A DNA stretch of 64,000 bases from Propionivibrio sp. (lineage in GTDB: Bacteria > Pseudomonadota > Gammaproteobacteria > Burkholderiales > Rhodocyclaceae), in the NCBI GenBank assembly GCA_016705685.1, contig JADJLB010000010.1, positions 310,001 to 374,000 on the forward strand, in the 5' to 3' direction. Position numbers and translations under genes: made by a program. Positions 1 to 64,000 of this stretch are shown one piece after another (within the stretch, counting starts at the first letter, position 1; every line of letters starts with the position of its first letter). The notes beneath the pieces were generated by a model. It worked only from the letters and a program-made list of their open reading frames with translations, did no database searches and was not told where the DNA came from.

Positions 1-217
1 CCCCGGCGGCCAGCCAGTCGATCACCATGTCCCAGGTCGCCTGCTCGATCCCCTGCGGGTCATCGTACTGCGTGGTCAATGCATGCCAGTCGGCGACAAA
101 AAACAGGCAGGGATAGGCATACTGCAGCTTGATCCAGTTCTTTAGCACGCCGTGGTAATGGCCGAGGTGCAGGCTGCCGGTGGGGCGCATTCCGGAGAGG
201 ACTCGTTCAGCGTACAT
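1..217 (-). CDS. trpS: Tryptophanyl-tRNA synthetase, N-terminal part (cut by window edge)
   Basis: The first 72 codons of the class I synthetase that charges tRNA-Trp; the remainder lies left of the window. The frame opens MYAERVLSGMRPTGS and carries the ATP-binding HIGH-type signature as HLGHYHG at residues 17-23, followed by the FVADWHAL segment usual in bacterial TrpRS. The start ATG (complement of 215-217) is 7 bp downstream of the M50 protease stop, so it is probably the last visible gene of the leftward cluster that begins with the PHP gene. Identification is firm although only about a fifth of the protein is present. Confidence 0.93.
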   Translation of the reverse strand, partial: MYAERVLSGMRPTGSLHLGHYHGVLKNWIKLQYAYPCLFFVADWHALTTQYDDPQGIEQATWDMVIDWLAAG

Positions 218-224
218 AGCTTAC

Positions 225-878
225 TTAATTCAATTGAAAAAGAATGACGATCAGATTCGTAAACAAGGCCACAAACGGCCACATGATGTAATCGAGAACG
301 TGGAAATACAGCAAAACAAGGAGAATGAGAAAGCCCCAGCGCTCAAGCCGGGCAAATTTCAGGGCCAGCGGATGCGGCAACAGACTCACGGCGATCCGTC
401 CACCGTCCAGCGGCGGCAACGGCAACAGGTTGAGCACCATCAAGGCCAGATTGATGCTGATCCCGATGCCACTCATTTTTTCCAATGGCAGACTATAAAC
501 ATTGGCTGGGATCAGCAAGGACAGCTTGTACAACCCGGCCCAGGCCAGTGCCATCAGCAAATTTACCGTCGGTCCCGCAGCGGCAACCCAGAGCATATCG
601 CGCTTTGGATGGCGAAGCCGGCTGAAATTCACCGGCACCGGTTTGGCCCAGCCGAAGAGCACGGGGCTGTTCATCACAAAAAGGATCAGCGGCAGTAAGA
701 CCGTGCCAAACGGATCGATGTGGCGCAAGGGATTGAGGCTGACCCGGCCAGCCTGCCAAGCCGTCGGATCGCCAAAATGCCGCGCCACGTAACCGTGCGC
801 CGCTTCATGCAGGGTGATGGCCAGCACCACGGGCAGCGCGGCAATCGTAATGCTCTGGATCAAAGCGGCCACATCCAT
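225..878 (-). CDS. Site-2 protease family (M50) integral membrane zinc metalloprotease
   Basis: A 217-residue membrane protein of peptidase family M50, which cleaves substrates within or near the membrane. The zinc site is visible as HEAAH at residues 24-28, in the first hydrophobic segment, with the third ligand as Asp158 in PLPPLDGGRI. Four to five hydrophobic segments span the chain, the usual compact form without PDZ or CBS domains. It sits between the YciO-like gene (7 bp upstream) and trpS (7 bp downstream), an arrangement common in betaproteobacteria. The physiological substrate is unknown. Confidence 0.88.
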   Translation of the reverse strand: MDVAALIQSITIAALPVVLAITLHEAAHGYVARHFGDPTAWQAGRVSLNPLRHIDPFGTVLLPLILFVMNSPVLFGWAKPVPVNFSRLRHPKRDMLWVAAAGPTVNLLMALAWAGLYKLSLLIPANVYSLPLEKMSGIGISINLALMVLNLLPLPPLDGGRIAVSLLPHPLALKFARLERWGFLILLVLLYFHVLDYIMWPFVALFTNLIVILFQLN

Positions 879-885
879 TCAACAG

Positions 886-1512
886 TCACTCCAGCGCAAA
901 GGGTTCCAGCGCACCGCGTCCAGCGCGGATCAGCACGGGCGGCAGGCTGGTCAGGTCGATGACCGTGGTGGGTTCGGTTCCGCATTGACCGGCATCGAGG
1001 ATCAGCTCCAGCAATTCATCCAGCCGGTCCTGAATTTCCCAGCCCTCGGTCAAGGGCAGGTCGTCGCCGGGCAGCATCAGGGTAGTCGTCAGCAAAGGCT
1101 CGCCCAGCGCTGCGAGCAAACCCTGCGCCACCTTGTGCGCCGGCACGCGAAGCCCGATGGTCTTGCGCTTGGGATGCAGTACCCGGCGCGGCAGTTCCTT
1201 TGTTCCTTCGAGGATGAAAGTGTAGCTGCCGGGCGTTGTCGCCTTGAGCAGGCGGTACTGGGTGTTGTCGACCCGCGCAAACTGGGCTATTTCGGACAGA
1301 TCCCGGCACATCAGCGTCAGGTGGTGACGCTCATCCATATTGCGAATCTGACGGATGCGTTCGACGGCATCCTTGTCACCCAGATGGCAGCCCAGCGCAT
1401 AGCAGGAGTCGGTCGGGATGGCCACGACGCCACCTTCGCGCACGATCTCGGCCGCCTGACCGATCAGGCGCGCTTGGGGATCGTCCGGATGGATGGAAAG
1501 ATAGCGCGCCAT
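886..1512 (-). CDS. YciO/Sua5/YrdC-family protein (threonylcarbamoyl-AMP synthase-like)
   Basis: A 208-residue protein of the YrdC/Sua5 fold. Members make threonylcarbamoyl-AMP for the t6A37 modification of ANN-decoding tRNAs; the YciO subgroup is a less well defined paralogue. The frame shows the characteristic GGVVAIPTDSCYALGC near residues 27-42 and the KRKTIGLRVPAH segment. Length matches YciO (about 206) rather than longer Sua5 proteins, and there is no C-terminal Sua5 domain. Its ATG lies 2 bp after the PHP gene stop, indicating co-transcription. Whether it is the cell's main TsaC or a YciO-type paralogue cannot be settled here; the gene neighbourhood and length favour YciO. Confidence 0.87.
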   Translation of the reverse strand: MARYLSIHPDDPQARLIGQAAEIVREGGVVAIPTDSCYALGCHLGDKDAVERIRQIRNMDERHHLTLMCRDLSEIAQFARVDNTQYRLLKATTPGSYTFILEGTKELPRRVLHPKRKTIGLRVPAHKVAQGLLAALGEPLLTTTLMLPGDDLPLTEGWEIQDRLDELLELILDAGQCGTEPTTVIDLTSLPPVLIRAGRGALEPFALE

Positions 1513-1514
1513 GA

Positions 1515-2345
1515 TCAGAAGGCTTCCCAGACGGGGATCAGCCCTTCGGGAAGGGGCGCCAGATTGCCCAGATCGACAAGGCTCTCACCCGGCCCGTGAA
1601 AATCGGAGCCACGGGACGCCATGAAGCCATACTCGCGCGCGAATCGGCTGAACAAGATCACGTTATCCGCGGAGTGGCTGCCAGAAACAACCTCGATGGC
1701 CCGGCCGCCATGGTCCTTGAATTCCCCAAGGAAACGCCTCAGCTCCGACCGTGAGAGCTTGTAACGTCCCGGATGGGCAACGGCGGCAACGCCACCGGCG
1801 CCAAGAATCCAGTCGACCGAATCCTTGAGCGTCGCCCAGCGGTGCTCCACATAGCCGGGACGTCCCGGAACGAGATACGACTCGAAGACGCTGCGCACGT
1901 CCTTGCTCACACCGCACTCGACAAGGTAGCGGGCAAAATGCGAGCGGCCAATCAAATTGGGGTTTTCGGCGTAACGCATGGCCCCGTCGAAACACCCATG
2001 AATGCCGATGCGCGCAAGGTCGGCGGACATGCGTTGCGCGCGTTCTGCCCGACCCGAACGGATCGAGCTCAGACCCGCGTTGAGCGACGGATCGTCCGCG
2101 TCGAAGCCCAAACCGAGTATATGAATCTGCAAACCGCCCCACTCGATGGAGACTTCAACGCCATTGACGAAGCGCATGCCATGGTCGTCGGCAACGGAAC
2201 GCGCCGCGGCCAGACCGCCCAGTTCATCGTGATCGGTGAGCGCCAGCATATCGACGCCGTTTGCCGCCGCTCGACGGGCGACCTCCGCTGCCGGAAGTAG
2301 GCCGTCAGATACGGTGGAATGGCAGTGCAGGTCAACGTTGAGCAT
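1515..2345 (-). CDS. PHP-domain phosphoesterase (RNase AM / TrpH-like)
   Basis: A 276-residue polymerase-and-histidinol-phosphatase domain protein. It begins MLNVDLHCHSTVSDGLL, giving the metal-binding HxH, and continues with LALTDHDELGG, a late AVAHPGR and ASRGSDFHGPG, the standard PHP metal-ligand motifs. Relatives of this length (E. coli YciV/RnmAM) act as 3',5'-nucleotide phosphatases and 5'-3' exoribonucleases that mature rRNA 5' ends. It is the first gene of the leftward cluster and is divergent from the glycine-riboswitch gcv cluster. The exact activity is inferred from family membership. Confidence 0.85.
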   Translation of the reverse strand: MLNVDLHCHSTVSDGLLPAAEVARRAAANGVDMLALTDHDELGGLAAARSVADDHGMRFVNGVEVSIEWGGLQIHILGLGFDADDPSLNAGLSSIRSGRAERAQRMSADLARIGIHGCFDGAMRYAENPNLIGRSHFARYLVECGVSKDVRSVFESYLVPGRPGYVEHRWATLKDSVDWILGAGGVAAVAHPGRYKLSRSELRRFLGEFKDHGGRAIEVVSGSHSADNVILFSRFAREYGFMASRGSDFHGPGESLVDLGNLAPLPEGLIPVWEAF

Positions 2346-2448
2346 GTAAACAGGAGGCGATCAATGAAAAACAAAGCGTTAGATGATAGCACATGACGAC
2401 GGCCACCCCCGATGCTGAGCGTAGCTTACCGGGTTCGGCTGAACGAAC

Positions 2449-2478
2449 TTGCGGCCCCCGCCATCATCGCGTTATAGT
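2449..2478 (+). promoter_or_regulatory. Candidate sigma-70 promoter for the glycine riboswitch / gcvT transcript
   Basis: TTGCGG (2449-2454) and TATAGT (2473-2478) are separated by 18 bp and would place the transcription start at about 2485, just at the 5' edge of the first glycine aptamer. The position fits well; the -35 box is only a moderate match. The intergenic stretch 2346-2448 on its left presumably holds the divergent promoter for the PHP gene, which I could not assign. Confidence 0.5.
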
Positions 2479-2479
2479 G

Positions 2480-2678
2480 CGTCGGCGAATGGGAGAGTAC
2501 GGAAGAATCGCTTCTGTCGCCGAAGGCGCAATCCACCCGGAAACGCTCAGGCAAAAGGACCGTTCGTGAAATAAACTCTGGAGAGTGGCGCTTCGTGTAA
2601 AGCGCCCACCGATGGGGCAACGTGACTGGAGCGCTTCGATCCGCCACGGTAATCTCTCAGGTACCAAGGACAGAGGGG
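2480..2678 (+). ncRNA. Tandem (two-aptamer) glycine riboswitch
   Basis: Two consecutive glycine aptamers precede gcvT. Aptamer I covers about 2480-2567, with conserved GGGAGAG (2501-2507 region), GCCGAAGG (2519-2526) and CTCAGGCAAAAGGACCG (2546-2562). Aptamer II covers about 2573-2678, with CTGGAGAG, CACCGATGGGGCAA (2607-2620) and TCTCAGGTACCAAGGACAGAG (2654-2674 region). The short linker and the CTCTG/CAGAG P1 pairing of aptamer II are typical of the cooperative class. These RNAs sense glycine and usually turn on the glycine cleavage genes, which matches the downstream gcvT-gcvH-gcvP. An intrinsic terminator starts right at the 3' edge of aptamer II, suggesting transcriptional control. Confidence 0.93.
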
Positions 2679-2707
2679 TGAACTCGCAACGAGTTCGCCC
2701 TTTTTTT
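2676..2707 (+). terminator. Intrinsic terminator of the glycine riboswitch (expression platform)
   Basis: An 11-bp stem with one G-T pair, GGGTGAACTCG (2676-2686) against CGAGTTCGCCC (2690-2700), a three-base loop and a run of seven T (2701-2707). It directly abuts the P1 stem of aptamer II and lies 43 bp before the gcvT ATG. It is a convincing factor-independent terminator, so glycine binding probably controls read-through. I could not identify a clear antiterminator partner; only the edge of P1 touches the stem. Confidence 0.85.
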
Positions 2708-2749
2708 GTTTCTGAAAAAAGTTTCAACACATTCGCACAAGTGATTGAT

Positions 2750-3841
2750 ATGCCACAGAAAACTGTCCTTAACGAGGTTCATCGCCAGCTCGGCGCCAAA
2801 ATGGTCGACTTTGGTGGCTGGGACATGCCGCTACATTACGGCTCTCAAATTGAGGAGCATCATGCCGTGCGCCGAGACTGCGGGATGTTCGATGTCTCGC
2901 ACATGTGCGCTCTGGATGTCGCCGGGCCGGATGCCCGACCCTTTCTTCGGAGACTGATCGCCAACAACGTCGACAAACTCAAGCAACCGGGCAAGGCCCT
3001 CTACAGCGCCATGCTCAACGAAAGCGGCGGAGTAATTGACGATCTCATCGTCTATTTCATCAATGAAGCGCACTACCGCGTGGTGGTCAATGCCGGAACG
3101 ACTGAAAAGGATCTGGCCTGGATTGCCGCCCGCCTGGCGGAATGGAAGTTCAAAGCAGTCTGCATCCCGCGTCGCGATCTGGCCATGATTGCCGTCCAGG
3201 GCCCCAATGCCCGGACCAGATTCTGGCAGGCGCTGCCCGAGACCCGGGCGGCCAGCGAGGCACTCAAGGCATTCCACTCGGTCACCGTCGGCGACTATTT
3301 CATCGCCAGCACCGGTTATACCGGCGAGGATGGGTATGAAATCACCTTGCCCGCGAGCAAGGCGGCGACCTTCTGGCAAGCGCTCTTGGACGCCGGCGTC
3401 AGGCCCAGCGGGCTCGCTGCCCGAGACACCCTGCGCCTCGAAGCCGGGATGAATCTATACGGACAGGATATGGACGAATCCATTTCGCCGCTTGACGCTG
3501 GGCTCGCCTGGACGGTCGACCTGCTGTCCGAACGCGATTTCGTCGGCAAGGTGGCTTTACTCGCCCATCCCCCACAGCACCAGTTTCTTGGATTGCTGCT
3601 GCTCGATCGGGGGGTCATGCGCGCCCACCAGAAGGTTCTCGTCCAGGTCGATGGAACCGTCGGAGAAGGCGAAATCACCAGTGGCACCTTCTCTCCCACC
3701 CTGCAGCAGTCCATTGCCTTGGCCCGGCTGCCACTGGGTGTCGCCCTCGGAGACCAGGTCAAGGTGGAGATTCGCGAGAAGGCCTTGTCAGCCAGGGTCG
3801 TCAAACCCTGCTTTGTCAGAAACGGGAAAGCGTTGATCTGA
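2750..3841 (+). CDS. gcvT: Aminomethyltransferase, glycine cleavage system T protein
   Basis: A 363-residue T protein: it transfers the methylene carbon from the aminomethyl group on lipoyl-GcvH to tetrahydrofolate, releasing ammonia. Visible hallmarks are [14 protein letters not shown] near the N terminus, [28 protein letters not shown] containing the catalytic Asp, and [11 protein letters not shown] chose ATG 2750 because the frame upstream runs through the riboswitch and terminator; GTG 2741 is a possible alternative. There is no strong Shine-Dalgarno. It leads the gcv cluster and is followed by a 254-bp gap before gcvH that may hold its own promoter. Length is normal for the family. Confidence 0.96.
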
Positions 3842-4095
3842 CGATCCACGCCAAACCTCCGTACTTCATAACCCGGGCATCTTGGTGAAGGCGATTTGTA
3901 TGTACTGGTACCGTACCCCGGCCATGACACAATGAGTACATTTCGGACGCCAGAAATGAGGAAAGCCGTGAGTATAGGAACCTCGCAGGTCCGCACGGCG
4001 CTTGGCCGATTTTCGCTCACAGCTTTAGAACATTTTCCTTCATCTGCATCAAATTTTCAAGTGCCAACCTCAAATAATTGCAGGAGTAGTCCACC

Positions 4096-4476
4096 ATGAA
4101 CGTCCCCGCCAACCTCAAGTACACCAAGAGCCACGAATGGGTCCGCGCCGAAGCCGATGGCACGATTACCGTGGGCATCACCGATCACGCCCAGGATCTG
4201 CTCGGGGATCTTGTTTTCATCGACCTGCCGGACATTGGCCAGGAACTGGCTGCCGGACAGGAAAGCGCCGTCGTCGAATCCGTAAAGGCAGCCGCCGACG
4301 TCTATGCACCGCTGGCTGGAGTCGTCACCGAGGTCAACACGGCCGCCGCCGATACGCCGGAAATCGTCAACCAAGACGCCTACGCCGCCTGGCTTTTCAA
4401 GCTGAAGCCTGCAAACCTGAAGGATCTGGACGCCCTGCTCGACGCGGAAGGCTACCTCGCCAGCGCCGGTGATTGA
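4096..4476 (+). CDS. gcvH: Glycine cleavage system H protein (lipoyl carrier)
   Basis: A 126-residue lipoyl carrier that shuttles the aminomethyl intermediate between P, T and L proteins. The lipoylation site is Lys64 in [12 protein letters not shown], and [10 protein letters not shown] opens the typical H-protein fold. A good Shine-Dalgarno (AGGAG, 4082-4086) precedes the ATG. The 254-bp spacer after gcvT and 133-bp spacer before gcvP are larger than in many operons, but all three genes read in the same direction. The L protein (dihydrolipoamide dehydrogenase) is not in the window. Confidence 0.96.
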
Positions 4477-4609
4477 AGCATTGCTGTGGAAGCCATGAGC
4501 CGTGCGCTTGCTCAGGGCATCCCCTTGAAAGACCAACAAGGACGAGCCTTACCGGGCATTATGCCGGCCCGCACCCGATCCACCACGACAATCCCTGCCG
4601 GATCACGCC

Positions 4610-7516
4610 ATGTCACTGAATCTACCGCTTACCACGCTTGAACAACGTGACGAGTTCATTTCCCGCCACATCGGTCCCTCGACCGACGATATCGGCGCCA
4701 TGTTGGCCGTTATAGGTGCGCCCAGCCTCGACACCCTGATCGATCAGACCGTACCGCCGGCGATACGCCTTCCCGCGCCGATGCCCCTGGCCGACGCCCG
4801 GCCGGAAGCAGAGGCATTGAGCACCCTCAAAGCAATAGCTGGAGGGAACCAGATCAAACAGTCGCTGATCGGCATGGGCTATTCCGATACGCTGACGCCC
4901 AAAGTCATCCTGCGCAATGTGCTGGAAAACCCGGGCTGGTATACGGCCTATACGCCGTATCAGGCCGAAATCGCGCAAGGCCGGCTCGAAGCGCTGCTCA
5001 ATTACCAGCAGATGGTCATCGATCTCACCGGTCTCGAACTGTCCAACGCGTCGCTGCTCGACGAGGCGACGGCTGCGGCCGAAGCCATGACCATGATGCG
5101 ACGGGTCAGCAAGTCGAAGTCCAATCTTTTCTTTGTCGATGACGCCTGTTTCCCGCAAACCATCGACGTCATCAAGACCCGCGCCGGATTTTTTGGCTTT
5201 GAGCTGATCTTCGGCCCACCGAAAGAGGCCGCGTTGCAGGAGGTCTTCGGCGCGCTCTTTCAGTATCCCAACGACCGGGGAGAAATTTCAGACCTCAGCG
5301 ACCCGATTGCCGCCGTGAAGTTGCGCGGCGGCGTGGTGGCCGTGGCCACGGACCTGATGGCGCTGGTGCTGCTCAAATCGCCTGGTGAAATGGGCGCTGA
5401 CATTGCCCTGGGCTCGTCGCAGCGTTTCGGCGTGCCGATGGGGTTCGGCGGCCCGCACGCCGCCTTCTTCGCCACTCGCGATGAATACAAGCGTTCGGTG
5501 CCGGGTCGTATCATCGGCGTTTCGGTCGATGCGCGCGGCAACAAGGCCTTACGCATGGCCTTGCAGACGCGCGAACAGCATATCCGCCGCGAGAAAGCCA
5601 ATTCCAATATCTGTACGTCGCAGGTGCTGCTCGCCAACCTTGCCGGAATGTATGCCGTGTATCACGGCCCGCACGGGCTGAAAACCATTGCCGAGCGCAT
5701 CCACCGACTAACGTCGATCATTGCCGAAGGCCTCAAGCGCGCTGGCATCGACGTCCTGACCCGGCTGTTTTTCGACACGCTGCAGGTCAACCTGGGGCCG
5801 CGCGCGCTCACTGTCTATCAGGATGCCCTCAATGCCGGCTATAACCTCCGTCATGCTGGAGTGGGTGTTCTCGGCATCGCGCTTAACGAAAAGTCGACGC
5901 GTGCCGACGTGGCCAACCTGATCAAGCTGATCGCCGGCATCACCATCGATATCGAAGCCTTTGACACGCAGGTTCAACAACGGGATGCCACTTTGCCGCC
6001 CGCGTTGCTGCGCACCGATGCCATTCTCACGCACCCAATATTCAACAGCTACCACACCGAGCACGAGATGTTGCGCTACCTGAAGCGTTTGCAAAACAAG
6101 GATCTGGCGCTCGACCATTCGATGATCTCGCTCGGCTCCTGCACCATGAAACTGAATGCCAGCAGCGAAATGATTCCGGTCACCTGGCCCGAGTTCGGAG
6201 ACATGCACCCCTTTGCGCCGCTTGATCAGGCGCAGGGCTATCTGGAAATGATTGGCGAACTGGAAAACTGGCTCAAGGTCATCACCGGCTTCGACGCCAT
6301 CTGCATGCAGCCCAACTCCGGCGCTCAGGGGGAATATGCCGGGATCGTCGCCATCACCCGCTACCACGCCAGCCGAGGCGAAAACCACCGCAACATCTGC
6401 CTGATCCCGAAATCGGCACACGGCACGAATCCGGCAACGGCGCAGATGTGCGGCCTGCAGATCGTCGTCGTCGATTGCGACAACCACGGCAATGTTGACG
6501 TTGCCGATCTTCAAAACAAGGCCAGGCTGCACGCTGACCGGCTGTCGTGCCTGATGATCACCTACCCCTCGACGCACGGCGTTTTCGAAGAATCGATCCG
6601 GGACATCTGCGCCATGATCCACGCACACGGCGGTCAGGTGTACATGGACGGCGCCAACCTTAACGCGCAGGTTGGCCTCACCTCGCCGGGATTGATCGGC
6701 GCCGACGTAAGCCACATGAATCTGCACAAAACCTTCGCCATCCCGCACGGCGGCGGCGGTCCCGGCATGGGGCCGATCGGCTTGAAGGCGCATCTGGCGC
6801 CATTTATGTCGGACCACGTGGTGCAACCGACGGGGGGAGCGGAGCGTTTGCATCGCGCGCAAAGCGCTGTCTCGGCAGCGCCCTGGGGGTCTGCCTCAAT
6901 CCTGCCGATTTCGTGGATGTACATTGCCATGCTCGGCGGCAAAGGATTGAAACGGGCGACCGAAGTGGCAATTCTCAACGCCAACTACGTCGCCGCACGC
7001 CTCAATGCGCATTACCCGGTGCTCTATACGGGCAAGAACGGGCGCGTCGCCCACGAATGCATCCTTGACATCCGCCCGATCAAGGCGGCCACGGGAGGAA
7101 ACTCGGGCATCGCCGAGATAGACATCGCCAAGCGACTGATGGACTATGGCTTTCACGCACCGACCGTCAGTTTTCCGGTGGCCGGAACCATCATGGTCGA
7201 ACCGACCGAATCGGAATCGAAGGCCGAACTCGACCGCTTCGTTGCCGCGATGATCGCGATCCGCGAGGAAATCCGCAAAATCGAGCAAGGCGTCTGGCCG
7301 GTGGAAAACAATCCGCTCAAGAACGCGCCGCACACGCAGGCCGATATTGTCGCCGCCCAATGGGACCGCCCTTACAGCCGTGCGGAAGCCGTTTTCCCCC
7401 TGCCCTGGGTCGCCGCCAACAAGTTCTGGCCCAGCGTCAATCGCATCGACGACGTCTATGGAGACCGCAACCTTTTCTGCGCCTGCGTGCCGATCGGCGA
7501 TTATCAGGAGAACTGA
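4610..7516 (+). CDS. gcvP: Glycine dehydrogenase (decarboxylating), P protein
   Basis: A 968-residue single-chain P protein: the PLP enzyme that decarboxylates glycine and loads the aminomethyl group on lipoyl-GcvH. The N-terminal half opens with [13 protein letters not shown] and contains the P-protein [10 protein letters not shown] segment; the C-terminal half contains the PLP-lysine motif [16 protein letters not shown] with the lysine at about residue 707. Length matches the fused alpha-beta P proteins of proteobacteria (about 950-970). The frame is intact throughout and its stop lies 1 bp before the guaC ATG. Confidence 0.97.
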
Positions 7517-7517
7517 A

Positions 7518-8558
7518 ATGCGTATCGAACAGGATATCAAACTCGACTTCAAGGACGTGCTCATACGCCCGAAGCGTTCGACGCTCACGTCGCGCTCCGA
7601 AGTCGACATTTCCCGTGATTTCGTATTTCTTCACTCGCAGCGCAAGTATCGAGGCATTCCCATCATCGCCGCCAACATGGATACCACCGGAACGTTTGAC
7701 ATGGCCCGGGCACTGGCCGGCCACCAGCTTTCGGTAGCACTCCACAAATATTACAGTGAGGATGAACTGCTCGATTATTTTTCCGGTCTCACCACGCCTG
7801 CCGTATCGTTCTATTCGATGGGGATCACAGCGCCGGACTACGAAAAATTTCAGCGCGTCAAGGAGGGGGCTGGTGCGGCCATTGAATATGTCTGCGTTGA
7901 CGTCGCCAACGGCTACACCAAGGCCTTTGTCGGCTTCATCCACAAACTGCGCACGGCGTACCCCGACATTACCCTTATGGCCGGTAATGTGGTGACCGGA
8001 GAAATGACTGAAGAACTGATTCTTGACGGCGTCGACATCGTCAAGGTTGGCATCGGGCCCGGTTCGGTATGCACGACGCGCCGGATGTCCGGCGTCGGTT
8101 ATCCGCAGCTCTCGGCGATCATCGAATGCGCCGACGCGGCGCATGGGCTGCACGGTCTGATTTGCGCCGACGGTGGCTGCACTTCACCGGGGGATTTGGC
8201 CAAGGCCTTCGGCGCCGGTGCCGATTTCGTGATGTTGGGCGGCATGCTGGCCGGTCACGACGAATGCGGTTCCGAAGTTGTCGAGCAAAACGGCGTGCTC
8301 AAGATGCGCTTTTACGGCATGAGCTCGCGCGAAGCGATGGAAAAATATGCCGGCGGTGTCGCCGAATACCGCGCGGCCGAAGGCAAGGACATTCTGCTGG
8401 ACTATCGCGGCCCCGTCGAGAACACCGTGCAGGAGATTCTGGGCGGCGTGCGTTCGGCCTGTACCTACGTCGGTGCACGCAAACTCAAGGAATTGTCAAA
8501 ACGGACGACCTTTATCCGCGTTACCCAGCAGCTCAATGAGATTTTCGGCCCACAATAA
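7518..8558 (+). CDS. guaC: GMP reductase
   Basis: A 346-residue IMPDH/GMPR-family enzyme that converts GMP to IMP with NADPH. It opens [20 protein letters not shown], very like E. coli GuaC, and keeps the catalytic cysteine loop [11 protein letters not shown], the [19 protein letters not shown] phosphate-binding region and the short GMPR length without CBS domains. ATG 7518 follows AGGAG (7506-7510) and the gcvP stop by 1 bp, so it looks translationally tied to the glycine cleavage cluster. That placement links glycine-derived one-carbon flow to purine salvage, although the link is inferred. Confidence 0.95.
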
Positions 8559-8596
8559 GGCCGGGTTGAAGGTTGTCCGCGTTCAAGGAGGGCAAG

Positions 8597-9088
8597 ATGG
8601 GCGAATCGAACGACGGTTTATCCGGATTCACAGCGGAAAGCTTGCAGGGTGAACACCAGTCGCTCGGCGAGTATGCCGGCAAGGTTCTGCTCATCGTCAA
8701 CACCGCGAGTCAATGCGGCTTTACGCCGCAATACGCCGGACTGGAAGCGCTCTTTCAGCGCTTCAAGGCGCGCGGTCTGGTGGTGCTCGGCTTTCCCTGC
8801 AACCAGTTTGGCGCACAGGAACCGGGCACCGCCACCGAAATCGCCGGTTTCTGTCAGACGAACTACGGCGTCAGCTTTCCGATGTTCAGCAAGATCGACG
8901 TCAACGGAGACAACGCCCATCCGCTGTACCGCCACCTGAAAGAAGCGGCACCGGGCCTTCTCGGCAGTGAAGGCATCAAGTGGAATTTCACCAAGTTCCT
9001 GGTCAACCGCGAAGGGACCGTGATCAAGCGTTATGCGCCGGCCACAACTCCGGAAAGCATTGCGCAGGACATCGAAGCGCTGCTTTAA
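8597..9088 (+). CDS. Glutathione peroxidase family thiol peroxidase (BtuE-like)
   Basis: A 163-residue peroxidase that reduces hydroperoxides. The catalytic tetrad region is present: NTASQCGFTPQY with Cys40 in place of selenocysteine, FPCNQFGAQEPG and KWNFTKFLV. Bacterial members usually use thioredoxin as reductant. I chose ATG 8597, preceded by AAGGAG (8585-8590); a TTG 24 bases upstream is open but lacks a ribosome site. It follows guaC by 38 bp and probably ends the transcript. No terminator is obvious downstream. Confidence 0.92.
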   Translation: MGESNDGLSGFTAESLQGEHQSLGEYAGKVLLIVNTASQCGFTPQYAGLEALFQRFKARGLVVLGFPCNQFGAQEPGTATEIAGFCQTNYGVSFPMFSKIDVNGDNAHPLYRHLKEAAPGLLGSEGIKWNFTKFLVNREGTVIKRYAPATTPESIAQDIEALL

Positions 9089-9217
9089 CCTTGAAATCTC
9101 TTCCGGCCACTTGATTCGTCGTCACCACCCGTACTCAAAATCGACTCTTGTTGTTTCGACGGGCAAAGAGTTTGCTTTGGTATCCGTACTTCCAATCCTA
9201 TCTTTGCTCAATGAACC

Positions 9218-10918
9218 ATGGCTATCGAGAAGAGCATAGTTCGACGCTATCTGCTCCTGTCGGTGTTGGCCTCCACACTGCCAGTGCTTTCGATCGGTCT
9301 TCTCTACGACCACTTCGCGGGCAATGCACTCGAACAGTTGCTTGGCGAGAAGATTACGACACATCTCAAAGCCACGGCAAACCGTCTGGGTGCTTATATC
9401 GAAGCGCGTCGTTATCAGGTTGAAACGTTGGCAAACTACCCTGGGATCGCAGGGTTTGCAACGGTAACCAAAGGTGCATCAACGGGCGAGATCGCCGCGT
9501 TGCTGCAAATCGAATCCGATCTGCCGGACCTATACGGCATTCTTTTTTTTGATGCGCAGGGTCGGCTGCAACGTGTCGTTCCGGGGCAAGCCGCATCGGG
9601 TCCACCCTATTGGAACGACCGTCCCTTTGAAACGGCAGGGCTGCCAATCACGGCACTCAGCGACACTCAAATCATCGGTCCCATGCCAGCTACCGATGGC
9701 GATTCCGGCTGGCTGCTGGTGCGCCATCCTCTACACGCCAGGCAAACCGACAAGATCACCGGTTACATTGCCCTTCATGTTCGCCTGGCCTCACTCACCG
9801 AACAACTCGGCACAAACGCTGGAGCCGGAGCGCTACAGCCTTTGTTGCGAACTCCGGCGGGGTATTTCAATGCTGTCGGCCAAGCGAACAATGCGGGGAG
9901 AAAGATCATCACCGGGCCGGAAATCTTGCCAGGCTGGAGCCCGTCGCTTGAAGTCGAATCAACCGGCTTGCTCAAAGCCTTCGCGCTCGAAAGGCGTGCC
10001 CTGCTGGGCGCCGTCCTGGTCAGCGCGGCGCTCATTGTGTTTCTGTTCTACCGTCTGTCACAGTTGCTACGTAAGCGAGTTACCCTCCTCCTAGACGGTG
10101 CCGAAGCGATCTCGTCTGGGCAGCTCGACCATCGGATCGTTGAACATGGCAGCGATGAAATTGCGACCGTGTCGTACGCCTTCAATGCCATGTCGAGCAA
10201 ACTCAAGGAATACCTCGATCGCGCCGTATGCATGGAAAAACTGGCGGCACTCGGGGAGTTCGCGACCGGCATCGCGCACGAAATCCGGAACCCATTGGCT
10301 GCCATGAAAACCAGTGTCCAGGCACTGAGCCGACGCGAGCAAGACTCAAAACGCATCCGACTTCTGGCAGAGATGGAGGGTGAGATTGATCGATTGGCGC
10401 GAGTCATCAGTGACCTGGTTGATTTGGGACATCCCCGCCCTCCGCTGCCCGGTGCGCTGCCTGTGAGTGAGTTGTTCCGCCGCGTTTCCGGAATCATCGA
10501 GCCCGCAGCCCGCGAGCGCAATCTGCGTTTCAGTTGCCAAACCGATAGCGATCTCAGCTTATGGGCGGACTCGGACCATCTGGAGCAAATCGTCATCAAC
10601 CTGGCGCTCAATGCTGTGCAGGCGACCCCGTCCGGGGGAACCGTGAATCTACGCGCCACCTCAACCGGCGAGCAGATCGCCATCGAAGTGAGCGACACCG
10701 GTTGCGGCATTCCTGAGGAGCTTCGAGAACGTGTCAGCACCCCCTTCTTCACGACGAAGACCAAAGGTGTCGGCCTTGGTCTCACCATTTCGCGCCAACT
10801 GTGCGAACTCAATGGCGGCCGGATGCATATTGACAGTGCAACCGGACAAGGTACCGTGGTGACTGTTCTACTTCCGATTGCTGAGAGCCACCATGCAGAC
10901 CATTCTGATCATCGATGA
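9218..10918 (+). CDS. Membrane sensor histidine kinase (NtrB-like, HAMP-HisKA-HATPase)
   Basis: A 566-residue inner-membrane kinase. There is a transmembrane helix at about residues 10-30, a periplasmic sensing region of about 230 residues resembling a double-Cache fold, a second transmembrane helix at about 260-280, then HAMP, HisKA with the phospho-acceptor in GIAHEIRNPLAAMK (about residue 354), and HATPase_c with N (NLALNAVQATPSGG), G1 (DTGCGIPE) and G2 (GVGLGLTI) boxes. Its end overlaps the start of the sigma-54 response regulator by 26 bp, so the two form a two-component system. The ligand is unknown; the next genes suggest it senses the substrate of the adjacent ABC transporter. Confidence 0.92.
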   Translation: MAIEKSIVRRYLLLSVLASTLPVLSIGLLYDHFAGNALEQLLGEKITTHLKATANRLGAYIEARRYQVETLANYPGIAGFATVTKGASTGEIAALLQIESDLPDLYGILFFDAQGRLQRVVPGQAASGPPYWNDRPFETAGLPITALSDTQIIGPMPATDGDSGWLLVRHPLHARQTDKITGYIALHVRLASLTEQLGTNAGAGALQPLLRTPAGYFNAVGQANNAGRKIITGPEILPGWSPSLEVESTGLLKAFALERRALLGAVLVSAALIVFLFYRLSQLLRKRVTLLLDGAEAISSGQLDHRIVEHGSDEIATVSYAFNAMSSKLKEYLDRAVCMEKLAALGEFATGIAHEIRNPLAAMKTSVQALSRREQDSKRIRLLAEMEGEIDRLARVISDLVDLGHPRPPLPGALPVSELFRRVSGIIEPAARERNLRFSCQTDSDLSLWADSDHLEQIVINLALNAVQATPSGGTVNLRATSTGEQIAIEVSDTGCGIPEELRERVSTPFFTTKTKGVGLGLTISRQLCELNGGRMHIDSATGQGTVVTVLLPIAESHHADHSDHR

Positions 10919-12263
10919 CGAGGCCAGTCTCGTCAGTTCCCTGACCTTCGCCCTCGAAGCGGAAGGCTATAGGGTTCGTGGTGCGGCAACTGGCGAGTCG
11001 GGATTACAAGCGGTGGCTGACTTGCATCCGGACCTGGTGCTGCTCGACCTGCGCCTTCCCGACCGGAGCGGCTTGGAGGTTCTTGAGGCAATGCCACGCG
11101 AAAACGGCGAACCGCAGGTAATCATGATCTCCGCTCATGGCGACACACGGGCAGCCGTCAAGGCAGTAAAAATGGGGGCGGCCGACTACTTGACCAAACC
11201 GTTCGATCTCGACGACCTGTTGCATACCATACATACAGCACTGGAACGAGGCCGGATGGCCAGCGAAATTGCCTTCCATCGTCGTGCCGCACTGCGCCAC
11301 AGCGGGCTGGTCGGGGAGAGCCCTGCCATGCAGGATCTGATGGCAACGATCGACCGTATCGCGGCGAGCGGCGCCAGCCGCATTCTGGTGCTCGGCGAAT
11401 CCGGCACCGGCAAGGCACTGGTCGCCAAGGCGATGCACGCTGGCAGCCCACGTGCCGGAGGCCCTTTCATTGAAATCAACTGCGCCTCTTTGCCCGAACA
11501 ACTGATCGAGGCCGAGCTTTTCGGCGCTGAGAAAGGGGCATACACCGGTGCTCATCAGCGCCGCGTCGGCCTGGTAACGCTGGCCGACAAAGGCACGCTC
11601 TTCCTCGACGAAATCGGCGAATTGCCGCTCTCGCTACAGGCCAAACTTCTGCACTTCCTGGAAAATGGACAGTACCGGGCAATCGGCTCGACGCGCTCGT
11701 TGCAGGCCGATGTCCGCATCGTCGCCGCGACCAACCGCGATCTCGCTGCGGAAGTCGCCGCCGGACGCTTCCGCGAGGACCTCTACTACCGAATCAACGT
11801 TATTTGCCTGAAGATTCCTGCGTTGCGCAACCGCGGCGAAGATGTCATCGGTCTGGCTGAGCATTTTGCGCTGCAATATGCCCACGAGGAAGGGGTCCTC
11901 CCCATCCTGGTTGACACCCCTGTGCGCCAAGTACTCGCGGCCTATCACTGGCCGGGCAATGTGCGCGAGCTTAAGAACCTGATCGAACGGTTGACCATCC
12001 TCTTCCCAGGGCAGACCATCAGCCTGTCCGAACTTCCTCCCGAAATAGCGCTTGCTGGACAAGCCGGCCAAGAAGAAACCAATGTCGTACCCGAAAAGGG
12101 GCCCAGCGTGTCTTCCATCAGCAACACACTGGCCAGCACCGAGCGAGAACTGATCCTCTGTGCTCTGCGAGAATGCGGGGGCCACAAAGGCCGTACCGCG
12201 GACCGTCTGGGTCTCTCACGTCATGCCTTCAAGCGACGACTGCAACGGCTCGCCATCGATTGA
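10893..12263 (+). CDS. Sigma-54-dependent response regulator (NtrC family)
   Basis: A 456-residue enhancer-binding protein: receiver domain with phospho-acceptor Asp52 in DLVLLDLRLPD, AAA+ domain with Walker A GESGTGKALVA, sigma-54 contact loop GAYTGA (the common GAFTGA with Tyr for Phe), Walker B GTLFLDEIGEL, and a C-terminal Fis-type helix-turn-helix ending GRTADRLGLSRHAFKRRLQRL. I chose ATG 10893 because it opens directly into QTILIIDDE. It overlaps the kinase gene and lies just upstream of a sigma-54 promoter, so it very probably drives the transporter and dehydrogenase genes that follow. Confidence 0.95.
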   Translation: MQTILIIDDEASLVSSLTFALEAEGYRVRGAATGESGLQAVADLHPDLVLLDLRLPDRSGLEVLEAMPRENGEPQVIMISAHGDTRAAVKAVKMGAADYLTKPFDLDDLLHTIHTALERGRMASEIAFHRRAALRHSGLVGESPAMQDLMATIDRIAASGASRILVLGESGTGKALVAKAMHAGSPRAGGPFIEINCASLPEQLIEAELFGAEKGAYTGAHQRRVGLVTLADKGTLFLDEIGELPLSLQAKLLHFLENGQYRAIGSTRSLQADVRIVAATNRDLAAEVAAGRFREDLYYRINVICLKIPALRNRGEDVIGLAEHFALQYAHEEGVLPILVDTPVRQVLAAYHWPGNVRELKNLIERLTILFPGQTISLSELPPEIALAGQAGQEETNVVPEKGPSVSSISNTLASTERELILCALRECGGHKGRTADRLGLSRHAFKRRLQRLAID

Positions 12264-12308
12264 GCGGTTTCCAAGCAAGAATCCATTTTCTTGAGCGGAT
12301 TTCGCTCA
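12261..12308 (+). promoter_or_regulatory. Candidate enhancer site(s) for the NtrC-like regulator
   Basis: The repeat TTGAGCGG occurs twice (12260-12267 and 12291-12298). The second copy forms a perfect inverted repeat TGAGCG-GATTT-CGCTCA (12292-12308). It lies about 100 bp upstream of the sigma-54 -24 element, the usual distance for an enhancer-binding protein. The assignment to this regulator is inference from position and symmetry. Confidence 0.45.
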
Positions 12309-12403
12309 TCCATGCGCTCCACATAACGTTTGGCAACCGGCGTTTGTTGCGAATTCACTGGCCATTCACTGACGGCAAGGCTTGCCGAAGTGTTTTCCAG
12401 ACA

Positions 12404-12418
12404 TGGCACGTTGCTTGC
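12404..12418 (+). promoter_or_regulatory. Sigma-54 (-24/-12) promoter
   Basis: TGGCACGTTGCTTGC matches the RpoN consensus (TGGCACG-N4-TTGC) at essentially every conserved position, with the invariant GG (12405-12406) and GC (12417-12418) exactly ten bases apart. Transcription should start near 12430, about 70 bp before the first binding-protein gene. The adjacent sigma-54 activator gene makes this a strong call. Confidence 0.9.
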
Positions 12419-12498
12419 GACGTATCTCGCTGGTAGCCGATGAACAACACCGTACGCAGGACACCCGGTGCTGTCTTGGCTCACCTCAGGAGGCGAAC

Positions 12499-13887
12499 AT
12501 GTTCAAACTGTCTAGCGCTATTGCTCGACTTGTCGATTTTCTGCCCTGTTCTTTGCGACGTGTGGTTTGGCGCTGTTGGCTGGTAGCTGGCGTTGTGGCC
12601 GTTGCCTGGCCGCTGACCAGCCACGCCCGCATCGAGTTTGGTGCGTCATCAAAGACGGCCGATGCCACAATCGGCTGCATGTTCCCTCTCGCGGGACGGG
12701 CGGCGATCTACGGTCGCGACAGTATTGCTGGAATGAAGTTGGCCCTGGCCGACCTGAAGGCAGCAGTACCACCGGGAACAGCGCCACGCCTGCGTATCCT
12801 GGTCGAAGATGATCGCTCAAAAGCCTCCGTAGCGACTCGTATCGCAACCAACTTCATCAGCCGCGACAAGACACGCTTTCTCTGTGGCATCGTCAGTTCG
12901 GGGGTTGCCCAAGCTGTCAGCCGCGTGGCGCTAAAGCACCAAGTCATCATGGTCGGTACCGATCACGCCTCGTCCCGCCTGACCATCGAAGACTTCCACC
13001 GCTACTATTTTCGGGTTTCCAATGACACGTACACTTCGATGGCTGCCGGAGCCCGCTATCTCGCCGAGTTGCAGAAAAAGAACGGTTGGCGGCGACTGGC
13101 ATTCATCGGACCGGACTACGACTACGGTCACATTGCCTGGCGCGACCTCGAAAGTGTCTTGGTCACCCTTGGCGTTCGCTACGAGATGGTTGGACACTTC
13201 TGGCCGCGTCTTTACGAACCCGATTACACCGCATACATCGGCGAGCTGATGGCGGCAAAACCGGATGTGGTGGTGACGGCGCTTTGGGGCGGCGATTTCA
13301 TCGCCTTCCTCAAGCAAGCGCTGTCATCGGGGTTGATGGAAAAAGCCAAGCTGGCCAATTTCGATACCGGTGGAAATTACGATGTCCTCGTTTCCTTGGA
13401 GGAGCAGGTGCCGGGCAGCCTGATCCTCTCGGCGCGGCACCACAACAATTGGCCTGACACCCCGCGAAATCACAAGTTCGTCGACGATTTCTACCGACTG
13501 GAGGGTCGTTTTCCGACCTACGCCGCCGAAGGCGCTTATGCTGGAATCATGGCTATCGGCCGAGCCATGCTGCTCGCCGGTCGGCAAGCCAGCACCGAGC
13601 AACTGATCCGTACGCTTGAAGGCCTGCACATGGCGCTGCCTGAAGACCCCGACGGTTACGTTTCACATATCGACCCTGAAACCCACCAGATCGTCCAGGC
13701 ACAAGCCATTGGCGAGGTCGTCCGAAATAGCGCGTTTCCACCGGCCAAGGTCATGCTCGGTCACTGGGTTGTCTATCGTGCTGAGGATTTACAGCCAAAC
13801 ATCGATCTTGTTCGTATTCGCCGCGCCAAGGCACGCGGCGATATTGGCAATACCAAGGCAATACCCACATCAACCACAACAGACTAG
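12499..13887 (+). CDS. Periplasmic substrate-binding protein, Leu/Ile/Val-type ABC transporter (first of two)
   Basis: A 462-residue type I periplasmic binding protein (Peripla_BP_6/LivK fold). A long signal segment is rich in Leu, Val and Trp and probably ends near PLTSHA; the mature part begins TIGCMFPLAGRAAIYGRDS, the family's ligand-lobe start. ATG 12499 follows AGGAGG (12488-12493). It is the first gene after the sigma-54 promoter and is followed 9 bp later by a second binding protein, so one transporter appears to be served by two receptors. The C-terminal tail of about 30 basic and polar residues is longer than usual. The ligand is unknown. Confidence 0.88.
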   Translation: MFKLSSAIARLVDFLPCSLRRVVWRCWLVAGVVAVAWPLTSHARIEFGASSKTADATIGCMFPLAGRAAIYGRDSIAGMKLALADLKAAVPPGTAPRLRILVEDDRSKASVATRIATNFISRDKTRFLCGIVSSGVAQAVSRVALKHQVIMVGTDHASSRLTIEDFHRYYFRVSNDTYTSMAAGARYLAELQKKNGWRRLAFIGPDYDYGHIAWRDLESVLVTLGVRYEMVGHFWPRLYEPDYTAYIGELMAAKPDVVVTALWGGDFIAFLKQALSSGLMEKAKLANFDTGGNYDVLVSLEEQVPGSLILSARHHNNWPDTPRNHKFVDDFYRLEGRFPTYAAEGAYAGIMAIGRAMLLAGRQASTEQLIRTLEGLHMALPEDPDGYVSHIDPETHQIVQAQAIGEVVRNSAFPPAKVMLGHWVVYRAEDLQPNIDLVRIRRAKARGDIGNTKAIPTSTTTD

Positions 13888-13896
13888 GAGACGTCC

Positions 13897-15219
13897 ATGA
13901 AATCCATACCACATTTTCCGAGCCAAACCTTCCGCCTCGCAGCGAGCGCCGCAGCGATCACCTTGATCACCGGAATGTCGGCCTCTGCTGTTGCTGCCGA
14001 TAACGGAAAATACCGCATTGGCATCGTCACCTTTCTTTCCGGTGCTGCGGCCGGGCCTTTCGGCGTGCCGGCGTCAAACGCGGCCAAGCTCACGATCGAC
14101 ACATTGAACAGCGGCAAGATGCTGGCGCCCTACACGAAGATAGGCATTAACGGCCTGGAGATCGAAACAGTTCTTCTCGACGAAGCGGGCGGGGCCACCA
14201 AGCAGGCGGAGGAATTCCGCAACCTCGTCCAACGCCAGAAGGTGGACGCGGTGATCGGCTATATCTCGTCCGGTGACTGCCTTGCGATCGCCCCGGCGGC
14301 TGAAGAACTGGGCGTACCGACCCTGTTTTTTGACTGTGGCACATCCAAGGTATTCGAGACAGTAAAAAACCCGAAGTACCTGTTCCGCACCGGTCTCGAC
14401 GCGGTCGTGGATAACGTTGCTGCGGCACGCTACGTTGCAGAAACCCGCCCGAATATCAAGACCGTGGCCAGCATTCAACAAAATTATGCCTGGGGACAGG
14501 ATTCCTGGGCCGACTTCAGCCTGTCGCTCAAGCAGCTCCTGCCCAATGTCTCCGTGGTTTCAGAACAGTGGCCGAAACTTTTGCAAGGTCAGTATGGCGC
14601 TGAAATTTCAGCGCTTTCCGTCAGCCGTCCGGACATCATTCACTCCAGTTTCTGGGGCGGTGACATGGAAGCACTGATGCTGCAGGGTGGCGCCCGTGGC
14701 CTTTTTGACAAGAGTGTTGCCGTCCTGACTGCTGGTGAGACCGGTGTCGAAACATTCAAGTCCAATGTGCCCAATGGCACGGTGATCGGCGGCCGTGGCC
14801 CTTACGGCGCCTTTGCTCCGAAGAATGCACTCAATGACTGGTTCCGCCCGGCCTTCACCGCCGAGTTCAAGGCGGATCCGACCTACCCCGCGTATAAGAT
14901 GGTGCAAGCGATTCTGGCTCTCAAAGCGGCCGCCGAAAAGACCGCCAAGCCCGGTGTCATGCCGACTTCCGACCAGGTCGTCAAGGGTTTGGCCGGGCTC
15001 TCCTTCGAAGCGCCGAGCGGCACGGTCAAGATGGCGCGAACCAATGGCCATCAGGCGGTGCAGGACGTTTCCTTTGGCGAATATCGGTTCGACCCGAAGA
15101 CCGGCAAGGGATCTGTAGCAAACGTCAAGACTTATGCCGCCGATTGCGTGATGCCGCCCGATGGAAGCACCCCGGCGGACTGGATCAAGGCTGGTTTCCC
15201 AGGTGCCAAATGTAAGTAA
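13897..15219 (+). CDS. Periplasmic substrate-binding protein, Leu/Ile/Val-type ABC transporter (second)
   Basis: A 440-residue Peripla_BP_6 protein with a clear Sec signal peptide (charged start, hydrophobic core to about residue 27, cleavage near SAVAA-DN). The mature chain opens YRIGIVTFLSGAAAGPFGVP. Four cysteines (in SGDC, FFDCG, AADCV and the final GAKCK) could form disulphides. Its Shine-Dalgarno TAGGAG overlaps the stop codon of the preceding binding protein. It is clearly distinct in sequence from the first one. It is followed by a 9-bp stem-loop before the permease genes. Confidence 0.9.
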   Translation: MKSIPHFPSQTFRLAASAAAITLITGMSASAVAADNGKYRIGIVTFLSGAAAGPFGVPASNAAKLTIDTLNSGKMLAPYTKIGINGLEIETVLLDEAGGATKQAEEFRNLVQRQKVDAVIGYISSGDCLAIAPAAEELGVPTLFFDCGTSKVFETVKNPKYLFRTGLDAVVDNVAAARYVAETRPNIKTVASIQQNYAWGQDSWADFSLSLKQLLPNVSVVSEQWPKLLQGQYGAEISALSVSRPDIIHSSFWGGDMEALMLQGGARGLFDKSVAVLTAGETGVETFKSNVPNGTVIGGRGPYGAFAPKNALNDWFRPAFTAEFKADPTYPAYKMVQAILALKAAAEKTAKPGVMPTSDQVVKGLAGLSFEAPSGTVKMARTNGHQAVQDVSFGEYRFDPKTGKGSVANVKTYAADCVMPPDGSTPADWIKAGFPGAKCK

Positions 15220-15244
15220 GACTAACCGCGGACAACCTGCATAC

Positions 15245-15271
15245 GAGGGCGAGTGCGTAGACCTCGCCCTC
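15245..15271 (+). other. Stem-loop between binding-protein and permease genes
   Basis: A perfect 9-bp inverted repeat, GAGGGCGAG (15245-15253) and CTCGCCCTC (15263-15271), with a 9-base loop. No T-run follows, so it is not an intrinsic terminator. Such intercistronic hairpins commonly protect the upstream binding-protein mRNA from 3' exonucleases and so raise its level relative to the permease; that role is inferred. It ends 11 bases before the livH-like ATG. Confidence 0.6.
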
Positions 15272-15282
15272 AAAGGAATCAC

Positions 15283-16185
15283 ATGACCACACTTATCGCG
15301 ATCTTGCTCGACGGGGCCATCTATGCCTCCTGGTTGTTCCTGGTGGCAGCCGGTCTGACTATCATTTACGGCGTCATGCGTGTTCTCAACATGGCCCACG
15401 GCAGCTTTTACGCGATTGGCGCCTACGCCGCAGCCGCAACCGTTGGCTGGTTCTTCTCCGGCGAGCATGGCAATCCCTACTTGAGTTACCTCCTTCTTGT
15501 CGGTTGCGCGCTGCTTGCCGGCGTCATCCTGGGTGTCGTCATTGAGCAGGGGCTGCTGCGCTTCCTGATGGGGCGCGACGAAATCCTTATGGTCATCGTG
15601 ACCTATGCGCTGCTGCTTATTCTTGAGGACGCCACGAAGTTGATCTGGGGTGTCGATCCTTACTTCGCCTATCAGCCCTATCGGCTGCTCGGCATATCCG
15701 ATATTGGCGATATCTTGCGTTTCGCCAATTACGACCTGGCCCTGATCGCCGTTGCCGTTTTCATCGGCCTAGCGGCCTGGTTCGTGCTGAATCGCACAAA
15801 CAAGGGCCGACTGCTGCGCGCGGTCATTCACGATCGAGAAATCGCGATTGCCATGGGGGTCAACGTCAACGCCATGTTCGCCGCGACTTTCGTCATCGGC
15901 GCGGTCCTCGGAGCCCTCGCCGGAGCGCTTACCGCGCCAGCGATTTCGGTTACCCCGGGGATCGGCGTGGAAGTCATCGTGCTGGCTTTCGCCGTAGTGG
16001 TGGTTGGTGGTCTTGGCAGTATCGGTGGTGCCGCCGCCGGCGCCGTCCTCGTTGGTCTGTCCCGCTCCTTCGCCGTCCACATTGCGCCCGAGATCGAGCT
16101 TTTCGTAATCTACGGCGTGATGTTTCTGGTACTCGCCTTCCGTCCTCAAGGACTGTTTGGCCAAACTCTCGCCCGGAGAATCTGA
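15283..16185 (+). CDS. Branched-chain amino-acid-type ABC transporter permease (LivH-like)
   Basis: A 300-residue inner-membrane permease with about eight hydrophobic helices. It shows the LivH signature region GLTIIYGVMRVLNMAHGSFYAIGAY near the N terminus and AIAMGVNVNAMFAATFVIG plus FAVVVVGGLGSIGGAAAGA, the conserved loops that contact the ATPases. ATG 15283 follows AAAGGA. It is translationally adjacent to the LivM-like gene (stop then ATG with no gap). Confidence 0.93.
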   Translation: MTTLIAILLDGAIYASWLFLVAAGLTIIYGVMRVLNMAHGSFYAIGAYAAAATVGWFFSGEHGNPYLSYLLLVGCALLAGVILGVVIEQGLLRFLMGRDEILMVIVTYALLLILEDATKLIWGVDPYFAYQPYRLLGISDIGDILRFANYDLALIAVAVFIGLAAWFVLNRTNKGRLLRAVIHDREIAIAMGVNVNAMFAATFVIGAVLGALAGALTAPAISVTPGIGVEVIVLAFAVVVVGGLGSIGGAAAGAVLVGLSRSFAVHIAPEIELFVIYGVMFLVLAFRPQGLFGQTLARRI

Positions 16186-17148
16186 ATGTCTTTTCCAAAA
16201 CATCTGGCGTCCTCGACCGGATCGGCCGTGGCGATTGCGGCACTTGTCTTTGCTGCTGGCACCTGGGTGCTGCCGCCGTGGCTCGCATTCTTGCTTACCC
16301 TCGCATTTGCGAAGGGATTGGTGGTTCTGGGCGTCGTCATCCAGATGCGCGCCGGGCTGGTGTCGTTCGGGCAAGCCTTGTTCTATTGCATCGGCGGCTA
16401 CATCGTCGGCCTTGCTTCGCAGTCTCTGGGTATTAGTGACGCCTTTGCCTTGCTCGCCCTGGCTACCGGCGCCGGCATCCTGATGGCGCTGGCCTGCGGC
16501 TGGCTACTGACCCGCTACCGCGAAATATTCTTTGCCATGTTGACGCTGGCCTTGTCGATGATTCTTTACGGAGCGCTGGTGAAGTCCTCGGCACTGGGTT
16601 CCACTGACGGTTTCAACGTCGCCGCCCCCAGCTTTCTTGGCTGGACGCCGCAAGGCGATGCCCAGAAGCAAGCGTTGTATCTGCTGTCCGTCGCTGTCGC
16701 GGCCGCGGTCGCGATCGGCATCCACCGCTTCATGGTTTCGAGCCTGGGCCGGGTGATCGAGGCAGTTCGCGAAAACGAGCTTCGGGTTGAGTATCTGGGT
16801 CTTTCTCCTCGGGCGGTACTCTTCTCCAATTACGTGGTCGCGGCCGGTATTTCCGCTCTTGGAGGCGGGCTGACGGCCCTGGCCAGCGGCCATATCGATC
16901 CGGACATGGCCGTCTGGACGACGTCCGGTGAATTTGTATTCATCGCCATCCTCGGAGGAACCGGCCACGTGTTCGCTCCGTTTATCGGCGCCATCGTTTT
17001 CTCGGTGATCCGCACTTTTGCCATTCAGGAAGCACCGCATTTCTGGCAGATGACCCTGGGCGTGGTTCTTCTTGCCCTGATCCTGTTCCTGCCCAAGGGG
17101 CTGTGGAGTCTGATTGCACGCGACAAGCCGGCGGAGGTGGCGACATGA
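16186..17148 (+). CDS. Branched-chain amino-acid-type ABC transporter permease (LivM-like)
   Basis: A 320-residue permease with about nine hydrophobic segments. The coupling loop is visible as SLGRVIEAVRENELRVEYLGL and the late AILGGTGHVFAPFIGA segment matches LivM. It starts immediately after the livH stop and overlaps the next ATPase gene by 4 bp (ATGA). It pairs with the LivH-like subunit to form the membrane channel. Confidence 0.93.
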   Translation: MSFPKHLASSTGSAVAIAALVFAAGTWVLPPWLAFLLTLAFAKGLVVLGVVIQMRAGLVSFGQALFYCIGGYIVGLASQSLGISDAFALLALATGAGILMALACGWLLTRYREIFFAMLTLALSMILYGALVKSSALGSTDGFNVAAPSFLGWTPQGDAQKQALYLLSVAVAAAVAIGIHRFMVSSLGRVIEAVRENELRVEYLGLSPRAVLFSNYVVAAGISALGGGLTALASGHIDPDMAVWTTSGEFVFIAILGGTGHVFAPFIGAIVFSVIRTFAIQEAPHFWQMTLGVVLLALILFLPKGLWSLIARDKPAEVAT

Positions 17149-17921
17149 GCGCCATTCTCGAAACGCGCGGCCTGACACGGACCTTCGGAGCCGTGGTCGC
17201 TGCCATGAATCTGAATGTCCGCATTGACCAGGGCGAGATCGTCGGGGTCATCGGCTCCAACGGCGCCGGAAAGACCACCTTCATCAACATGGTCACCGGC
17301 TATTTGCCACCGAGCAGCGGAGAAATCCTTTTCGATGGCCACTCGGTCTTAGGTCGTCAGCCCCGCGCCATTACGCGCCTGGGCATGGTGCGTTCGTTCC
17401 AGGTGGCGCAGTTGTTTCCCAAGCTCACCGTCCTCGAAAACGCGCTCGTTTCACTGGTGGCCGCCGAAGGTCCGCGGCCTTCTTTCCTGTGCCCGCTCGA
17501 CACGCCGCAACGCCGCGCCAAGGCGGATGCGATTTTCGCCGAGTTCGGCGTCAGCCGCTATCGTGATGTCCTGGTCAGTGCGGTGCCGCAAGGCGCACGC
17601 AAGCTCGTTGATATTGCCATGGCACTGGTCAGCCAACCGCGCATGTTGCTCCTTGACGAGCCGACCAGCGGCGTCAGCATCGAGGAAAAGTTCGCGCTGA
17701 TGGATACGGTGATGGCGGTGGTTCGCCGGCACGGTGTCACCATCCTCTTCGTCGAGCACGACATGGAGATCGTGGCGCGCTACGTGACCCGCCTGATGGC
17801 GTTTTACAGCGGCGAGATCATCGCTGACGGGCCGCCGAAAAGCGTGCTTGGCGATGCCAGAGTGCAAGAGCTGGTGATCGGTCATCACCTCGATATCAAT
17901 GCCCTTGGAGTGGCCGCATGA
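17145..17921 (+). CDS. ABC transporter ATP-binding protein (LivG-like), atypical signature motif
   Basis: A 258-residue ATPase subunit. Walker A is GSNGAGKTT, the Q-loop is RSFQVAQLF, Walker B is MLLLDEPTSG and the H-loop is LFVEHDME. The ABC signature is unusual: where LivG normally has a form of LSxGQ, this protein reads VPQGARKLVDIA. The ATG overlaps the livM stop (ATGA), and the gene overlaps livF in the same way, so the four transporter genes are tightly coupled. ATG 17145 was chosen over an upstream in-frame start inside livM. Confidence 0.92.
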   Translation: MSAILETRGLTRTFGAVVAAMNLNVRIDQGEIVGVIGSNGAGKTTFINMVTGYLPPSSGEILFDGHSVLGRQPRAITRLGMVRSFQVAQLFPKLTVLENALVSLVAAEGPRPSFLCPLDTPQRRAKADAIFAEFGVSRYRDVLVSAVPQGARKLVDIAMALVSQPRMLLLDEPTSGVSIEEKFALMDTVMAVVRRHGVTILFVEHDMEIVARYVTRLMAFYSGEIIADGPPKSVLGDARVQELVIGHHLDINALGVAA

Positions 17922-18571
17922 ACGCCGCCCTGGAAGTCGTCGGGCTCAATGTCGCCATCGATCACATCCCCATTCTGCGTGATGTCTCGCTGTGTGTGCC
18001 GACCGGCAAGATGGTCGGCTTGATCGGCCGCAACGGCGCCGGGAAGACAACGCTGATGCGCGCCATCATGGGTTTGATGCCACGCCACGCTACCCGTCTC
18101 GCCGCTGACGGCGAAGACCTTCTGCTCCTGCCGCCCTATGGGCTGGCCAAGCGCGGCGTGAGCTACATGCCGGAAGATCGTCGCCTGATTCCGGCCCTGA
18201 CGGTCGAGGAAAACATTCTTCTGCCTGCCTGGGCCAACGGCATCCGCCGTGCCGCCAAGCGACTGCAATGGATCTACGAACGGATGCCTGAAGTATACGA
18301 ATTTCGCGATCGACGTGCGATGCAACTCTCGGGCGGGCAGCAGAAGCTGGTCGCGCTGGCTCGCGCGCTCATGCCGGGAATCAAGCTGCTGCTGCTCGAC
18401 GAGCCCTTCGAAGGTGTGGCGCCGGTGTTGTCGCACCGACTGGCCGAGGTAATCGGTAGTCTCCGGCAGGACGGCCTGTCGGTCGTTCTCTCCGAATCCG
18501 ACGATACCCACAGTGCCCATCTGGTTGACCTGGTTTACCGCATCGAGCGCGGCGTCGTCGCCGCTGGCTGA
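17918..18571 (+). CDS. ABC transporter ATP-binding protein (LivF-like)
   Basis: A 217-residue ATPase subunit, slightly short for LivF (about 235). Walker A GRNGAGKTTLMRAIMG, signature LSGGQQKLVALARAL and Walker B LLLLDEPFEGVAP are complete. The usual switch region VEQN is replaced by LSESDDTHS, with the histidine a few residues later than normal. It probably forms a heterodimer with the LivG-like subunit, here providing the intact signature motif. It overlaps livG by 4 bp. Confidence 0.92.
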   Translation: MNAALEVVGLNVAIDHIPILRDVSLCVPTGKMVGLIGRNGAGKTTLMRAIMGLMPRHATRLAADGEDLLLLPPYGLAKRGVSYMPEDRRLIPALTVEENILLPAWANGIRRAAKRLQWIYERMPEVYEFRDRRAMQLSGGQQKLVALARALMPGIKLLLLDEPFEGVAPVLSHRLAEVIGSLRQDGLSVVLSESDDTHSAHLVDLVYRIERGVVAAG

Positions 18572-18600
18572 ACCCCTATACCCTCCTGAAAGGAATACTC

Positions 18601-19755
18601 ATGTCGCAATTCAGCTTCGAAACATCTCCCAAGATCATTTGCGAACAAGGCGGCGCCGACCGCCTGGGCGAAATCGCCAAAGGCATTGGCATTTCACACG
18701 TCTTTCTCGTGACCGACCAGGGCTTGATCAAAGCCAATCTCCTCGACGGAACCCTCGCTTCGCTGTCCGCGGCCGGTGTTCGTGTAACGGTTTTTTCCGA
18801 CGTGCTCGCCGACCCGCCCGAGCTCAGCGTTCAAGCCGCAGTCGACAACGCACGCGCGGCCGGCGTTGACGGCGTCGTCGGCTTCGGCGGCGGCAGTTCG
18901 CTCGACACCGCCAAACTGGTGTCCCTTCTCGTGCGAACGCCCCAGGCGCTTCCGGAAATCTACGGCATCGGCCTGGCCCGCGGCCCACGCCTGCCACTGA
19001 TTCAGGTGCCGACCACGGCCGGCACCGGTTCCGAAGTCACACCCATTTCAATACTCACGACGCCCAGCCACGAAAAAAAGGGGGTTGTCTCACCGCTGCT
19101 TTACCCGGACGTAGCGCTGCTCGACAGTCGCCTCACACTGGGACTACCGCCGAGCATCACCGCGATGACCGGGGTAGATGCCATGGTCCATGCCATTGAA
19201 GCCTATACCACCCGGCTGAAGAAGAACCCTCTCTCCGATGCGCTGGCGATCAAGGCCCTGCAACTGCTTTATGCCAACATTTTTGAAGCAGTATCCAACG
19301 GGCAGAACGCGACCGTCCGCGAGAATATGCTATTGGGTTCGCTCTTTGCCGGCATGGCCTTTGCCAATGCGCCTGTTGGCGCAGTCCACGCCTTAGCCTA
19401 CCCCCTTGGCGGCCACTATCACCTGCCCCATGGTCTGACCAACTCTCTGGTCCTCGTGCCGGTGCTGGAGTTTAATCTTCCACAGACCGAGGCGCTCTAT
19501 GCCGAACTGGGTCGCGCCGTCCTGCCGGAACTGGCTGGCGCCGGCAACAAAGCGGCAGCGAGTGCCTTTGTCGCCGCTATTCGTGAGCGCGTGGCCGTCA
19601 TGCCGTACGCCCAGACCCTGCGCGACTGCAACGTCAAGCAGGACGACCTGCCGATGCTGGCACGCGACGCCATGAACGTCCAGCGTCTGCTGGTTAACAA
19701 CCCGCGCGATGTCACCTACGAAGACGCCTTGGCGATATACCAAGCGGCCTACTGA
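18601..19755 (+). CDS. Iron-containing (group III) alcohol dehydrogenase
   Basis: A 384-residue Fe-dependent NAD(P)-linked alcohol dehydrogenase. Cofactor-binding GGGSSLDTAK is at about residues 97-106, and the metal ligands lie in GVDAMVHAIEAY and in AVHALAYPLGGHYHLPHG. Members oxidise primary alcohols, diols or hydroxy acids such as 4-hydroxybutyrate. It starts 29 bp after the livF stop behind AAAGGA, so it belongs to the sigma-54 transcript. The neighbouring GabD-type enzyme makes a hydroxy-acid to semialdehyde step attractive, but the substrate is inferred. Confidence 0.9.
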   Translation: MSQFSFETSPKIICEQGGADRLGEIAKGIGISHVFLVTDQGLIKANLLDGTLASLSAAGVRVTVFSDVLADPPELSVQAAVDNARAAGVDGVVGFGGGSSLDTAKLVSLLVRTPQALPEIYGIGLARGPRLPLIQVPTTAGTGSEVTPISILTTPSHEKKGVVSPLLYPDVALLDSRLTLGLPPSITAMTGVDAMVHAIEAYTTRLKKNPLSDALAIKALQLLYANIFEAVSNGQNATVRENMLLGSLFAGMAFANAPVGAVHALAYPLGGHYHLPHGLTNSLVLVPVLEFNLPQTEALYAELGRAVLPELAGAGNKAAASAFVAAIRERVAVMPYAQTLRDCNVKQDDLPMLARDAMNVQRLLVNNPRDVTYEDALAIYQAAY

Positions 19756-19903
19756 GCATCGCGGTTTTTGCACGAAGCGTTTTCATCCCTATGATTATTG
19801 GATAGCAAACAAGACTCGAGTCGACAGCGCGCTGATGATTCGAGGAAGTCAAAGCGGCCGAGAAATGGCCTGCACGATATCAACTTTCACCAGGAGTAAT
19901 CTC

Positions 19904-21364
19904 ATGATGCAACTGAAAGACCCCTCACTGCTGAGGCAGCAGGCCTATCTGAACGGTCAGTGGTGCAACGCGGACAACGGTGAGACCTGTAGCGTCACCA
20001 ATCCGGCCACCGGTGAAACAATTGGCACCGTGCCGAAAATGGGCGCAGAAGAGACCCGTCGCGCCATTGCGGCGGCCGATAGCGCCTGGCCCGAATGGCG
20101 CGCAAAAACCGGCAAGGAGCGTAGCGCAATACTGCGCAAATGGAACGATTTGATGCTGGCCAATGCCGATGATCTGGCGATGATCATGACGGTTGAACAA
20201 GGCAAACCGCTGGCCGAAGCCAAGGGTGAAATTGCCTACGCCGCCTCGTTTATCGAGTGGTTTGCCGAAGAGGCCAAGCGTGTCAATGGCGACACCTTGC
20301 AATCGCCATGGGCGGACCGCCGTATCGTTGTCATCAAACAGCCCATCGGCGTATGCGCGGCCATAACACCGTGGAATTTCCCGGCAGCGATGATTACCCG
20401 CAAGGTGGGTCCGGCACTGGCTGCTGGTTGCCCCATGGTATTCAAGCCGGCGTTAGCGACGCCCTACTCCGGGCTGGCGCTGGCGGTTCTGGCCGAGCGT
20501 GCCGGCGTACCGGCCGGAATATTCAGCGTGTTGACCGGATCGTCGAGTGCCATTGGTGGCGAGATGACCGCCAACCCCACGGTGCGCAAGCTCACGTTCA
20601 CCGGCTCGACCGAGGTGGGACGTACGCTGATGCAGCAATGCGCCTCGACGATCAAGAAGCTTTCGCTTGAACTTGGCGGCAATGCGCCGTTCATCGTGTT
20701 TGATGATGCCGACCTCGACGCGGCGGTTGAGGGAGCAATTATTTCGAAATACCGCAACGCAGGCCAGACTTGCGTTTGCGCCAATCGTTTATACGTTCAG
20801 GATGGCGTATACGATCTCTTTGCAAAAAAGCTGGTGGCCGCCGTCGAAAAACTCAAGGTTGGCAATGGCATCGAGCCCGGCGTGACCCAAGGGCCGTTGA
20901 TTGACGGCGCGGCAATCCAGAAAGTGGAACAGCACGTCGCCGACGCTATCGCCAAAGGTGGGCGGCTTTTGACGGGTGGCAAGCGCCACGCGCTCGGGTA
21001 CAGCTTCTTCGAACCGACGGTGATTGCCGACGCCAACACCGATATGCTGGTGGCACGTGAAGAAACCTTTGGGCCTCTGGCTCCGCTGTTCCGCTTCAAG
21101 ACCGACGCCGAAGTGATCGAATTGGCCAACGACACTGAATTCGGTCTGGCCAGTTATTTCTATTCACGCGACATCGGCCGTATTTGGCGAGTCGCGGAAG
21201 GTCTGGAGAGCGGGATGGTCGGCATCAATACCGGCCTGATTTCGAATGAGGTCGCACCCTTTGGTGGTGTCAAGCAATCCGGGCTTGGGCGGGAAGGCTC
21301 GAAATACGGGATGGACGATTATCTGGTGATCAAATATCTTTGCATGGGCGGTCTGGATAAATGA
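19904..21364 (+). CDS. gabD: NAD(P)-dependent aldehyde dehydrogenase, succinate-semialdehyde dehydrogenase type
   Basis: A 486-residue aldehyde dehydrogenase close to E. coli GabD along its whole length: it begins QLKDPSLLRQQAYLNGQW, contains EGQGKPLAEAKGEI-like text as VEQGKPLAEAKGEIAYAA, ITPWNFPAAMITRK, FTGSTEVGR, the general-base region LELGGNAPF and the nucleophile Cys290 in NAGQTCVCANRLY. It oxidises succinate semialdehyde to succinate. ATG 19904 follows CAGGAG; an adjacent ATG at 19907 is equally possible. The 148-bp spacer after the alcohol dehydrogenase holds no clear promoter. Confidence 0.9.
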   Translation: MMQLKDPSLLRQQAYLNGQWCNADNGETCSVTNPATGETIGTVPKMGAEETRRAIAAADSAWPEWRAKTGKERSAILRKWNDLMLANADDLAMIMTVEQGKPLAEAKGEIAYAASFIEWFAEEAKRVNGDTLQSPWADRRIVVIKQPIGVCAAITPWNFPAAMITRKVGPALAAGCPMVFKPALATPYSGLALAVLAERAGVPAGIFSVLTGSSSAIGGEMTANPTVRKLTFTGSTEVGRTLMQQCASTIKKLSLELGGNAPFIVFDDADLDAAVEGAIISKYRNAGQTCVCANRLYVQDGVYDLFAKKLVAAVEKLKVGNGIEPGVTQGPLIDGAAIQKVEQHVADAIAKGGRLLTGGKRHALGYSFFEPTVIADANTDMLVAREETFGPLAPLFRFKTDAEVIELANDTEFGLASYFYSRDIGRIWRVAEGLESGMVGINTGLISNEVAPFGGVKQSGLGREGSKYGMDDYLVIKYLCMGGLDK

Positions 21365-21449
21365 TTTGCACCCACGATGGCCTGAAACTCTCATCACGGA
21401 TCGATAAATCCTTACGGAACAGTTAGCGCTTCGTTGTCGCCGATGGATA

Positions 21450-21482
21450 CTTTCCGAGGGCTATCACCAAGGCCTCGGAAAG
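21450..21482. other. Perfect 10-bp stem-loop between convergent gabD and finR-like genes
   Basis: CTTTCCGAGG (21450-21459) pairs with CCTCGGAAAG (21473-21482) around a 13-base loop. It lies between two convergent genes, where a bidirectional terminator is expected, but neither side has a T-run. It could be a Rho-assisted end or an mRNA 3' protector. The rest of 21365-21562 shows nothing recognisable. Confidence 0.45.
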
Positions 21483-21562
21483 GGTTGGCCTTCATGCATA
21501 GACCCTTCGATGCCTGATTTGAAGAGATGTACGAGGAACACTGTTCAGATCGATTGTCTTGA

Positions 21563-22489
21563 TTACGGAATCACCGGCCAATCGATTTCGTCGCTACGCC
21601 TGATGCCGGCAGTCATGCCACGACACAGGGCGATGAACTCCTGCATGCCGGCCGTTTGAAATTTCCGCTTATGCCAGAGAAATTGAAAATAGCGCAACAG
21701 ATCGAGTTCGGGCGTTTCAATGGCCACCAGGCTGCCGCGTCGGAACGCCTCGCGCAGGGCCAGCCTTGAGATGCAGCCAATGCCGAGGCCAAACTCCACG
21801 GCGCGCTTGATCGCTTCGGTGTGCTCCAGTTCCAGACGTACTTTCAGCTCGGAATGATGATGGCGTAGTGCCTGATCCAGCGTTTCGCGCGTTCCCGAAC
21901 CCGGTTCCCGGACGATCCAGTGCTCCTCGGCCAGTTCGGCCAGCGATGCCTTGCCCTGTCTCGCCAGTCGATGTGTCGGCGCGCAAAATACCACCAGTTC
22001 GTCTTCTACCCAGGGAACGACCACCAGTTCAGGATGCCGGCAGTTGCCTTCGATCAGGCCGAGGTCCAGTTCGTAACGCGCGACCTGATCGATGATCGTC
22101 GCCGTATTGTGCACCTGCAACTGCGCGGCGCTCTCGGGGTGGCGTTTGAGATAGTCGGCAACAATCAGCGTCGCCAGATAGTTGCCGATGGTCAGTGTGG
22201 CGCCGATCCGAAGTTTGCCGTAGCCGGACCGCCCTTCCAACACGGCCTCGATCGCCGTAGCACGCTCGATGAACTCGACGGCCTGAGGCAAGAGGGATTG
22301 CCCGAGTTCGTTGAGACGCAAAGCTTTGCCGACCCGGTCAAAAAGCTGTGTTTCGTAGAGTCGCTCAAGCTCGCCGAGCGATGTGCTGGTGGCCGACTGC
22401 GATAGCGATAACTCTTTAGCGGCCAGCGAGACGCTTTCCTGACGTGCAACCGCAACGAAGACCGCGATCTGGCGCAATGAAAATCTCAT
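21563..22489 (-). CDS. LysR-type regulator, FinR-like
   Basis: A 308-residue LysR family regulator: N-terminal winged helix (RFSLRQIAVFVAVARQESVS, then LSLSQSATSTSLGELE) and a C-terminal effector domain. It is divergent from fpr across 98 bp. The pseudomonad FinR, which induces ferredoxin-NADP reductase under superoxide and sulphite-related stress, has the same arrangement and a similar N terminus (from memory of that family). Regulation of fpr is therefore inferred from position and resemblance. Confidence 0.88.
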   Translation of the reverse strand: MRFSLRQIAVFVAVARQESVSLAAKELSLSQSATSTSLGELERLYETQLFDRVGKALRLNELGQSLLPQAVEFIERATAIEAVLEGRSGYGKLRIGATLTIGNYLATLIVADYLKRHPESAAQLQVHNTATIIDQVARYELDLGLIEGNCRHPELVVVPWVEDELVVFCAPTHRLARQGKASLAELAEEHWIVREPGSGTRETLDQALRHHHSELKVRLELEHTEAIKRAVEFGLGIGCISRLALREAFRRGSLVAIETPELDLLRYFQFLWHKRKFQTAGMQEFIALCRGMTAGIRRSDEIDWPVIP

Positions 22490-22508
22490 ATCTATTCCTT
22501 AGATACTT

Positions 22509-22522
22509 GTTATCCAAATAAC
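22509..22522. promoter_or_regulatory. Candidate LysR (FinR-like) operator
   Basis: A perfect inverted repeat GTTAT-CCAA-ATAAC sits in the 98-bp divergent region between finR-like and fpr, 20 bp upstream of the regulator's ATG. It has the T-N-A symmetry favoured by LysR regulators. A second AT-rich dyad, AGATATCT (22531-22538 region), lies closer to fpr. Binding is inferred. Confidence 0.5.
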
Positions 22523-22587
22523 CTGTTTTACAGATATCTTATCGTGAACTACCATTCAGCTCATACCAACCGTCGAGAATCCAAGTC

Positions 22588-23364
22588 ATGAGCAACCTTT
22601 CCTCCGAGCGCGTCCTGTCCGTCCACCACTGGAATGACAGTCTGTTCAGCTTTCGCACCACGCGCGATTCCGGTCTGCGCTTCATCAATGGGCAGTTTGT
22701 GATGCTGGGCCTTGAGCAGGAAGGACGCCCGCTGACGCGTGCCTACAGCATCGCCAGCGCCAACCACGATGAGTATCTGGAATTCTTCAGCATCAAGGTC
22801 GCCCATGGTCCGCTGACCTCGAAGCTGCAGCATTTATCGGTAGGCGATGCCGTCGTCGTCAGCCGCAAACCCACGGGAACGCTGGTCCTGCGCGACCTGA
22901 AGCCGGGAAAGAATCTCTACCTGCTGGCTACCGGCACCGGCCTGGCGCCCTTTCTCAGCCTGATTCAGGACCCGGAAAGCTATGAGCGCTTCGAAAAGGT
23001 TGTGCTGGTCCATGGCGTTCGAACGGTGAGCGAGCTCGCCTATCGCGACTTCATCACCGAAGCACTGCCGAAGCACGAATTCTTCGCCGATCTTGTCCGT
23101 GACAAACTGATCTATTACCCCACGGTCACTCGCGAACCCTTTCAGAATCAGGGTCGGATCACCCATCTGATCGAAAGCGGCAAATTGTTTGCCGACATTG
23201 GCCTGACGCCTCTTGATCCGGAATACGACCGGGTCATGATCTGCGGCAGCCCGGCCATGATCAAGGATAGCTGCACGCTGCTCAACGAGCGCGGGTTCAA
23301 AATGTCGCCGCACATTGGCGCCACGGGTGACTATGTCATCGAGCGCGCCTTCGTCGAGAAATAG
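22588..23364 (+). CDS. fpr: Ferredoxin-NADP(+) reductase
   Basis: A 258-residue flavoprotein that exchanges electrons between NADPH and ferredoxin or flavodoxin. FAD is bound by RAYSIASA, NADP by ATGTGLAPFLSL and VMICGSPAMIKD, and the C terminus GDYVIERAFVEK is characteristic of bacterial subclass I FPRs. Full length and intact. It is divergent from the FinR-like regulator, supporting oxidative-stress control. Confidence 0.95.
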   Translation: MSNLSSERVLSVHHWNDSLFSFRTTRDSGLRFINGQFVMLGLEQEGRPLTRAYSIASANHDEYLEFFSIKVAHGPLTSKLQHLSVGDAVVVSRKPTGTLVLRDLKPGKNLYLLATGTGLAPFLSLIQDPESYERFEKVVLVHGVRTVSELAYRDFITEALPKHEFFADLVRDKLIYYPTVTREPFQNQGRITHLIESGKLFADIGLTPLDPEYDRVMICGSPAMIKDSCTLLNERGFKMSPHIGATGDYVIERAFVEK

Positions 23365-23451
23365 GGCACTTACCCGGCGCAACGAGTCAAGCATGAACTG
23401 AAGGAGCCACCCCGGCGTACAATGACGGCATTACTGCGTCCGGAGTACACC

Positions 23452-24015
23452 ATGAGCAGCAGCAATGTCTCTCTCGTCTTGACCGCCATCGGCGATGATC
23501 GTCCGGGTCTGGTCGAACAGCTTGCCACCGCCATCAGCCAGCACCAGGGTAACTGGCTGGAGTCGTCGATGTCGCACCTGTCGGGCAAATTTGCCGGCAT
23601 CGTTCGTGTCAGCGTTCCCGCTGGCCAACTCGATTCGCTCAAATCGTCACTTGCCGGGCTGCCGGGCCTGCGCGTCACTTCTGAAGAGTGCGCCGCCGAC
23701 ACGCTCCCGCAGTCGTCCGCTGCCACTGAAACCGCTTCGCCTGATCGTCGACTGACGTTTTCTCTGGTCGGCCATGATCGCATCGGTATCGTCCGCGAAG
23801 TGTCGCAGGTCTTCGCCCGTCACGCCGTCAACGTCGAAATGCTCAGCACCCATACCGCCAGTGCGCCGATGTCAGCCGCCATTCTTTTTCATGCCACGGC
23901 CGAGCTGACCGGCTCGACAACGCTGGATGTCGGCGCATTGACCCGCGATCTGGAAGACATCTCGAATGACCTGATGGTCGATATCACCCTCGACGAAGCC
24001 ATCCCCGCGCGTTGA
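23452..24015 (+). CDS. Double-ACT-domain protein, glycine cleavage repressor GcvR-like
   Basis: A 187-residue protein with two ACT domains (about residues 6-75 and 98-180), each opening with the DRPG-type turn: AIGDDRPGLVEQLA and VGHDRIGIVREVSQ. This is the GcvR family; in enterobacteria GcvR binds GcvA and glycine to repress gcvTHP. Here gcv has a riboswitch and no GcvA is visible, so the partner is uncertain. ATG 23452 has CGGAG about 10 bases upstream; ATG 23422 is an in-frame alternative. Confidence 0.82.
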   Translation: MSSSNVSLVLTAIGDDRPGLVEQLATAISQHQGNWLESSMSHLSGKFAGIVRVSVPAGQLDSLKSSLAGLPGLRVTSEECAADTLPQSSAATETASPDRRLTFSLVGHDRIGIVREVSQVFARHAVNVEMLSTHTASAPMSAAILFHATAELTGSTTLDVGALTRDLEDISNDLMVDITLDEAIPAR

Positions 24016-24074
24016 AAAACTGACCGCGGGCGGTCTTTTCGCCGGTTTCCTAAATTCTCACAAAGAATCGCACC

Positions 24075-25739
24075 ATGGCTCAATACGTATTCACGATGAA
24101 CCGCGTGGGCAAGATCGTTCCGCCCAAGCGCCAGATCATCAAGGACATCTCGCTCTCCTTTTTCCCCGGCGCCAAGATCGGCCTGCTCGGCCTGAACGGT
24201 TCGGGAAAATCGACCGTGCTGCGCATCATGGCCGGCGTCGACAAGGACATCATCGGCGAAGCAACGCCGATGCCCGGCCTGCATATCGGCTTCCTGCCGC
24301 AGGAACCCCAGCTCGACCCGGAAAAAACCGTGCGCCAGGAGGTCGAGTCGGGCATGGGCGAAGTGATGCAGGCGCAAGAAAAGCTCGAAGCCGTCTATGC
24401 CGCCTATGCGGAAGAGGATGCCGACTTCGATAAACTGGCCGAAGAGCAGGCCCGGCTTGAAGCGGTTCTCGCCGCCGCCGGCTCCGACCTGGCCAGCCAG
24501 CTCGAACTGGCGGCTGACGCCTTGCGCCTGCCCCCCTGGGATGCCGTGGTGGCGAACCTCTCGGGCGGCGAGAAGCGCCGCGTCGCGCTTTGCAAGCTAC
24601 TGCTTTCCAGGCCCGATATGCTGTTGCTTGACGAGCCGACCAATCACCTCGACGCCGAATCGGTCGAGTGGCTGGAGCAGTTCCTGGTGCGCTTCCCCGG
24701 TACGGTCGTCGCCGTTACCCACGACCGCTACTTTCTCGACAACGCGGCCGAGTGGATTCTTGAACTCGACCGCGGCGAAGGCATCCCCTGGAAAGGCAAC
24801 TATTCAAGCTGGCTGGAACAGAAAGAAGCCCGTCTGGCAACCGAATCCAAGCAGGAATCGGGGCGCATCAAGACCATGAAGCAGGAATTGGAATGGGTGC
24901 GGCAGAACCCCAAGGCACGGCAAGCCAAGAGCAAGGCGCGTCTGTCCCGCTTTGAGGAATTGTCCAGCGTTGACTATCAGAAGCGCAACGAAACGCAGGA
25001 AATTTTCATCCCGGTCGGCGAACGTCTGGGCAGCAAGGTCATCGAGTTCCGCAACGTCAGCAAGGCCTTTGGCGACCGTCTCTTGATCGACAAGCTTTCG
25101 TTCAACGTCCCACCCGGCGCCATCGTCGGCATCATTGGCCCGAACGGTGCCGGCAAATCGACGCTGTTCCGCATGCTGACCGGCCAGGAAAAGCCGGATT
25201 CGGGTGAAGTGGAAATTGGCACGACCGTCAAACTTGCCTACGTCGACCAAAGCCGTGACTGTCTTGACGGAACCAAGACCGTATACGATGAAATCTCCGG
25301 CGGATCGGACACTCTCACCGTCGGCAAGTATGAAACACCGTCACGCGCCTATATCGGCCGGTTCAATTTCAAAGGTTCGGATCAGCAGAAATTCGTCAGC
25401 CAGCTCTCGGGGGGCGAACGCGGCCGGCTACATATGGCCAAGACGCTAATCGCCGGCGGCAACGTACTGCTGCTCGACGAACCGTCCAACGATCTGGACG
25501 TCGAAACTTTGCGCGCTCTGGAAGACGCACTGCTTGAATTTGGCGGCAGCGTCATGGTCATTTCCCATGACCGCTGGTTCCTGGACCGCATCTGCACGCA
25601 CATCCTGGCCTGCGAGGGTGAATCGCAATGGAGTTTCTTCAGCGGAAACTACCATGAGTACGAAGAGGACAAAGTGCGCCGACTGGGTGAAGAAGGCGCA
25701 AAACCGAAGCGGATTCGCTACAAGCCCGTCACTCGATAA
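24075..25739 (+). CDS. ettA: Energy-dependent translational throttle protein EttA (ABC-F)
   Basis: A 554-residue ABC-F ATPase with no membrane domain, acting at the ribosomal E site to gate entry into elongation by ATP/ADP level. First domain: Walker A GLNGSGKST, signature LSGGEKRRVALCKLL, Walker B MLLLDEPTNHLD. Second domain: GPNGAGKST, LSGGERGRLHMAKTL, VLLLDEPSNDLD. The EttA-specific start AQYVFTMNRVGKIVPPKR and the basic inter-domain linker are present. A hairpin terminator follows. Confidence 0.95.
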   Translation: MAQYVFTMNRVGKIVPPKRQIIKDISLSFFPGAKIGLLGLNGSGKSTVLRIMAGVDKDIIGEATPMPGLHIGFLPQEPQLDPEKTVRQEVESGMGEVMQAQEKLEAVYAAYAEEDADFDKLAEEQARLEAVLAAAGSDLASQLELAADALRLPPWDAVVANLSGGEKRRVALCKLLLSRPDMLLLDEPTNHLDAESVEWLEQFLVRFPGTVVAVTHDRYFLDNAAEWILELDRGEGIPWKGNYSSWLEQKEARLATESKQESGRIKTMKQELEWVRQNPKARQAKSKARLSRFEELSSVDYQKRNETQEIFIPVGERLGSKVIEFRNVSKAFGDRLLIDKLSFNVPPGAIVGIIGPNGAGKSTLFRMLTGQEKPDSGEVEIGTTVKLAYVDQSRDCLDGTKTVYDEISGGSDTLTVGKYETPSRAYIGRFNFKGSDQQKFVSQLSGGERGRLHMAKTLIAGGNVLLLDEPSNDLDVETLRALEDALLEFGGSVMVISHDRWFLDRICTHILACEGESQWSFFSGNYHEYEEDKVRRLGEEGAKPKRIRYKPVTR

Positions 25740-25761
25740 GCAGGCTTCGCGACCCATGAAA

Positions 25762-25785
25762 AAGGCCCGCAGTCTGGCGGGCCTT
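25762..25785. terminator. Terminator hairpin between convergent ettA and the small leftward gene
   Basis: AAGGCCCGC (25762-25770) and GCGGGCCTT (25777-25785) form a perfect 9-bp stem with a 6-base loop. On the minus strand the stem is followed by a run of T, so it is a good intrinsic terminator for the leftward 94-residue gene. On the plus strand the T-tract is short, so ettA termination there is weaker. Confidence 0.75.
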
Positions 25786-25821
25786 CAGGTGGCGTGCGCA
25801 TCGGGCGCGCCTTGCAGGAAA

Positions 25822-26106
25822 TCAGTGTTCCGAGCGGAGGCTGGCGGCAAAGGCGGCTTCCATGCTTTCCGGAAACTGAAACTGGGTAAATGCGCGATGG
25901 ATCTTGGCTTCGTTCTGGCCCGCGCTATGATCCTGGAAGCGGATACCCAGCGTGCGACCGTTGGACGCCAGGGTGGCGAAGGCAAAACGCCAGCGCTGAG
26001 CTTCGGCAAGACGTTCGCGAAGTTCGCGTTCATTGCTGATCGCCACGCCAGCCTGCTTCAAGGAATCAAGAAACTCGTCAAAGGATTCGGTACTCAGACT
26101 GCCCAT
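25822..26106 (-). CDS. Small hypothetical protein, 94 residues
   Basis: An intact small gene of unknown function. Support comes from GGAG seven bases before the ATG (complement of 26104-26106) and from a terminator shortly after its stop. The frame extends to 26142, but the internal start MGSLSTESFDEFLDSLKQAG fits the ribosome site. The predicted protein has an amphipathic helical N-terminal half with many Glu and Arg, then a stretch RTLGIRFQDHSAGQNEAKIH, and no signal peptide or membrane segment. I recognise no family. Confidence 0.6.
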   Translation of the reverse strand: MGSLSTESFDEFLDSLKQAGVAISNERELRERLAEAQRWRFAFATLASNGRTLGIRFQDHSAGQNEAKIHRAFTQFQFPESMEAAFAASLRSEH

Positions 26107-26321
26107 GTTCAAACTCCGTTGGTTTCGGTGAATGGCCACCATGAGCCGAGTAACGCGCCTTCACGAAAGCGGTTGACACAAGTTTTCAGGGAGTTGCAAA
26201 CCTTGATCCTGTAAACTGCGATGGATCGCTCGTGGGCGCCTGGCAGGATGCCTCACTACCGAAAAGCTCGGGGGTCGTCCAGTCACCCGGCCCTATTCGG
26301 AAAACAGCCAGGCAGGAGAAA

Positions 26322-26828
26322 TCAGGCGGTGCCCTGAACACAGTTGCGACTTTCGGCAAGGGTCTGGCAATAGGCCATATCGCTGCTCATGACATGACCT
26401 ATGGAAAACCCAAGGATGAACTGCATGACCGACCACCCTGGGGCCAGTAACGACCCCCCTTGCGACCTCTGGCCATCCTTCATGGAATGGAAACGCTCTT
26501 GCAGGGCATTGATTTCATTGATCATGATGTGGTGCTCCGCCACATGTTCCTGCAGGCCGTCGTAGCCTATCTCGGCAAGCATTCGTTCTTCATAGGAAAA
26601 GTGAGCCTTGAGCAGAATCGCCAGTTTGTCTACGGCTTTGCGTAGCACCTCATTGTTCCCGCCACTTCGCCAATCTTCGTAAACCCGGCTCCCCAGATCG
26701 AAGATGGCCTTGTGTTGGGCATCGATTCCGGGATGGTCAACCGAAAGGTGATCCCCCCATTGGATAAGCTTGTTTACCGAAAGATGCTGTAATTGAATCC
26801 GGCCAAAAAACGAATTGTCGATGCCCAT
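26322..26828 (-). CDS. Bacteriohemerythrin (single-domain, oxygen-binding)
   Basis: A 168-residue soluble hemerythrin with a non-haem di-iron site that binds O2 reversibly. The ligand pattern is visible in order: HPGIDAQHK, KAHFSYEERML, LQEHVAEHH, and a final GHVMSSDMAY. An AGGAGGT Shine-Dalgarno lies 5 bp before the ATG. It is downstream of fliW in the same direction with a 58-bp gap. The usual tryptophan in the last helix is replaced (FILGFSIGH). A role in O2 delivery or sensing linked to motility is inferred from the neighbour only. Confidence 0.9.
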   Translation of the reverse strand: MGIDNSFFGRIQLQHLSVNKLIQWGDHLSVDHPGIDAQHKAIFDLGSRVYEDWRSGGNNEVLRKAVDKLAILLKAHFSYEERMLAEIGYDGLQEHVAEHHIMINEINALQERFHSMKDGQRSQGGSLLAPGWSVMQFILGFSIGHVMSSDMAYCQTLAESRNCVQGTA

Positions 26829-26886
26829 ATCGACCTCCTGACAAAATCTGGAACAGATCGGCGCTGCCGCGCAGGCTATCCGCTGC

Positions 26887-27315
26887 TCAGCATGCCCGAT
26901 AAAGCAGGGTCGGATGAACGTCCTGCAGCACCTTTTGCATTCCCATGCGATTCTTCAGGTTGAGAATCACCGGCGAACGCGTGTTGGCCCTGATATTTCC
27001 GCCTTCGGCCTCATTGCGATAAACGATGACCGCGACCACTACGTCCTGGCTGTCCTGTAAAGCGATCAGCTGGCAATCGGCGTCGGAGAGCTCGATCTGG
27101 TACTCAATATCGAGCGCCTCGGGAGCCACAATCGGGAACATGACATCCGTATCATCGACGGATTGCAGCCAGAAAACCGTGCTCTTGCCTTCTTCGTGAA
27201 AAAGCTTGAACCGCCGGCAATGTTCAAAGCCGGCGATTCCTTCGGGAAAGCTGAACAATGTTTCCGGATCGATAGCGACATTCTTCAGCCCAAGGCGTTC
27301 GATATCTATTTTCAT
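26887..27315 (-). CDS. fliW: Flagellar assembly factor FliW
   Basis: A 142-residue FliW: a protein that binds CsrA and flagellin and so couples flagellin level to its own translation. The frame shows LFSFPEGIAGFEHCRRF, VFWLQSVDDTDVMFPIV and the late NLKNRMGMQKVLQD typical of the family. I chose ATG at 27315 (GGGAG seven bases upstream) over one 12 bases earlier. Neither csrA nor flagellin lies nearby, so fliW is isolated from its usual partners. Confidence 0.88.
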   Translation of the reverse strand: MKIDIERLGLKNVAIDPETLFSFPEGIAGFEHCRRFKLFHEEGKSTVFWLQSVDDTDVMFPIVAPEALDIEYQIELSDADCQLIALQDSQDVVVAVIVYRNEAEGGNIRANTRSPVILNLKNRMGMQKVLQDVHPTLLYRAC

Positions 27316-27893
27316 TGTGTCTCCCATAAAAAGCTCCCGGATAAACGACTTGACTTCGGTTCAACCCCATTGATTCGAACTATACAAGCTTTCCTCGGCA
27401 ACATATCGTTCACACGACTGGAACCGATGCTGGAGGCACGCATGGAATCCGCATCAGGAAGCATGATCGATCCCCGGCCAGGTTCGCTTTCAGCGCGTGT
27501 CCCCACCATGCTGAGCGTTACCGATGTTGCCTGCGATAGGCCTTGAGAAATGCGCGGTATCGCGGCGATTCGTCAAATGGATGGATTTGCTGTCCAATCC
27601 GCACGCCGCGCAGGGCTTGTGCCCTTGATGCCCCTACCGATTTCCTGCAGCTGCGGCGACCCGGCGCCAACCTGAGTTAACCGGAGCGCTTGAGTTTTCC
27701 GCCATGATTGCGCATAGTTCGCCCTTTTTGACACCGAACGCCGTTGCCGCCCCTTGACGGAACGTGTGGTGTGATTTCCAAAACGGCATTCCCGCGTCTG
27801 TTGCACGATGGACGCACTGCTGGGCGCGATGGTTCATCGCGTTCGCCAGATCAGGATTTTGAATCAGCAGAAATGAAAACAGGCAGACAAGAC
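27316..27893. other. Gene-poor intergenic stretch between divergent fliW and yffB-like gene
   Basis: About 580 bp without a convincing gene. Short open frames on both strands lack ribosome sites and recognisable motifs. It should contain the divergent promoters for fliW and for the yffB-hslO pair, but I could not identify them with confidence. A remnant gene or small RNA cannot be excluded. Confidence 0.4.
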
Positions 27894-28250
27894 ATGCTCA
27901 AGGTCTACGGCATCAAGAATTGCGACACCATGAAAAAAGCCATCGCCTGGCTTGACGCCCACGAAGTCATTTACGAATTCATCGACTACAAAAAGGCCGG
28001 CGTGGTGCAGAATCACCTTCCTGACTGGAACCGCCGGGCCGGCTGGCAACGTCTGCTCAATACCAAAGGCATGATGTGGAAACGTCTCAGCGACGAGGAG
28101 CGCACCGATGTCGATGAATCGAGAGCGCTGGCGCTGATGACCGACTACCCGACGCTGATCAAACGACCTGTGGCTGATACCGGCGGCACACTGCTCATCG
28201 GGTTTGACGATGAACGTTACGCACAAGAATTGAAACGGGGGCATCCATGA
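27894..28250 (+). CDS. ArsC-family reductase-like protein (YffB/Spx fold)
   Basis: A 118-residue thioredoxin-fold protein. The N-terminal MLKVYGIKNCDTMKKAIAWL contains the single conserved cysteine of the ArsC/YffB group and the C-terminal half has LIKRPVADTGG, the Arg-Pro turn of the fold. YffB-type proteins are thought to be glutathione-dependent reductases without arsenate activity. ATG 27894 matches the family start; upstream ATG 27873 is in frame. Its stop overlaps the hslO ATG (ATGA). Confidence 0.85.
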   Translation: MLKVYGIKNCDTMKKAIAWLDAHEVIYEFIDYKKAGVVQNHLPDWNRRAGWQRLLNTKGMMWKRLSDEERTDVDESRALALMTDYPTLIKRPVADTGGTLLIGFDDERYAQELKRGHP

Positions 28251-29122
28251 CGGGAAACTGCGTCCAGCGTTTCATGCTGGACGACCTCGACATTCGCGGC
28301 GCGGTCGTACACCTCACCTCGGTCTGGCAGCAGTTGTTGCAAAAACGCGATTACCCCGCGCCGGTAATCTCCCTGCTCGGGCAGATGAGTGCCACCGCCG
28401 TGCTCCTGGCCGACAACCTCAAACAACCGGGCCGACTCACCATCCAGTTACGCGGCGACGGACCCATTTCGCTGCTGGTGATCGACTGCAACCAAGCGCT
28501 CAACGTCCGCTGTATGGCGCAGCATGGCAAAGACATCGACAACGACGCTCACGCCTCGGATATCGATCTTCTTGGACAAGGCCAACTGCTGCTCTCGCTC
28601 GACACACCGGCCATGCACGAACCCTATCAAAGCATTGTTCCGCTGACGGGCAACAACATCGCTGAAATCTTCGAACATTATCTGAAACAGTCCGAACAAC
28701 TCGCCTCGCGTTTCTTTCTGGCCGCCGGGCCGAGCGGTATCGCTGGCCTTTTCCTGCAAAAAATGCCGACGACCGACGAGCGCGACCGCGACGGCTGGGC
28801 ACGCATGGAAGCCCTGGCCTGCACGGTTACCAGCAATGAACTGCTCGATCTGTCAGCCGAGCGTCTTCTCGCCCGGCTGTTTCACGAGGAAGACGTCCGT
28901 GTGTTCGCGGCGCAGGAGGTGACCAACAACTGCCCCGAGGATTGGGAAAAGGTCGGCAACATGCTCCGTTCGCTCGGCCGTGGAGAAGTCTATGGCGCCC
29001 TGCAGGAGCGCGGCGCCATTGTGATCCGCGACGATCTCGCCAACCGCGAATACCGCTTCGACAAGACGGCCATCGACACCCTCTTCAAAAACACGCCTGA
29101 AACCCCGCCAACCGTGCACTAA
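28247..29122 (+). CDS. hslO: Hsp33 chaperonin with altered C-terminal redox switch
   Basis: A 291-residue Hsp33-family chaperone. In well-studied members, four C-terminal cysteines (CxC and CxxC) bind zinc and switch the protein on under oxidative stress. The core is recognisable, and the C-terminal end aligns through EVTNNCPEDWEKVGNML, LGRGEVYGAL and RDDLANREYRFD. At the switch only the first cysteine remains: CxC reads CPE and CxxC reads DDLA. The protein should therefore not bind zinc in the usual way. The frame is clean on both sides, so this is not a sequencing slip. It overlaps yffB by 4 bp. Confidence 0.88.
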   Translation: MTGNCVQRFMLDDLDIRGAVVHLTSVWQQLLQKRDYPAPVISLLGQMSATAVLLADNLKQPGRLTIQLRGDGPISLLVIDCNQALNVRCMAQHGKDIDNDAHASDIDLLGQGQLLLSLDTPAMHEPYQSIVPLTGNNIAEIFEHYLKQSEQLASRFFLAAGPSGIAGLFLQKMPTTDERDRDGWARMEALACTVTSNELLDLSAERLLARLFHEEDVRVFAAQEVTNNCPEDWEKVGNMLRSLGRGEVYGALQERGAIVIRDDLANREYRFDKTAIDTLFKNTPETPPTVH

Positions 29123-29198
29123 GCCACACTCACGACAGCCAAAAACCGGTATATCTCAGGCAATGACCCCAGACTGAATTGTCGAGTATTATCGCGCC

Positions 29199-30749
29199 AT
29201 GCCAGACATCAAGCCGAATTCAAGCGCCTCATCGTTCACGGTAGACCAACTCCGCAAGCGTTATATCGTCGCGCTCGGGCTGATCGCGTTGTTGATCGTC
29301 GCCTCACAGGGAATCATGCAATGTCTGATTTCCGATCAGGAACACGACTCGCGGGTGGTAAATATCGCCGGCCGACAACGCATGTTAAGCCAGCGGATTA
29401 CCAAGCAGGCCTACTACATCGCCAAAGCCGATTCGGCCCAAACCGCCGCGGATTTCCGCCATCAGCTTCAGGAGGTTCTGGGTCTCTGGGAACGTTCCCA
29501 CAAAGGGCTGTTGCACGGCGATGCCGAACTCGGGTTGCCAGGTGACAACAGTTCTGACGTTATCGCCTTGTTTGAGCGCATCACGCCCGATTATCTGGCC
29601 ATAGTCGATGCGACCAAGAACCTGTTGTCGGCATCCGAAAGGGGCGAGCCCATCGATCAGGATATTCTGCTGATCCGGAACCATGAGCGCAGCTTCTTGC
29701 AGGGCATGGACGAAATCGTTTTTCGTTACGATCAGGAAGCGATGCACAGGATCAACGTTGCACGCTGGCTGGCTCTGGGTTTGATGGCAATCATCCTGGT
29801 GGCGCTGGCCCTCGAAGCCATGCTCATCTTTGCCCCGGCGACCCGCCGCATTCGGCATGACATGCGATCGCTGGAAAAGAAGGAAGAAGACATGAGCAGT
29901 CTCTTCTCCGCCAACCCGACCGCCATGTTGCTGGTCGACAAGAAAGACTTGGCCATTTTGAAAGCCAACCAGCAGTCTGCCGACCTGCTCAGCTGTACCG
30001 TTCAGGACATCACCCGTAATGAATTGCGCAACTATTTCGATGGCTCGTGCGACACCAACAACCACTTTCTTGACAAGCTCATCAATAACACGCTGCTCAG
30101 CAGCCACGAGGTCGTTCTACTTGATTCGCAGCGCAGCCAGATCTTTGCTTTGGCGTCGGTTCGCGAAATCAGTTTCGCAGGCGAGGATGTTTACGTTCTT
30201 GGCCTGATGAACATCAGCGAACTCAAGAAGGCGCAGCAGACGCTCGAGTACTATGCCGCTTATGATGAAATGACCGGGCTGCTGAATCGGCGCACCGGGT
30301 TTCTGGTTCTCGCAAAAGCGTTGGCCCGCGCCAAACGCGACTTGCGACAACTGACGGTCTGTTTCCTGGATCTCGACGGCCTGAAGACGACCAATGATCG
30401 TTTTGGTCACGCCGAAGGCGACTGGATGTTGTGCACGACCGCCAAGGCGCTGACCAATTCAATACGCTCCGGCGACGTGGCCGTGCGGCTGGGCGGCGAC
30501 GAATTTCTGCTGATCTTCCATGACTGCCCGGTGCTGGAAGCGTCGCGCCTGCTTGCCCGCATCGAAGACTATCTGTCGGCGGTCGGAACGCAGGAGCACA
30601 AGCCCTTCCCGATTACCGTCAGCTACGGTCTGGCCGCCTACGATCCGATACTGCATTCGACGCCCGATGATCTGATTGCCGAAGCCGATGCGCTGATGTA
30701 CATCGCCAAGCAGAAACGACAGCGGATCGACGCCAACGACCCGACCTGA
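29199..30749 (+). CDS. Membrane diguanylate cyclase with PilJ-type sensor and PAS domain
   Basis: A 516-residue membrane protein. Transmembrane helices at about 26-46 and 187-210 flank a periplasmic type IV pili/nitrate-sensor-like (PilJ_N) helical domain with NIAGRQRMLSQRITKQAY. A PAS-like region follows (about 225-345), then a GGDEF domain with intact RLGGDEFLLIF near residue 430 and an upstream RSGD that fits the inhibitory I-site (five residues before GGDEF). It should make cyclic-di-GMP in response to a periplasmic signal. No EAL domain. Convergent with the methyltransferase gene. Confidence 0.92.
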   Translation: MPDIKPNSSASSFTVDQLRKRYIVALGLIALLIVASQGIMQCLISDQEHDSRVVNIAGRQRMLSQRITKQAYYIAKADSAQTAADFRHQLQEVLGLWERSHKGLLHGDAELGLPGDNSSDVIALFERITPDYLAIVDATKNLLSASERGEPIDQDILLIRNHERSFLQGMDEIVFRYDQEAMHRINVARWLALGLMAIILVALALEAMLIFAPATRRIRHDMRSLEKKEEDMSSLFSANPTAMLLVDKKDLAILKANQQSADLLSCTVQDITRNELRNYFDGSCDTNNHFLDKLINNTLLSSHEVVLLDSQRSQIFALASVREISFAGEDVYVLGLMNISELKKAQQTLEYYAAYDEMTGLLNRRTGFLVLAKALARAKRDLRQLTVCFLDLDGLKTTNDRFGHAEGDWMLCTTAKALTNSIRSGDVAVRLGGDEFLLIFHDCPVLEASRLLARIEDYLSAVGTQEHKPFPITVSYGLAAYDPILHSTPDDLIAEADALMYIAKQKRQRIDANDPT

Positions 30750-30793
30750 GCGATTGTCTGCCCTGTTATTTCAGGCAACCATTCCGACAGACA

Positions 30794-31975
30794 TCACGGC
30801 GTCGCCCCGAGACGCCATAAGGAAGTGACTTCTGCGGCGCGCGCCAGATACAGCGGATCGTTCGAATCCTTTGCGCGCGGATGGGTCGGCCGGACGTCCA
30901 AACGCCCCAGCACCTTCAGACCGGCCTTTTCGATCAAGGCGAGCAGATCGCTGCGCGAACGCAGCCCCAGGTGTTCGGCCAGATCGGAGAGGATCAGCCA
31001 GCCTTCGCCACCCGGATCCAGATGTTCGGCCAGCCCGTCGAGAAAAGCCCGCAGCATGCGACTGTCCGGGTCATACACCGCCTGATCCAGCGGGGAATTT
31101 GCGCGCGCCGGTACCCAGGGCGGATTACAGACGATAAGCGGCGCGCGACCGGGTGGAAAGAGATCCGCCTGCAGCACGTCAACCTGGCGGCTCAAGCCCA
31201 GGCGGGCGAAATTCTCGCGGGCACAAACCAAGGCCCGTTGCTCCCGATCGGTCGCGATGACGCGTGCCACACCGCGTTTGATCAGAATGGCGGCGAGTAC
31301 CCCGGTTCCCGTACCAATATCGAAAGCCAGGCTTGGGCCCGAAAGGGAAGAATGGAACACTTCGGGCCAGGGTGCATCGGCGACCAGTGAAACATACTCG
31401 CCGCGCACCGGTGAGAACACGCCGTAATGCGGGTGAATGCGTGCGCCGAGCGCCGGAATCGCGATTCCCTTCTTGCGCCATTCGTGCGCGCCGATCAGCC
31501 CGAGCAGTTCACGCAGCGAGATGACATACGGCGTCTCGGCAGCGCCATAGGCTTCCTCACAGGCCTGCCGAACGTCGGGCGCCCGACGCAAGCGAATCTG
31601 ATGATCTGCCTCGAAGGGAATCAGGAGCATGCCCAGCGTACGGGCGCGCTGTGCCTGCGCCATGCGCTGTAGATGAAAGGCTTCGGAGGGCGGTGGCGTC
31701 ATACGCCGCTGTAGCGACTTGCGTGGCCTGCGGTCGATGCGCCGCGCCATGGCCTGCAGCAACTGCCGCGCATTCTGGAAGTCACTGCGCCAAAGCAACG
31801 CCGTGCCTCCACTGGCCAGGCGAAAGGCCGCATCGGCAGTCAGCGTATCGTCGCTCACCTGCACGCGCTCGGGTGGCGCAACACCGGCCTCGGAACGCCA
31901 CAAGGCAGAACAGCTTTCGCCGCCCTCCATCCAACGAATGATCGGCTGTGCACCACGCATATCACGCGTTTTCAT
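30794..31975 (-). CDS. Class I SAM-dependent methyltransferase (small-molecule/RNA MTase type)
   Basis: A 393-residue protein. The C-terminal half has the SAM-binding motif I as FDIGTGTGVLAAILIKRG and the catalytic motif IV as VCNPPWVPA, the NPPW type used by N-methyltransferases that act on glutamine side chains or RNA bases. The N-terminal third is an unassigned domain with a basic stretch (RRIDRRPRKSLQRRM). It resembles methyltransferase-small-domain proteins such as RlmG or PrmC relatives, but the substrate is not identifiable. Confidence 0.78.
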   Translation of the reverse strand: MKTRDMRGAQPIIRWMEGGESCSALWRSEAGVAPPERVQVSDDTLTADAAFRLASGGTALLWRSDFQNARQLLQAMARRIDRRPRKSLQRRMTPPPSEAFHLQRMAQAQRARTLGMLLIPFEADHQIRLRRAPDVRQACEEAYGAAETPYVISLRELLGLIGAHEWRKKGIAIPALGARIHPHYGVFSPVRGEYVSLVADAPWPEVFHSSLSGPSLAFDIGTGTGVLAAILIKRGVARVIATDREQRALVCARENFARLGLSRQVDVLQADLFPPGRAPLIVCNPPWVPARANSPLDQAVYDPDSRMLRAFLDGLAEHLDPGGEGWLILSDLAEHLGLRSRSDLLALIEKAGLKVLGRLDVRPTHPRAKDSNDPLYLARAAEVTSLWRLGATP

Positions 31976-32028
31976 TATGCCGTCACATTATTCGATGTCG
32001 TACCGTGCGACCTGAGGCAAGTGGCTAG

Positions 32029-32928
32029 TCAGGACGCAGCCGATGTTCCGGCCGGCAAAAGAAAATCACGCACGATAGCGATCTGTGCTTCGTCCAGGAA
32101 CATCGGCGCATGGCCGACGTTCGGTACTTCGACAGCGGCGCAGCGCGGCCCGCGCAAGGCCATGGCCTGTACGGTCTCGGCGTTGAGCAAATCGGATTCG
32201 GCACCGCGAACGACCAGTGTCGGGCAGCGAATACGGTCGTAGATTCGCCACAGGTCGATATCGCCGCCTTCCATTTCCCGGCGAAAGGAATCGCCAATGC
32301 CGGGGTCATAGCACAATTCCAGCCGTCCGTCCGCGCGCTGACGCAGACTGGATTCGGTAAGCATCCGCCATTGATCGTCGCTCAGAGCGCCGAAGGGTGC
32401 ACTGACGGTCCGGATATACTTCTCGGCGGCATCATACGTGTCAAAGTTCGGCGCGCGCCCGACATAGTCGCCGATGCGCTGGACCGATTCGGACGATATC
32501 ACCGGTCCGATATCGTTCAGTATCAACCGCGCGATGGGTGTATCTTCATGACTGGCCAAGGCCATGCCGATCAGCCCGCCCATTGAAGTGCCCAGCCAAT
32601 CCACGGTTTCAACGTCAAGACGCGCCAACAGCACGATCATGTCATTAACATACTGCGGAATGAGGTAGCCGAACGGGTCACGCAACCAGTCGCTGCGCCC
32701 GCGCCCCACCACATCCGGGCAGATCACGCGATAGTTGCCGACCAGGGCGCTGGCCAGTGGGTCGAAATCGCGAGCATTGCGTGTCAAACCATGGACGCAG
32801 ACGAGCACTTGCGGGTTGTCATGTTCCCCCCACTCGTTGTAGACCATGCGATGCAGACCCGCCGGCGACGCGCAGCACACACTGCGCTGGATGAATGAAG
32901 CCCCGGCAGGATCAGCCATGTTGTCCAT
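32029..32928 (-). CDS. Alpha/beta-hydrolase fold protein
   Basis: A 299-residue alpha/beta hydrolase. The oxyanion segment is VCVHGLTRNARDFD, the nucleophile elbow is WLGTSMGGLIG, and the general-base histidine is in NVGHAPMFLDEAQ. A Shine-Dalgarno AGGAG precedes the first ATG. The product is soluble, without a signal peptide. The substrate is unknown. It is read in the same direction as comEC and the methyltransferase but separated from both by 50-140 bp. Confidence 0.85.
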   Translation of the reverse strand: MDNMADPAGASFIQRSVCCASPAGLHRMVYNEWGEHDNPQVLVCVHGLTRNARDFDPLASALVGNYRVICPDVVGRGRSDWLRDPFGYLIPQYVNDMIVLLARLDVETVDWLGTSMGGLIGMALASHEDTPIARLILNDIGPVISSESVQRIGDYVGRAPNFDTYDAAEKYIRTVSAPFGALSDDQWRMLTESSLRQRADGRLELCYDPGIGDSFRREMEGGDIDLWRIYDRIRCPTLVVRGAESDLLNAETVQAMALRGPRCAAVEVPNVGHAPMFLDEAQIAIVRDFLLPAGTSAAS

Positions 32929-33069
32929 TTATCTTTTCTCCTCAACGCCAGGGCGTTTGAAAGCACAATCCCAGCGGGACCATGCCGGCAGTTACCGACG
33001 TGACTGAAGTTGCTTGCGGTGACGCACCCGATTGCATGCCAAATCGTGGCTGCTTCGGTCAGTCTAGCA

Positions 33070-35409
33070 TCACTGCCCGTGCCAATAACGCCGATGTTCG
33101 CTCCGCCACGCGGAAACTTCATTCGCTCCAGTCAAAGCAAGGTGAATGGCGCCACCACGATCGGTACGCCAGGCCTGGCTGGCGGCGTAGCGTTCCAGCA
33201 CGTCCGGGCGTGGATGTTTGAAGGGATTGCGATAACCCGCAGAGAAAACCACATCGCGGGCGCCGACAGCGGCGATGAATTCGGCAGTCGACGACCCACT
33301 ACCGCCATGATGCGGAGCGAGCAACACGTCGCTGGGCAACTGCGACGCAGATCGGGCTATCAACGCCCGCTCGTCGTCAGCCTCAATGTCCGCAGTAAGC
33401 AACACGCTGCCCGCGGCACCCGCAATTCGCAGCACGCAACTCATGTTGTTCGATTTTTTTGACTTGATCTGGTAGTCGACCACTGGCGGATGCAGGATCA
33501 GAAAACGCACCCCGTCCCACTCCCAGTTCTGCCCAGCCGAGCAAGGCTCGCCACCCAGGGTGGTGATTGACGTCAGAATGCGGGAAATCGGCAAGGATTC
33601 ACGCACGGCATTCACACCTCCGGCGTGATCTTTGTCGCGATGCGAAACGACAAGCGCATCGAGCTTCCCGACCCCGATGGCGCGCAAAAACGGCACGATG
33701 ACGCGCTGTCCGGCATTCGAATCGGCACTGTAGAGCGGGCCGGTGTCATAAAGCAGGGTGTGCCCCGCCGTACGCACAACGACGGCCAGCCCCTGCCCGA
33801 CATCCAGCACATCGACCCACGCTTCGCCTGCGGCCGGACGTGGCGGCGACCAGAAGAACGCCGGCATGAGCAGACATGCGCCGAGCCAGCGCGCCGGGAA
33901 GCCGCGCGGCAGAAGCAGCCAGACGACGCCGGCCACGGCAAGCAGCGCAGCCCACAATGGCGGAGCGGCCTGCTGCCACATCGGCCAGTCGGCCAGCCAT
34001 TCCAGCAATACCATCATTTGTGACAACAACCAGTGATCGGCCTGGAGCAGAACGGTCCACGGCAACGCGGCAAAGATCAATGCCAACGGTGTGATGACGA
34101 AGCTGACCACGGGGATCGCCAGGGCATTGGCCAGCGGCGAGACCAGTGAAAACTGCTGGAAGAAAAGCAGCAGTAACGGCAGGCTGCCGACGGTTACCGC
34201 CCACTGCGTCACTCCCCATCGGGCGAGGGCCGCCCTCCACCCTGGCGCGTCGCCGACGCGTGCCGTGCCGACGAACAGCAGTAAGGCCACGGCACCAAAA
34301 GAGAGCCAGAAACCGGTGGCCAGTACCGCCCACGGATCAAGCAACAGAACAGTCCCCAGGGCCAGCAGCAGCGTACGGCTGACGCCAAGATGCCGCCCCG
34401 ACCACAAAGCCAGGGCGACGACACTCAGCATGTACAAGGTGCGCTGGGCCGGCACTTCGAACCCGGCCAGCAGCGTATAGGCAAAAGCCGCCAGCCAACC
34501 AGCCGCGACTTCGACCTTGGGTGCCGGCAGGCGCAGCATCAACCATTCGCTACGCCGCCACAAACCGTTGATCAGCGCGGCAAACAGCGCGGCGACCATC
34601 GTCACGTGCAGACCGGAGATACTGACCAGATGAGTGATTCCGGTTCGGTTGAATATCTTCCACTGCGCGCTGGGTATCGATCGCTGATCACCGACGGTCA
34701 GCGCGATCAACACGCCAAGATAAGGTGCATCGGGCATGGCGGCAACAAATCGCTTGCGGACGACCTCGCGCAGGCGCTCGATCACGTAACCAGGATGCAT
34801 GACAAATTCATCGATGCGCTGCGCTTCGCCGCGCAAACGGATGGTGCCGGTTGCCCGGATATTGCGTTCCAGCAGCCAGGCTTCATAGTCGAAACCATGC
34901 GGATTGGCGTTGCCGTGCGGACGCTTGAGGCGCACCTTAAAGCGCCAGCGCTCCCCTGGGCGAACGGCTCGCGCGCTGTGCCTCTCGCCGTCTTCGGACC
35001 CTTCGTCAAGATCGTCCCATCCGTGATACCACGACAGCATAACCCGGCCGGGGACCACTGCGCCCTTTGTCTGTACCGATTCGACGTCAAACTCGAAGCG
35101 CTCGCCGCGTTCGAAGCGTTGCGGCAGTGCGGCAACGATACCGGTCAGCTCGATGTCCTTGGTTTCCCATGGTTCGGGCAGCTGATCGGCCAGCCGGAAC
35201 TGCGCCATCATGCCGGCCCAGACAAACCCCGTCAGCATATAGCAGGCGAGCGCTGCGGCGCGAAAGGCCCAATGCCGTCGCCGGGCAAACAGGAAAATCC
35301 CGGCCAGCGCCAGCACAGCCAGCAAGCCAATGACGCTTTCCTCTGGCAGAACGGCCTGCAACTGGAGTACGGCGATACCGCAGGCAAAAGCGATGACGAT
35401 CGATTGCAT
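33070..35409 (-). CDS. comEC: DNA internalization channel protein ComEC/Rec2
   Basis: A 779-residue inner-membrane protein that carries one DNA strand into the cytoplasm during natural transformation. It has an N-terminal DUF4131-type membrane/OB region, a central competence domain (GITHLVSISGLHVTMVAAL) with many helices, and a C-terminal metallo-beta-lactamase-like domain (DVLDVGQGLAVVV, then VSHRDKDHAGGV) thought to degrade the other strand. All three parts are intact, implying competence potential, though no other competence gene is in the window. Confidence 0.93.
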   Translation of the reverse strand: MQSIVIAFACGIAVLQLQAVLPEESVIGLLAVLALAGIFLFARRRHWAFRAAALACYMLTGFVWAGMMAQFRLADQLPEPWETKDIELTGIVAALPQRFERGERFEFDVESVQTKGAVVPGRVMLSWYHGWDDLDEGSEDGERHSARAVRPGERWRFKVRLKRPHGNANPHGFDYEAWLLERNIRATGTIRLRGEAQRIDEFVMHPGYVIERLREVVRKRFVAAMPDAPYLGVLIALTVGDQRSIPSAQWKIFNRTGITHLVSISGLHVTMVAALFAALINGLWRRSEWLMLRLPAPKVEVAAGWLAAFAYTLLAGFEVPAQRTLYMLSVVALALWSGRHLGVSRTLLLALGTVLLLDPWAVLATGFWLSFGAVALLLFVGTARVGDAPGWRAALARWGVTQWAVTVGSLPLLLLFFQQFSLVSPLANALAIPVVSFVITPLALIFAALPWTVLLQADHWLLSQMMVLLEWLADWPMWQQAAPPLWAALLAVAGVVWLLLPRGFPARWLGACLLMPAFFWSPPRPAAGEAWVDVLDVGQGLAVVVRTAGHTLLYDTGPLYSADSNAGQRVIVPFLRAIGVGKLDALVVSHRDKDHAGGVNAVRESLPISRILTSITTLGGEPCSAGQNWEWDGVRFLILHPPVVDYQIKSKKSNNMSCVLRIAGAAGSVLLTADIEADDERALIARSASQLPSDVLLAPHHGGSGSSTAEFIAAVGARDVVFSAGYRNPFKHPRPDVLERYAASQAWRTDRGGAIHLALTGANEVSAWRSEHRRYWHGQ

Positions 35410-35529
35410 GGGCTGAATGACCCGGAATGATTGGTGGCTAGCGCATTGGAGCGCTTATCTATGCACTTTCTTGTACGTTCTTTCGTACGCTCTGCTTCGT
35501 GCTCGAAAAGCCGGCACGTTGGCGCTGCT

Positions 35530-37548
35530 TCAGCCCAGCTTGAAGCGGTGCGCCTCGGCTTTCAGGCTTTCCGACAGACGCTCCAACTGGCTTGCCGTTG
35601 CGGCGTTCTCGGCAACAGCGGCACTGTTTTCTTCGGCCATTTGCGCTATGCGTTCGACGTTTCTGGCAATTTCGGTGCTGGCTACGCTCTGTTCACGAAG
35701 CGACGATGAAATTTCGCTGACCGTTTGCATGACCTGCCGGGAACTGCCCTCGATTTCTCCGATGGAGGTTCCGGCCTGGAGGGCTAGCGTTACGCCGCTA
35801 CTGACGCGTTGTACGCCGCCATTCATGCTGGTTACAGCATTGTTCGTGCCGTTCTGAATGGCCACGATCATCTGCGAAATTTCGTGCGTTGACTTGCTGG
35901 TGCGCTCGGCCAATTTGCGGACTTCATCCGCCACCACGGCAAAGCCGCGTCCGGACTCACCGGCACGAGCCGCTTCAATCGCCGCGTTGAGGGCCAACAG
36001 ATTGGTCTGGTCTGCAATTTCCTTGATGACATTGACGATCGCCGAAATCTTCTCGGATTGTTGTCCAAGGTCGTCGATGATGGTGGCCGATTGATTGACC
36101 GCCTGTGAAATCATTTGAATCTCATGAACGACCGTACCGACCACATTGCCCCCGGTCACCGAAAGCTCGCCCGCGCGTTGTGAAAGGCTGCTGGCGTCCT
36201 GCGCATTCTTGCTGATGTGGTCGACGCCAACCGTCATTTGCTCAACGGCCGCCGCCATCGCCGAGGCGGCTTCGCTCTGCTGCTCCGTGCTAAGCCTGAT
36301 TTTCGCCGACGACGCGGACAGTCGTGTGGTTGCGTCATGCACCTGGCCGGCTCCGCTTTGAACATTCTGGATCAGGCTCCGAAAGGCGGTTGTCATATCA
36401 TTGAGACTGTCGCCAACCCGCTTCAGCTCATCGCGGGTACCCAGATCGACATGAATCGAAAGGTCTCCGGTGGCCATCGTTCTTGCGTTCGCGGCCAGCC
36501 GGTTTATGCTTTGAATCGTCGCGTAATAGGCACCGACCGAAACATAAACAAATACCATCAGCATCAGTACGGCGACGCTGATGCTGATGCGCAAATTGTG
36601 TTGCGCCGTGTTGATCCGTCGCTGAATGAGTTGTTCCAGCGACGGGAGCAGCGTTTCAAACATCTGCTTGTAGCCCTTGTCGATGGCAACTGTGACGGTG
36701 GCGAAATAGTCGGCGGAAGACATCACAAACGCGCCAAGGAACATCTCGGTCTGGACGATGTTGGCAATCTGTTCCGAGACATCGGTCAGTTCTTTGGCGG
36801 CCCGGTCCAGGGCGGGTTTGATCCCGGGATTGTAGCGGGCGGTCTTGCCCAGGTTGATGCGCAAAGCATCAACGGAAACATTGAAGTCGCGCAACAGACT
36901 CGATATATTGGTCTGCAGAAGTGGCGGGAGTTGTTTCTTGGTCAGTACACCGGTACCGAGTGACCTCAGCTGACCCAGGCTCTCAAGGGCCACGGGCAAC
37001 TTGATGAGCGAGGTATCGGCCAGATACCGTGAATCGATATCCGGATCGTTGGTCAGCGAATATTCGTCACTGACTACCGCTTGAAATACCAGCACACTGC
37101 CGATCAGACGCGTGTGCGCGGCAAAGTTTTCGGTGCCCGTAAGATCAAGTCCATCGGTATCAATTTCCGTCCAGGATGCCCGGATTTTCTTCCACGCGTC
37201 GTTATCGACCAAAGAGGGCTGAAATTTGGCTTCGACGCTCTTGAAAGCCTCACGCACTTCCGCAGCCTTGGCGGCCAGCTGTTCTTTCACCGTCTCATTG
37301 CCGTTAAGCACACTTGAGGACAATCCACGATGCTGTTGAAGTTGCTGCACCAGCCTGGCCATCGGCTTCAGCACTTCGATGCCTGCCAGTTCATGCTGCG
37401 AACTGCGGATCACCCTGTCTAGACTTTCATGAAGACCAAAGAGAAGAACGGCGATCGCTGCCAAAGCCAGGGCGCCCATGACGGCAAATTTTCTGGAATA
37501 ACCCAGGCGGTTCATCAGGGCAACAGCAGGTGAAAACAAAGCCTTCAT
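35530..37548 (-). CDS. Methyl-accepting chemotaxis protein with NIT sensor domain
   Basis: A 672-residue chemoreceptor. Two transmembrane helices (about 25-45 and 325-345) flank a large periplasmic helical domain resembling the nitrate/nitrite-sensing NIT fold ([16 protein letters not shown]). HAMP follows, then the cytoplasmic signalling hairpin with the highly conserved tip [20 protein letters not shown]. There is no C-terminal CheR-docking pentapeptide; it ends [15 protein letters not shown] precedes the ATG. The ligand is unknown. Confidence 0.92.
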
Positions 37549-37752
37549 TGAAATTACTCCTGACTAAATTCGCGTCACCGGGAAACGACGTCGCATGTTA
37601 GCCCAATACCCCAGGAAACTCTATTCGAATGAGCCGCCTGCGTGCAGAAGCATCAGCCTGTATTTGCATCTAGCATATTTCGACAGCGTAACCCATCGGC
37701 ATGTTCGTCAACCGGTGCGCTCATTTCGCATCGCACGGTCCTCGTCGAAACG

Positions 37753-39384
37753 TTATCGATATTGCCGGGAAGTGCGTGTTGGTTCAAGCGACAGAAAGGA
37801 CAGGGCAGATTGTGCATCGAGCAGCGCCACCGCACCATCCATATAGCGCTGCGACGCGATTACCGGGATTGCCTCCAGTCGGAGTATCTCCTTGGGATAG
37901 AGCACGACATAGGCGTCAGGATGACGGATGAGCCAGACTTTGAGTTTTTCACCGTCATCAAATACCGGCAACGGCGCTTGCAATCGTCCCGCAAAATGGT
38001 ACTGATCGTGATAGTCCCCGAGGTGAGCCACTGTATGACCGCCGGCCTGGGCGGCTTGGATCGCCCTGGCCAGAGGGCCTACGTCATAAGCCGGGTACAA
38101 CGGCCGAACCAAGGTCAGCTGTCCGAGCGTGGACGTCACAATGCCCAGCATCGCCATGGCCAAGACCGGTCTGGTCACACGACGCCCGTACAGATAACAG
38201 CCCGCTGCCATCGCTACCATCAGCATGCTCGGGCCGATCAGAGGTCGGTTGGCCAGCCCCGCGTGGCTCGTCACTCCTGTTGCCATCGCCAACAACACGC
38301 CACCGATGACCAGCACAACCAGGGTCGGTAGCCAAAGCCCACGTATCCGCGGTGCGCTGGCCAATGCCCGCGAAGCGAGCAAGGCAAAGGCGGGAAACAC
38401 CGGAATCAGGTAATGCGGTTGCTTGCCGCTGATAAACGAAAAGGCAATGACGACCGGCGCCAGCCAGGCCAGACAGAAGCGTCCCCCGCGATCGAAATCC
38501 TGCCTGACGAACTTACCCAGGGCAGACCACAAGCCGGGCCAAACCAACCAGGGAAAAAGCAATGCCGGGAGTATCGGCAGGTACCACCACAGCGGGCGCC
38601 GGTGCGCAAACGACTCGACCATGCGATCCGCCGTCTGACCCCAGAAAATGGCATGCTGGTAGGCTTTTCCGCCGGCTAGTCCAGCCGGAAGCGCCCAGGC
38701 CAGAGCGATGACTGCGCCGATCAGCACAGCGATCAGGATTCCTGCAAACCAGTGTGAACAGCGTTGCTGGCGATTCCACCATGGCGCGAGCAGGGCGGCG
38801 GGCAGAACGTGCAGCAGAATGACGGGGCCTTTGGTCAGCACGCCCAGCCCGATCGCCACGCCAAGCACGAAAAAACCTTGCTTTACCCTGCCCTCCGCGG
38901 CCATCAGCACGCCGTGCATCCCGATCAGGGTAAAGAAGGCGAGAATGATGTCGAACATCGCCGATGTGGAAAAGATCGTCCACAGCAGGCTGCTGACCAG
39001 TATCAGCACTGCCGACCCGCCTATGTCGGCGCGTTCCGGCCAGAGGCGTCTGGCCAGGCTGAACGTCAATAGCAGGCTGCCCGCCGCCATCAGGGGATGG
39101 ACCAGACGCGGCCACCATTCGTTGACGCCAAAAATGGCCCAGCCGGCCTGATACAGCCATATCATCAACGGTGGTTTGTGACTGTAGGGCGCACCGTTTT
39201 TAAACGGCACCAGAAAATCTCCGCGCAGCCACATCTCCCACGCGACACCGATATAGCGTGTCTCATCGATCGGCGTCAGTGGACGTGACGCGTAGGCGAC
39301 TGCGGCCAACAAGATGAGCATGAACAACGCCAGCGCCACCCTACCGTGCTCTGACAATGGCAATGCCAGATTGCGGGCCTTCAA
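37753..39384 (-). CDS. Membrane glycosyltransferase, GT39/ArnT-like
   Basis: A 543-residue polytopic protein of the PMT/ArnT family, which moves sugars from polyprenyl-phosphate carriers to envelope acceptors. The N-terminal periplasmic loop has the catalytic acidic region IDETRYIGVAWEM and the following HKPPLMIWLYQAGW; about twelve hydrophobic segments follow. The predicted start is TTG at 39384. No other lipid A or O-antigen modification gene is adjacent, so the acceptor is unknown. Confidence 0.87.
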   Translation of the reverse strand: MKARNLALPLSEHGRVALALFMLILLAAVAYASRPLTPIDETRYIGVAWEMWLRGDFLVPFKNGAPYSHKPPLMIWLYQAGWAIFGVNEWWPRLVHPLMAAGSLLLTFSLARRLWPERADIGGSAVLILVSSLLWTIFSTSAMFDIILAFFTLIGMHGVLMAAEGRVKQGFFVLGVAIGLGVLTKGPVILLHVLPAALLAPWWNRQQRCSHWFAGILIAVLIGAVIALAWALPAGLAGGKAYQHAIFWGQTADRMVESFAHRRPLWWYLPILPALLFPWLVWPGLWSALGKFVRQDFDRGGRFCLAWLAPVVIAFSFISGKQPHYLIPVFPAFALLASRALASAPRIRGLWLPTLVVLVIGGVLLAMATGVTSHAGLANRPLIGPSMLMVAMAAGCYLYGRRVTRPVLAMAMLGIVTSTLGQLTLVRPLYPAYDVGPLARAIQAAQAGGHTVAHLGDYHDQYHFAGRLQAPLPVFDDGEKLKVWLIRHPDAYVVLYPKEILRLEAIPVIASQRYMDGAVALLDAQSALSFLSLEPTRTSRQYR

Positions 39385-39488
39385 ATCAAATCGCCTTCAA
39401 TCGGCATACACTGTAACCCCTTGCAGCCCGGTCCTGGATCGATCGGCGAATGCTGGAATGCTGGAATATCCGCCAATTCTGCCTCCAG

Positions 39489-40226
39489 TCAACGGGATAA
39501 TGTGGCACCCGAATCTGAATCTTCTTCGGCAGCGGCCAGAAACAATCCGTCGCGCAGCGTTAAAATGCGGTCCGTCCTCCCGGCCAAACCCGGGTCATGC
39601 GTGACGATGATAAAACTGGTCCGGCGCGAACGATTGAGCGCGAGCATCAATTCGAATACGCCTTCGGCCGTTTGCCGGTCAAGATTGCCGGTGGGCTCGT
39701 CGGCCAGTACGCAAGCCGGTTCGGTGACCAAGGCGCGAGCAATTGCCGCACGCTGCCGCTCGCCGCCGGACAGTTCCGATGGCGTGTGATCAAGCCGGTG
39801 CGACAAACCGACCTCGGCGAGCACCGCCGCCGCCCGTTCCTCGGCTTCGGCCTTCGTCGCGCGTCGAATGTATAGCGGCATAGCGACGTTTTCCAGCGCC
39901 GTGAATTCTGCCAGGAGATGGTGGAACTGATAGACAAAGCCGAGATGGCGGTTGCGCATGACGCCGCGTTCGGCATCGCTGATCTCCGAAAGATCGCGCC
40001 CCATCAACTGGATTTTCCCGGCACTGGCGGTATCCAAACCGCCGAGCAGATGCAGCAGCGTGCTCTTGCCCGAACCCGAAGCACCGACGACTGCGACGCG
40101 CTCACCCGCCACGATTTCCAGATCGACGCCCAGGAGAACCGGCACTTCACTCCCTTCGCCCGTACCCTGGCGGAATATCTTCCGCAAACCCTGGCAGGCC
40201 AGCACCACTTCCGCGTGCTCATTCAT
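39489..40226 (-). CDS. lolD: Lipoprotein-releasing ABC transporter ATP-binding protein LolD
   Basis: A 245-residue ATPase of the LolCDE complex, which extracts outer-membrane lipoproteins from the inner membrane. Walker [10 protein letters not shown], LolD-type [21 protein letters not shown], signature [15 protein letters not shown] and Walker [13 protein letters not shown] are all intact. The ATG at 40226 overlaps the end of lolC by 8 bp. An upstream extension of the frame runs inside lolC and was rejected. Confidence 0.95.
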
Positions 40227-41466
40227 AACGCAGCGCCTCGGCCGGATTGACCCGCGAGGCGCGCCAGCTCGGATAGATCGTCGCGACCAGCGACAATACA
40301 AATGACACTGTAGTAATGGTGGTAACGTCTTTCCATTGCAACTCGGACGGCAGGTTGGAAATGTAATACACCTCCTTGGACATGAATTGCGTGCCGAGCA
40401 GGTGTTCGATGAAAGGCACGACGACATCGACGTTAAGCGCCAGCGCCACGCCCCCGGCCACACCAATGCCCAAACCGATGAAACCGATCACCGCTCCCTG
40501 CACCATGAAGATGGCCATGATGCTGCCGGGGCTGGCGCCCAGGGTGCGCAGAATGGCAATGTCGGCCTGCTTGTCGGTAACCGCCATGACCAGCGTTGAA
40601 ACAATGTTGAAAGCCGCAACGGCAACGATCAACGAAAGGATGATGAACATCATGTTCTTCTCGATCTGTACGGCACGAAAGAAATTGGCGTGACTGCGTG
40701 TCCAGTCGCTGATATAGGCGGCGGTATCCAGGCTGTTGGCCAGTTGCCGGGCAACGGCAGGCGCCCTGAACAGGTCCTCCAGTTTCAGGCGAACACCGGA
40801 AACACGGTCTTCCATGCGGTAAAGGCGCTGCGCATCCTCCAGGCGAATCAGCGCCAGCCCGTTGTCGTACTCGAACATCCCGACCTCGAAAAGCCCGGCG
40901 ACGGTAAAGGTTTTCAGCCGCGGAATTACCCCGGCCGGCGTCACAACCCCCTGCGGCGCGATGACCGTGACCTTGTCGCCGACGAAAACGCCAAGCGCCC
41001 GCGCCAGCTCGCTACCCAGCACGATATTGAAAGAATCCGGCACCAGAGCATCGAGGCTGCCCTCTTTCATATGTGTCCGGAAGTCGACGACTTTGTCTTC
41101 AAGATCGGGAAGTATCCCGCGCACCATTGCGCCGCGTACCGATTGTCCGTACGCGAGCATCCCCTGCGCTTGAACAAACGGTGCCGCTGCGACCACCCCC
41201 GATTGTTTGACCGACTGCTCGGCGACATGCTGCCAGCCGGACATTTCACCGCTCGCCCCACTGATCTGAATGTGCGAAACGACGCCCAGAATTCGCCCGC
41301 GCAACTCGGTCTGAAAGCCATTCATCACCGACAGGACGACGATCAAGGCCGCAACGCCCAGCGCGATGCCGAGCATTGAGATCATGGAAATGAAGGAAAT
41401 AAAGTGATTTCGCCTTTTAGCGCGCGTATAGCGCAGGCCGATCAACAGTTCGTAGGTTAGCGCCAT
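40219..41466 (-). CDS. lolC: Lipoprotein-releasing system permease LolC/LolE
   Basis: A 415-residue permease with one N-terminal and three C-terminal transmembrane helices around a large periplasmic domain, the MacB-like LolC/E layout. The start region [20 protein letters not shown] and the first helix are typical. Only one permease gene accompanies lolD, so the complex may be the LolF-type homodimer found in many non-gamma proteobacteria. The ATG at 41466 was chosen over a start 36 bases upstream on homology to the family N terminus. Confidence 0.93.
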
Positions 41467-41749
41467 CAGAAGCAACAACTCGTGTCCGGTTGGTTTATGC
41501 ACATCGCCGATTCGGGTAGAGCGTTATGGTACACGCACCGTCATGATCGCACTTGGCAAATTGTGACGCCGGGAGCGTTACGACGTCTCTTTTCCGTCGA
41601 AACGGATCGCGTTGAACAGGGCTGCGCTACAGACACTCCAGCATTCCCGGCGCAAACTGCCCGTTTTCAAACGATTAGAGGCGGACTGCGAGAGATTTCA
41701 TCAGGCTCGACAGTTATCAAATAGGGCGCGTATCACAAGCAAGTTTAGC

Positions 41750-41778
41750 TTGCATCGCTAACTCCATGATGTTATTTT
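41750..41778 (+). promoter_or_regulatory. Candidate sigma-70 promoter for fimV
   Basis: TTGCAT (41750-41755), a 17-bp spacer and TATTTT (41773-41778) lie just upstream of fimV. Optimal spacing and an AT-rich surrounding in an otherwise GC-rich region support it. The remaining part of the 344-bp lolC-fimV divergent region shows a short GCAAG/CTTGC dyad (41739-41753 region) overlapping the -35 box and nothing else. Confidence 0.55.
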
Positions 41779-41810
41779 AATATTTCCGTTTGCATGCTCA
41801 GGGTGGCGCT

Positions 41811-44800
41811 GTGGCAAAAAAAATTCATCGGACGCTCAATAAAATCGGTTTGCGAAGCTCTGCTCTTGCACTTGCTTCGTGTCTCGTTCTCTCCGGCGTG
41901 CCATTGGCCGCACAGGCGGCGGGACTTGGCAAGATCGCCGTGTTCTCAGCGCTTGGACAGCCCTTGCGGGCCGAGATCGATATCACGGCGACACGAGACG
42001 AACTCTCCGGGATGAAGGCGCAGCTGGCAGCCCCAGACGCTTTCAAACAGGCCGGGCTTGATTATGCGACGACCTTGCTGAGCATCCGTTTCAGCCTGGA
42101 CAAACGCGCCAACGGCCAACCGGTCATCCGGCTGACCTCGGACAAACCGATCAACGATCCCTTTGTCGACATGCTTCTTGAACTGAACTGGCCAGCCGGC
42201 CGGCTGGTTCGCGAATACACTTTCCTGCTCGATCCGCCTGAAGTTGCGGCCAAGGGCTTCCCACCGCCGGCGCCAGCGATGGCCAAGCCGGCGCTAGCCA
42301 GCAAACAACCTTCCGGCACACACGCTGCGACGCCTATCGACGATGAACTGCGCGGCAAGGCGCTGGCCAGGATCCGCAATCGGGGCACATCGCAGAAACC
42401 GGCCGAACAGCCCGTTGAAGGGCAAAACCAGCGCGAGGTCAAGCGCGGCGATACGCTGCACAAGATCGCCGGCGAAACCAAACCGGAAGGCGTTTCTTTG
42501 GAGCAGATGCTGGTCGGTCTGTTTCGTGCCAACCAGGAGGCCTTCGACGGCGGCAACATGAACCGTTTGAAGGCGGGCAGAATCCTTGTTGTGCCGGAGA
42601 AATCAACCGTCGAGGCTGTTTCAACGGGCGAAGCCCGAAAGATCGTCGTCGCCCAATCCTCCGACTGGAATGCTTACCGCGCCAAACTGGCTGGTGTAGC
42701 AGCCAAGTCGACGGCAGGTAACGACGAAGCCAAGCAGGAAGCCACCGGAAAGATCAGCGCCAAAGTCGAGGACAAAGCGACTCCGGCAGCGGAACCCAAA
42801 GATCAGCTCAAGGTTTCCAGAACCGAAACCGCCACGACCAAACCGGGCGCAGGCACCAACAAACGCAGCGAAGAAGATCTGATTGCCAAGGAAAAAGCCC
42901 TCAAGGAAGCCAATGAACGCCTCACGGCCCTCGAGAAGAACGTAGTCGATTTACAGAAACTGATTGAACTGAAAAATCAGAATCTGGCCGAGTTGCAGGC
43001 ACAGGCGTCCGCCAAAGCCATGCCGGCGGAAGCGAAGAAACCCGCCGAAGAGAGCAAACCGCAATCGACGCCTGCCGAAACAGCCCCTGTTGCGGCTCCC
43101 GCCAAGGTCGAACCCGTGGCACCGGTGGTTGAAAAACCAGTCGAAAAACCCGTGGAAAAGCCGGTTGACGCAAAACCGGCTGAACCGGCAACCAAGCCCG
43201 AAGAGCCCAAACCCCAGCCCAAGCCGGCGGAGAAACCCAAACCAGCCGTGGCGCCCCCACCAAAACCGGAGGAACCAGGCTTCCTTGACGTATTGCTCGA
43301 CAATCCCCTGGCACTGGCCGGCGGTGGCGTGCTTGCGTTATTGGCCGGTTACTTCGTTGTACGGCGTCGTCAGGCGAGCAAGGAAGAGCCGCAGCTCGAC
43401 TTGACCAGTACGCTGTCACCCCAGAGCAGCAGCCTCAGTCTGACGGCCAATTCGGTCTTCCGGAGCACCGGGGGACAGAGCGTCGACACCTCGCATACGC
43501 CGGCTCAAACCGATTTCAGTCAGGCTGGCCCGGGCAGCATAGATACGGACGAGGTTGATCCGGTGGCCGAAGCCGACGTCTATATGGCTTATGGCCGCGA
43601 TGTTCAAGCCGAGGAAATACTTGTCGAAGCCAAATCGAAAGATCCCAAGCGACATGCCATCCACTTGAAACTGCTGGAAATATACTCGAACCGCAAGGAC
43701 ATCAAGCAATTCGAAAACCTGGCCACCGATCTGTACAGTGATACGGGTGGCGTGGGTGCCGAGTGGGAAAAGGCGGCGGCGATGGGCCTGAAACTGGATC
43801 CTTCCAACCCGCTGTTTGGCAGTGCTTCAGCGCAGGCGGCGCAGCCGCCGGCCCAGGCGACGTTCGACGCGGATGCGACCGTACTCGTTACGCCAGCGGC
43901 GATGAAGAACACGGTTACCTTGCCGGGAGAACTGGCGCAGTTGGCCGAAGCGGCCAGTGCCGAGGCAGCGTCGGCGGCTTCCGAATCGCCGGCCGGAGCA
44001 GACATGACCAGCCTCGATTTCGACCTCGGCCTTGGAGGCGACAAGGCACCTTCAGCGACCGATGCCGACCAGGCGAAGATGGATGAAACGTACCGGCTAC
44101 CCGAACCTGTGGCCGATTCTGGCGCCCTTGATTTCGATCTTGCTTCAGACCAGGCGGCGCCTGCCGATGGTGCTGCCGGTTCCGATGCCGCGGTCGTCGG
44201 CCTTGACTTCGACCTGCCGGAAGCCCCTTCTACGGCGGCTGCCGTCGACGATACCGTCAAAGAAGCAGCAGACCTGGATTTTGACCTGGGCTTTGAATCA
44301 TCGCCGACCGATGCTTCTGCCACGACGTCGGCCGGCCAAAGCCGTGCGGACACCGTGCCCGAAGCCCCCACGGCAAATGAAATCGATTTCGATATCAATC
44401 TGACCGAATCGACCTTCCTGGGTCGCTCGATGCCGGAACCGTCGTCTTTCGACATGACTTCGATCGATCTGGATTTGAAAACGCCGGAACTCGCGATGCA
44501 GAGGACCGAATCCGCTCCCGCCGGGGTCGAGACTACCGTCAATCCAGATACCGCAGACGCGGAGATGGCCAGTGTCTTGGCCACAACGGCAGTCAATCCG
44601 GATTTCGAGACCCAGCAGTTCGAGACGGTGGTCAATCCGCAGTTTGCTGCGGAACCGGATCTTCTGCCGGAGCAGGATTTTTCGACCGAACAGTTGGACA
44701 CGGTCGTCAACCCGCAGTTTGACCAAGAGTCGTCAGTTGGAGCCAGCCAGGATTTCGCCAAGACTCAAGCGGAAACGGTCGTTAACCCCCAATTTGGTGT

Positions 44801-44993
44801 CGAAGCGGACCTTGCCCCTGAATTCGACATCAGCCCGAATGAAGAGGTGACGACAAAACTCGATCTGGCAAAAGCTTATGAGGAAATGGGCGATCTGGAG
44901 GGGGCCAGGGAGCTCTTGCAGGAAGTTTTGAAAGAAGGCGACGCCGCGCAACAGGAAAAGGCACAGTCCATTCTTTCTCGAATCAGCGAATAA
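41811..44993 (+). CDS. fimV: FimV/HubP-type pole-organising protein
   Basis: A roughly 1060-residue inner-membrane protein that organises cell poles and type IV pili or flagella. In order: signal peptide to about LAAQA-AG, the conserved FimV N-terminal domain (GLGKIAVFSALGQPLRAEID), a LysM-like peptidoglycan-binding segment (VKRGDTLHKIAGETK), a coiled coil, a Pro/Lys/Glu-rich linker, one transmembrane helix (about residue 500) and a long acidic cytoplasmic part ending in a TPR-like FimV C-terminal domain (TTKLDLAKAYEEMGDLEGAR). The acidic part carries six LDFDL-like and several VVNPQF repeats. GTG 41811 is my start; a TTG 21 bases upstream is possible. Confidence 0.9.
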   Translation: MAKKIHRTLNKIGLRSSALALASCLVLSGVPLAAQAAGLGKIAVFSALGQPLRAEIDITATRDELSGMKAQLAAPDAFKQAGLDYATTLLSIRFSLDKRANGQPVIRLTSDKPINDPFVDMLLELNWPAGRLVREYTFLLDPPEVAAKGFPPPAPAMAKPALASKQPSGTHAATPIDDELRGKALARIRNRGTSQKPAEQPVEGQNQREVKRGDTLHKIAGETKPEGVSLEQMLVGLFRANQEAFDGGNMNRLKAGRILVVPEKSTVEAVSTGEARKIVVAQSSDWNAYRAKLAGVAAKSTAGNDEAKQEATGKISAKVEDKATPAAEPKDQLKVSRTETATTKPGAGTNKRSEEDLIAKEKALKEANERLTALEKNVVDLQKLIELKNQNLAELQAQASAKAMPAEAKKPAEESKPQSTPAETAPVAAPAKVEPVAPVVEKPVEKPVEKPVDAKPAEPATKPEEPKPQPKPAEKPKPAVAPPPKPEEPGFLDVLLDNPLALAGGGVLALLAGYFVVRRRQASKEEPQLDLTSTLSPQSSSLSLTANSVFRSTGGQSVDTSHTPAQTDFSQAGPGSIDTDEVDPVAEADVYMAYGRDVQAEEILVEAKSKDPKRHAIHLKLLEIYSNRKDIKQFENLATDLYSDTGGVGAEWEKAAAMGLKLDPSNPLFGSASAQAAQPPAQATFDADATVLVTPAAMKNTVTLPGELAQLAEAASAEAASAASESPAGADMTSLDFDLGLGGDKAPSATDADQAKMDETYRLPEPVADSGALDFDLASDQAAPADGAAGSDAAVVGLDFDLPEAPSTAAAVDDTVKEAADLDFDLGFESSPTDASATTSAGQSRADTVPEAPTANEIDFDINLTESTFLGRSMPEPSSFDMTSIDLDLKTPELAMQRTESAPAGVETTVNPDTADAEMASVLATTAVNPDFETQQFETVVNPQFAAEPDLLPEQDFSTEQLDTVVNPQFDQESSVGASQDFAKTQAETVVNPQFGVEADLAPEFDISPNEEVTTKLDLAKAYEEMGDLEGARELLQEVLKEGDAAQQEKAQSILSRISE

Positions 44994-45014
44994 AGCGGAG
45001 TTGAAACCGATATT

Positions 45015-45050
45015 GGCCGCAGCTCAACTCCGGGCTGCGGCCTTTTCTTT
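45015..45050 (+). terminator. Intrinsic terminator after fimV with a competing upstream pairing
   Basis: GGCCGCAGC (45015-45023) pairs with GCTGCGGCC (45034-45042) over a 10-base loop and is followed by TTTTCTTT (45043-45050): a strong intrinsic terminator 21 bp after the fimV stop. The loop plus one flanking base (45024-45032) is perfectly complementary to CGGAGTTGA at 44996-45004, so a second 9-bp stem can form that excludes the terminator stem. Confidence 0.85.
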
Positions 45051-45092
45051 GCCGGGGACTTCACATCGTTTTGCCGTACATCTGCATCAAGC

Positions 45093-45695
45093 ATGCCCAA
45101 GCTGACCATCCATCCGACAACCTGTCTTCTCGTCTGGCTGCTGCTGCTGCTTGTCGTGCAGCTGTTGAGCGGAACCACACTGGCAGCAGCACTGCTGCTG
45201 CTTCCGGCGCTCGGCACAGCGGTCCTGCAGCGCGGTAGCGGCCTCGTGCGGCGCGCGCGCTGGCTGCTGCTATCGTTGCTGGTCGTTTTTTCCTGGGGGA
45301 TCCCCGGTGATCCGCTCTGGAATGGTGCCCTGTCGCCCACCTATGAAGGCCTATTCGAAGGGTTGACCCACCTGGGCCGGCTCGTTCTGGTGCTCATGGC
45401 CGTTGCGGCTTTCCTCGAAGCGATGTCGCTTCAAGATTTGCTGGCTGCCACACATGCCCTGCTCGGGCCCCTGCGACGTTTGGGCTTCGATCCGGACCGC
45501 AGTGTGGTACGTCTCATGCTGGTCTTGCGCTATGTCGAAACACTGCCCCGTCCACGTGACTGGCGAGCCTTGCTCGACCTGCCGGCCACAAACCTCGGTG
45601 AAGTCGTCGAAATAGGATATCAGCCGTTTCGCTGGCCAGACTTCGTTGTCGTGCTGACCTTGGCAATCGCCTTCCTGCTCTATCTTTATCGATAA
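45093..45695 (+). CDS. CbiQ/EcfT-like integral membrane protein
   Basis: A 200-residue protein with five or so hydrophobic segments, Leu-rich throughout, resembling the transmembrane T component of energy-coupling-factor transporters (CbiQ/BioN). The central part LLGPLRRLGFDPDRSVVRLMLVLRY resembles the cytoplasmic coupling-helix region that contacts the ATPase. No ECF ATPase or substrate-binding component is adjacent. It lies between fimV and truA, 5 bp before the truA ATG. Family assignment is moderately sure; the function is not. Confidence 0.65.
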   Translation: MPKLTIHPTTCLLVWLLLLLVVQLLSGTTLAAALLLLPALGTAVLQRGSGLVRRARWLLLSLLVVFSWGIPGDPLWNGALSPTYEGLFEGLTHLGRLVLVLMAVAAFLEAMSLQDLLAATHALLGPLRRLGFDPDRSVVRLMLVLRYVETLPRPRDWRALLDLPATNLGEVVEIGYQPFRWPDFVVVLTLAIAFLLYLYR

Positions 45696-45700
45696 ACGAC

Positions 45701-46513
45701 ATGCGAGTTGCCCTGGGCGTGGAATACGACGGAAGTGCTTTCCATGGCTGGCAAACGCAGCCCACGGGAAATACGGTCCAGGGCGCAGTGCAAGCGGCAT
45801 TGACCCGCATCGCCGGCTTACCCATTCAAGTCGTATCGGCCGGGCGCACGGACGCGGGCGTACATGCGACTAACCAGGTTGTGCACTTCGATACACCGGT
45901 TGATCGTCCTCTGGACGCCTGGGTGCGCGGCGTTAACACTTACCTGCCTGCGGCAGTCGCCGTGCATTGGGCGCACCCGGTCGAAGACAGCTTTCACGCC
46001 CGTTTCTCGGCTTGCGGCCGTCGATATCGCTATCTCCTGATCAATCGACGCCAGCGGACCGGCGTGTGGCATGGACGGGTCGGGTGGTATCATCACCCGC
46101 TGGATGTAGACACCATGCAACAGGCGGCTCAACGGCTATTGGGCGAACACGATTTTTCGGCATTCCGGGCAGCGGACTGCCAGGCCAAATCGCCGGTGAA
46201 GACCATGCGGCAGGCGGAAGTACGGCGTTGCGGAGAAATGATTGTCTTCGATTTCGAAGCCGGAGCCTTTCTACACCACATGGTACGTAATCTGGTGGGC
46301 AGTCTGGTGTATATCGGCCAGAACAAGCACCCGCCGGAATGGATAGGGCAGTTGCTTGAATGCCGCGATCGTCGTCAGGCGGCGCCGACATTTTCCGCAG
46401 CCGGACTGTATCTTGTTGGCGTGAACTACGAACCACATTGGGGCTTGCCCAGCCGTGACGATGTGAACATTCCGGGTTTGACCGGGCAGCAAAAAACGGG
46501 GGAATTCGACTGA
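45701..46513 (+). CDS. truA: tRNA pseudouridine(38-40) synthase
   Basis: A 270-residue enzyme that makes pseudouridine at positions 38-40 of tRNA anticodon arms. The catalytic aspartate is in [18 protein letters not shown], and it begins [19 protein letters not shown] as in other TruA proteins. Its stop overlaps the trpF ATG (TGATG), consistent with the usual truA-trpF coupling of betaproteobacteria. Confidence 0.95.
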
Positions 46514-47145
46514 TGAAACCGCGTATCAAGATCTGCGGCTTGACCAGGGAGGAAGATGTGCAGGCCGCCGTCGAGGCCGGCGCCGACGCGATCGGCCTGG
46601 TCTTCTATCCGCCGAGCCCGCGCTATGTCTCTGTGCAAACCGCGGCCGAACTGACGCGCGCGGCCCCCCCTTTCGTGACCATCGTCGGACTTTTCGTCAA
46701 TGCCGACCCGAAGCAAGTCAACGAAACCCTAGCGAATGTGCCGATTCACCTGCTGCAGTTTCACGGCGACGAGGATGAAAGCTATTGCCGGCAGTTTGCT
46801 CGACCCTACATGAAAGCGGCCCGCGTAAAGCCGGGGCTGGATTTGGTACAATACGCGGCTGGGTTTCCTTCCGCACAGGCCATTCTTCTCGATGCCTACG
46901 CTGAAGGTTACGGTGGTAGCGGCCAGGTATTTGACTGGACGCTGATTCCCCCCGCGTTGGATAAGCCGATCATTCTTTCCGGTGGCCTGGATGCGGGAAA
47001 TGTCAGCGAAGCAATTGGACGCGTGCGACCGGCAGCGGTCGATGTTTCGTCGGGGGTTGAAGCGTCCAAGGGCATCAAGGATGCAGAAAAGATTCGCGCC
47101 TTTGTGGCCGCCGTACGTGCGGCGGGATTGATGCCGACCGATTGA
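46513..47145 (+). CDS. trpF: Phosphoribosylanthranilate isomerase
   Basis: A 210-residue TIM-barrel enzyme of tryptophan synthesis that isomerises N-(5-phosphoribosyl)anthranilate. The catalytic cysteine is in [10 protein letters not shown]; the phosphate-binding [12 protein letters not shown] and [12 protein letters not shown] close the barrel. Intact. A 170-bp gap separates it from trpB. Confidence 0.95.
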
Positions 47146-47315
47146 TTCAGGAACGCCGAACGAGACCCAAGTTCGGATGAGGAACACCGATGCGCAAGAG
47201 TTCTGGTGGTCGTACTCGCAACTGCTGGCGACGCTACTTTGCCAACCATGCCTGAGGCAGCCGATAGCTTTTATCGTCTGCGTGCATTCACGTGCAAATA
47301 ACTCAAGGAGAGATC

Positions 47316-48522
47316 ATGGTTGCCCCCCGCTATAACCTGCCCGACACGCTGGGCCACTTTGGCCCGTATGGCGGCACATTCGTTGCCGAAACGCTGATTC
47401 CCGCGCTTGAAGAGCTGAAAGAGGCCTACGCGCAAGCGCAGCATGACCCGCTGTTCAATGCCGAATTCGAGTACGACCTCAAGCATTACGTGGGTCGTCC
47501 GAGCCCCATCTACCACGCCAAACGTTGGTCTGATCGCCTCGGCGGAGCGCAAATCCATCTGAAGCGCGAAGACTTGAACCATACCGGGGCGCACAAGATC
47601 AACAACTGCATCGGCCAGGCCATTCTGGCCCGGCGCATGGGCAAGCCGCGCGTCATCGCCGAAACCGGCGCCGGCCAGCACGGCGTCGCCACGGCTACCG
47701 TGGCCGCACGCTACGGCATGGAGTGCGTGGTTTATATGGGTTCCGAGGACATCAGGCGGCAAGCCGCCAACGTCTACCGGATGAAATTGCTCGGGGCGAC
47801 CGTCGTTCCCGTCACCAGCGGTTCAAAGACGTTGAAAGACGCGCTGAACGAAGCGATGCGCGATTGGGTGACAAACATCGCCAACACCTTCTACATCATC
47901 GGTACGGTCGCTGGTCCGCACCCCTATCCGATGATGGTGCGCGATTTCCAGTCGGTGATCGGCCGGGAAGCCATCGGCCAGATGCAGGAGCAGCATGGCC
48001 GCCAGCCCGACGCCCTGATCGCCTGCGTCGGCGGTGGCTCAAACGCCATGGGGATTTTCTATCCCTATATTCCTCTTGAAGGCGTTCGTCTGATTGGCGT
48101 CGAAGCCGCCGGCGAAGGCATCGAAAGCGGCCACCACGCAGCGTCGCTGACAGCCGGGCGCCCCGGCGTACTGCACGGCAACCGGACGTATCTGCTCCAG
48201 GACGAAAACGGCCAGATCATCGAGACGCATTCGATTTCGGCCGGCCTCGATTACCCGGGCGTCGGCCCGGAACACGCCTGGCTCAAGGATTCCGGGACGC
48301 GCCGAATACGTCACCATCACCGACGCCGAAGCCCTGCAGGCCTTTCACGATCTATGCCGTCTGGAAGGCATCATCCCGGCACTCGAATCGAGCCATGCCC
48401 TCGCCTATGCCGCCAAGCTCGCGCCGTCCTTGCCCAAAGACCAGATCCTGCTGGTCAACCTTTCCGGCCGGGGCGACAAGGACATGCACACCGTCGCCGA
48501 TAAATCGGGCATTCAATTCTGA
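47316..48522 (+). pseudogene. trpB: Tryptophan synthase beta chain, one frameshift near the 3' end
   Basis: TrpB condenses indole with serine using PLP. The N-terminal 327 or so codons are normal: PLP-lysine region [29 protein letters not shown] and the glycine-rich [10 protein letters not shown]. After EHAWLKDSG an extra base at about 48297 shifts the frame; restoring it gives [17 protein letters not shown] and the proper end DKSGIQF at 48522. The full-length product would be 401 residues. As written the frame runs to an alien C-terminus and would be non-functional. ATG 47316 follows AAGGAGAG. Confidence 0.93.
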
Positions 48523-48532
48523 GGATCGGCAC

Positions 48533-49349
48533 ATGTCAAAAATTCAAGCCACATTCGAGCGCCTGCAGGCGCAAGGGCGCCAGGCGCTGATCCCGTTCAT
48601 TACCGCCGGCGACCCCGACCCGGCGCTGACTGTCCCCTTGATGCACACCCTGGTCGAGGCCGGTGCCGACATCATCGAGCTTGGCGTTCCGTTTTCCGAC
48701 CCAATGGCCGATGGGCCGACCATCCAACGCGCCTCGGAACGCGCCTTGCTCAAAGGCGTCAGCCTGAGACAGGTGCTCGGCATGGTGGCCAATTTCCGTG
48801 CCGACAACAACGAGACGCCGGTCGTGCTGATGGGCTATGCCAACCCCATCGAGTCGATGGGTATCGACGACTTCGCGGCAACCGCCTTCGATGCCGGCGT
48901 CGATGGCGTGCTGGTCGTCGATTACCCGCCGGAAGAAGGCGCCGCGTTCGCCCACGCGATGCATGCCAATGCCCTGGACCCGATCTTCCTGCTCGCGCCA
49001 ACCTCGACGGCGGCCCGCATTTCCCAGGTCGCGGCGCTGGCCAGCGGCTATGTCTATTACGTATCGCTCAAAGGCGTGACCGGCTCTACCGCGCTCGACG
49101 TAGACGCCGTCGCCGCGCGCATCCCCGGAAATACGCTCGGCTACCGGCATTCCGGTCGGCGTCGGCTTCGGTATCCGCGATGCGGCAACGGCCGCTGCGG
49201 TCGCCCGTATCGCCGATGCGGTCGTCGTCGGCAGCCGCATCGTCGAAACGATCGAACAGTCGACGCCGGAAAACGTCTGCGCGAATGTTCATGCCTTCGT
49301 CTCGGAACTTCGCCGGGGAATCGACGGCGGAAAAGGACAGCACGGCTGA
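48533..49349 (+). pseudogene. trpA: Tryptophan synthase alpha chain, one frameshift
   Basis: TrpA cleaves indole-3-glycerol phosphate and channels indole to TrpB. The N-terminal 200 or so codons are normal, with the catalytic glutamate in [16 protein letters not shown] and [11 protein letters not shown]. In the run of four C at 49123-49126 one base is extra; removing it gives [20 protein letters not shown] and a normal end KGQHG at 49349, total 271 residues. It follows trpB by 10 bp. The homopolymer site fits a sequencing slip, but a real mutation is possible. Confidence 0.93.
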
Positions 49350-49376
49350 TCCAGGCGCTACCGTTAAAGGAATGTC

Positions 49377-50247
49377 ATGAGTTGGTTGACCAAGCTGTTA
49401 CCGCCAAAGATCAAGCGGAATGCCTCCGGAATAGCCCGCAAGTCCAGCCTGCCTGAGGGGTTGTGGAGCAAGTGCCCGTCCTGCGAAGCCGTGCTGTACG
49501 CCACCGATCTGGAAAAGAACGCCAGCGTCTGCCCCAAGTGTGGGTTCCACAACCGGGTAATGCGCGGGCTCGGATCGATCTTCTACTCGATCCCGAGGGG
49601 CGCCAGGAAATCGGCGCCGAAGTCTTGCCGGTCGATTCGCTGAGGTTCAAGGACAGCCGCCGCTATACCGAACGTTTGCTCGATGCGACGGAGAGCACCG
49701 GCGAAAGCGACGCGCTGGTCGTCATGCAGGAGCACTCAACACCTTGCCTGTGGTGGTGGCGGCGTTTGAATTCGACTTCATGGGCGGATCGATGGGCTCG
49801 GTACTCGGCGAATGCTTCGTTCGCGGTGTGCAGGTGGCGGTCGAGAGCAATTTGTTGTTCCTTTGTGTCGCCGTGTCCGGCGGCGCCCGCATGCAGGAAG
49901 GCCTGTTCTCGCTGATGCAAATGGCAAAAACGTCGGCCGCTTTGACCAGGCTCTCGGAAGCCAGACTGCCGTTTGTGTCGATCCTCACCGATCCGACGAT
50001 GGGCGGCGTTTCAGCCTCCTTTGCCTTCATCGGTGATGTCGTCATTGCCGAACCCGGTGCGCTGATCGGCTTTGCCGGCCCGCGCGTTATCGAGCAGACG
50101 GTACGCCAGGTCTTGCCGGAAGGTTTCCAGCGCGCCGAATTCCTGTTGGAGAAAGGCGCCATCGACATGATCGTCGACCGCCGCGAAATGAAAGACAAGC
50201 TGGCGCAGATTCTGACCATTCTGCAGAAACTGCCGGCCGTAGCCTGA
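49377..50247 (+). pseudogene. accD: Acetyl-CoA carboxylase carboxyltransferase beta subunit, two frameshifts
   Basis: AccD forms the carboxyltransferase of acetyl-CoA carboxylase, the first step of fatty-acid synthesis. The N-terminal zinc ribbon ([10 protein letters not shown], then [10 protein letters not shown]) and later [20 protein letters not shown] and [17 protein letters not shown] are typical. One base is missing at about 49557-49561 and another at 49729-49730; with both restored the product is 290 residues. Several normally conserved residues are changed in the middle (ECFVRGVQV for ERFVRGVQA). The 3' 540 bp is duplicated at 53518-54056. It is normally followed directly by folC, here 6 kb away. 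Confidence 0.92.
49708..50247 (+). repeat. Direct repeat, copy 1 (3' part of accD)
   Basis: The last ~540 bp of accD recurs at 53518-54056. My hand alignment finds about 17 substitutions and three one-base indels. Homology begins at CGACGC before codon VVMQ and ends at the stop codon; the flanking sequences beyond are unrelated. Nine consecutive differences at 49749-49874 are all T here and C in copy 2. Confidence 0.85.
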
Positions 50248-50587
50248 AGGCGAACGTCATTGTCGATGCGCAGGAGCATGACGATCTGGCGTTCCCGCGC
50301 ATGGCCGACGTTGCAGCGATTGTTTCCGGATCAAGCCGCCTGGGTGGCCTATCTTTGGGATGCTCGGTCGAGCAACGAGTTCATCCGTGGCTACTGTGGA
50401 TCACCCGGCAAACAGAATCGCCCTGCCAATCGACACGGCGTTGGTCGGTACCGCCAATGCAGCCACGCGGCATACTGACCGGAAGGGATTTTGTCGATGA
50501 CGAAAGTGTACGAAGTCACCCCGTCCAACTGAGGTTTCTAGGATTATTTCGTGCTTATATCTGAATTGATCGTGCTAAACTTTGGAC
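50248..50587. other. Spacer between accD and the MNT gene
   Basis: About 340 bp without a recognised gene. A frame starting just after the accD stop reads ANVIVDAQEHDDLAFPRMAD; a loosely similar [14 protein letters not shown] occurs at about 53400-53444 just before the second accD segment, hinting that both flank a common ancestral sequence. The promoter for the MNT-HEPN pair should be here but I could not assign one. Confidence 0.35.
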
Positions 50588-51176
50588 ATGTCGATTGCGA
50601 ATGCTCTCTTTCCGATAGCCAGTCGCGAGTCCTGCTATGCCTTTTGGCCAGCCGGATCGGCGTTTCCATTTGAGCGAACTAAGACGCCTCACCCGACTTG
50701 GAAGTGCGTCCTTGCAACGAGAATTGAATCGTCTTGCTGGCGCCGGGCTAGTAACTACGGAACACATCGGGAACTTGCGATGCTTCCAGGCGAACCCTGC
50801 CAGCCCGGTATTCGGCGAGTTGAAGTCGCTGATCCGCAAGACACTCGGGATCGAACCATTACTTCGAGAGGCACTGACGCAATTACAGCCCAAGCTTCAA
50901 GCTGCCTTGATCTACGGTTCGATTGCCAAACAAACGGATACTGCACAAAGTGACATCGATCTGATGCTGATCGGCACAGACCTGTCATTGAATCTCGTCC
51001 TGGAATTGCTCATACCGACCGAAAATCAGCTTGGGAGAAAGATCAACCCGACCTGCTACACGCCATCCGAATTTGAACGACGCCGCGCTGAACCCGATTC
51101 ATTCGTCAACCGGATTCTGGCCCAACCCGTCATCCCTTTGATTGGGCAGATTGATGGGCCTTCAATCGCTGGATAA
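50588..51176 (+). pseudogene. Nucleotidyltransferase (MNT) antitoxin with N-terminal winged helix, probable frameshifts near the start
   Basis: MNT-domain protein of the MNT-HEPN toxin-antitoxin class, in which the MNT partner modifies (AMPylates) and silences the HEPN RNase. The catalytic motif GSx10DxD is complete: GS at IYGSIAKQ, DID at QSDIDLM. A winged-helix part precedes it (HLSELRRLTRLGSASLQREL). The clean frame runs from ATG 50637; the family N terminus MSIANALFP starts at ATG 50588 and rejoins if one base is restored before 50629 and one in the T-run at 50642-50644. Its end overlaps the HEPN gene start. Confidence 0.8.
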
Positions 51177-51189
51177 CCTGGTACGTATC

Positions 51190-51193
51190 GGCC
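51190..51193. repeat. Target-site duplication GGCC, left copy
   Basis: GGCC immediately before the left inverted end of the IS; the same GGCC follows the right end at 52876-52879. It falls inside the Gly codon of HEPN (RIG), and one copy restores the frame. Confidence 0.8.
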
Positions 51194-51209
51194 CAGACCG
51201 TGTGAAAAC
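51194..51209 (+). repeat. Left terminal inverted repeat of the IS
   Basis: CAGACCGTGTGAAAAC, matching the complement of 52860-52875 at 15 of 16 positions. Confidence 0.85.
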
Positions 51210-51269
51210 CTTGACGACCACCCCTGGTTCATGATATGATGTACGCATATAGTGAATTGGGGGGCTGTG

Positions 51270-52699
51270 ATGAAGCGATTCATTCAAGGTGAATGCCGAA
51301 CCCAGAGCACACTCCTCCCTGAACAACTTGACGACTATGTTTCGGATACTAATCCGGTGCGGGTCGTTGATGTCTTCGTCGATGAACTGGATTTAGGCAA
51401 ACTGGGGTTTGAAGGCGTTGAACCGGCGGCCACCGGTCGGCCCGCTTACCATCCTGCCAGTCTTCTGAAGATCTACATTTACGGCTACCTGAACCGGGTC
51501 CAGTCTAGCCGGCGGCTTGAGAAGGAAGCCCAGCGCAATGTTGAACTGATGTGGCTGACCGGCCGACTGATGCCGGACTTCAAGACCATCGCCGATTTCC
51601 GCAAGGACAACGGCAAGGCCATTCGTCGTGTCTGTCGCCAGTTCGTGGTGCTGTGCCAGGAGCTTGGCCTGTTCTCCGAAGCGCTGGTCGCGATCGATGG
51701 CAGCAAGTTCAAGGCCGTCAATAATCGGGACCGGAACTTCACCAGCGCCAAGTTGCAACGCCGAATGAAGGAAATCGAAGCGAGCATCAGTCGCTACCTG
51801 AGCGACCTCGACACCGCTGATCGGCAGGAACCTACTGTAGCCAAGGTCAGGACTGAACGGCTGCAAGACAAGATCGCCGCGTTGAAAGAGCAGATGAAGG
51901 CGCTCAAGGAGATCGAGGTCCAACTCGAAGCGACGCCGGATAAACAGATTTCCTGACCGACCCCGATGCCCGCTCGATGAAGACCCGAGGCACCGGCATC
52001 GTGGGCTACAACGTCCAGACAGCCGTCGATGCGAAGAATCATCTCATCGTTGCGCACGAGGTGACAAACATCGGCATCGACCGAGATCAGCTGACCTCAA
52101 TGGCGAAGCTTGCACGCGATGCGATGGGTACCGACGACATTACGGCGATTGCGGATCGGGGTTACTTCAAGAGCGAGGAAATCCTTGCCTGCGATGAAGC
52201 TGGAATCACCGTGATCGTTCCGAAGTCCACCACCTCCAGTGCGAAGGCTGATGGACGATTCGACAAGGCAGACTTCATCTACGATGCCGAGAAGAATGAA
52301 TACCGCTGCCCTGCCGGGCAGCAGCTTATCTGGCGGTGCTCAAGCATTGAGCGAGGGCTCAAGCTACACCGCTACTGGAGTTCGCACTGCCAGCAGTGTG
52401 CGATCAAGGACAAATGCACTCCCAGCACCGAAAGACGCATTACCCGTTGGGAGAATGAAGATGTGCTCGATGCCATGCAAGCCCGCCTGGATCAAGCGCC
52501 TGAAAGTATGCGCATTCGGCGCCAGACGGTGGAACATCCCTTCGGGACGCTCAAGCTATGGATGGGCAGCGCACATTTCCTGACGAAGACCCTGAAGCGG
52601 GTCAGTACAGAAATGAGCCTCCACGTTCTCGCCTATAACCTCAAGCGAGTCATGAAGATTCTTGGACCCACGGTTCTGATGGCGGAGATGAGGGGCTAA
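51270..52699 (+). pseudogene. IS1182-family-like transposase, one frameshift
   Basis: A DDE transposase of the IS1182/IS4-like type. The N-terminal part reads RFIQGECRTQSTLLPEQLDD and LMWLTGRLMPDFKTIADFR, and includes the first Asp region VAIDGSKFKAVNNRDRNF. One base is missing at 51952-51953; restoring it joins DKQIS to LTDPDARSMKTRG, after which DDITAIADRGYFKSEEIL and RRQTVEHPFGTLKLWMG supply the later catalytic Asp and Glu regions. Total about 476 residues when joined. As written it would be inactive. ATG 51270 was chosen on position. Confidence 0.9.
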
Positions 52700-52859
52700 G
52701 GCCCTTTATGTCGTCGTCAATCTGGCCACGTACCACTTGATAGAGCATTTTCTTGAAGCAATACCATCTCATGGACAAAAAAACGCGCCTGCCCTGAAGC
52801 CCTTAGCGAAGCAGGAAGGCATATAGACGCAGAAATTGACGGTGCGCTCAACTTCTTGC

Positions 52860-52875
52860 GTTTCCACACGGTCTG
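52860..52875 (-). repeat. Right terminal inverted repeat of the IS
   Basis: Reads CAGACCGTGTGGAAAC on the minus strand; pairs with the left end. Confidence 0.85.
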
Positions 52876-52879
52876 GGCC
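52876..52879. repeat. Target-site duplication GGCC, right copy
   Basis: Second copy of the 4-bp duplication flanking the IS, immediately followed by AGCTCAAG of the HEPN gene. Confidence 0.8.
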
Positions 52880-53517
52880 AGCTCAAGACTGAACCTCGGA
52901 ATATTGTCGAGGTGACCAGAATGCTCGGCATGGCGCGTACTCGCCTTGAAGATTCTCGTCTTGAGAATCTCTCTCTCGAAGGCCGTTTTACCAGCGCATA
53001 CAACGCCGCCCATGCGGCATCGCTGGCAGCGCTGCGATGGCATGGCTATCGCAGCGAGAATCGATTTACTGTCTTTCAATGCTTGGTGCATACCTTGAAT
53101 TGGCCGCCCAGCCGTTGGCGCGTATTGGATACGGCGCATCACAAAAGAAATCTTGCCGAATACGAAGGGTTTCTGGAAATCGAAGAGTCCACTGTCGCAG
53201 AGATGTGCGATCTGCTTCCTGGTCTGATCGACGATGTGCAACGACTGATAAATTCCGCGCCGTAGCTTCGTTGCCGATCTACCTTGAGAATCGGGCCACG
53301 CCGTGGCAATGGAAGGCCTCATCGATTTACGTGAACTTATCCGGTCGCCTCCCAGACCCACTGCCGGAAACATCCAGAGGAGTCAGGTGAGCTTGGGGCG
53401 AACATGGTCATCGACGTGCTGGAGCATGATGTTCTGGTGTGAGCCTAACCGACCGGCCTGCGTTCATTTTCCGGCGGGTCCGCCAGGAAGCTGGCGGGCG
53501 TCGCTTGACACACGGAT

Positions 53518-54056
53518 CGACGCCCTGGTCGTCGTGCGGGGAGCACTCAACACCTTGCCCGTGGTGGTGGCGGCGTTTGAATTCGACTTCATGGGCGGAT
53601 CGATGGGCTCGGTACTCGGCGAACGCTTCGTTCGCGGTGTGCAGGCGGCGGTCGAGAGCAATCTGCCGTTCCTCTGCGTCGCCGCGTCCGGCGGCGCCCG
53701 CATGCAGGAAGGCCTGTTCTCGCTGATGCAAATGGCAAAACGTCGGCCGCTTTGACCAGGCCTCGGAAGCCAGACTGCCGTTTGTGTCGATCCTCACCGA
53801 TCCGACGATGGGCGGCGTTTCAGCCTCCTTTGCCTTCATCGGTGATGTCGTCATTGCCGAACCCGGTGCGCTGATCGGCTTTGCCGGCCCGCGCGTTATC
53901 GAGCAGACGGTACGCCAGGTCTTGCCGGAAGGTTTCCAGCGCGCCGAATTCCTGTTGGAGAAAGGCGCCATCGACATGATCGTCGACCGCCGCGAAATGA
54001 AGGACAAGCTGGCGCAGATTCTGACCATGCTGCAGAAACTGCCGGCTGTACCTTGA
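53518..54056 (+). pseudogene. Second, partial copy of accD (3' 540 bp), frameshifted
   Basis: Repeats the last ~180 codons of accD without the zinc ribbon or any start codon context. It reads [20 protein letters not shown] and [18 protein letters not shown], closer to the usual AccD sequence than copy 1 in this segment. It lacks one A at 53737-53740 and one base near 53759-53763. Upstream (53266-53517) no gene is recognised. It might be the displaced original 3' end of accD, with copy 1's end brought in by the inserted DNA, or a duplication arising in place. Confidence 0.85.
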
Positions 54057-54213
54057 GGGGTTCTTATCGCTGACGGAGTTAGGATTCTGCCCCTATTAGG
54101 CCACTTCCGGAAGATTGCGAGTTGGCATAAAGCTGCCGTTCGGGCGTACTAGGTGTATGCTGGCGCGCTATATCTATATTTCCTTCTTTTCTGCATTTCT
54201 CGACCACAGCATC

Positions 54214-55167
54214 ATGCCCATTCCCGACTACCAAACCCTAATGCTCCCTTTGCTGAAACTTGCGAGAGATAAGCAAGAGCATCGATTTCGAGATGCAATT
54301 GAGCATCTTGCCTCAGAGTTCAAGCTTACAGATGATGAGCGGGGCACAATGCTACCCAGCGGAACGGCGCCGGTATTCGACAATCGCGTGGGGTGGGCAC
54401 GAACCTATCTCAAACAGGCAGCTTTGCTGGAGTCGCACAAACGGGGCGTTTTTTGCATAACCCGAGAGGCTTTGAACTCCTGTCGGCGAACCCAAGTCGG
54501 ATTGACAACTCGACGCTTGAACGATTTCCGGAATACTTGGCTTTTAGGCTCCGTAGAAACGAAGAAGGGCCGCCAGGCGACGTTCCTCAAACCAGAGCAA
54601 TGCCTGGACGAGTAGCCCGCTCCACCAATACAGCGCCGGACTCCACGCCGGAAGAGCTTTTTCTCAGGCCTACCAACGCCTGCGTAGCAATCTGGAAGCT
54701 GAACTTCTTGAGCAAGTCAAATCGTCTTCACCGGCTTTCTTCGAGCGTCTCGTCATCGACCTTCTAGTGGCAATGGGGTATGGTGGTTTCGTCAGGACGC
54801 CGGACGGGCGATTGGAAGAAGTGGAGACGGAGGAATCGACGGAATCATCAAAGAAGACAAACTTGGCTTAGACGTCATATATATACAAGCAAAGCGTTGG
54901 GAGGGTACCGTCGGTCAGTCCTGAAATCCAGAAATTCGCTGGTGCGCTGCAGGGACAACGTGCGAGCAAGGGAGTCTTCATTACAACTTCCGGATTTTCA
55001 AAAGAGGCTGAGGAGTATTCTGCGGTTATTTCGTCAAAAGTTATTCTTATCACGGGCGAACTTCTTGCCACGTTGATGGTTGATCACAACGTGGGCGCGT
55101 TTCTCCAGTGAGCAAGTTTGAATTGAAACGCATCGACTCAGACTATTTCGAAGGCGAGAATGTGTAA
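54214..55167 (+). pseudogene. mrr: Mrr-type restriction endonuclease, multiply frameshifted
   Basis: Mrr cuts methylated DNA. The N-terminal winged-helix domain is clear: MPIPDYQTLMLPLLKLARDK and PVFDNRVGWARTYLKQAALL. The frame breaks near 54461 (a missing C), then again near 54600-54680, 54790-54835, 54925 and 55100. In turn the frames read ANPSRIDNSTLERFPEYLAF, RSNLEAELLEQVKSSSPAFF and GGIDGIIKEDKLGLD followed by the catalytic D-QxK site (VIYIQAKRWEG), and end KRIDSDYFEGENV at 55167. The intact protein would be about 318 residues. As written it is non-functional. Confidence 0.8.
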
Positions 55168-55261
55168 CACTCAGTCAGACATTCGCTATGAGGCACTTCC
55201 CCTCGAGAGCGAAAGTGGGGGGACACCTGTTCGTTAGCCATTATCCTGACGGCTGATCACA

Positions 55262-56192
55262 ATGAACAACGCCCTGAATGCGACCCCTTGCTCTTGCTCG
55301 TCAGAAATTCGACGAGCTTACGCATCTGGTTTCGCTGGATGAATTGCAGACCTTTCGACTTGGGGACGATGCAGCGGAGGCGCATCGAGGTGCCACTTGG
55401 GTCGCTAAACAAAGAACTGAGCACGATCGAGCGCGAGCTACGAGTTGATGCAGAGGTTCCTGTCACGCAGCTTGCCGCGTCGCATATCAAGTTCTTCCGC
55501 GAACACCTGGAACCGAATGCGCGAGTGCTTCGTCGAGCGTACTGGGAATGCACCGGCCTCCGCGATCTCATTGAGTCGCTTGATGAGTACGAGCCAAACC
55601 ATCCCTGCCGCTCGGTCAAAGAGGCGATTGCGTGGGGCTTAGAGCGATGGGGCGACATGCTCGATGACGATGAACTGGAAGATTGGCAATCTCGCGGCTT
55701 CGCCATCGACGCGGCGATTGAAGCGATTGAATTACCGTGGTTTGAGCCCGATCGCTGGTTGGAAAACATGCTCCTACTTCAGCCCGTGCTACTGGACAGG
55801 CCACCACAACATGTTCGAGACCATATTCGATATCGTCTCTCAGAGATTTATCGCGCCTTCACGTTTGGTCTATGGATGTCGTCCATTGCACTATGCAGAT
55901 CACTGCTTGAGTATTCGCTGAAAGATACAGCACTGCAATGTGGTATTGAAAGGGCGAAAGTTGGCAGTCGCGGCGAGTTAGAAGACAAGTCAATGAAGGA
56001 ACTTAGCGATGAATTCTCCGAGCAATTCCCCGCTTAGCTTCGCGCTTGAGCAAGTGAGGATGCAGGCAATCGAATCATGCACGCAAAAAGCATGACGTCG
56101 TGGCGTACCCAAAGGTCTTGCGCGAAGATGCTTTGGGGTGCATTCGCTCAATACGGCAGTCATTGGAAACCATCTATACGCGTACCTCATGA
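55262..56192 (+). pseudogene. DUF4145-like protein, frameshifted
   Basis: The longest clean frame (55288-56037) reads a soluble acidic protein with TFGLWMSSIALCRSLLEYSL and DKSMKELSDEF, resembling DUF4145 proteins often found beside restriction or defence genes. The frame then breaks near 56030, but AGNRIMH and KKHDVVAYPKVLRED in other frames continue the same family to a TGA at 56190-56192. The start is uncertain; ATG 55262 is plausible with one frame correction. DUF4145 is grouped with HEPN-like folds in some classifications; that is a family-level statement, not seen here. Confidence 0.55.
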
Positions 56193-56354
56193 TGACCGTC
56201 CGATTTCTAACTTGTGCGGCAGCTTTCCCTATCACGCCAGTTCCGCTTTGAGTCGAATTGAGACCTTGGAACCGGGTTCTATATATTTCCGTCCGACTGC
56301 TCAACAGCATGCCATTGCAATGTTGATTGCAATATCACCGATGACTGAATCCTG

Positions 56355-57715
56355 ATGAATCTTGGTACCCCCCGCCCATCGACGTTGATCGCACCGAAGG
56401 CACTGTTAGCGAAATCACTGCAGGACTGGCTGGTGCACCTCGAAGGCCTCCATCCCAAAGGGCAGGCTGGAATCGAGCTCGGGTTGGAGCGGTCAACCGC
56501 GTCAAGGCAACGTTGCAGCAAACTCAGGACTGCCCGCTGATCGTCGTCGGCGGCACCAACGGCAAGGGCTCGACCTGCGCTTATCTGGAAGCCATCTATC
56601 GCTACGCCGGTTACCGAGTTGGATGCTATACCTCGCCGCATTTGCTGGACTATAACGAACGCATACGCGTCGACCAACGGCCGGTCGATGACGAAACGCT
56701 TTGTCAGGCTTTCGCCAGAGTCGAGGCGGCCAGACTCGCCGCCGGCAGCGTTGCGCTGACCTATTTCGAGTTTGGCACGCTGGCCGCCTGGGAAGTATTC
56801 GCCGCGTGCCAGGCCGAGGTCGTCATCCTCGAAGTGGGTCTGGGCGGGCGGCTCGACGCGGTCAATGTCTACGATGCCGATTGTGCAGTGGTGACGGGGA
56901 TTGCCCTGGATCACACCGCATGGCTAGGATCGACGCGCGAAGCCATCGGTTTTGAAAAAGCAGGAATCTTCCGCACCGGCGTGCCGGCAATCTGCAGCGA
57001 CCCCGAACCGCCGCAATCGCTGCTGGATCATGCGGCCGGAATTGGCGCCGATCTTCGCTTGCTCGGCCGCGATTTCGGCTATTTCGGCGACAAGGCGCAA
57101 TGGACGTTCTGATGCGCGACAGGCAGAGTCTGGACGAAGGCGCGGTGTTCCGCCGCGGCGGCCTGGGCCAACCCGGCGTTGCGCGGCGCCCGCCAGTTGC
57201 GCAATGCCTCGGCGGCGCTCGCCGTGTGCGAGGCGCTCAAGCAGGTGCTGCCGGTATCGATGCAGGCGATTCGACGCGGGCTCATTGAACTGGAGTTGCC
57301 GGGTCGTTTTCAGGTTTTGCCCGGGCGGCCAGCAGTGGTGCTCGATGTGGCACACAATCCGCAAGCACTGGCTGGTCTGGCGGACAACCTCGGCAACATG
57401 GGGTTTTTCGAGAAGACCATCGCCGTCGTCGGCATGCTCGCTGACAAGGATATCGCCGGCGCGCTGCAAGCTTTGCGCGGCAAGGTCGACGTCTGGCTGC
57501 TGACCGGACTGGAAGTGCCGCGCGGCGCGCCAGCGGGAACGCTGGCCGCCGTCGTAGCCGACAGCCAGCTGGGTGGCAGCGTCGCGTGCTTTGCCTCTCC
57601 GGAAGAAGCCTACGCCAGCGCCGCCAAGCAGGCCGGGGAAAATGATAGAATCCTCGTCTTTGGGTCGTTCCATACGGTGGCAGCCGTCATGCGCGCGCTG
57701 AAACTGCGCCGCTGA
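56355..57715 (+). pseudogene. folC: Folylpolyglutamate/dihydrofolate synthase, three frameshifts
   Basis: FolC adds glutamate to dihydropteroate and folates. The ATP loop VVGGTNGKGSTCAYLEA, SPHLLDYNERIRV and the late VLDVAHNPQALAGLA are clear. One base is missing at 56491 (GLER then VNRVKATLQQ), one at 57110-57111 (QWTF then WMRDRQ), and one is extra in GGG at 57166-57168 (then ANPALRGARQLRN). Corrected, it is about 453 residues. It normally follows accD directly; here 6 kb of inserted DNA separates them. FolC is essential in most bacteria, so sequence errors are likely. Confidence 0.9.
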
Positions 57716-57773
57716 TCAATCCAAGCTCGCTGGCTTACCATTCGAACCTGTTTACTCAACTCGTCAGAACACG

Positions 57774-58442
57774 ATGTCCGACTCCCCAGATGCCAATTTG
57801 CAGTTAAAAAAGCGGGCGCGCCGTCGCCTGGTCGGCGCAATTGCCTTTGCCGGCTTGGCCGCCGTGGTGTTGCCGATGATCATGGACGAAGAGCCGAAGC
57901 AGCAGATCCAGGACATCCAGATACGCATCCCCGGTCAGGATCAGACCCCGTTCAATCCCAAGGTCGGCAAACCGGCCACCTCGCCTGCAAGCAGCGATCG
58001 ATCGGCCGCATCGGGCAAGACAGAAACGGTACCCGCGCCACCGGTCCCCAATACAGCCAAGACGGTCGAAGCGCCGCCGTTGAACAAGGCGGGAGACAAG
58101 CCGCCTGAACCCGCGGGCAAAGCCGCCGCCAAAGAGCCTCTGCAAGCGGCAGCGAGTTCCGCCGGCAAGACGGAAGATGTTGTTTTAAGCGCCATCGCCA
58201 AGAGCACCGGCGGCCAGTACATCATTCTGATCGGTGCTTTTTCCAATCCGGCGAACGTCAAGCAATTGCAGACCAAAATCGGCGAACTGGGCGTCAAGGT
58301 GTTTACCGAGCCGCTGGATTCGCCCGGTGGAAAGAAGACACGCGTACGCGCCGGCCCCTTTGACAGCCGCGAAGCCGCCGACAAGGCGCTCGACAAGATG
58401 AAACGTATAGGCGTCAACGGGGTCATAGCTGCCAAACAATGA
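57774..58442 (+). CDS. SPOR-domain protein (DedD-like)
   Basis: A 222-residue bitopic protein: short basic N terminus (KKRARRRLVG), one transmembrane helix at about residues 22-40, a Pro/Ala/Lys-rich periplasmic linker and a C-terminal SPOR domain (YIILIGAFSNPANVKQLQTK, then RVRAGPFDSREAADKALDKM) that binds denuded septal peptidoglycan. The position between folC and cvpA is that of DedD. Intact, unlike its neighbours. It overlaps cvpA by 4 bp. Confidence 0.9.
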   Translation: MSDSPDANLQLKKRARRRLVGAIAFAGLAAVVLPMIMDEEPKQQIQDIQIRIPGQDQTPFNPKVGKPATSPASSDRSAASGKTETVPAPPVPNTAKTVEAPPLNKAGDKPPEPAGKAAAKEPLQAAASSAGKTEDVVLSAIAKSTGGQYIILIGAFSNPANVKQLQTKIGELGVKVFTEPLDSPGGKKTRVRAGPFDSREAADKALDKMKRIGVNGVIAAKQ

Positions 58443-58929
58443 CTGTTTTCGATTACGTTGTTATCACTCTGGTTGTGGCTTCCGCAGTACTGGGTCTTTG
58501 GCGTGGCGTAGTGGGCGAAATCATCGCGCTGGTGGCGTGGGTCTTGGCCTTCTTTGCCGCAAAGTGGTGGGGGACTGAGTTGGCTCAAACGTTCTTTTCC
58601 GGAATATCCGACCCCGCCGTGCGCATCTGTGCCGCCTGGGCAAGCGTATTCGTCGTTGTGCTGGTATTGATGGCGCTGTTGCGTCTGGCCATGCGGGGCT
58701 TGCTCAAGGCGCTGGGTCTGAGTCTCAGCGATCGCCTGCTGGGTATCGTTTTCGGCGTGGCACGCGGCCTGGTCATCGTTCTGGCGCTGGTTGCCGTTGG
58801 CGGATGACCCAGGTACCGAAAGAGAAATGGTGGACCGAGGCTTATCTTTCAGCACCCCTTGAGACGTCGGTGCTGGCCGGCAAGCCCTGGTTACCGCCGG
58901 ATGTGTCCAAACGTATTCGTTTCAGGTAG
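58439..58929 (+). pseudogene. cvpA: CvpA family membrane protein, one frameshift near the end
   Basis: A small membrane protein with four helices (FDYVVITLVVASAVLGLWRG at the start), linked genetically to colicin V and purF. The clean frame ends after VALVAVGG at 58807; restoring one missing A at about 58804 continues MTQVPKEKWWTEAYLS and ends RIRFR at 58929, 163 residues, the normal length. It is followed 8 bp later by purF. Confidence 0.88.
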
Positions 58930-58937
58930 GGAATCTT

Positions 58938-60464
58938 ATGTGCGGTATTCTGGGGGTCGTTGCCACCTCGCCGGTAAATCAACTGCTCTATGACGGGTTG
59001 ATGGTGCTGCAACATCGCGGACAGGATGCTGCCGGCATCGCCACAGGAGAAAGCGACGCCTTCCACATGCACAAGGGCTCCGGCCTGGTGCGCGATGTTT
59101 TCCGCACGCGCAACATGCGGGCGCTGCCCGGCAATATGGGCATTGCGCATTGTCGCTATCCGACGGCCGGGTCGTCTTCGGACTCTGCCGAGTCGCAGCC
59201 GTTCTACGTGAATTCACCCTTCGGTCTGGTGCTGGCGCACAACGGCAACCTGACCAACACCGAGCAGTTGCAGGAAGAAATGTTCCGGCAGGATCTGCGT
59301 CACATCAACACCAATTCGGATTCCGAGGTTCTGCTCAACGTGCTGGCGCATGAACTGCAGGAATCGGCCAAGGGATTCCGTCTCGATCTGGACACCATTT
59401 TTGCTGCGGTTGCCGGCGTGCACCGGCGTTGCAAGGGCGCTTATGCCGTGGTGGTGCTGATCGCCGGCTATGGCCTGCTCGCCTTTCGCGACCCCTATGG
59501 CATACGTCCGCTGGTCATTGGCGTCAATGAAACGCCCAAGGGCGCCGAATATCTGCTGGCATCGGAGTCGGTAGCGCTCGATACGCTGGGATATCGCGTC
59601 TTGCGCGATGTCGCGCCGGGCGAAGCGGTATTCGTCGATATGGCGCATCAGATGCACCATCGGCAATGCGCCCACCACCCGGTGCTTTCGCCGTGCATTT
59701 TCGAGTATGTGTATCTGGCGCGCCCGGATTCGGTGATCGACGGTGTATCGGTCTACGAAACGCGCCTGCGCATGGGCGAACATCTGGCCGACAAGGTGGC
59801 CAGAGAGCTTCCCGTCGAAGATATCGACGTAGTCATCCCGATTCCCGATTCAAGCCGCCCGGCAGCCATGCAACTGGCGCAGCGCCTGGGCATTCCGTAT
59901 CGTGAAGGGTATGTCAAGAACCGCTACATCGGCCGTACCTTCATCATGCCCGGGCAATCGACCCGAAAAAATTCGGTGCGTCAGAAACTCAATACCGTGG
60001 GCCAGGAATTCAAAGGCAAACGCGTTCTGCTGGTCGACGATTCAATCGTCCGCGGCACGACCAGCCGCGAGATCGTCGAAATGGCTCGGGCAGCCGGAGC
60101 GCGCAAGGTGTATTTCGCTTCGGCGGCGCCACCGGTGCGCTTTCCGAATGTTTACGGTATCGATATGCCAACGCGCAGCGAACTCATCGCGACCGGCCGC
60201 ACCGACGCGGATATCTGTCTCGAAATCGGCGCCGATGCGCTCGTCTATCAGGATCTCGATGCGCTCAAAGCGTCGGTACGCGAACTGAAGCAAGGGCTGA
60301 GCAGCTTCGATTGCTCATGCTTTGACGGCCAGTATGTGACCGGCGATGTCACGGCCGAGTATCTTGATGCCATCGAACAGACGCGCGAGGGGAAAATCGC
60401 AGCGAGCCGGGTCGATGGCGGCGATTCGCGCCAGCTGCATCTCAACCTTAATTCAGGACGTTGA
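58938..60464 (+). CDS. purF: Amidophosphoribosyltransferase
   Basis: A 508-residue enzyme for the first step of purine synthesis (PRPP plus glutamine to phosphoribosylamine). The N-terminal nucleophile follows the initiator Met in MCGILGVVATSP, the glutaminase part has VLQHRGQDAAGIATG, and the PRPP-binding motif is VLLVDDSIVRGTTSREIV. Intact. GuaC at 7518 would feed into the same purine network. Confidence 0.97.
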   Translation: MCGILGVVATSPVNQLLYDGLMVLQHRGQDAAGIATGESDAFHMHKGSGLVRDVFRTRNMRALPGNMGIAHCRYPTAGSSSDSAESQPFYVNSPFGLVLAHNGNLTNTEQLQEEMFRQDLRHINTNSDSEVLLNVLAHELQESAKGFRLDLDTIFAAVAGVHRRCKGAYAVVVLIAGYGLLAFRDPYGIRPLVIGVNETPKGAEYLLASESVALDTLGYRVLRDVAPGEAVFVDMAHQMHHRQCAHHPVLSPCIFEYVYLARPDSVIDGVSVYETRLRMGEHLADKVARELPVEDIDVVIPIPDSSRPAAMQLAQRLGIPYREGYVKNRYIGRTFIMPGQSTRKNSVRQKLNTVGQEFKGKRVLLVDDSIVRGTTSREIVEMARAAGARKVYFASAAPPVRFPNVYGIDMPTRSELIATGRTDADICLEIGADALVYQDLDALKASVRELKQGLSSFDCSCFDGQYVTGDVTAEYLDAIEQTREGKIAASRVDGGDSRQLHLNLNSGR

Positions 60465-60468
60465 ACCC

Positions 60469-61644
60469 ATGCCTCAGAAGTATCAGCTTGAAACTCTTTC
60501 GGTGCGCGCAGGACAGGCAAGAACCCAGTTCAACGAGCACTCCGAAGCGCTCTACCTGACCTCCAGCTATGTTTTTGACAACGCCGCACAGGCCGCCGCT
60601 CGCTTTTCCGGCGAAGAGGACGGGAACGTCTATTCGCGGTTCACCAATCCCACCGTGACCGCTTTTCAGGAACGACTGGCCGCACTTGAGGGCGCCGAGG
60701 CCTGTGTCGCCACGGCCTCGGGCATGTCGGCCATCCTCTCGCTGGTCATGGCCCTGTGCAGTGCCGGCGACCATATCGTCGCCTCGACGGGTTTGTTTGG
60801 CGCAACCCAGCAACTGCTGGGCAATATCATGACGCGTTTTGGCGTGCAAACCAGCTTCGTCTCGCAAACAAAAGTCGACACCTGGGAAGCGGCAATCCGC
60901 CCGGAGACCAAACTGTTTTTCCTCGAAACACCTTCCAATCCACTGACTGAAATTGCCGACATTTCGGCGCTGGTCGCCATCGCCCATGCACGAGGCATCC
61001 TCGTGGCCGTCGACAACTGCTTCTGCACACCGATCCTGCAGCGCCCGCTGGATCTGGGCGCCGATCTCGTCGTGCATTCGGCAACCAAATTTCTTGACGG
61101 TCAGGGACGGGTGCTCGGCGGAGCCGTCGCCGGGGAAAAGAAACTGACCGACGAAGTGCTGCGATTCCTGCGCACTGCCGGACCGACGCTGTCGGCCTTC
61201 AATGCCTGGGTCCTGCTCAAGGGATTGGAAACGCTCAAGATCAGGCTTGAAGCCCAGTCGAACAAAGCCTTGGAACTCGCCCGCTGGCTCGAATCGCACC
61301 CCAAGGTGGCACGGACCTATTATCCCGGACTCGAATCGCACCCGCAGTTTGAACTTGCCAAGCGCCAGCAGAAAAGCGGCGGCGCTATCGTTGCCTTTGA
61401 AGTCAAGGGTTCGCGTAGCGAGGCGTGGCGGGTTGTCGATAATTGCCGCCTGCTTTCGATCACGGCGAACCTCGGTGACACAAAAACGACGCTGACACAC
61501 CCGGCGACGACAACGCATGGTCGTATCACGCCCGAACAGCGTGCCGCAAGCGGGATCACCGAATCCTTGCTGCGCGTCGCCGTTGGACTGGAAGCGGTAG
61601 TCGATCTGCAAAATGATCTGGATGCCGGGTTGTCGCTGATTTAA
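60469..61644 (+). CDS. metZ: O-succinylhomoserine sulfhydrylase
   Basis: A 391-residue PLP enzyme (Cys/Met metabolism family) that makes homocysteine directly from O-succinylhomoserine and sulfide. The PLP lysine is in VVHSATKFLDGQGRVLGGAV. The purF-metZ order is typical of betaproteobacteria and pseudomonads. ATG 60469 is 4 bp after the purF stop; an upstream in-frame start inside purF was rejected. Confidence 0.93.
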   Translation: MPQKYQLETLSVRAGQARTQFNEHSEALYLTSSYVFDNAAQAAARFSGEEDGNVYSRFTNPTVTAFQERLAALEGAEACVATASGMSAILSLVMALCSAGDHIVASTGLFGATQQLLGNIMTRFGVQTSFVSQTKVDTWEAAIRPETKLFFLETPSNPLTEIADISALVAIAHARGILVAVDNCFCTPILQRPLDLGADLVVHSATKFLDGQGRVLGGAVAGEKKLTDEVLRFLRTAGPTLSAFNAWVLLKGLETLKIRLEAQSNKALELARWLESHPKVARTYYPGLESHPQFELAKRQQKSGGAIVAFEVKGSRSEAWRVVDNCRLLSITANLGDTKTTLTHPATTTHGRITPEQRAASGITESLLRVAVGLEAVVDLQNDLDAGLSLI

Positions 61645-61672
61645 ACGGCATTGAAACTGGTCTCGGAAAACT

Positions 61673-61951
61673 TCAGTCTTCCCCTTCGGAAACCCCGAAC
61701 TCCCGATCAAGCGCGTTCATATATTTGACATAAATCCAGATGATGAACAAATAGATCAGCAGCGCCCCTTGAGACCCCATGTAAAAGCCAAACGGGATTC
61801 CAAACAAGGAAAACTTGCTCAGCTCGTGGGCGAAATAGCTGACGACAAAAGTCACCACAAACCAGAGGGCCAGGAGGATCCCGGTGATTCGCAACGTCCG
61901 TTTCCAGTACGCTTTGTGCCTTTGCGTTATGAGCATCCGATGGTCATCCAA
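61673..61951 (-). CDS. DUF4212 small subunit of a sodium/solute symporter
   Basis: A 92-residue protein with two transmembrane helices (about 20-42 and 58-80) and the family hallmark FGIPFGFYMGSQGALLIYLFI. DUF4212 proteins are the small partner of VC_2705-type sodium/solute symporters. It is 18 bp downstream of the symporter gene, read in the same direction. An internal Met at residue 6 is a possible start. Confidence 0.9.
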   Translation of the reverse strand: MDDHRMLITQRHKAYWKRTLRITGILLALWFVVTFVVSYFAHELSKFSLFGIPFGFYMGSQGALLIYLFIIWIYVKYMNALDREFGVSEGED

Positions 61952-61969
61952 ACGCGCGACGCGTCCCCT

Positions 61970-64000
61970 TCAGCGGTTGAATCCGGGGGAACGGACGCTT
62001 TCAATGAAGTTCTGTGTCTCTGATTTGGGTGGCTTCCCGATCAGGCTGACAACAATAATGGTTACAAACCCGGTGGCCACTCCCCAGATTCCGGCGGATG
62101 TTGACTCGATTCCCAGCCATGGCTCCATGCCTATGCCATGGATTCCAAGCCATGGTATGGAGTTGAACTGAACGCGCACCAGATAATATACCGTCACGAG
62201 CAAGCCAAGTGCCATACCACTGACAGCGCCCGTCTTGTTGGCGCCTTTCCAGAAGATACCAAGCACCAGCGCCGGGAAAAAGGCGGAAGCAGCCAGGGAG
62301 AACGCCCAGGCCACCAGCGAAAGTATGTCGGCGGGTCTTTGTGAGGCGACGATGGCCGCCAGCACCGCGGCAATAAGCAGCATCGTTTTGGAAACGACCA
62401 GACGCCATTCCGTTTTGGCATCGGGACGAAAAACCTTGTAGTACAGATCGTGCGAAAAAGCACCGGCGATGGTTAGCAACAAACCGTCTGCGGTGGACAA
62501 GGCGGCGGCCAGCGCTCCCGCCGCAACCAGCCCGGAAATCACGTAAGGCAAGCCGGCGATCTCGGGCAGCGCCAGAACAATTACATCGGGATTGAGGTTG
62601 AGTTCAGCGAACTGCAGTATCCCGTCATGGTTGATGTCCTCGATCGACACCAGCCCTATCCGGCTCCACGCACTAACCCAGTTAGGCAACTGCTCAATGC
62701 TCGAACCGACCAGATTCGAGTAAATCTCGTACTTGGCGAAAACGGCATAGGCGGGTGCGGTGATATAGAAGACCAGAATAAACAGCAGCGACCAAAATAC
62801 GGAACTGCGTGCCTCGCGAACACTGGGCGTTGTGTAATAGCGCATCAGGACGTGCGGCAATGCGGCCGTGCCGACCATCAGACAAAACACCAGGGTCACA
62901 AAATTGAGCCGCGCTGAATGATTGGCGGCCTTGTCTTTGTCCTTTTCCTTGTCCGGATACGGTGCGGCATGAGGAGTGAGTTCGGTACTCTGCCGGGTAG
63001 CCTGATGCAGCAATGAATCCCAGTAGTCGTAGGCGGCTGGAGTCGATTTTGGGAGTTCACGGCGCTGCCGCTCAAGCGCAAAAACTTCGCTGATATTCAC
63101 CTCGCCGTGCTTCAACTGGTCAATGCTTGTCGAGAGTCTTCGCCGTTCTTCGGCCAGCGAGTCGGGCAGGCCGTCAATCAGCGACTTCAGTGCATCGGCG
63201 CGCGCAAGGTACAGGTTCCGCGCGTTGATCTCGGCCGGGTCGCGCAAAATCTTGTCTTCAAGCCGTTCGATTTTCTGCATTACCTGGCCGTACATGATTT
63301 GAGGCACCGGCACGCCTGTGACCTTGTAGGAAAGGATTGCCACGGGCGCGGTATACGCGACGATCAGGACCATGTACTGCGCAACCTGAGTCCAGGTCAC
63401 GGCACGCATCCCACCGAGAAACGAGCAAATCAGAATTCCAGCCAGGCCGACGATGACTCCGATCTCGAATTGCAAGCCGACCAGGCGACTGGTGATCAGC
63501 CCCACACCGTAAATCTGTGCCACCACGTATACAAATGAAGTCAGCACCGTCGCAAACACGCCGAACAGGCGGGCCATGCTACCGCCATAGCGGGCACCCA
63601 GAAAATCCGGAATCGTATATTGCCCAAAACGTCGCAGGTAAGGCGCAAACAGGAGGGCGATCAACACGAATCCGCCTGTCCAGCCCATGACATACGCCAG
63701 GCCCTGGTACCCCGAAAGATAGAGCGTTCCCGCCAGGCCGATGAACGATGCGGCGCTCATCCAGTCGGCGCCGGTGGCCATGCCGTTGAACAGGGCTGGA
63801 ATTCTTCGGCCGGCGACGTAGTATTCGGCGACGTTGGACGTTCGCGCCATCACACCGATCGTGGCATACAGGCTAACGGTCAGAACTAGAAAGACATATC
63901 CGATCCAGCGCGCAGGCATTCCGTAGTGCTCAAGCACGCCCAGCGCCAGAATGAACAGCAAGAAGCACCCCGTGTAGAGTCCGTAGTACCGGCGAAGTTG
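61970..64000 (-). CDS. Sodium/solute symporter (VC_2705 / acetate-permease-like family), N terminus beyond the window
   Basis: A large membrane transporter; 676 codons are in the window and the frame continues past the right edge (QLRRYYGLYTG is still in frame at 64000). About 13 hydrophobic segments, with AGRRIPALFNGMATGADWMSAAS and ALSTADGLLLTIAGAFSHD typical of sodium-solute symporters for acetate or other carboxylates. A charged insertion with coiled-coil character occupies about residues 235-345, and an EF-hand-like loop DINHDGILQFAE is encoded at 62603-62638. It is co-directional with its DUF4212 partner. Confidence 0.9.
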   Translation of the reverse strand, partial: QLRRYYGLYTGCFLLFILALGVLEHYGMPARWIGYVFLVLTVSLYATIGVMARTSNVAEYYVAGRRIPALFNGMATGADWMSAASFIGLAGTLYLSGYQGLAYVMGWTGGFVLIALLFAPYLRRFGQYTIPDFLGARYGGSMARLFGVFATVLTSFVYVVAQIYGVGLITSRLVGLQFEIGVIVGLAGILICSFLGGMRAVTWTQVAQYMVLIVAYTAPVAILSYKVTGVPVPQIMYGQVMQKIERLEDKILRDPAEINARNLYLARADALKSLIDGLPDSLAEERRRLSTSIDQLKHGEVNISEVFALERQRRELPKSTPAAYDYWDSLLHQATRQSTELTPHAAPYPDKEKDKDKAANHSARLNFVTLVFCLMVGTAALPHVLMRYYTTPSVREARSSVFWSLLFILVFYITAPAYAVFAKYEIYSNLVGSSIEQLPNWVSAWSRIGLVSIEDINHDGILQFAELNLNPDVIVLALPEIAGLPYVISGLVAAGALAAALSTADGLLLTIAGAFSHDLYYKVFRPDAKTEWRLVVSKTMLLIAAVLAAIVASQRPADILSLVAWAFSLAASAFFPALVLGIFWKGANKTGAVSGMALGLLVTVYYLVRVQFNSIPWLGIHGIGMEPWLGIESTSAGIWGVATGFVTIIVVSLIGKPPKSETQNFIESVRSPGFNR

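Follow-up and report, generated by a model that had tools for sequence, protein, structure and literature searches.

How did 6.1 kb of additional DNA come to lie between accD and folC in Propionivibrio sp., and does it still encode a working defence system? The locus was analysed in a stretch of 64,000 nucleotides of contig JADJLB010000010.1, hereafter the window, whose coordinates are used throughout. All features described below lie on the plus strand apart from two unassigned stretches, to which no strand was given. The accD-folC interval at 50248-56354, which a preliminary description had delimited, was confirmed from the open reading frames (ORFs) and the sequence. It is preceded by a full-length accD (copy 1, 49377-50247), whose frame is interrupted near 49559 and 49729, and followed by folC (56355-57715), which is interrupted by a stop. 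Outside a second accD segment the G+C content of the interval is mostly 0.49-0.57, compared with about 0.58-0.66 in the flanks.

The preliminary description held that accD beside folC is the standard order, and comparison with relatives, made with one genome per species and hence across species and not strains, bore this out. Linkage was found in 48 of 80 named loci, the remaining 32/80 having no folC match within the stretch compared, and the gap was 200 bp or less in 45/48. At the order level, 91/98 linked pairs among the matches listed had a gap below 300 bp. Within the genus, accD is directly followed by folC in 8/13 linked genomes, while the other 5/13 carry unrelated inserts at the junction. 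These occupants are PDC-M05 and Mrr genes in the window genome, a type III-like R-M set in G022, an alcohol dehydrogenase (Fe-ADH) with GGDEF-EAL in G012, and inserts of ~0.9 kb in G013 and G021, whose ORFs gave no match in a Pfam search. TIR and PIN genes occupy the junction in the family member G221, and inserts of 1.4 to 4.0 kb were found at L129, L140 and L174. The 8.5 kb between accD and folC in G036 consist, by our reading of the genes, of housekeeping genes and were not counted as defence; like the G012 insert, they illustrate that the junction is not reserved for defence genes in other genomes. Inserts of at least 1 kb occur in 3/13 genus genomes versus 2/98 in the order among the matches listed (Fisher p 0.011); without the window's own genome the same comparison gives 2/12 versus 2/98 among the matches listed (p 0.058). 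Because relatives carry unrelated inserts at the same spot, several of them defence-type, between flanks that directly adjoin in most, accD-folC is a place where accessory genes have inserted repeatedly in this genus and family, the cargo often being of the defence type, as the preliminary description had anticipated for an integration hotspot.

Hotspots flanked by core genes and devoid of recognisable mobile elements include the core defence hotspots of P. aeruginosa (PMC10250203), and further examples are the defence-island hotspots of E. coli (PMC10121019) and hotspots in general (PMC5635113). As far as the accessible portions of these papers go, accD-folC resembles them in its fixed core neighbours, its often empty state, its varied defence and other cargo and its want of a recognised integrase. 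It differs from them in that the islet is small (6 kb), has a copied core-gene end between two modules and was sampled across species, not strains. Treatment of accD-folC as a defence hotspot was not found in those parts of the literature that our search reached. As a separate observation on accD, both accA and accD are missing from the same 14/28 genus genomes, which may deserve more attention; no treatment of accA/accD loss in Accumulibacter was apparent from the titles returned by a literature search.

The upstream part of the islet encodes an MNT nucleotidyltransferase, antitoxin-like, of the PDC-M05 type (50637-51176; Polbeta in Pfam, E 3.3e-7; PDC-M05A in PADLOC, E 2e-68) adjoining a HEPN gene. 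The available text on MNT-HEPN (type VII) toxin-antitoxin systems gives GSX10DXD and RX4HXY as their motifs (PMC11586414). The islet pair resembles these systems in that both subunits match PDC-M05A/B, MNT precedes HEPN and GSX10DXD is present. Unlike them, its MNT bears an extra N-terminal part, where a MarR match was weak and below the cut-off, and its HEPN gene is discontinuous. The start of the HEPN gene (51154-51193), over which homology to relatives reaches up to the break, is separated from the remainder (52876-53265), which is matched in 10/11 MNT loci. The piece at 52861-53262 gave no match in a Pfam search; RX4HXY was not found in it, R-X5-H standing there instead, and its PADLOC match to PDC-M05B is strong all the same (E 2.8e-55).

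The break is caused by an insertion sequence of the IS1182 family (ISPa7-like) at 51194-52875. Like other members it has DUF772 and DDE_Tnp_1_6 transposase domains, inverted ends and a short target repeat, the 4-bp GGCC on both sides (51190-51193 and 52876-52879); unlike them, its transposase is split into two ORFs (51252-51956 and 51977-52699). It shares 76% DNA identity with plasmid copies of the family. The pair described earlier is thus present, and the IS reported beside it sits inside the HEPN gene instead. Because of this position, the IS presumably arrived after the MNT-HEPN module.

A second accD 3' segment, also noted earlier, lies downstream of the HEPN remainder (copy 2, 53516-54056); it begins at about codon 106-112 and runs through to the stop. 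It is the same as copy 1 at 499/513 compared bases (97.3%), against at most 87.0% between the accD ends and those of 11 relatives; the nearest relative of copy 1 among these has 85.2% DNA identity over the 3' part. Since 14/513 positions differ, the two ends are not one sequence placed twice. Nine of the differences are neighbouring C to T substitutions on the coding strand of copy 1, within 126 bp (49749-49874) and beside a frame break; two of the other five are in the opposite sense. The figures obtained for this run, 0.004 and 0.0002, are post hoc, as alignment columns 51-511 were picked after viewing the alignment. Of the other genus genomes, 13 bear accD, among them the occupied G012, G013, G021 and G022, and in none of these was a second accD 3' copy found.

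Downstream of copy 2 lies a gene for an Mrr-type (type IV) restriction endonuclease (54214-55171). Its pieces, searched separately, matched Mrr_N (E 1e-28) and Mrr_cat (E 4.1e-11 and 1.1e-12), and PADLOC assigned it to mREase_IV. The earlier identification as Mrr therefore holds as to domains and fails as to a single ORF: the gene is spread over at least three frames, unlike that of intact relatives of 305-308 aa, and sequence error is a possible cause. The last ORF (55288-56037) had been labelled DUF4145-like and HEPN-related. This label was not upheld, since no Pfam match was obtained at E<=0.1, and allowing E up to 10 produced one irrelevant match (E 0.17). NCBIfam, PADLOC and PHROGs gave no match at E<=0.01, and PDB sequences gave E 0.75 or worse. 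No relatives outside its own genome were found among 297 genomes or in plasmids, viral contigs and genome contigs. A single-sequence structure model was unusable (mean pLDDT 44.2), and the ORF is treated here as an orphan with no function assigned.

Is the islet still active? By family, an intact MNT would be predicted to silence the HEPN RNase by modifying it, and an intact Mrr to cut modified foreign DNA. The islet shows at least three frame changes within the ~0.94 kb of Mrr, and for comparison at least six interruptions were counted in 12 matched core genes (trpB 1, trpA 1, accD 2, cvpA 1, folC at least 1). Because these nearby core genes are interrupted as well, broken frames alone do not prove decay, and part of the islet frame breaks is probably sequence error. 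Since the IS1182-family element cuts HEPN and Mrr is fragmented, the islet is, judging from its sequence, probably a largely inactive relic. The term defence island thus fits its gene content and not a working system.

Stretches without a convincing match follow accD copy 1 (50248-50516) and precede copy 2 (53266-53515). Similarity between the two was considered and rejected (local score 59; top of 200 shuffles, 60). A MITE-like inverted-repeat element has one of its ends at 50517-50542; this is one of eight sites in the genome, and the partner end is absent within the window. In the copies that were measured, about 236 or 120 bp separate the two inverted ends, and repeats of 5 bp flank the element. 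Because of these ends and the scattering of the eight sites, the 31-bp repeat at 50517 was judged MITE-like and its candidacy as an integron attC was rejected. An element dedicated to the accD site was likewise rejected, since the copy at the accD locus of a Gallionella MAG (L124) lies downstream of accD at a distance of about 2 kb, after genes that we take to be ispF- and tsaB-like.

How, then, did the islet arise? Each of the two modules immediately follows an accD 3' end, and the presence of the duplicate end suggests a stacking of two alternative occupants through homologous recombination in that gene. Our preferred account, which we consider somewhat better than an even bet, is that two defence-type modules came to stand in tandem at a recurrent insertion site by recombination in accD and now form a largely inactive relic. 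Imported DNA would carry the flanking core gene, and homologous recombination in accD would then put the occupants in a row: the MNT-HEPN pair (PDC-M05; module A) behind the full accD, then Mrr and the orphan gene (module B) behind the truncated second accD 3' end. Recombination inside a flanking core gene is usually regarded as scarless; here the extra accD end would be left behind as a scar. The route would require no integrase, in keeping with recombination at flanking core genes in integrase-free hotspots, as presented in the available portions of PMC5635113 and PMC10250203. The relatives compared yielded neither a donor allele nor an intermediate one with just one of the two modules, A or B, and accD recombination alone leaves the joining of 53266-53515 to the second accD end unexplained. 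A bolder version, in which the extra accD end is a turnover scar of stacked occupants and the C-to-T run could record single-strand cytosine deamination, is possible and rather unlikely.

Three other origins were weighed against accD recombination. Some integrative elements rebuild their target gene with their own copy of its end, and copy 2, being precisely a 3' part that runs as far as the stop codon, would suit a site-specific element that targeted the accD 3' end, restored the gene with its own accD end and has since lost its integrase. We consider this quite unlikely. None of the ORF pieces searched was recognised as an integrase, whose absence the preliminary description had already remarked; the one phrog_95 match (E 0.0012) falls on the IS transposase. 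No att repeats were found, repeats shared by the module boundaries, whether direct or inverted, being no longer than in shuffles, and an accD repeat of >500 bp is long for an attachment site. Moreover, the four occupied genus genomes named above have different cargo, all without an accD repeat. Transposition, with the MITE-like end and the IS1182 element as remains of a composite mobile unit, seems very unlikely. The MITE end precedes the annotated MNT start by 94 bp and the IS is within the module, but the partner end is missing from the window, the IS is later than the module that it interrupts, and MNT-HEPN homology with relatives starts at 50568, past the MITE end.

An assembly artefact, whether a strain mixture or a misjoin of the kind that the preliminary description had allowed for, would make the accD copy and the module order false, with one module truly beside accD. 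Frame breaks do concentrate around the islet in trpB, trpA, accD, folC and cvpA, and nine same-direction substitutions beside a frame break in copy 1 are what poor consensus in a repeat would look like. Nevertheless, the islet is on an 814 kb contig of a genome with 97.35% completeness and 0.15% contamination, both unassigned joints are unique sequence, and the accD ends are not identical. We regard an artefact as unlikely and continue to prefer stacking through accD.

These results add accD-folC to the insertion sites that hold defence cargo between named core genes, and more accessory and defence genes may be sought there in this group. Should the accD scar prove real, it would provide physical evidence for the proposed growth of hotspots without an integrase by recombination in the flanking core genes, a process that usually leaves no trace.

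The source genome comprises 3.46 Mb in 17 contigs (completeness 97.35%), with the window on contig C10 (814,235 bases). Full-length accD (copy 1) occupies 49377-50247 and folC 56355-57715. Between them lies an islet of two modules separated by a second copy of the accD 3' end (copy 2, 53516-54056). Module A is an MNT-HEPN pair: the MNT gene (50637-51176) overlaps the start of the HEPN gene (51154), which is split by an insertion sequence (51194-52875) and continues to 53265. In module B, an Mrr gene broken across several frames (54214-55171) is followed by an orphan ORF (55288-56037). Stretches without assignment lie between accD copy 1 and 50517 and between 53265 and 53516. At 50517-50542 lies a single end of a small inverted-repeat element, which belongs to a MITE-like family with inverted ends of ~20 bp and flanking repeats of 5 bp. 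The family has eight sites in the genome itself (the others include L002-L008), two sites with one mismatch in G048 and none in 57 other genomes searched; a Gallionella MAG carries one copy (L124:5648-5883).

The junction is usually tight. folC lies downstream of accD in 48/80 named loci, the other 32 having no folC match in the stretch covered. The gap is ≤200 bp in 45 of the 48 linked loci and 1.4, 1.5 and 4.0 kb in the remaining three. For the order as a whole, the accD and folC proteins were each searched against 300 genomes, about 150 matches being listed for each. Among the matches listed, 106 genomes contain both genes, linked in 98 and unlinked in 8; the linked gaps are <300 bp in 91, 300-1000 bp in 5 and >1 kb in 2 (G221 and G036). 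In the genus, accD is present in 14/28 genomes, including the window's own, and is linked to folC in 13, directly in 8. The other genus gaps, which take in ~105 bp of folC, are 0.8-0.9 kb in G021 and G013, 3.6 kb in G012, 6.2 kb in the window's genome and 7.8 kb in G022. Inserts of at least 1 kb were found in 3/13 genus genomes versus 2/98 of the order among the matches listed (Fisher p = 0.011), or 2/12 versus 2/98 among those matches when the window's genome is left out (p = 0.058), in a small genus sample in which each species has a single genome and short contigs are common. In the fourteenth accD-bearing genome, G018, accD and folC are on separate contigs (L040 and L078), the accD contig runs 491 bp past the accD match before it ends, and the genes around folC are different. 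From the split contigs and different neighbors we infer that this junction is rearranged or occupied.

Unrelated inserts occupy the site in different genomes. That of G022 encodes a DhiT-like protein (79.5 bits, below the curated cut-off of 100), a ResIII protein, an AlbA_2 protein and a type III-like methyltransferase, while that of G012 encodes Fe-ADH and GGDEF-EAL proteins. In G221, from the same family, the insert (L102:2549-4412, folC to accD) encodes TIR (E = 5.6e-29) and PIN (E = 6.9e-9) proteins and one ORF without assignment, possibly a defense set. The 8.5-kb insert of G036 contains housekeeping-type genes, as judged by eye.

Neither accA nor accD has a match over the cut-off in an identical set of 14/28 genus genomes (G000-G027); the window's own accD falls below the cut-off solely through being in pieces. 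Seven of these 14 genomes are at least 90% complete. The junction is covered in six (L068, L073, L074, L077, L080 and L082): trpA directly adjoins folC in G011, G016, G019 and G024, and one SBP_bac_3-type gene separates them in G005 and G026. Judged from sequence, half the genus looks to have cleanly lost or replaced the carboxyltransferase subunits of acetyl-CoA carboxylase.

Profile searches matched MNT to PDC-M05A (E = 2e-68) and the HEPN piece to PDC-M05B (E = 2.8e-55). By the motif definitions in PMC11586414, MNT contains GSX10DXD, and the HEPN piece contains R-X5-H and lacks RX4HXY. The MNT frame is open throughout. MNT relatives occur in 47/198 genomes searched, the window's own counted, and 10/11 loci fetched from other genomes (L091-L101) have a HEPN match close to MNT (weakest E = 0.047). 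In L091 homology to the pair stops at the position of the insertion sequence and picks up again 5 bases on, so the insertion sequence arrived after the pair had formed. It is flanked by GGCC on either side, belongs to the IS1182 family and has ~76% DNA identity to plasmid copies of the ISPa7 type; no further copy was seen in its own genome.

The Mrr pieces match Mrr_N (E = 1e-28) and Mrr_cat (E = 4.1e-11 and 1.1e-12). The gene is spread over at least three frames here, and unbroken relatives of 305-308 aa exist; 16/198 genomes, the window's own counted, have an Mrr match at E ≤1e-10. The preliminary description called the orphan ORF DUF4145-like, a label that profile searches (Pfam, NCBIfam, PADLOC and PHROGs) do not support. 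A search of 297 genomes gave it no relative beyond its own genome, and none was seen in genome_contigs, plasmids or viral_contigs. Its single-sequence structure model was unusable (mean pLDDT 44.2).

The two accD copies are identical at 499/513 compared positions (97.3%). The closest of 11 relatives, G022, has 85.2% identity to copy 1 and 87.0% to copy 2. The shared segment extends from near codon 106-112 up to the stop codon, so each module lies directly 3' of an accD end. This arrangement is as expected if recombination in accD had put two alternative occupants of one site in tandem. No second accD copy was seen in the other 13 accD-bearing genus genomes. Since neither a donor nor an allele with one module alone turned up in this analysis, stacking is a route that we infer. 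For integrase-free hotspots, PMC5635113 suggests that recombination takes place in the core genes on their flanks, and PMC10250203 proposes transduction and homologous recombination, without mobile-element scars, for core defense hotspots of P. aeruginosa. Counter to this route, E. coli defense systems are reported to lie nearly always on mobile elements, with a median hotspot occupancy of 8% (PMC10121019). The structure may instead be a misassembly or a strain mixture. Copy 1 has nine neighboring C to T substitutions relative to copy 2 (49749-49874, a range picked post hoc) beside a frame interruption; these sites are C in most of the 11 relatives, and four of the changes alter the protein at conserved positions. 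Such a run could be an artefact, a strain mixture or strand-biased deamination. Five further differences lie outside it, two in the opposite sense.

Twelve conserved core genes were matched near the islet. The frame is broken in trpB, trpA, accD (two breaks), cvpA and folC, whereas purF, metZ and others are unbroken. The interrupted genes cluster around the islet (48295-58926), and a 3.1-kb gene at 41841-44984 is uninterrupted. Because core genes are broken there too, consensus errors are likely near the islet, and the cluster suggests local consensus error. accA, elsewhere in the genome, is unbroken (333 aa), so accD would be needed and its breaks would be errors. Interruption of HEPN by the insertion sequence stands irrespective of consensus errors. 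Taken as a whole, the islet is probably a relic and for the most part inactive.
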